NCBI GenBank assembly: GCA_021785335.1
Contig: JAJYFW010000006.1
Coordinates: forward strand, 1-13,782
Reading direction: 5' to 3'
DNA: 13,782 nucleotides
Source of the DNA: Pseudomonadota bacterium
Lineage (GTDB): Bacteria > Pseudomonadota > Alphaproteobacteria > Acetobacterales > Acetobacteraceae
Part shown: positions 1 to 13,782 of the stretch, piece by piece
Layout: each line of letters begins with the position of its first letter
Numbering within the stretch: position 1 is the stretch's first letter
Notes under the pieces: generated by a model
The model's database searches: none
The model's input: only the letters and a program-made list of their open reading frames with translations
Told to the model about the DNA's origin: nothing
Made by a program: the position numbers and the translations under genes

Positions 1-503
1 GGATCGCCAAGGCGTACACGACGCGCGTGGGATCCGGACCGTTTCCGACCGAGTTGCTGGACGCGACGGGGCAGATGATCGGCGACCGCGGGCGGGAGTT
101 CGGGACGGTGACGGGGCGGCGGCGGCGCTGCGGGTGGTTCGACGCGACGATGGTGCGCCAGGCGGTCACGGTGGGCGGCATCCAGGGAATCGTGCTGACC
201 AAGCTCGATGTGCTGGACGGGTTGTCTGAGCTGAAGATCGGTATCGGGTATCGTCTCGATGGCAAGACGATATCGCGGCTGCCGGCGTCCCCGGCGGCGC
301 AGGCGGCGGCGGAGCCGGTGTTCGAGACCATCGAGGGGTGGAGCGGGTCCTCGGCGGGGGCGCGAAGCTGGGCCGATCTGCCGGCGCAGGCGGTGAAGTA
401 TGTGCGGCGGATCGAGGAACTGGTGGGCGCGCCGGTGATCCTGCTCACGACCGGGCCGGAGCGGGAGGACACGATCGTGGTGCGGGACCCGTTCGAGGGC
501 TAG
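1..503 (+). CDS. purA: Adenylosuccinate synthetase, C-terminal part (5' truncated by window edge)
   Basis: PurA joins IMP and aspartate using GTP to make adenylosuccinate, the first committed step from IMP to AMP in the cytoplasm. The reading frame is open from base 3 and ends in TAG at 501-503, giving about 166 residues, roughly the last 40% of a normal ~430-residue PurA. Visible family signatures are [14 protein letters not shown] at the left edge, the [12 protein letters not shown] block, [10 protein letters not shown], and the C-terminal segment ending in [15 protein letters not shown]. The real start lies upstream of the window, and the ATG/GTG codons inside are not starts. The stop codon sits inside a CTAG shared with the stop of the convergent LysE-family gene. 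Identification is very secure. Confidence 0.96.
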
Positions 504-1120
504 GAACGGGCGAGGCCAATCGCGAGCAGGCCGGCGCCGGCGAGCAGGGTGCCGCCGGCGCGGTTCATCAGCAGGCGGAGGCGGCGCTCGCGCAGGCGGG
601 CGCGGGCGTGCGCGGCGAGGAGCGCGTAGAGGCCGGCGTTGACCGCGGCGAGGCCGACGAAGATCGCGACGATGGCGATGGCCTGGGGCGCGAAGGCGCG
701 CGCAGGAACCAGGAACTGCGGCACGAAGGCGACGAAGAAGGTGATGCTCTTCGGGTTGAGCGCGGTGACGGCATAGGCGTGGGCGGCCATGCGCACGGGC
801 GGCGCGTCCGGCGAGGCGGCTTCGGGCGTTTCGGCGACGGGCGCGCGCCAGAGTTTTATGCCGAGCCAGACGAGGTAGGCGCCGCCGATCCAGCGCAGCA
901 CGGTGAAGACCGTGGCGGAAGCGGACAGCAATGCGCCGAGGCCGAGCAGTGACGCGGTGATGGAGGTGAGGTCGCCGAGGGCGACGCCCGCGACCATCGC
1001 GGCGGCTGCGCGGCGGCCGTGCGCGAGCGCGTAGGAGATCACCAGCAGCACCGTGGGGCCGGGGATCAGGAGCAGCACCTCCGAGGCGGTGGCGAAGGCG
1101 AGCGCGTGGGTCCAGGACAT
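500..1120 (-). CDS. LysE/RhtB-family amino-acid exporter-like membrane protein
   Basis: This 206-residue protein has the usual LysE/RhtB length and layout: a hydrophobic N-terminus with the family motif around PGPTVLLV (residues ~20-27), helices continuing through GVALGDL and [17 protein letters not shown], a short polar linker rich in Pro/Ala/Glu, then [15 protein letters not shown] and two further hydrophobic stretches. Known members export amino acids such as lysine, threonine or homoserine lactones through the inner membrane; the substrate here cannot be read from sequence. The start is placed at the ATG beginning MSWTHALAF because GGAG lies 5 bases upstream. A longer frame to 1174 adds 18 atypical residues. 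The gene converges on purA and the two stops overlap in 500-503. It looks monocistronic. Confidence 0.88.
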
Positions 1121-1273
1121 CGGGGCTCCGGCGGGTGAGGCGGCGAGCAATCCATGGCGCGGGGTGCGGCGCAAGCCTCGCTGACGGCGCGCTAACCGCG
1201 GTTCGCCAGATTGGACGTATGTCCGGGATGGCGGGACATCAGGGCGCGATCGCGGCGCCGGAGGAGCGGCACG

Positions 1274-1321
1274 CCGCCCGCCCCCGGGCCGGCGACTGAG
1301 CGCGGCCCGGAAGGCGGGCGG
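1274..1321 (-). terminator. Strong GC-rich hairpin just downstream of rpoH
   Basis: A 9-bp outer stem (CCGCCCGCC with GGCGGGCGG), a small asymmetric bulge, and a 7-bp inner stem (CCGGGCC with GGCCCGG) close a 13-base loop. It begins 7 bases past the rpoH stop, where a terminator is expected. No T tract follows on the rpoH strand, so it is not a textbook intrinsic terminator. The rest of the 208-base gap (1121-1328) shows no gene, only the ribosome-binding site of the LysE-family gene. Confidence 0.5.
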
Positions 1322-1328
1322 AGGCGGT

Positions 1329-2273
1329 TCAGGCGGGGATGTGACCCGTGCCGTGTTCCGTCGCGTGGGCGGCCCGGTGCGCCGCCGTGTGGGCGGCGAC
1401 GGCGCGGCGCTGCTCCAGCACCTGGGCGTGCATCGCCTTCTGCAGCTTCTCGAAGGCGCGGACCTCGATCTGGCGCACCCGCTCGCGGGAGATGTCGTAT
1501 TGCTGCGACAGGTCCTCCAGCGTCGTCGGGTTCTCCTTGAGGCGGCGCTCGATGAGGATGTGGCGCTCGCGGTCGTTCAGCGTCTTGAGCGCGTTGGCGA
1601 GCAGGGCCTTGCGGCCCGTAAGCTCCTCGTGCTCGGCCATCGCCTCTTCCTGCGATTCGCTGTCGTCCACCAGCCAATCCTGCCACTCGCCCTCGCTGTC
1701 GGCGCGCAGGGGGGCGTTGAGGCTGTTGTCCGGGGCGGCGAGGCGGCGGTTCATGCTGACGACGTCCGCCTCCGGCACGCCGAGGGTCTTGGCGATGGAA
1801 GCGACCTGCTCGGGCTGGAGGTCACCCTCCTCGATCGCCTGCATCTGGCCCTTGAGGCGGCGGAGGTTGAAGAACAGCTTCTTCTGCGCCGCGGTGGTGC
1901 CCATCTTCACCAGCGACCAGGAGTGCAGGATGTATTCCTGGATGGCGGCGCGGATCCACCACATGGCGTAGGTGGCGAGGCGGAAGCCGCGGTCCGGGTC
2001 GAAGCGCTTGACCGCCTGCATCATGCCGACATTGCCCTCGGAGATCAGCTCGCCGAGAGGCAGGCCGTAGCCGCGGTAGCCCATCGCGATCTTGGCGACC
2101 AGGCGCAGATGCGAGGTCACGAGGCGGTTGGCCGCCTCCATGTCGTGCTCGTCGCGCCACTTGTGGGAGAGCGCCAGCTCCTCCTCCGGAGTCAGCATCG
2201 GGAACTTGCGGATCTCCTGGAGATACCGCTGCAGATTGCCCTCGGGGGCGATGGAAATGACGCCAGAGGCCAT
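1329..2273 (-). CDS. rpoH: RNA polymerase heat-shock sigma factor RpoH (sigma-32)
   Basis: This 314-residue sigma-70-family factor directs RNA polymerase to heat-shock promoters. Region 2 is clear at about residues 51-115 (SHLRLVAKIAMGYRGYGLP, GELISEGNVGMMQAV, FRLATYAMWWIRAAIQEY). The RpoH box QKKLFFNLR at 130-138 separates it from housekeeping RpoD. The region 4 helix-turn-helix lies at 251-281 (TLEDLSQQYDISRERVRQI). The start is the ATG of MASGVIS, with AAAGGAG 8 bases upstream; the frame stays open far upstream into rluD but that is shadow. The last ~25 residues form an unusual His/Ala-rich tail with six histidines. The neighbours (RluA-type synthase upstream, strong hairpin downstream) fit a conserved alphaproteobacterial order. 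The leader of ~190 bases could allow post-transcriptional control, but no such element was identified. Confidence 0.97.
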   Translation of the reverse strand: MASGVISIAPEGNLQRYLQEIRKFPMLTPEEELALSHKWRDEHDMEAANRLVTSHLRLVAKIAMGYRGYGLPLGELISEGNVGMMQAVKRFDPDRGFRLATYAMWWIRAAIQEYILHSWSLVKMGTTAAQKKLFFNLRRLKGQMQAIEEGDLQPEQVASIAKTLGVPEADVVSMNRRLAAPDNSLNAPLRADSEGEWQDWLVDDSESQEEAMAEHEELTGRKALLANALKTLNDRERHILIERRLKENPTTLEDLSQQYDISRERVRQIEVRAFEKLQKAMHAQVLEQRRAVAAHTAAHRAAHATEHGTGHIPA

Positions 2274-2472
2274 GGTCCGGGCTCCTTTCGTCCGGTTCCC
2301 CGCTTTCCGCTCCTCGCCGCCCGGTATGGGCCGACGATGGATGCGGCGGGAAACCGCTTGGGGTGGCACCCCACGGTGCATCAGGGTCCGTTCGTCCCGG
2401 ACGCCGCCCCACCCTGGCAACGACCTCCGGACGGAAGGCGGGGCGTGCACCGGTCGCCCCCGCGCGGCGAAG

Positions 2473-2500
2473 ATTACGATGCCGGGGACGCCGGCGTCAA
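2473..2500 (-). promoter_or_regulatory. Candidate sigma-70 promoter for rpoH
   Basis: On the minus strand TTGACG (2500-2495) is followed after 16 bases by CGTAAT (2478-2473), four of six bases matching the -10 consensus. It lies between the rluD stop and rpoH, about 200 bases before the rpoH ATG, so the predicted leader is long. The -35 overlaps a perfect 12-base palindrome GACGCCGGCGTC (2487-2498), which could be an operator or chance in GC-rich DNA. Inferred from sequence match only. Confidence 0.35.
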
Positions 2501-2524
2501 TAATCAGGACTAATGACGTCGGGA

Positions 2525-3508
2525 TTAACTCGGGGAGAGGGCGAGGGCGTCGAGCAGGGCCTGGAGATCGGCCGGCGGAGGCGCGGAAAAGGCCAGGTTT
2601 TCGCCTGTCCTGGGGTGCGCGAAGCCGAGGCTCGCGGCATGCAGCGCCTGGCGGGGGAAGTCGAGGAGAAGGTTGCGCAGGACGCGATCCAGCCCGCGCG
2701 CCGAGGCGGGGATGCGGCGCAGGTAGACCGGGTCGCCGACCAGCGGGTGGCCGCGATGGGCGAGGTGGACGCGGATCTGGTGCGTGCGGCCGGTAGCCAG
2801 CCGGCATTCCAGCAGGCTGGCGGCGAGGCCGTGGGCGGCGAGGGTGCGGTAGTGGGTGATGGCCGGCTTGCCGCGGGCGACCACGGCCATGCGCTTGCGC
2901 TCGCGCGGGTCGCGGCCGACCGGGGCCTCGATGGTGCCGGATGCTGGCGCGGGGGCTCCCCAGGCGATGGCGAGGTAGGTTCGGGTGAGGTCGCGGGCGG
3001 CGAAGGCGGCGGCGAGCCTGTTCATCGCCAGTTCCGTCTTGGCGACGACCATGACGCCGGATGTGTCCTTGTCCAGCCGGTGGACGATGCCGGGCCGGCG
3101 CTCGTCGCCGATGCCGGCGAAATCGTCGCCGCAATGGGCGAGGAGGGCGTTGACCAGCGTGCCGGCCTCGTTGCCGGGGGCGGGGTGGACCACGAGGCCC
3201 GCTTGCTTGTCGAGCACGATGAGGTCGCGGTCCTCGAACAGGATCGCGAGGTCCATCGCCTGCGGCGGCGGGCGCGAGGGGGCGGGCGGCGGCAGGGCGA
3301 GGCGGTAGCCGGCGCCGGCGCGCACGGCGGTGGAGGGGCGGGTGAGGGGCTTGCCGTCCTCCGTCGCGTGGCCGGATTCGATCAGGGCCTGGACGCGGGT
3401 GCGGGTGAGGCCCGCGTGTTCCGCGAGGAAACGGTCGACGCGCGTGCCGGCCTCCTCCGCGGTCGCGACGAGGGGGCCGATTGCGCGGGGCGGCGAATTA
3501 CCCGACAT
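2525..3508 (-). CDS. rluD: RluA/RluD-family 23S rRNA pseudouridine synthase
   Basis: This 327-residue cytoplasmic enzyme isomerises specific uridines in RNA to pseudouridine; RluD itself acts on 23S rRNA helix 69. Residues ~20-75 form an S4-type RNA-binding domain (GTRVDRFLAEH, TRTRVQALIESG). The catalytic domain carries HRLDKDTSG at 143-151, the RluA-family motif with nucleophile Asp146, preceded by VLDKQAGLVVHPAPG and followed by GRTHQIRVHLAHRGHPLVGD. The start is the ATG of MSGNSPP; a longer open frame to 3727 gives low-complexity Thr/Ala-rich sequence and is rejected. It is followed on the same strand by rpoH 251 bases downstream. Its start codon overlaps, on the opposite strand, an in-frame ATG of the divergent membrane-protein gene. 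RluD rather than RluC is inferred from the S4 domain and length, so the symbol is less sure than the family. Confidence 0.9.
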   Translation of the reverse strand: MSGNSPPRAIGPLVATAEEAGTRVDRFLAEHAGLTRTRVQALIESGHATEDGKPLTRPSTAVRAGAGYRLALPPPAPSRPPPQAMDLAILFEDRDLIVLDKQAGLVVHPAPGNEAGTLVNALLAHCGDDFAGIGDERRPGIVHRLDKDTSGVMVVAKTELAMNRLAAAFAARDLTRTYLAIAWGAPAPASGTIEAPVGRDPRERKRMAVVARGKPAITHYRTLAAHGLAASLLECRLATGRTHQIRVHLAHRGHPLVGDPVYLRRIPASARGLDRVLRNLLLDFPRQALHAASLGFAHPRTGENLAFSAPPPADLQALLDALALSPS

Positions 3509-3563
3509 GCGCGCTTCATTACGGCGAGACGGCGTGGGAGGCGAGGATGAGCGGGAGGCGAGC

Positions 3564-3899
3564 ATGAGTCCGGGGGCATTGCGGGCGTTGAAGGTGGCGG
3601 TGGTGGCGATGGGCGTGGTCATTGTCGTCGGCACCGGCGCGCTGGTGGTGGCGATCGTGCAGCGCGTGACGCATTCGCATCTCGGCGGGGTGCCCGCGGC
3701 ACAGGTGCCGGCGGTGACGGTTCCCACCGGAAGGGTTCCGCCGAGCGTGGTGCTCGACGAGCCGGCGGGGACGCATATCGTGGGCGTGACCGCCGATGGG
3801 AAGGGGCTCGCGGTGACGCTCGTGGGCGGCGGGCCGGACCGGGTGGTGCTGCTCGACGGCGCGTTGCGCGTTGTCGGGCGGATCGCGCTGGCGCGGTGA
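3564..3899 (+). CDS. Small single-pass membrane protein, DUF6476-like
   Basis: This 111-residue protein has one N-terminal membrane helix (about residues 8-33, ALKVAVVAMGVVIVVGTGAL onward) and a periplasmic-looking tail with a VGVTADGKGLAVTL-VVLLDG segment resembling a single beta-propeller blade. From memory, alphaproteobacterial genomes carry a family of this size and N-terminus (DUF6476) beside the RluA-type synthase and rpoH, which fits this locus; that is recall, not a search. The start is the ATG at 3564 with GGAGG 5 bases before it. An in-frame ATG at 3507 would add 19 residues and overlap the rluD start. Function unknown. Confidence 0.75.
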   Translation: MSPGALRALKVAVVAMGVVIVVGTGALVVAIVQRVTHSHLGGVPAAQVPAVTVPTGRVPPSVVLDEPAGTHIVGVTADGKGLAVTLVGGGPDRVVLLDGALRVVGRIALAR

Positions 3900-3901
3900 G
3901 G

Positions 3902-3928
3902 CGCGTCGTCCGGCGGACGGACGACGCG
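3902..3928. terminator. Perfect 11-bp hairpin between convergent genes
   Basis: CGCGTCGTCCG pairs exactly with CGGACGACGCG around a 5-base loop, 3 bases after the TGA of the DUF6476-like gene and 28 bases before the stop of the convergent small membrane gene. Position and symmetry suggest a bidirectional terminator. There is no T tract on either side, so termination strength is uncertain. Confidence 0.55.
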
Positions 3929-3955
3929 GCGCCCTGCTGACCAGGCGTTGGCGGT

Positions 3956-4147
3956 TCAGCCGTGGGTGAGGATGGCGAAGAGCGGACGGCCGATGCCGAC
4001 GGTGCCGGCGATGACCCAGAAGGCGATGCCGGAATAAAGGACGCCGTATTCGGGTGAGCGGACGACTTGGCGGATGACGCGCGCGGGCGCGGTTTCGCCG
4101 AGGATGCGGGACAGTTTCGAGCGATGCGGCGACACTGTGGGCTGCAT
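3956..4147 (-). CDS. Small single-pass membrane protein, unknown function (63 aa)
   Basis: The chosen start is the ATG of MQPTVSPHRSKL because AAGGAG sits 7 bases upstream; an open frame to 4237 lacks such a site. The product has a basic, proline-containing N-terminus (HRSKLSRILG, ARVIRQVVRSPEYG) and one hydrophobic helix at about residues 37-59 (VLYSGIAFWVIAGTVGIGRP), so it is probably an inner-membrane protein with its N-terminus in the cytoplasm. I do not recognise the family. The strong ribosome-binding site, hydrophobic segment and terminal hairpin support a real gene. It is transcribed alone. Confidence 0.6.
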   Translation of the reverse strand: MQPTVSPHRSKLSRILGETAPARVIRQVVRSPEYGVLYSGIAFWVIAGTVGIGRPLFAILTHG

Positions 4148-4236
4148 GGGGTCTCCTTCCTGGATCGGGTACCCGACGGGCCAGTCTAGCGGCCGCGGCG
4201 AGTCGTTTTTCTGCCCGGAGACACCCCAGCCGGACA

Positions 4237-4270
4237 ACGTTCACATAACGTGACGGATACGGGGAATCAA
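4237..4270 (-). promoter_or_regulatory. Candidate promoter with overlapping inverted repeat for the 63-aa gene
   Basis: On the minus strand TTGATT (4270-4265) and TATGTG (4247-4242) are spaced 17 bases, about 90 bases upstream of the ATG. The -10 overlaps the exact inverted repeat ACGTT-CACAT-AACGT (4237-4251), a geometry typical of a repressor operator. Both are pattern matches only. The rest of the 261-base gap 4148-4408 holds nothing else I can name. Confidence 0.3.
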
Positions 4271-4408
4271 CATAATTTGGCGGTTGGCGGCGGCGAATCG
4301 CGGCCCCATCCTGGGAAGGCGCCGGCGCGGGCGCGATGGCGCGTCTGCGTGGAGGGGGGATTGATCCCTCGGGAGCCTTGCCGTAGGAGCGCCTCTCCGA
4401 CATGCCTC

Positions 4409-4484
4409 GTCCCGTTCGTCTAGAGGCCCAGGACACCGCCCTCTCACGGCGGTAACAGGGGTTCGAATCCCCTACGGGACGCCA
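4409..4484 (+). tRNA. tRNA-Glu (anticodon CTC)
   Basis: A full cloverleaf is visible: a perfect 7-bp acceptor stem GTCCCGT/ACGGGAC, a D arm containing the TCTAGAGGCCCAGGA segment, a 5-bp anticodon stem CCGCC/GGCGG around the 7-base loop CTCTCAC (anticodon CTC at 4443-4445, reading GAG), a T arm AGGGG-TTCGAAT-CCCCT, discriminator G and encoded CCA. Length is 76 bases. A weak promoter guess is TTGATC at 4361 with TAGGAG 17 bases on. A short T run follows at 4487-4491. The 3' end faces the accessory cluster, so it is a possible integration site, but no second copy of the 3' end was seen in the window. Confidence 0.97.
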
Positions 4485-4556
4485 TGGTTTTTCAATGGGT
4501 TATGGGAAATCTAGGTCGGGCGGCGATGGCGATGCGGCTGCCGGTCGCGCGAGTTG

Positions 4557-5873
4557 TTATACGGTGCCGTACCGGACCTCCCTGGTGCTCGCGAGCGGAC
4601 GGCGCACCGAGGCCGGATCGATCCCGCTCCTGAGCGCTGAAAGCACGCCGACCGCCTCCCAGTAATTGTCGACCGCATGGAACTGCCCGGGGTGCCAGGG
4701 CAGTGCCGCCAGGTCGTTGCGCATGATGTTGTTGTTTTCGCGGACCGCGATGACCGGGATTCCCTGTTCCAGCGCGGCCAGCGTTGGCAGGCCGACGCAG
4801 CCGTCGGGAATCACCAGGCACGAGATGTCGGAGGCGGTAAGCAGCCCGGGGCGCGGAGTGCCGCCCTCAACCACCCGCGGCGCGCGCTGCAAGCCTCTCA
4901 GCACGCACATGAAGTAGGTGGCGGATATGACCTCCGCGGCCATCCTCGGGTCCACCTGGCCGAGCTCGAGGTTGGCGATCTCCGCGGAAGGGGGCATGGG
5001 CGAGTGCGCGGCGGGGATGCCATAGGTCGAGGAGAGGAAATGGGTCAGCATCGCCTCGACGCCGCCCCACGGATTGATCATTTCTCCGCGCGCCGTGTAG
5101 TAGTCGACATGATAGCTGGCGGGGGTATCGACCTGGGTCGATAGGGCAACGGCGTCGTATTGGCCCTGATATCGTTGCAGGACATCAACAAGACCATCGA
5201 GACGGTCTACAAGACCCACGGCGCGTCCCGATGGCGCATACTCGCTCTTCAGACTGGCCGGCGGGTTGAGCCGGATGACGGCCGGGCAGTTCAACCCGTA
5301 GGATGCTCGCGCCGCGCTCACCGCGTTGATCGCCGCGTCGCTGAACATTGCGTGCGGGTGCTCGTCGATGATCGTCAGGACGCGGTTCGAGCGCACCGGC
5401 TGAAGTGCGATCGTGCCCAGCATCAGGCGGCTGATCACACTGCCCTCGACGTAAAGTCCGTTTTCGGGCAGGTCATTGATGTCCGCTCCGTTGACCACGT
5501 TCGGGTGCGTGATCAGCGTATCGCAGGCGGAAGCCATCAGGCGGGCAACCGGGCTCGCGTCGCCCGCATGCCCGCCGATCGTGCAGCCGATACCCGTGGG
5601 GACCAGGAGGACGGTGTTGAACGAGGATGTGTTCTCGCAGGTTCGCCGCTCGAACGCGAAGATCGATGGCATCCTGAGACGCGCGGCTTCGGACAGGCCT
5701 GAAACCACGCCGAGTTCGCACTCATAGGATTCCGCCGTGCGAGTGACCGCCAGCCGTATCGGCACCAACTCGCTCCCCACATGCCGCGTGATCGCCTGGC
5801 GAAGATGGGCTAGGAGCCCCGCGTGATTGGCAACGAGCGGGACATTGAGCTGTTCCTCACGGATTTTCAGCAT
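4557..5873 (-). CDS. DUF3326-family protein, uncharacterised
   Basis: This 438-residue protein matches what I remember of the DUF3326 family, known mainly from cyanobacteria and other bacteria with no assigned function. Signature stretches are VLLVPTGIGCTIGGHAGDAS (88-107), DTLITHPNVVNGADIN (118-133), NPWGGVEAML (267-276), and a C-terminal VIPDGCVGLPTLAALEQG followed by AVRENNN (about 354-382), which looks like a nucleotide/sugar-binding Rossmann-type segment. No signal peptide or membrane helix is seen, so it is probably cytoplasmic. The start is the ATG of MLKIREEQLN, with GGAG 6 bases upstream; a GTG 30 bases earlier has no clear ribosome-binding site. It overlaps the end of the decarboxylase gene by 17 bases, indicating an operon and probable translational coupling. 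It is last in the leftward unit, 72 bases from the tRNA. Function unknown; context suggests an enzyme or handling factor for the same small molecule. Confidence 0.85.
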   Translation of the reverse strand: MLKIREEQLNVPLVANHAGLLAHLRQAITRHVGSELVPIRLAVTRTAESYECELGVVSGLSEAARLRMPSIFAFERRTCENTSSFNTVLLVPTGIGCTIGGHAGDASPVARLMASACDTLITHPNVVNGADINDLPENGLYVEGSVISRLMLGTIALQPVRSNRVLTIIDEHPHAMFSDAAINAVSAARASYGLNCPAVIRLNPPASLKSEYAPSGRAVGLVDRLDGLVDVLQRYQGQYDAVALSTQVDTPASYHVDYYTARGEMINPWGGVEAMLTHFLSSTYGIPAAHSPMPPSAEIANLELGQVDPRMAAEVISATYFMCVLRGLQRAPRVVEGGTPRPGLLTASDISCLVIPDGCVGLPTLAALEQGIPVIAVRENNNIMRNDLAALPWHPGQFHAVDNYWEAVGVLSALRSGIDPASVRRPLASTREVRYGTV

Positions 5874-7044
5874 CGCTTGCTCCACAAAGCACGGCAAAGT
5901 CACCGTATGTGAATCGTTTTACGAGGCGGATCTCGCCTGTCCCGTCGATTTCGTAGATGTCGGGGAGGTTGATGCCGTTGAACATGTTCGCCTTCACCAT
6001 CGAATAGGCGCCCATGTCGGGAAAAATAAGGCGATCACCCGTGCGAAGCGGCTCGGCGAATGCGTACTCGCCGAGAATGTCGCCCGCGAGGCAGGCAGGT
6101 CCGGCGAGCAGGTAGACATATTCGCCTTCCTGCGTGTCGCCCAGGACGTAGGGCTCGAACTGGTATTCGAAGACTTCCGGCATGTGGGTGATGCCCGTAT
6201 CCAGCACCGCAATCTGCCTGCCTCCGCTGTCGAAGAGGTCGAGGACAGAGGCGACGAAGCTGCCGGCGCGCCGTGCGATCCCGGCGCCGGGTTCGATGAA
6301 CACCTTGCGCGGTCCGCGCGCCCGGATCGCCGCCACGGCCTCGGCCAGCGCCTCCGGATGCGCGGGGTCGGCAAACAGGTAGCCGCCGCCGAGATTGACC
6401 CATTCGATCCGCGGCCAGAGCGCGCTGAAGCTTCCGAGCAGCGCCTCGACGGTGGTTCGCAGCGGGGCGAGATCCTCGCTGTCGCAGTTGGTGTGGAAAT
6501 GAAGGCCGGTGATTCCGTTGAGGGCATCGGCCGAGGTTCCGAGCAGACTCTCGAGTTGCGGAACCGGGACGCCGAGCTTGGAATGTCGCCGGCAGGGATC
6601 GTAGCGAGGGTCGGCGACGAAGGAGAGGGCGGGATTGATCCTCAGGCCGCACTTCGCCCTGGCGGCGGCGAGGCCGGCGCCGCGTTGCCATTGCGAAAGC
6701 GAGTTGAAGCTGATGTAGTCGGCGATGTCGAAGAGCGTACCGAGCTCGCGAGGCAGGAGTCCCGGCGTCGTGACATGCACGGTTTGCGTTGCCGCCAGCA
6801 CATGCCGGGCGAGACGCGCCTCGAACAGCGAACTGGCGGCGAACCCATCGACAGCCTCGGCGATGATGCGCAGGCCGTTGAGAATCGAGAACGACTTCAG
6901 GGCGAAGAGCGGCGTCGCGCCGGCGGTCTCGGCTGCCTGCTGCACGGTGAGCGCATCCGCCCGGAGCGTGGCGGTGTCGATCACGAAGGCGGGTGTCCGC
7001 AGCGTGGGCTCGTGAAGCAGGCGGGTGGCGATCTCGGGTCTCAT
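5857..7044 (-). CDS. Fold-III PLP decarboxylase, carboxynorspermidine decarboxylase (NspC)-like
   Basis: This 395-residue protein matches the NspC branch of alanine-racemase-fold PLP decarboxylases, which release CO2 from carboxynorspermidine or carboxyspermidine. Lys50 in FALKSF is the expected PLP Schiff-base lysine. Other landmarks in order are FNSLSQW (113-119), CGLRINP (132-138), YDPCRRHSKLG (148-158), GLHFHTNCDSED (180-191), WVNLGGGY (215-222), EPGAG (251-255), DTGITHMPEV (282-291), AGPACLAGDILG (314-325) and the C-terminal MGAYSMVKANMFNGINLPD with its conserved Tyr. Length is normal. The start is the ATG at 7044 with GGAGAGG upstream; it overlaps the MFS stop as ATGA, so the two are coupled. 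No carboxynorspermidine dehydrogenase is present, so the substrate may differ from the classical polyamine precursor. The family is secure, the substrate inferred. Confidence 0.88.
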   Translation of the reverse strand: MRPEIATRLLHEPTLRTPAFVIDTATLRADALTVQQAAETAGATPLFALKSFSILNGLRIIAEAVDGFAASSLFEARLARHVLAATQTVHVTTPGLLPRELGTLFDIADYISFNSLSQWQRGAGLAAARAKCGLRINPALSFVADPRYDPCRRHSKLGVPVPQLESLLGTSADALNGITGLHFHTNCDSEDLAPLRTTVEALLGSFSALWPRIEWVNLGGGYLFADPAHPEALAEAVAAIRARGPRKVFIEPGAGIARRAGSFVASVLDLFDSGGRQIAVLDTGITHMPEVFEYQFEPYVLGDTQEGEYVYLLAGPACLAGDILGEYAFAEPLRTGDRLIFPDMGAYSMVKANMFNGINLPDIYEIDGTGEIRLVKRFTYGDFAVLCGASDAENP

Positions 7045-8444
7045 GGTGCCTCTCCGTACATGCTGCGCCCCGCCCCGGCGTCGCGAGGACGGGATGTCTG
7101 GCGATGCGCCTTCGCGAGAAGGAAAGGCAGTGTCGCCAATCCCGAATAGGCAAACAGCACGATGGCGAGATCCGGAACCGACACTCCGAGCGCCGTCATC
7201 GGCGCGGCGGGAATGTTGACCTTTTCGCCGGAGAAGGCCGAGACGATGTCGGGGATCGCCTCGTGCAACGCCTTGCTGTGCTCGCCGAGCAGAACCGTCA
7301 GCATGCCGATGCCGAGAAGCTCGACGATTCCGCCGAGGTGATGAACTGTCGATGTGACCGTCGCGCGCTTCTCGGATTCGATAAGGTCCTGGAGATGGGC
7401 GTTTGCGACGGGGTCCCAAACATGGTCAGCAAAGTCGAGCGTAACGTAGAGGCCCACCACCACTGGCAGGGTTGGCAGAAAGAACAGGATGGAGACGAGC
7501 GCTGCTGGCACGATCAGAAAGACCGACAGGACCCAGGTTGCACCGATCCGCCGGAGGAGCAGCATGCCGGCCAGCGGCGCGGTGACGCCGACCAGGTTGT
7601 TGAGGATGCCGAGCGGCGCGAAGGCAGTGGCGTTCATTCCCTTGGTGATGAGCGACATGTCGAACGCGTCGTCGGCCGCCGCTTCCGGGAAGGAGGCGAT
7701 CAACATCGCGATGGCCAGCAGCAGCAAGGGCTTGCTTCTCAGAATGACCTTGAAGCCGGCAAGCAGGTCCTGCAGGGAAAGGCCGCTCGCGGTTCCGTCC
7801 GTATCCGGATTGGGCGCCGACCGTTGCTCCGGAATCGAGATGGCGATCGCTGCCCCCAGCAGGATGCCCACGGCGGTGATGATCCAGAGCAGGTTGAGAA
7901 CCGCCCGGTCGACCTCCACGGTGAGAAGCAACAGCAGGGCGAGCAAGCCCGCGCCCGCCGCACCGAGGGACTGGAACGAACTGATCCGCGCGAAATAGTT
8001 GTCCGCCATATCCCGCCGCCCGATGTGACGCAGGTTGTCGACGACCCAGGCGTCCTGGGCTCCGTATGTGAAAGCCTGGCCAAGCCCCCAGACGGCGAAG
8101 CACGATGACACCGCGACGAGCTGGATGCGGCCCTGTTCGGAGACGGCAAGTGGAACGACGGTGAGCGCGGCCGCACTCACCAGCATACCCAGAATGACCG
8201 AGAGCTTCCGTCCCCATCGATCGGCAAAGGCGCCGGTCGGGATGTTCATCACCAGCAACGTGCCGGATTGCAGCAGGAGTGGGAAAACGGCCCATTCCGG
8301 CCGCTCCATCACCATGAACAGGTAGGCGAACTGAAACGGCCAGCTGAGATTGAACAGCGCGGCGAGGCCTGAGGCCAGGTAAAAGCGCCCGAGCGCGTCG
8401 CGTTCCGGGCGGGTCGGCCAGAATCGCTTCAGGAGTCTGATCAT
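7041..8444 (-). CDS. MFS-family transporter
   Basis: This 467-residue inner-membrane protein has about 12 hydrophobic helices. The MFS loop 2-3 motif is intact at residues 71-80 (GAFADRWGRK). A polar stretch at about 200-225 (IPEQRSAPNPDTDG) is the usual cytoplasmic loop between the two six-helix halves. Acidic residues within helices of the second half (EAAADDAFD) suggest cation coupling. Length and features fit either a drug/metabolite exporter or a solute importer; the exporter role is inferred from its place at the head of a biosynthetic-looking operon. The ATG at 8444 lacks a convincing Shine-Dalgarno sequence. The gene is separated by 529 bases from the divergent rightward unit, and its stop overlaps the decarboxylase start. 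Confidence 0.88.
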   Translation of the reverse strand: MIRLLKRFWPTRPERDALGRFYLASGLAALFNLSWPFQFAYLFMVMERPEWAVFPLLLQSGTLLVMNIPTGAFADRWGRKLSVILGMLVSAAALTVVPLAVSEQGRIQLVAVSSCFAVWGLGQAFTYGAQDAWVVDNLRHIGRRDMADNYFARISSFQSLGAAGAGLLALLLLLTVEVDRAVLNLLWIITAVGILLGAAIAISIPEQRSAPNPDTDGTASGLSLQDLLAGFKVILRSKPLLLLAIAMLIASFPEAAADDAFDMSLITKGMNATAFAPLGILNNLVGVTAPLAGMLLLRRIGATWVLSVFLIVPAALVSILFFLPTLPVVVGLYVTLDFADHVWDPVANAHLQDLIESEKRATVTSTVHHLGGIVELLGIGMLTVLLGEHSKALHEAIPDIVSAFSGEKVNIPAAPMTALGVSVPDLAIVLFAYSGLATLPFLLAKAHRQTSRPRDAGAGRSMYGEAP

Positions 8445-8584
8445 CCGCCGGTCGCCGGGGTCGTGCGCGGCGGAGTTGGCCCCGTTTCACGTGTTGCGCT
8501 CCATGGCATCACGCCCCAGCCACCTTCCGCGAACAGGCATCAGCAAGCCTGGTTTCCAGATAATCGCTGCGGGAGTACGGGACA

Positions 8585-8598
8585 TTGATCCATATCAA
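8585..8598. promoter_or_regulatory. Perfect FNR/FixK-type binding site
   Basis: TTGATCCATATCAA is an exact TTGAT-N4-ATCAA, the consensus for FNR, Anr and FixK proteins, which act under low oxygen. Its centre is 147 bases upstream of the MFS ATG and 383 bases upstream of the PqqD-like GTG. A minus-strand GATTAT about 26-31 bases downstream of the centre sits near where a -10 would be for an activator bound around -40, so the leftward unit is the likelier target. The match is seen; the regulation is inferred. Confidence 0.65.
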
Positions 8599-8778
8599 GA
8601 TTCCGTTGCCCGGAACTTGCTGATTGCGTGGGAGAACGATGCGCGCCGGTTGATCCTGCCGGTCCCGTCCCGGCGCCGCTCGGACCGGCGGTTCGGAAAG
8701 CCAGGTCTCTGGCCGGACCGAGTGGGCAGCGACGAGCAGCAGGCCCGCGGGCGCGTGTTCGACGACCGACGCCGCGAG

Positions 8779-8832
8779 CACGGAAGGCCTGTGGAAAGAC
8801 CACGGAAGGCCTGTGGAAAGACCTGTGGAATA
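8779..8832. repeat. Two exact 22-base tandem repeats plus partial third copy
   Basis: The unit starting CACGGAAGGCCTGTGGAAAG occupies 8779-8800 and again 8801-8822 without a mismatch. A third CCTGTGGAA core follows at 8822-8830. The core therefore recurs at 22- and 12-base spacing, roughly two and one helical turns. This could be a set of protein-binding sites upstream of the rightward unit, or a recent slippage duplication. Confidence 0.85.
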
Positions 8833-8926
8833 CAGGAAAACTAGACCAACCTGTTGCGTTGGATTCACCACTCGCGCTGCATCGAAAATCCGCACGCAGC
8901 GCGTTGATGATATAGGTCAATGATCC

Positions 8927-8960
8927 TTTGCCTGTTTTGTGGCAAATGATTTCGGCCGAA
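8927..8960 (+). promoter_or_regulatory. Paired inverted repeats in the leader of the PqqD-like gene
   Basis: TTTGCC-N8-GGCAAA (8927-8946) is an exact inverted repeat that can form a 6-bp hairpin. Four bases on comes the 10-base palindrome TTCGGCCGAA (8951-8960), immediately followed by the ribosome-binding site AGGAGAG. A TATAGG at 8911-8916 could be the -10 of a promoter, but no good -35 was found. The arrangement suggests control at the promoter or ribosome-binding site. Confidence 0.4.
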
Positions 8961-8973
8961 AGGAGAGACCGCG

Positions 8974-9279
8974 GTGGGCAGAACCGATGGATCGAAGTTG
9001 CGGGCCCTGGGCGACGCCGCGGGAGGCAGCAACAAGGCATCGGCGCTGCGCTTCTACGGCGATCGGTTTGTGTTCGACACGGAATCCGGCCGGTTCTACC
9101 GGGTCACCCCGACCGCGAGTTTCATGTTGCGGGCGCTCGAGCGCGGCGTTGGTCCGGACAGGCTCGCGGACCTTCTTGAATCCGAATACCACATCGACCG
9201 GGCCACCGCGGCGCGGGATGCAAGCAGGTTCGTAAAAGATATGCAACGGATCGAGCCGTTCAACGAGCTGGCAGCCTAG
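8974..9279 (+). CDS. PqqD-family small protein
   Basis: This 101-residue protein fits the PqqD fold, a winged-helix-like domain that binds leader peptides (RiPP recognition element) and, in PQQ synthesis, hands the PqqA peptide to the radical SAM enzyme PqqE. The match runs from about residue 25: RFVFDTESGRFYRVTPTASF (beta hairpin with the aromatic/Thr pattern), MLRALERGVGPDRLADLL (helix), then YHIDRATAARDASRFVKDM. The first ~22 residues are polar and Gly-rich. The GTG start is supported by AGGAGAG about 7 bases upstream. It is the first gene of the rightward unit, 19 bases before the ATP-grasp ligase. No PqqA-like peptide, PqqE, HprK-like kinase or other usual partner is in the window, so a role in PQQ synthesis is unlikely. 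It may be a carrier or substrate-docking subunit for the ligase. Confidence 0.72.
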   Translation: MGRTDGSKLRALGDAAGGSNKASALRFYGDRFVFDTESGRFYRVTPTASFMLRALERGVGPDRLADLLESEYHIDRATAARDASRFVKDMQRIEPFNELAA

Positions 9280-9298
9280 AGAGCCCCGGGTATTTCCC

Positions 9299-10384
9299 AT
9301 GACGACGGTCGCGCTCACCGGCATGCACCGAGGCGAGAACCCCCAGCCGGGCGCCGCGGTCGGCGTGAGCCTGCGTCGCCAGCACCCTGATCTGCGCATC
9401 GTCGGACTCTGCTACGACCCGCTGGAGAGCGCACTGTTCAGCCGCGACGCCAGCCGGCCCGATGCGGCCTTTCTCCTTCCCTATCCGGGTGCCGGTCCCG
9501 ATGCGTTGCTTGAACGCCTGGACGAGATCCTGAAATACGAGCGGATCGACTGCCTGATCCCCTGCCTCGACTCCGAGTTGGACAACCTGATCGTCCTCGC
9601 GCCGGAACTCGCCAAACGATCGATCGCCTGCCTTCTGCCGAGCAAGGAATCGCTTGACGCGCGCAACAAGGTGAACCTGCCGGAATTCTGCCGTGGGCTC
9701 GGCATCCAGACGCCGCGCACGTTTTGCGCCAGCGACGCGGAGACACTCGCGGTACAGGCCGAGGCGCTGGGTTATCCGGTGTATGTGAAGGGACGCCTTT
9801 ACGCGGCGCACCGGGCGCGTTCACGGCCGGAGCTCGTGGAAGCCTACACCCATATCGCGGCGGATTGGGGCGGCCCGGTCCTGGTTCAGGAGCCGCTCTA
9901 TGGCGAGGAATACGACGTCGTCGGGCTTGGCGATGGGCAGGGCCGGATCGTTGGGTCCTGCAGCATTCGCAAGCTGCTGCGGACGTCCGCCGGGAAGGGC
10001 TTCGCTGGGGTCGTGGTCGCCGACCCGAAGCTCGACGCGCTGGCGCAGCGCGTCATCGCCCGCCTGCGCTGGAACGGGCCGTTCGAACTGGAGTTCGTCA
10101 AATCTCCGGGCCACCCGCATGCCCTGTTCGAAATGAACCCGCGCTTTCCCGCGTGGGTCGATTTTCCCTCGCAGATCTCGTGCAACCTGCCCGCCCGGCT
10201 TTTGCGCAGCCTGCTCGGCGCGGGGCCCGTGCCGCTCGCGGTCTGCGCGCCGGGCCGGATGTTCATTCGTCACAGCACCGACCTGGTCGCCGATATCGCG
10301 GAGGTGGCGGAACTCGTCACCACCGGCGCGCGCGGCGTCAAGACGGCCCCCGCAGCGACCAGCGTCGCGCGGACCGGGGACTGA
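9299..10384 (+). CDS. ATP-grasp family ligase (carboxylate-amine ligase-like)
   Basis: This 361-residue enzyme has the carbamoyl-phosphate-synthetase/PylC-like ATP-grasp layout: a Rossmann-like pre-ATP-grasp domain (about 1-115, with CLIPCLDSELDNL), then the ATP-binding domain. Visible residues are Lys164 in VYVKGR, QEPLYGEEYDVVGLGDG (197-213), the loop around RTSAGKGFAG (228-237), Glu265 in FELEFV, and Glu278/Asn280 in FEMNPRFPAW, the expected Mg-ATP ligands. Such enzymes activate a carboxylate as acyl phosphate and join it to an amine or thiol; the substrates cannot be read here. The ATG at 9299 has no clear Shine-Dalgarno sequence but begins the family-typical VALTG strand; expression may depend on coupling to the PqqD-like gene 19 bases upstream. 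It is followed after 26 bases by the decarboxylase gene. Confidence 0.85.
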   Translation: MTTVALTGMHRGENPQPGAAVGVSLRRQHPDLRIVGLCYDPLESALFSRDASRPDAAFLLPYPGAGPDALLERLDEILKYERIDCLIPCLDSELDNLIVLAPELAKRSIACLLPSKESLDARNKVNLPEFCRGLGIQTPRTFCASDAETLAVQAEALGYPVYVKGRLYAAHRARSRPELVEAYTHIAADWGGPVLVQEPLYGEEYDVVGLGDGQGRIVGSCSIRKLLRTSAGKGFAGVVVADPKLDALAQRVIARLRWNGPFELEFVKSPGHPHALFEMNPRFPAWVDFPSQISCNLPARLLRSLLGAGPVPLAVCAPGRMFIRHSTDLVADIAEVAELVTTGARGVKTAPAATSVARTGD

Positions 10385-10410
10385 CAGGCGGGGAATGAGG
10401 GGATCGAGCG

Positions 10411-11841
10411 ATGAACTTCGGATACACGCAACCGGCGATCAGCGAGGAACTCGGCAGCTCGGGCTCGCGGGCGGCGGCGGAGCGCAATGTCTATGCGTTT
10501 GGCTCACGCGGGCGCTCCCTCGGCGAGATCGACGGGGTCTCCGTCCCGGCGCTGCTGGCGGAGTTCGGTTCGCTCCTCTTCGTTTTTTCCGAACGAACCC
10601 TGCGCGGCCACGCGCGCCGGGCCCATGAGGCGTTCGAGAGCCGCTACCCGCGCACCAGCTTTGCCTGGTCCTTCAAGACCAATTACCTGGACGCGATCTG
10701 CCAGGCGTTCCGGCAGGAGGGTTGGATCGCCGAGGTCGTTTCGGATTTCGAATACGAGAAGGCGCGCCGGCTCGGCTTTGCCGGCGACGAGATCGTCTTC
10801 AACGGCCCCTACAAGCCTCGCCCGATCCTGGAACGCGCGGTTGCCGAGGGGGCGCTGGTCCAGATCGACAACTGGGATGAGCTGGCGCTGGTCGAGGAAC
10901 TCGTTTCGGGTTCGGAGAAGCCCGTGTCGGTCGGGCTGCGCGTCTGGCTCGATGCGGGCGTGCAGCCGATATGGTCCAAGTTCGGCTTCGCGCTAGCGAA
11001 CCAGGACGCGGGGCGCGCGGCCGCACGGGTGGTCGCCAACCCGAGGCTTCGGCTGCACACGCTGCACACGCATATCGGCACATACATCCTGGCACCCCAG
11101 GCTTATGGTACCGCGGCGCGCAAGCTGCTGGGGCTGCGCCAGGACATCAGCGACACGCTTGGTCACGTGGTGCCCTGTCTCAACCTCGGTGGCGGCTTTC
11201 CGTCCAACAGCCTGCTGCACGGGATGGCGGGGCCGGCGGAGGCGCAGGTTCCGCCGATCGAGGCCTACGCCGCGGCGATCGCGGATGTGCTGGCCGGCCT
11301 GCCTGCCGCGCAGCAGCCGCTGCTGCGGCTCGAGACCGGCCGCCACCTGATCGACGAGGCAGGCTACCTCCTCACCAGGGTCGTGGCTGTGAAGGGCCCG
11401 CTGGCCCACGCCGGTGCGACCGCTGATCTGGTCGCGCGCGCAAACAAGGAGCGCGCGATCCTGGGCGACGAGCCGGAGGCAAGCTACATCCTGGATGCCG
11501 GGATCAACCTTCTCTACACCGCGGCCTGGTACCGGTATTCGGTCATGCCGGCCCGCGCGTCGGCGGCGCCGGCGGTACCGTCGCGGCTTTACGGGTCGTT
11601 GTGCATGGCGATCGATGTCATCCGCGACCGCGTGGCGCTGCCGCCGATGGAAGTGGGCGACGCCCTGAGCCTCCATCCGGTGGGGGCCTATAACGTCGTT
11701 CAGTCCATGCAGTTCATCCAGTATCGCCCGGCCGTGGTGCTGATCGATCCGGACGGGACGCCGCGGCTGATCCGCGCTCGCGAGCAACTCGAGGACATCG
11801 AGCGTGCCGAGCATCTGCCCGCCCATCTTTCCCCCGCCTAA
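10411..11841 (+). CDS. Fold-III PLP decarboxylase, diaminopimelate decarboxylase (LysA)-like
   Basis: This 476-residue enzyme belongs to the LysA/ornithine decarboxylase fold-III group. Lys89 in WSFKTNY is the expected PLP lysine; LHTHIG (218-223) carries the conserved HxHIG-type element; NLGGGFP (258-264) binds the PLP phosphate; ETGRHLI (308-314) follows. Near the C-terminus, YGSLCMAID (Cys398, Asp402) and VGAYNV (424-429) match the dimer-interface catalytic Cys and Tyr segments. It is longer than a typical ~420-residue LysA, with a polar ~45-residue N-terminal extension and an extended C-terminus. GAGGGG lies 8 bases before the ATG. Position after an ATP-grasp gene makes a special-metabolism role, as with PvsE of vibrioferrin synthesis, more likely than lysine synthesis; that is inference. 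The substrate could be a diamino acid or an N-linked conjugate. Confidence 0.87.
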   Translation: MNFGYTQPAISEELGSSGSRAAAERNVYAFGSRGRSLGEIDGVSVPALLAEFGSLLFVFSERTLRGHARRAHEAFESRYPRTSFAWSFKTNYLDAICQAFRQEGWIAEVVSDFEYEKARRLGFAGDEIVFNGPYKPRPILERAVAEGALVQIDNWDELALVEELVSGSEKPVSVGLRVWLDAGVQPIWSKFGFALANQDAGRAAARVVANPRLRLHTLHTHIGTYILAPQAYGTAARKLLGLRQDISDTLGHVVPCLNLGGGFPSNSLLHGMAGPAEAQVPPIEAYAAAIADVLAGLPAAQQPLLRLETGRHLIDEAGYLLTRVVAVKGPLAHAGATADLVARANKERAILGDEPEASYILDAGINLLYTAAWYRYSVMPARASAAPAVPSRLYGSLCMAIDVIRDRVALPPMEVGDALSLHPVGAYNVVQSMQFIQYRPAVVLIDPDGTPRLIRAREQLEDIERAEHLPAHLSPA

Positions 11842-11854
11842 GCCAGCCAGGCCG

Positions 11855-11895
11855 GCGAGCCCGCGCCGCGGGGACCCGCCCGTGGGCGGGCTCGC
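11855..11895 (+). promoter_or_regulatory. GC-rich nested hairpin spanning the probable start of the UT-M23 gene
   Basis: GCGAGCCCGC (11855-11864) pairs exactly with GCGGGCTCGC (11886-11895). Inside it CCCGCC pairs with GGCGGG around a 4-base loop that contains the proposed GTG start (11882). No T run follows. It may act as a weak terminator after the decarboxylase gene or reduce translation of the fusion gene. Confidence 0.45.
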
Positions 11896-13782
11896 GCGCG
11901 CAACCGCGGCTTCCATCGGGGATCGGTTTCCGACCCCGCTGATCATGATCCTGGGGCCGGCGCTCGGCGGCGCGTTCCTGATCTCCAACCCCTGGATCGG
12001 CGCGCTGCTCTGGCTGGCGATCTTCCAGGATCTGCCGCACGCCGCCTTCGCGCTCCTGGGTATCGGCATCGCCGAGGCGATCGTGCGCGCGGCGCGCGTC
12101 AGCGATGGTTCGCCGGTGGACGGCAGCCTGAAGGCGAACGCGGTGCTGGCGGCGCTCGCGGCGTCCTGGCTTACCGAGTCCGTCGACATGCCGGTGGAAA
12201 TCGGGATCGTGATTGCCGCCATCTCCGCCGCGACGGCGGCGGTGCTCACGGCGGCCATCACGCGGGCGCTGGCGACGACGGGGCTGCCGACGCTCGTGCT
12301 GGGCTACTGCGTGACGGCGATGATGCTGTTCGCGACGTTTCATCACTGGACCGAGACCGCAGTGCTGGCCATCCACTGGCCGCTGGTGCCGGACACGCTT
12401 TCCGGCTGGATCATGACCTTCTTCGAAACCCTCGGCGCGCTGGTGTTCCTGCCCACCGCGCGCGTCGGCATCGTGGTGGCACTCGCCATCCTGCTGTGGT
12501 CGCGTGCCGCGTTCGTCGCCGGCGTCGCCGGTTGGATCGCCGGCGTGCTGGTCTCCCTCGCGCTGGCGCAAATTGGCGTCGTCTACTACTGGATGCCGGC
12601 CGCCTATAACTTCTTTCTCGCCGGCATGGGGCTCGGCGCGATCTTTTTCCTGCCCGGTCCGGCAAGTTTGCTGATCGCGACGCTTGGCGGCGCGAGTGCG
12701 GCGATCATCGCAGTCGCACTGCAGCACCTGTTCCCCGACAGCTCGTTCGGCTACCTGCCGATCGCGTCGCTGCTCACCATCTGGGTCGGCATCTACGCAC
12801 TCGCGCAGGCGAGCGAGCAGACCCTGTTCCAGCGTAACCATGCAATCGAAATGCCGCCCGAGGAGGCATGGTGGCGCGCGGCCTACTGGTTGCAGCGGCT
12901 GGGGCCACCCGGACCCTTCCTGGTCGTGCCGCTCGACGGCCGCGCGCAGGTCTCGCAAGGCTGGGACGGCGAGTTCAGCCATGTCGGACCGTGGCGAAAC
13001 GCGCTCGATTTCCAGCGTCCGGCGCCGACAGCCCACACCACGTCCGAGGAACCCACCACCATCTGGAACGCCGACGTCAGCGCGCCGGCAGCCGGCTTCG
13101 TCGAGCGGATCGAAAGCCGCGTCCCGGACAATCCGCTTGGTGTCGCCAATTACGCCGACAACTGGGGCAACTACGTGATCATCCGCCTCGACCAGGGCGG
13201 CTGGGCGACGCTCGCGCATCTGCGGCAGGGAAGCGTTGCGGTCTCGCTCGGCATGCGCGTGGAGATCGGCACCCGCATCGGTGCCGTCGGCAACTCCGGC
13301 CGTTCGCCGATGCCGCACCTGCACATGCAGGTCCAGGGCGCTCCCTACCTCGGCGCGCCCACCGTGCCGTTCCGGCTGGCCAACTACCTCTCGGCGACCG
13401 ATCCCGGAGAAGCGCCGCGACACTGGAACGCGGCGGGTATCCCGAGCCACGGGGCGATCGTGTCGCATGCCGTCCCGGAGCCTGGCGTCCAGGCGCTGCT
13501 GGCGAGCTTCACGCCGGGTTGCGCCGTCTGGGCGATCGAGAGCAAGGGGCGCCTGCCATCCGTGTTCAGCCGGGCGCGTTTCGCATCCACCGTGCGCGCC
13601 GGTATCTTCCTGACCGAAGCCGGCCGGCACGTGCTCAGGGTGGGCCGCGGCGGCGCGCTGATCGCGGGGCTCGATCCGGACGCCTGGCGCGTGCTCGACC
13701 TGCAGGTCGGCGCCTCGCCGCTCCAGCAGATGCTGGCGCTGGCGGTACCCTCGATCCCTTATGCCGCCAGGCCCGGGCTCAC
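11882..13782 (+). CDS. Urea transporter-like domain fused to M23 (LytM) metallopeptidase domain, 3' end beyond window
   Basis: The frame is open to the right edge, giving at least 633 residues. Residues ~15-315 form a multi-helix membrane domain resembling the urea transporter (UT) family: SNPWIGALLWLAIF (35-48), DGSLKANAVLAALAASWL (80-97), LPTLVLGYCVTAMM (135-148) and, in the second half, YNFFLAGMGLGAIFFLPG (242-259). A linker leads to an M23 peptidase domain: QVSQGWDGEFSHVG with His367, ALDF with Asp376, TLAHL with His446, and PHLHMQV with His479/His481, the usual zinc and catalytic residues. About 150 further residues follow and continue past the edge. The M23 part probably lies in the periplasm, acting on peptidoglycan or peptides. 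The GTG at 11882 is preferred on family grounds; a GTG at 11804 preceded by GAGGA would overlap the decarboxylase gene and add a Pro-rich stretch. It lies 40 bases after that gene, same strand, so is probably in the same unit. Confidence 0.82.
   Translation, partial: MGGLARATAASIGDRFPTPLIMILGPALGGAFLISNPWIGALLWLAIFQDLPHAAFALLGIGIAEAIVRAARVSDGSPVDGSLKANAVLAALAASWLTESVDMPVEIGIVIAAISAATAAVLTAAITRALATTGLPTLVLGYCVTAMMLFATFHHWTETAVLAIHWPLVPDTLSGWIMTFFETLGALVFLPTARVGIVVALAILLWSRAAFVAGVAGWIAGVLVSLALAQIGVVYYWMPAAYNFFLAGMGLGAIFFLPGPASLLIATLGGASAAIIAVALQHLFPDSSFGYLPIASLLTIWVGIYALAQASEQTLFQRNHAIEMPPEEAWWRAAYWLQRLGPPGPFLVVPLDGRAQVSQGWDGEFSHVGPWRNALDFQRPAPTAHTTSEEPTTIWNADVSAPAAGFVERIESRVPDNPLGVANYADNWGNYVIIRLDQGGWATLAHLRQGSVAVSLGMRVEIGTRIGAVGNSGRSPMPHLHMQVQGAPYLGAPTVPFRLANYLSATDPGEAPRHWNAAGIPSHGAIVSHAVPEPGVQALLASFTPGCAVWAIESKGRLPSVFSRARFASTVRAGIFLTEAGRHVLRVGRGGALIAGLDPDAWRVLDLQVGASPLQQMLALAVPSIPYAARPGL

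Follow-up and report, generated by a model that had tools for sequence, protein, structure and literature searches.

Does the divergent seven-gene cluster in this alphaproteobacterial contig encode a single biosynthetic pathway, or do two units with separate chemistries stand side by side? The window, that is, the whole stretch of 13,782 nucleotides that was analyzed, carries the genes listed in Table 1. The initial annotation had listed these seven genes with their order and strands, all of which are borne out, and had given them family names that agree with the Pfam and NCBIfam matches; it went on to suggest that they form one undescribed pathway for a small molecule or a peptide modification. 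The distribution of the genes across loci and genomes favors two modules rather than one pathway, and we consider the best explanation of the whole to be two independent biosynthetic modules, arranged head to head, with the right and left chemistries proposed below, at a probability of roughly 50%.

Table 1. Features of the window, with positions counted from its first nucleotide
Feature	Positions	Strand	Match or basis
tRNA-Glu (CTC)	4409..4484	+	ARAGORN
DUF3326 protein, ~438 aa	4557..5873	-	PF11805 9.8e-93
NspC-like alanine-racemase-fold PLP decarboxylase	5857..7044	-	PF00278 1.2e-10, PF02784 1.8e-7
MFS transporter, first gene of the leftward unit	7041..8444	-	PF07690 (MFS_1) 4.5e-17
Divergent intergenic region between the units	8445..8973	.	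~530 bp
Tandem 22-bp repeat in the divergent intergenic region	8776-8819		sequence
PqqD-like protein, RiPP-recognition-element fold, 101 aa	8974..9279	+	PF05402 7.6e-11
ATP-grasp ligase, carbamoyl-phosphate-synthase-like group	9299..10384	+	PRK12767-type NCBIfam 2e-21
LysA-like alanine-racemase-fold decarboxylase	10411..11841	+	PF02784 1.6e-24
UT-M23 fusion: urea-transporter-fold membrane domain, LytM/M23 metallopeptidase and C-terminal region (3' part beyond the window end)	11804..13782	+	UT PF03253 5.5e-21, 75.4 bits (cut-off 25); Peptidase_M23 PF01551 3.1e-11

The cluster had been described as two tight units that share a control region. The tightness holds within the units, where the MFS and NspC-like genes overlap by ~4 nt, the NspC-like and DUF3326 genes by ~17-47 nt depending on the choice of start (a longer GTG start of the DUF3326 gene, at 5903, is possible), and the LysA-like and UT-M23 genes by up to 38 nt; it does not extend to the space between the units, which is no short gap. 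Scanning 8380-9020 for sigma-70-type promoters revealed no promoter pair. The leftward unit ends 72 bp from the tRNA-Glu gene, a possible insertion site of the cluster, and all seven genes have a lower GC3 than the four flanking genes for which it was determined; the cluster probably is a horizontally acquired stretch beside this tRNA gene. A search for plasmid-borne relatives gave no match at E limits of 1e-50 and 1e-20. An anti-phage defense system is unsupported because none of the seven proteins matched a PADLOC defense model.

The co-localization of these genes goes beyond chance because the gene order of the rightward unit recurs in many phyla and the NspC-like and DUF3326 genes recur as neighbors. 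For the rightward unit, we took the best 80 of the ATP-grasp ligase's 393 confirmed relatives and analyzed their loci, which come from many phyla and often lie on short contigs; because the loci were chosen by this protein, the counts describe loci selected for ATP-grasp. Among these best 80 of 393, the ATP-grasp gene is immediately preceded by the PqqD gene in 73 of the 74 testable loci, a decarboxylase gene lies downstream in 72 of 72 (71 under a strict gap rule, with an overlap in the remaining locus, L057), M23 is found nearby in all 65 loci (64 on the same strand), and UT in 56 of 65 by tblastn. The PqqD counts are based on clustering, with a Pfam check of 10 distant members, all 10 of which scored above the cut-off. 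Bacteria as distant from one another as Stutzerimonas, Verrucomicrobia, Cloacimonadota and Bacteroidetes keep this four-gene set, which appears to be previously undescribed, as a unit; Stutzerimonas songnenensis and Chthoniobacter flavus are among its carriers.

The check proposed in the initial annotation, that is, co-occurrence of the DUF3326, NspC-like, LysA-like, ATP-grasp and PqqD genes, gave no support for joint inheritance of the two units. No homologs of DUF3326 or the MFS transporter were found in the 80 rightward loci (best 80 of 393; 39 of the 80 with 8 kb on both sides), in which the best NspC matches are the LysA-like gene itself. Of the 80 genomes, 60 (10 + 50, with 20 left out) were searched for DUF3326, which one of them has, on a different contig; none of the 25 DUF3326 loci described below contains genes of the rightward unit. 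Comparison of contig sizes, where equal size of the longest contigs suggests the same contig without proving it, speaks for the leftward unit: the best 120 matches of the NspC-like and DUF3326 proteins have 18 equal-sized longest contigs in common, the window's included, versus 0-3 in 12 shifted controls, and the numbers for ATP-grasp/DUF3326 (3) and ATP-grasp/NspC-like (0) are within the control range. A single pathway, in which the rightward ligase would attach an amine made by the leftward unit to an acid and a divergent promoter region would govern both units, could account for their adjacency and divergence in the window, for the low GC3 common to all seven genes and for the amine chemistry suggested for both; the separability of the units in each of the three counts above speaks against it, and we reject it as improbable. 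What stands of the proposed undescribed ligase and decarboxylase pathway is the rightward unit, not all seven genes as one system. The lack of co-inheritance, which had been named in advance as evidence against the proposal, was thus found in part, and neither unit could be matched to a known pathway.

Against the LysA equivalog model TIGR01048, the LysA-like protein scored 175.9 bits, below the cut-off of 297.9, and the NspC-like protein reached 297.7 bits against TIGR01047 (nspC), under the cut-off of 409.05; because both fall below the equivalog cut-offs, we reject plain lysine biosynthesis for the former and plain norspermidine biosynthesis for the latter. With the LysA-like profile, 7kh2 (4.5e-97, 328.7 bits) outscored diaminopimelate decarboxylase 1twi (234.2 bits), and the nearest solved structure is the N-citrylornithine decarboxylase FslC/FigC; the score against the FslC/FigC model NF041039 was 163.3 bits, below the cut-off of 500. 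C398, M399 and W373 are invariant (16/16) in an alignment built with the LysA-like protein itself, and T370 and Y374 are nearly invariant. In a 71-row decarboxylase alignment that includes the NspC-like protein of the window, and not its LysA-like protein, a Met beside the catalytic Cys takes the place of an acidic residue in 98% of the rows (70), the exception being the NspC-like row. By our own mapping from a profile alignment, the Cys-Met pair, W373, T370 and Y374 correspond to C354-M355, T330, T327 and Y331 of FigC, where, according to the available portion of PMC7857480, the residues that read the free side chains of ornithine, arginine and diaminopimelate are missing. The citryl contacts of FigC proposed in that portion of PMC7857480, H357, R387 and N389, are not kept, the window having I401, Q431 and M433 in the profile alignment. 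Given that the nearest relative is an N-citrylornithine decarboxylase and that the common Cys-Met replaces the acidic residue that binds the side chain, the substrate of the LysA-like enzyme is, judging from sequence, probably an amino acid conjugated through an amide by the ATP-grasp enzyme.

The ATP-grasp ligase scored 76.3 bits against the PRK12767-type NCBIfam model, under the cut-off of 316, its sole Pfam match, PF15632, is sub-threshold (21.5 bits, cut-off 29.1), and the nearest PDB entry is 2pn1 (4.6e-17); its best 120 homologs, self excepted, are 56-73% identical. The small protein matched PF05402 at 42.6 bits (cut-off 23.4), so that a PqqD-type recognition domain is present, and its homologs are 79-128 aa long. 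The UT domain of the fusion belongs to the UT family by its Pfam match and adopts the corresponding fold in the AlphaFold2 model (pTM 0.75; Foldseek match to 3me1, TM 0.80 by target length); its score against TIGR03441 was 36.5 bits (cut-off 274.6). The zinc-site residues of the M23 domain, H393, D402, H472, H505 and H507, are each present in 95% of 61 rows and in all 58 rows with an M23 domain, the other three (L004, L008 and L011) being other frames that lack M23. In the chemistry that we infer for the rightward module (reactions, substrates and transport roles alike, as for the leftward module below), the ligase would form an amide between a carboxylic acid or amino acid and an amino acid, with the PqqD-like subunit as its substrate-recognition partner; the LysA-like enzyme would then strip the free alpha-carboxylate from the conjugate, yielding an N-acylated amine; the small product, or a by-product, might cross the membrane through the urea-transporter-fold domain and be trimmed or released by the peptidase fused to it.

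The position of a PqqD fold immediately next to the ligase in 73 of the 74 testable loci (best 80 of 393), together with a peptidase whose zinc site is intact, would also fit a RiPP pathway, in which the PqqD-like protein binds a leader peptide, the ligase and the decarboxylase modify the precursor, and M23 cuts the leader. Such a pathway is unlikely as judged from frames near the core genes; a precursor could be encoded at another place. Among frames of 18-90 aa within 900 bases upstream of PqqD, the largest group covers only 6 of 74 loci, and the four members of this group that were checked lie inside long frames; a precursor upstream of PqqD is unsupported, with no widely recurring short frame in these 900 bases. 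When frames of at least 45 aa were clustered, we recognized no precursor in the 45 largest clusters, and the seven unassigned clusters that were checked consist mostly of frames internal to core genes, with the exception of cluster 10 (8 of 17 inside).

Butirosin BtrI/BtrJ/BtrK and LysW offer carrier-protein precedents. By that logic, the ligase would load an amino acid onto the small protein, the decarboxylase would act on the loaded form, and the peptidase would release it. The butirosin set has the same roles, namely, a small protein (79-128 aa in the rightward loci), a ligase and an alanine-racemase-fold decarboxylase. BtrK uses carrier-bound glutamate (PMC7857480, available portion). The rightward set differs in having a PqqD fold in place of an acyl carrier protein, a UT-M23 fusion and a very wide distribution. 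The small protein matches only PqqD in Pfam at E 1e-3, with no acyl carrier match, and its 74 sequences share no conserved C-terminal residue, which leaves a LysW-type carrier unsupported; carrier logic in general, which could use an internal attachment site, is improbable. A further counterpart, of amide formation followed by decarboxylation, as we propose them, is the rhizoferrin pathway (FigA NIS synthetase, FigC/FslC and an MFS protein), where an amide ligase is likewise followed by an alanine-racemase-fold decarboxylase that acts on the conjugate, and where FigC has the active-site Cys-Met in common with the LysA-like enzyme. The differences are that the rhizoferrin ligase is a NIS synthetase whereas the rightward one is an ATP-grasp enzyme, that the citryl-contact residues are not kept, and that the rightward set includes PqqD-like and UT-M23 partners.

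In the leftward module, the NspC-like protein is nearest in the PDB to carboxynorspermidine decarboxylase 9eaf (4.8e-109) and aligns over its full length with 9eaf and 3n29, with the fold, the length and the CLAGD active-site motif kept. Relatives of this enzyme are named carboxynorspermidine decarboxylase in some sources; the window protein is under the cut-off of the model. The DUF3326 protein scored 311.2 bits against PF11805 (gathering cut-off 25), and its AlphaFold2 model (pTM 0.89) is a mixed alpha/beta structure with alternating strands and helices, for which fold searches identified neither a clear PDB relative nor a function; matches of middling quality, to lumazine synthases and to GT-B glycosyltransferases, were given no weight, and the absence of a dehydrogenase among the 50 VIA matches listed excludes nothing.

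We examined the neighborhoods of DUF3326 in 25 loci, namely, 15 loci and 10 from genomes of the presumed cyanobacterial phylum chosen partly for long open frames; 12 are close to the window protein (E < 1e-100, 44-56% identity), and the other 13 are at 31-41%. A decarboxylase adjoins DUF3326 in 10 of the 12 close loci (NspC-like in five, AdoMet decarboxylase in four, Orn/Lys/Arg type in one), and these three kinds, the only ones sought, never occur two together; in L139, an Orn/Lys/Arg-decarboxylase-like match lies ~3 kb from DUF3326, non-adjacent. A GSPS-like gene is present in 5 of the 12. Pfam confirmed one example each of AdoMet_dc, GSP_synth, DUF350, DUF1190, PspA and OKR_DC as neighbors, and no MFS homolog was found in the 25 loci at E 1e-4. 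Operons with PspA, GSPS-like, DUF350 and AdoMet decarboxylase genes were reportedly described by Li et al. in 2019. Relatives of the window's DUF3326 are found within operons of this kind, from which the window differs in having no PspA, GSPS-like or DUF350 gene. Such operons also feature in the available portion of PMC11237479, in the main text of which DUF3326 is absent; the family does occur in PMC4284462 and PMC13294368. By tallies in which group names are inferred and samples overlap, DUF3326 is present in 56 of 59 sampled genomes from the phylum to which an Obscuribacterales assembly belongs, presumably the cyanobacterial one, in 5 of 246 Planctomycetota, in 10 of 385 Alphaproteobacteria (including G009, the center genome), in 2 of 398 Pseudomonadota (G009 and one fragment with stops) and in none of 369 Gammaproteobacteria.

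For the leftward module, we propose that DUF3326 may be an aminopropyl or carboxyaminopropyl transferase and that decarboxylation either precedes or follows the transfer; in relatives with an AdoMet decarboxylase neighbor, the donor would be decarboxylated first, and the MFS protein might export the amine. In microcin C, MccD is the companion of MccE, and the pair resembles this proposal in combining carboxyaminopropyl transfer with subsequent decarboxylation by an alanine-racemase-fold enzyme, with the difference that no peptide-nucleotide is seen in the window. MccE is the precedent for this order of reactions in the available portion of PMC7857480. The carboxy(nor)spermidine pathway shares the NspC-like decarboxylase (nearest PDB entries 9eaf/3n29) with the leftward module, which differs from it in the sub-cut-off NspC score, the DUF3326 partner and the lack of a dehydrogenase gene beside the NspC-like gene in the window. 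Conceivably, DUF3326 could replace the carboxy(nor)spermidine dehydrogenase, which reductively condenses aspartate semialdehyde and a diamine, in an alternative spermidine or norspermidine route completed by the NspC-like enzyme. The proximity of the latter to solved carboxynorspermidine decarboxylases, with CLAGD kept, and the alternating strands and helices of the DUF3326 model are compatible with this route, which is nevertheless not a likely one, leaving unexplained why AdoMet decarboxylase takes the place of NspC in 4 of the 12 loci.

Outside the amidoligase study of Iyer et al. (2009) and the work of Li et al. (2019), a literature search found neither module described, and neither is described in the available portions of PMC8503589, PMC11237479, PMC8939145 and PMC12419801. 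Tentatively, two undescribed chemistries might lie side by side in the window. In one, kept in very distant phyla, an amide formed by ATP-grasp and PqqD would be decarboxylated by a dedicated enzyme to an N-acylated amine and handled by a UT/peptidase fusion; in the other, DUF3326 would represent a new type of (carboxy)aminopropyl transferase, whose partner decarboxylases, of unrelated folds, would be interchangeable. The decarboxylase motif of the four-gene set gives a direct prediction of the substrate type, and the wide retention of this set suggests that its product is likely to be useful to many bacteria. The decarboxylases adjoining relatives of DUF3326 offer a way to test the function of this uncharacterized family.

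All seven genes reported in the initial annotation are present in the window, in the order and on the strands described there. Within each unit, neighbouring genes overlap or almost touch, and the leftward and rightward units are separated by ~530 bp, in which a consensus scan detected no sigma-70-type promoter pair. This intergenic region contains a 22-bp tandem repeat (8776-8819), possibly regulatory.

Genes of the divergent cluster, in window numbering
Gene	Position	Direction
DUF3326	4557 to about 5873	leftward
NspC-like decarboxylase	about 5857-7044	leftward
MFS	7041-8444	leftward
PqqD-like	8974-9279	rightward
ATP-grasp	9299-10384	rightward
LysA-like decarboxylase	10411-11841	rightward
UT-M23	11804 to past the window end	rightward

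The left flank consists of ordinary genes (the adenylosuccinate synthetase end, a LysE-type exporter, a sigma-70-family factor and a pseudouridine synthase). The cluster (4557-13782) starts 72 bp from a tRNA-Glu (4409-4484), and GC3 is 0.78-0.88 in its genes, compared with 0.90-0.94 for four measured flanking genes; both features fit acquisition at a tRNA gene, and tRNA and cluster together possibly form a genomic island. No second copy of the tRNA end was found among the 20 largest of the 48 repeat families in the window, the far cluster boundary lying outside it.

The rightward unit is a conserved system. A scan of genome contigs with 18 aligned ATP-grasp relatives gave at least 393 confirmed relatives; the counts below refer to the best 80 of these. 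Judged by their record titles, the 80 loci belong to Pseudomonadota (Stutzerimonas, Rhodobacterales, Rhodoferax, Accumulibacter) and to Verrucomicrobia, Planctomycetes, Armatimonadetes, Cloacimonadota, Ignavibacteria, Bacteroidetes, Myxococcales, Riflebacteria and other taxa. Where the needed flank was available, the ATP-grasp gene is immediately preceded by a PqqD-like gene in 73 of 74 loci (family calls by clustering, with 10/10 distant members confirmed by Pfam), immediately followed by a decarboxylase gene in 72/72 (71 under a strict gap rule, because the genes overlap in one locus, L057), and accompanied by an M23 gene within 6.5 kb in 65/65, on the same strand in 64. The window UT protein matched 56 of these 65 loci in tblastn, and 8 of the other 9 have frames of fusion size in the UT-M23 alignment, so that the UT part is likely more divergent there. 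Many loci have a TPR-protein gene downstream (one cluster spans 54 loci and includes some unrelated TPR frames; 4 of 5 checked examples exceeded a TPR cut-off); the equivalent gene of the window's unit would lie past the window end. By eye, with Pfam applied to one example each, a family-5 solute-binding protein adjoins the unit in Rhodobacterales and a dienelactone-hydrolase-like protein in Rhodobacterales and Stutzerimonas (among L012, L015, L023 and L001). In four other loci (L042, L061, L070, L079), an AraC-type regulator, checked by Pfam for L042 only, starts ~1 kb ahead of the ATP-grasp gene.

The nearest relative of the LysA-like family is N-citrylornithine decarboxylase (328.7 bits versus 234.2 for the best diaminopimelate decarboxylase), and the window protein falls below the equivalog cut-offs for both. 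According to PMC7857480, in FigC, the N-citrylornithine decarboxylase of the rhizoferrin pathway, Met stands next to the catalytic Cys, at the position where an acidic residue otherwise recognises the free amine of the side chain, and the specificity helix carries T327, T330 and Y331 in place of aspartate or arginine. This Met is invariant in the 16 LysA-like sequences aligned; in our alignment, the helix positions map to T370, W373 and Y374 of the window protein, and the proposed citryl-contact residues H357, R387 and N389 to I401, Q431 and M433. From these residues, we infer that the substrate would be a conjugated amino acid with a blocked side chain and a link other than citryl, the conjugate probably being made by the adjacent ATP-grasp ligase. 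The latter aligns most closely with carbamoyl-phosphate-synthase-like proteins and retains the E-x-N-P-R region. In the UT-M23 protein, the M23 zinc site is intact and the predicted structure of the UT domain has a true urea-transporter fold (TM versus 3me1 0.80, by target length), its charge pattern suggesting that both ends are cytosolic, an odd placement for M23. The rightward unit apparently represents a broadly conserved amide-and-decarboxylation pathway not described in the literature searched; to this extent the initial claim of an undescribed pathway stands.

The extension of that claim to a single pathway of seven genes was not borne out. No DUF3326 or MFS homologue was detected at E 1e-3 in any of the best 80 rightward loci, only 39 of which have 8 kb on both sides, and the best NspC matches there are the LysA-like gene itself. 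Conversely, not one of the rightward genes was found in 25 DUF3326 loci, the sole LysA match falling on the NspC-like gene of L083, a Marimonas locus. The co-occurrence looked for holds for the rightward genes, which are kept together across phyla, and breaks down for DUF3326, present in 1 of 60 searched rightward-unit genomes. In this genome, Marimonas lutisalis, NspC-like and DUF3326 genes lie on a different contig from the rightward unit, with no homologue of the window's MFS gene. By eye, the L083 neighbours resemble amino-acid-breakdown genes (D-amino-acid dehydrogenase-like, racemase-like, enolase-like and a TPP enzyme, the last alone checked by Pfam). Among the top 120 matches of each, NspC-like and DUF3326 proteins shared 18 equal-sized, putatively identical contigs, the window's own included (0 to 3 in shifted controls); by the same test, ATP-grasp matches had 3 in common with DUF3326 and 0 with NspC-like. 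These observations support two separable modules, the leftward unit being distinct from the rightward one.

DUF3326 is rare among the sampled Pseudomonadota genomes and nearly universal in the putative cyanobacterial phylum (56 of 59 sampled genomes), where the 10 loci examined (within L112-L141) gave no NspC-like or AdoMet-decarboxylase match. In those 12 of the 25 DUF3326 loci that are close to the window protein, the DUF3326 neighbour is NspC-like in five (L083, L098, L106, L108, L109), AdoMet decarboxylase in four (L103, L104, L105, L107) and Orn/Lys/Arg decarboxylase in one (L102), with none of the three in L110 and L111; GSPS-like genes occur in 5 of the 12. L109 additionally contains DUF350, DUF1190, DUF2170, DUF2491 and PspA genes, the kind of operon treated in PMC11237479, in the main text of which DUF3326 is not mentioned.

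DUF3326 might be a transferase with decarboxylated AdoMet as donor of an aminopropyl group or, alternatively, with AdoMet itself as donor of a 3-amino-3-carboxypropyl group, which NspC-like would then decarboxylate; microcin C maturation offers a precedent for transfer first and decarboxylation second, as described in PMC7857480. Either transfer would explain the interchange of AdoMet decarboxylase and NspC-like beside one partner. Fold searches with the structure model (pTM 0.89) spoke neither for nor against group transfer, and we give this mechanism distinctly less than even odds. The leftward unit provides a testable role for DUF3326.
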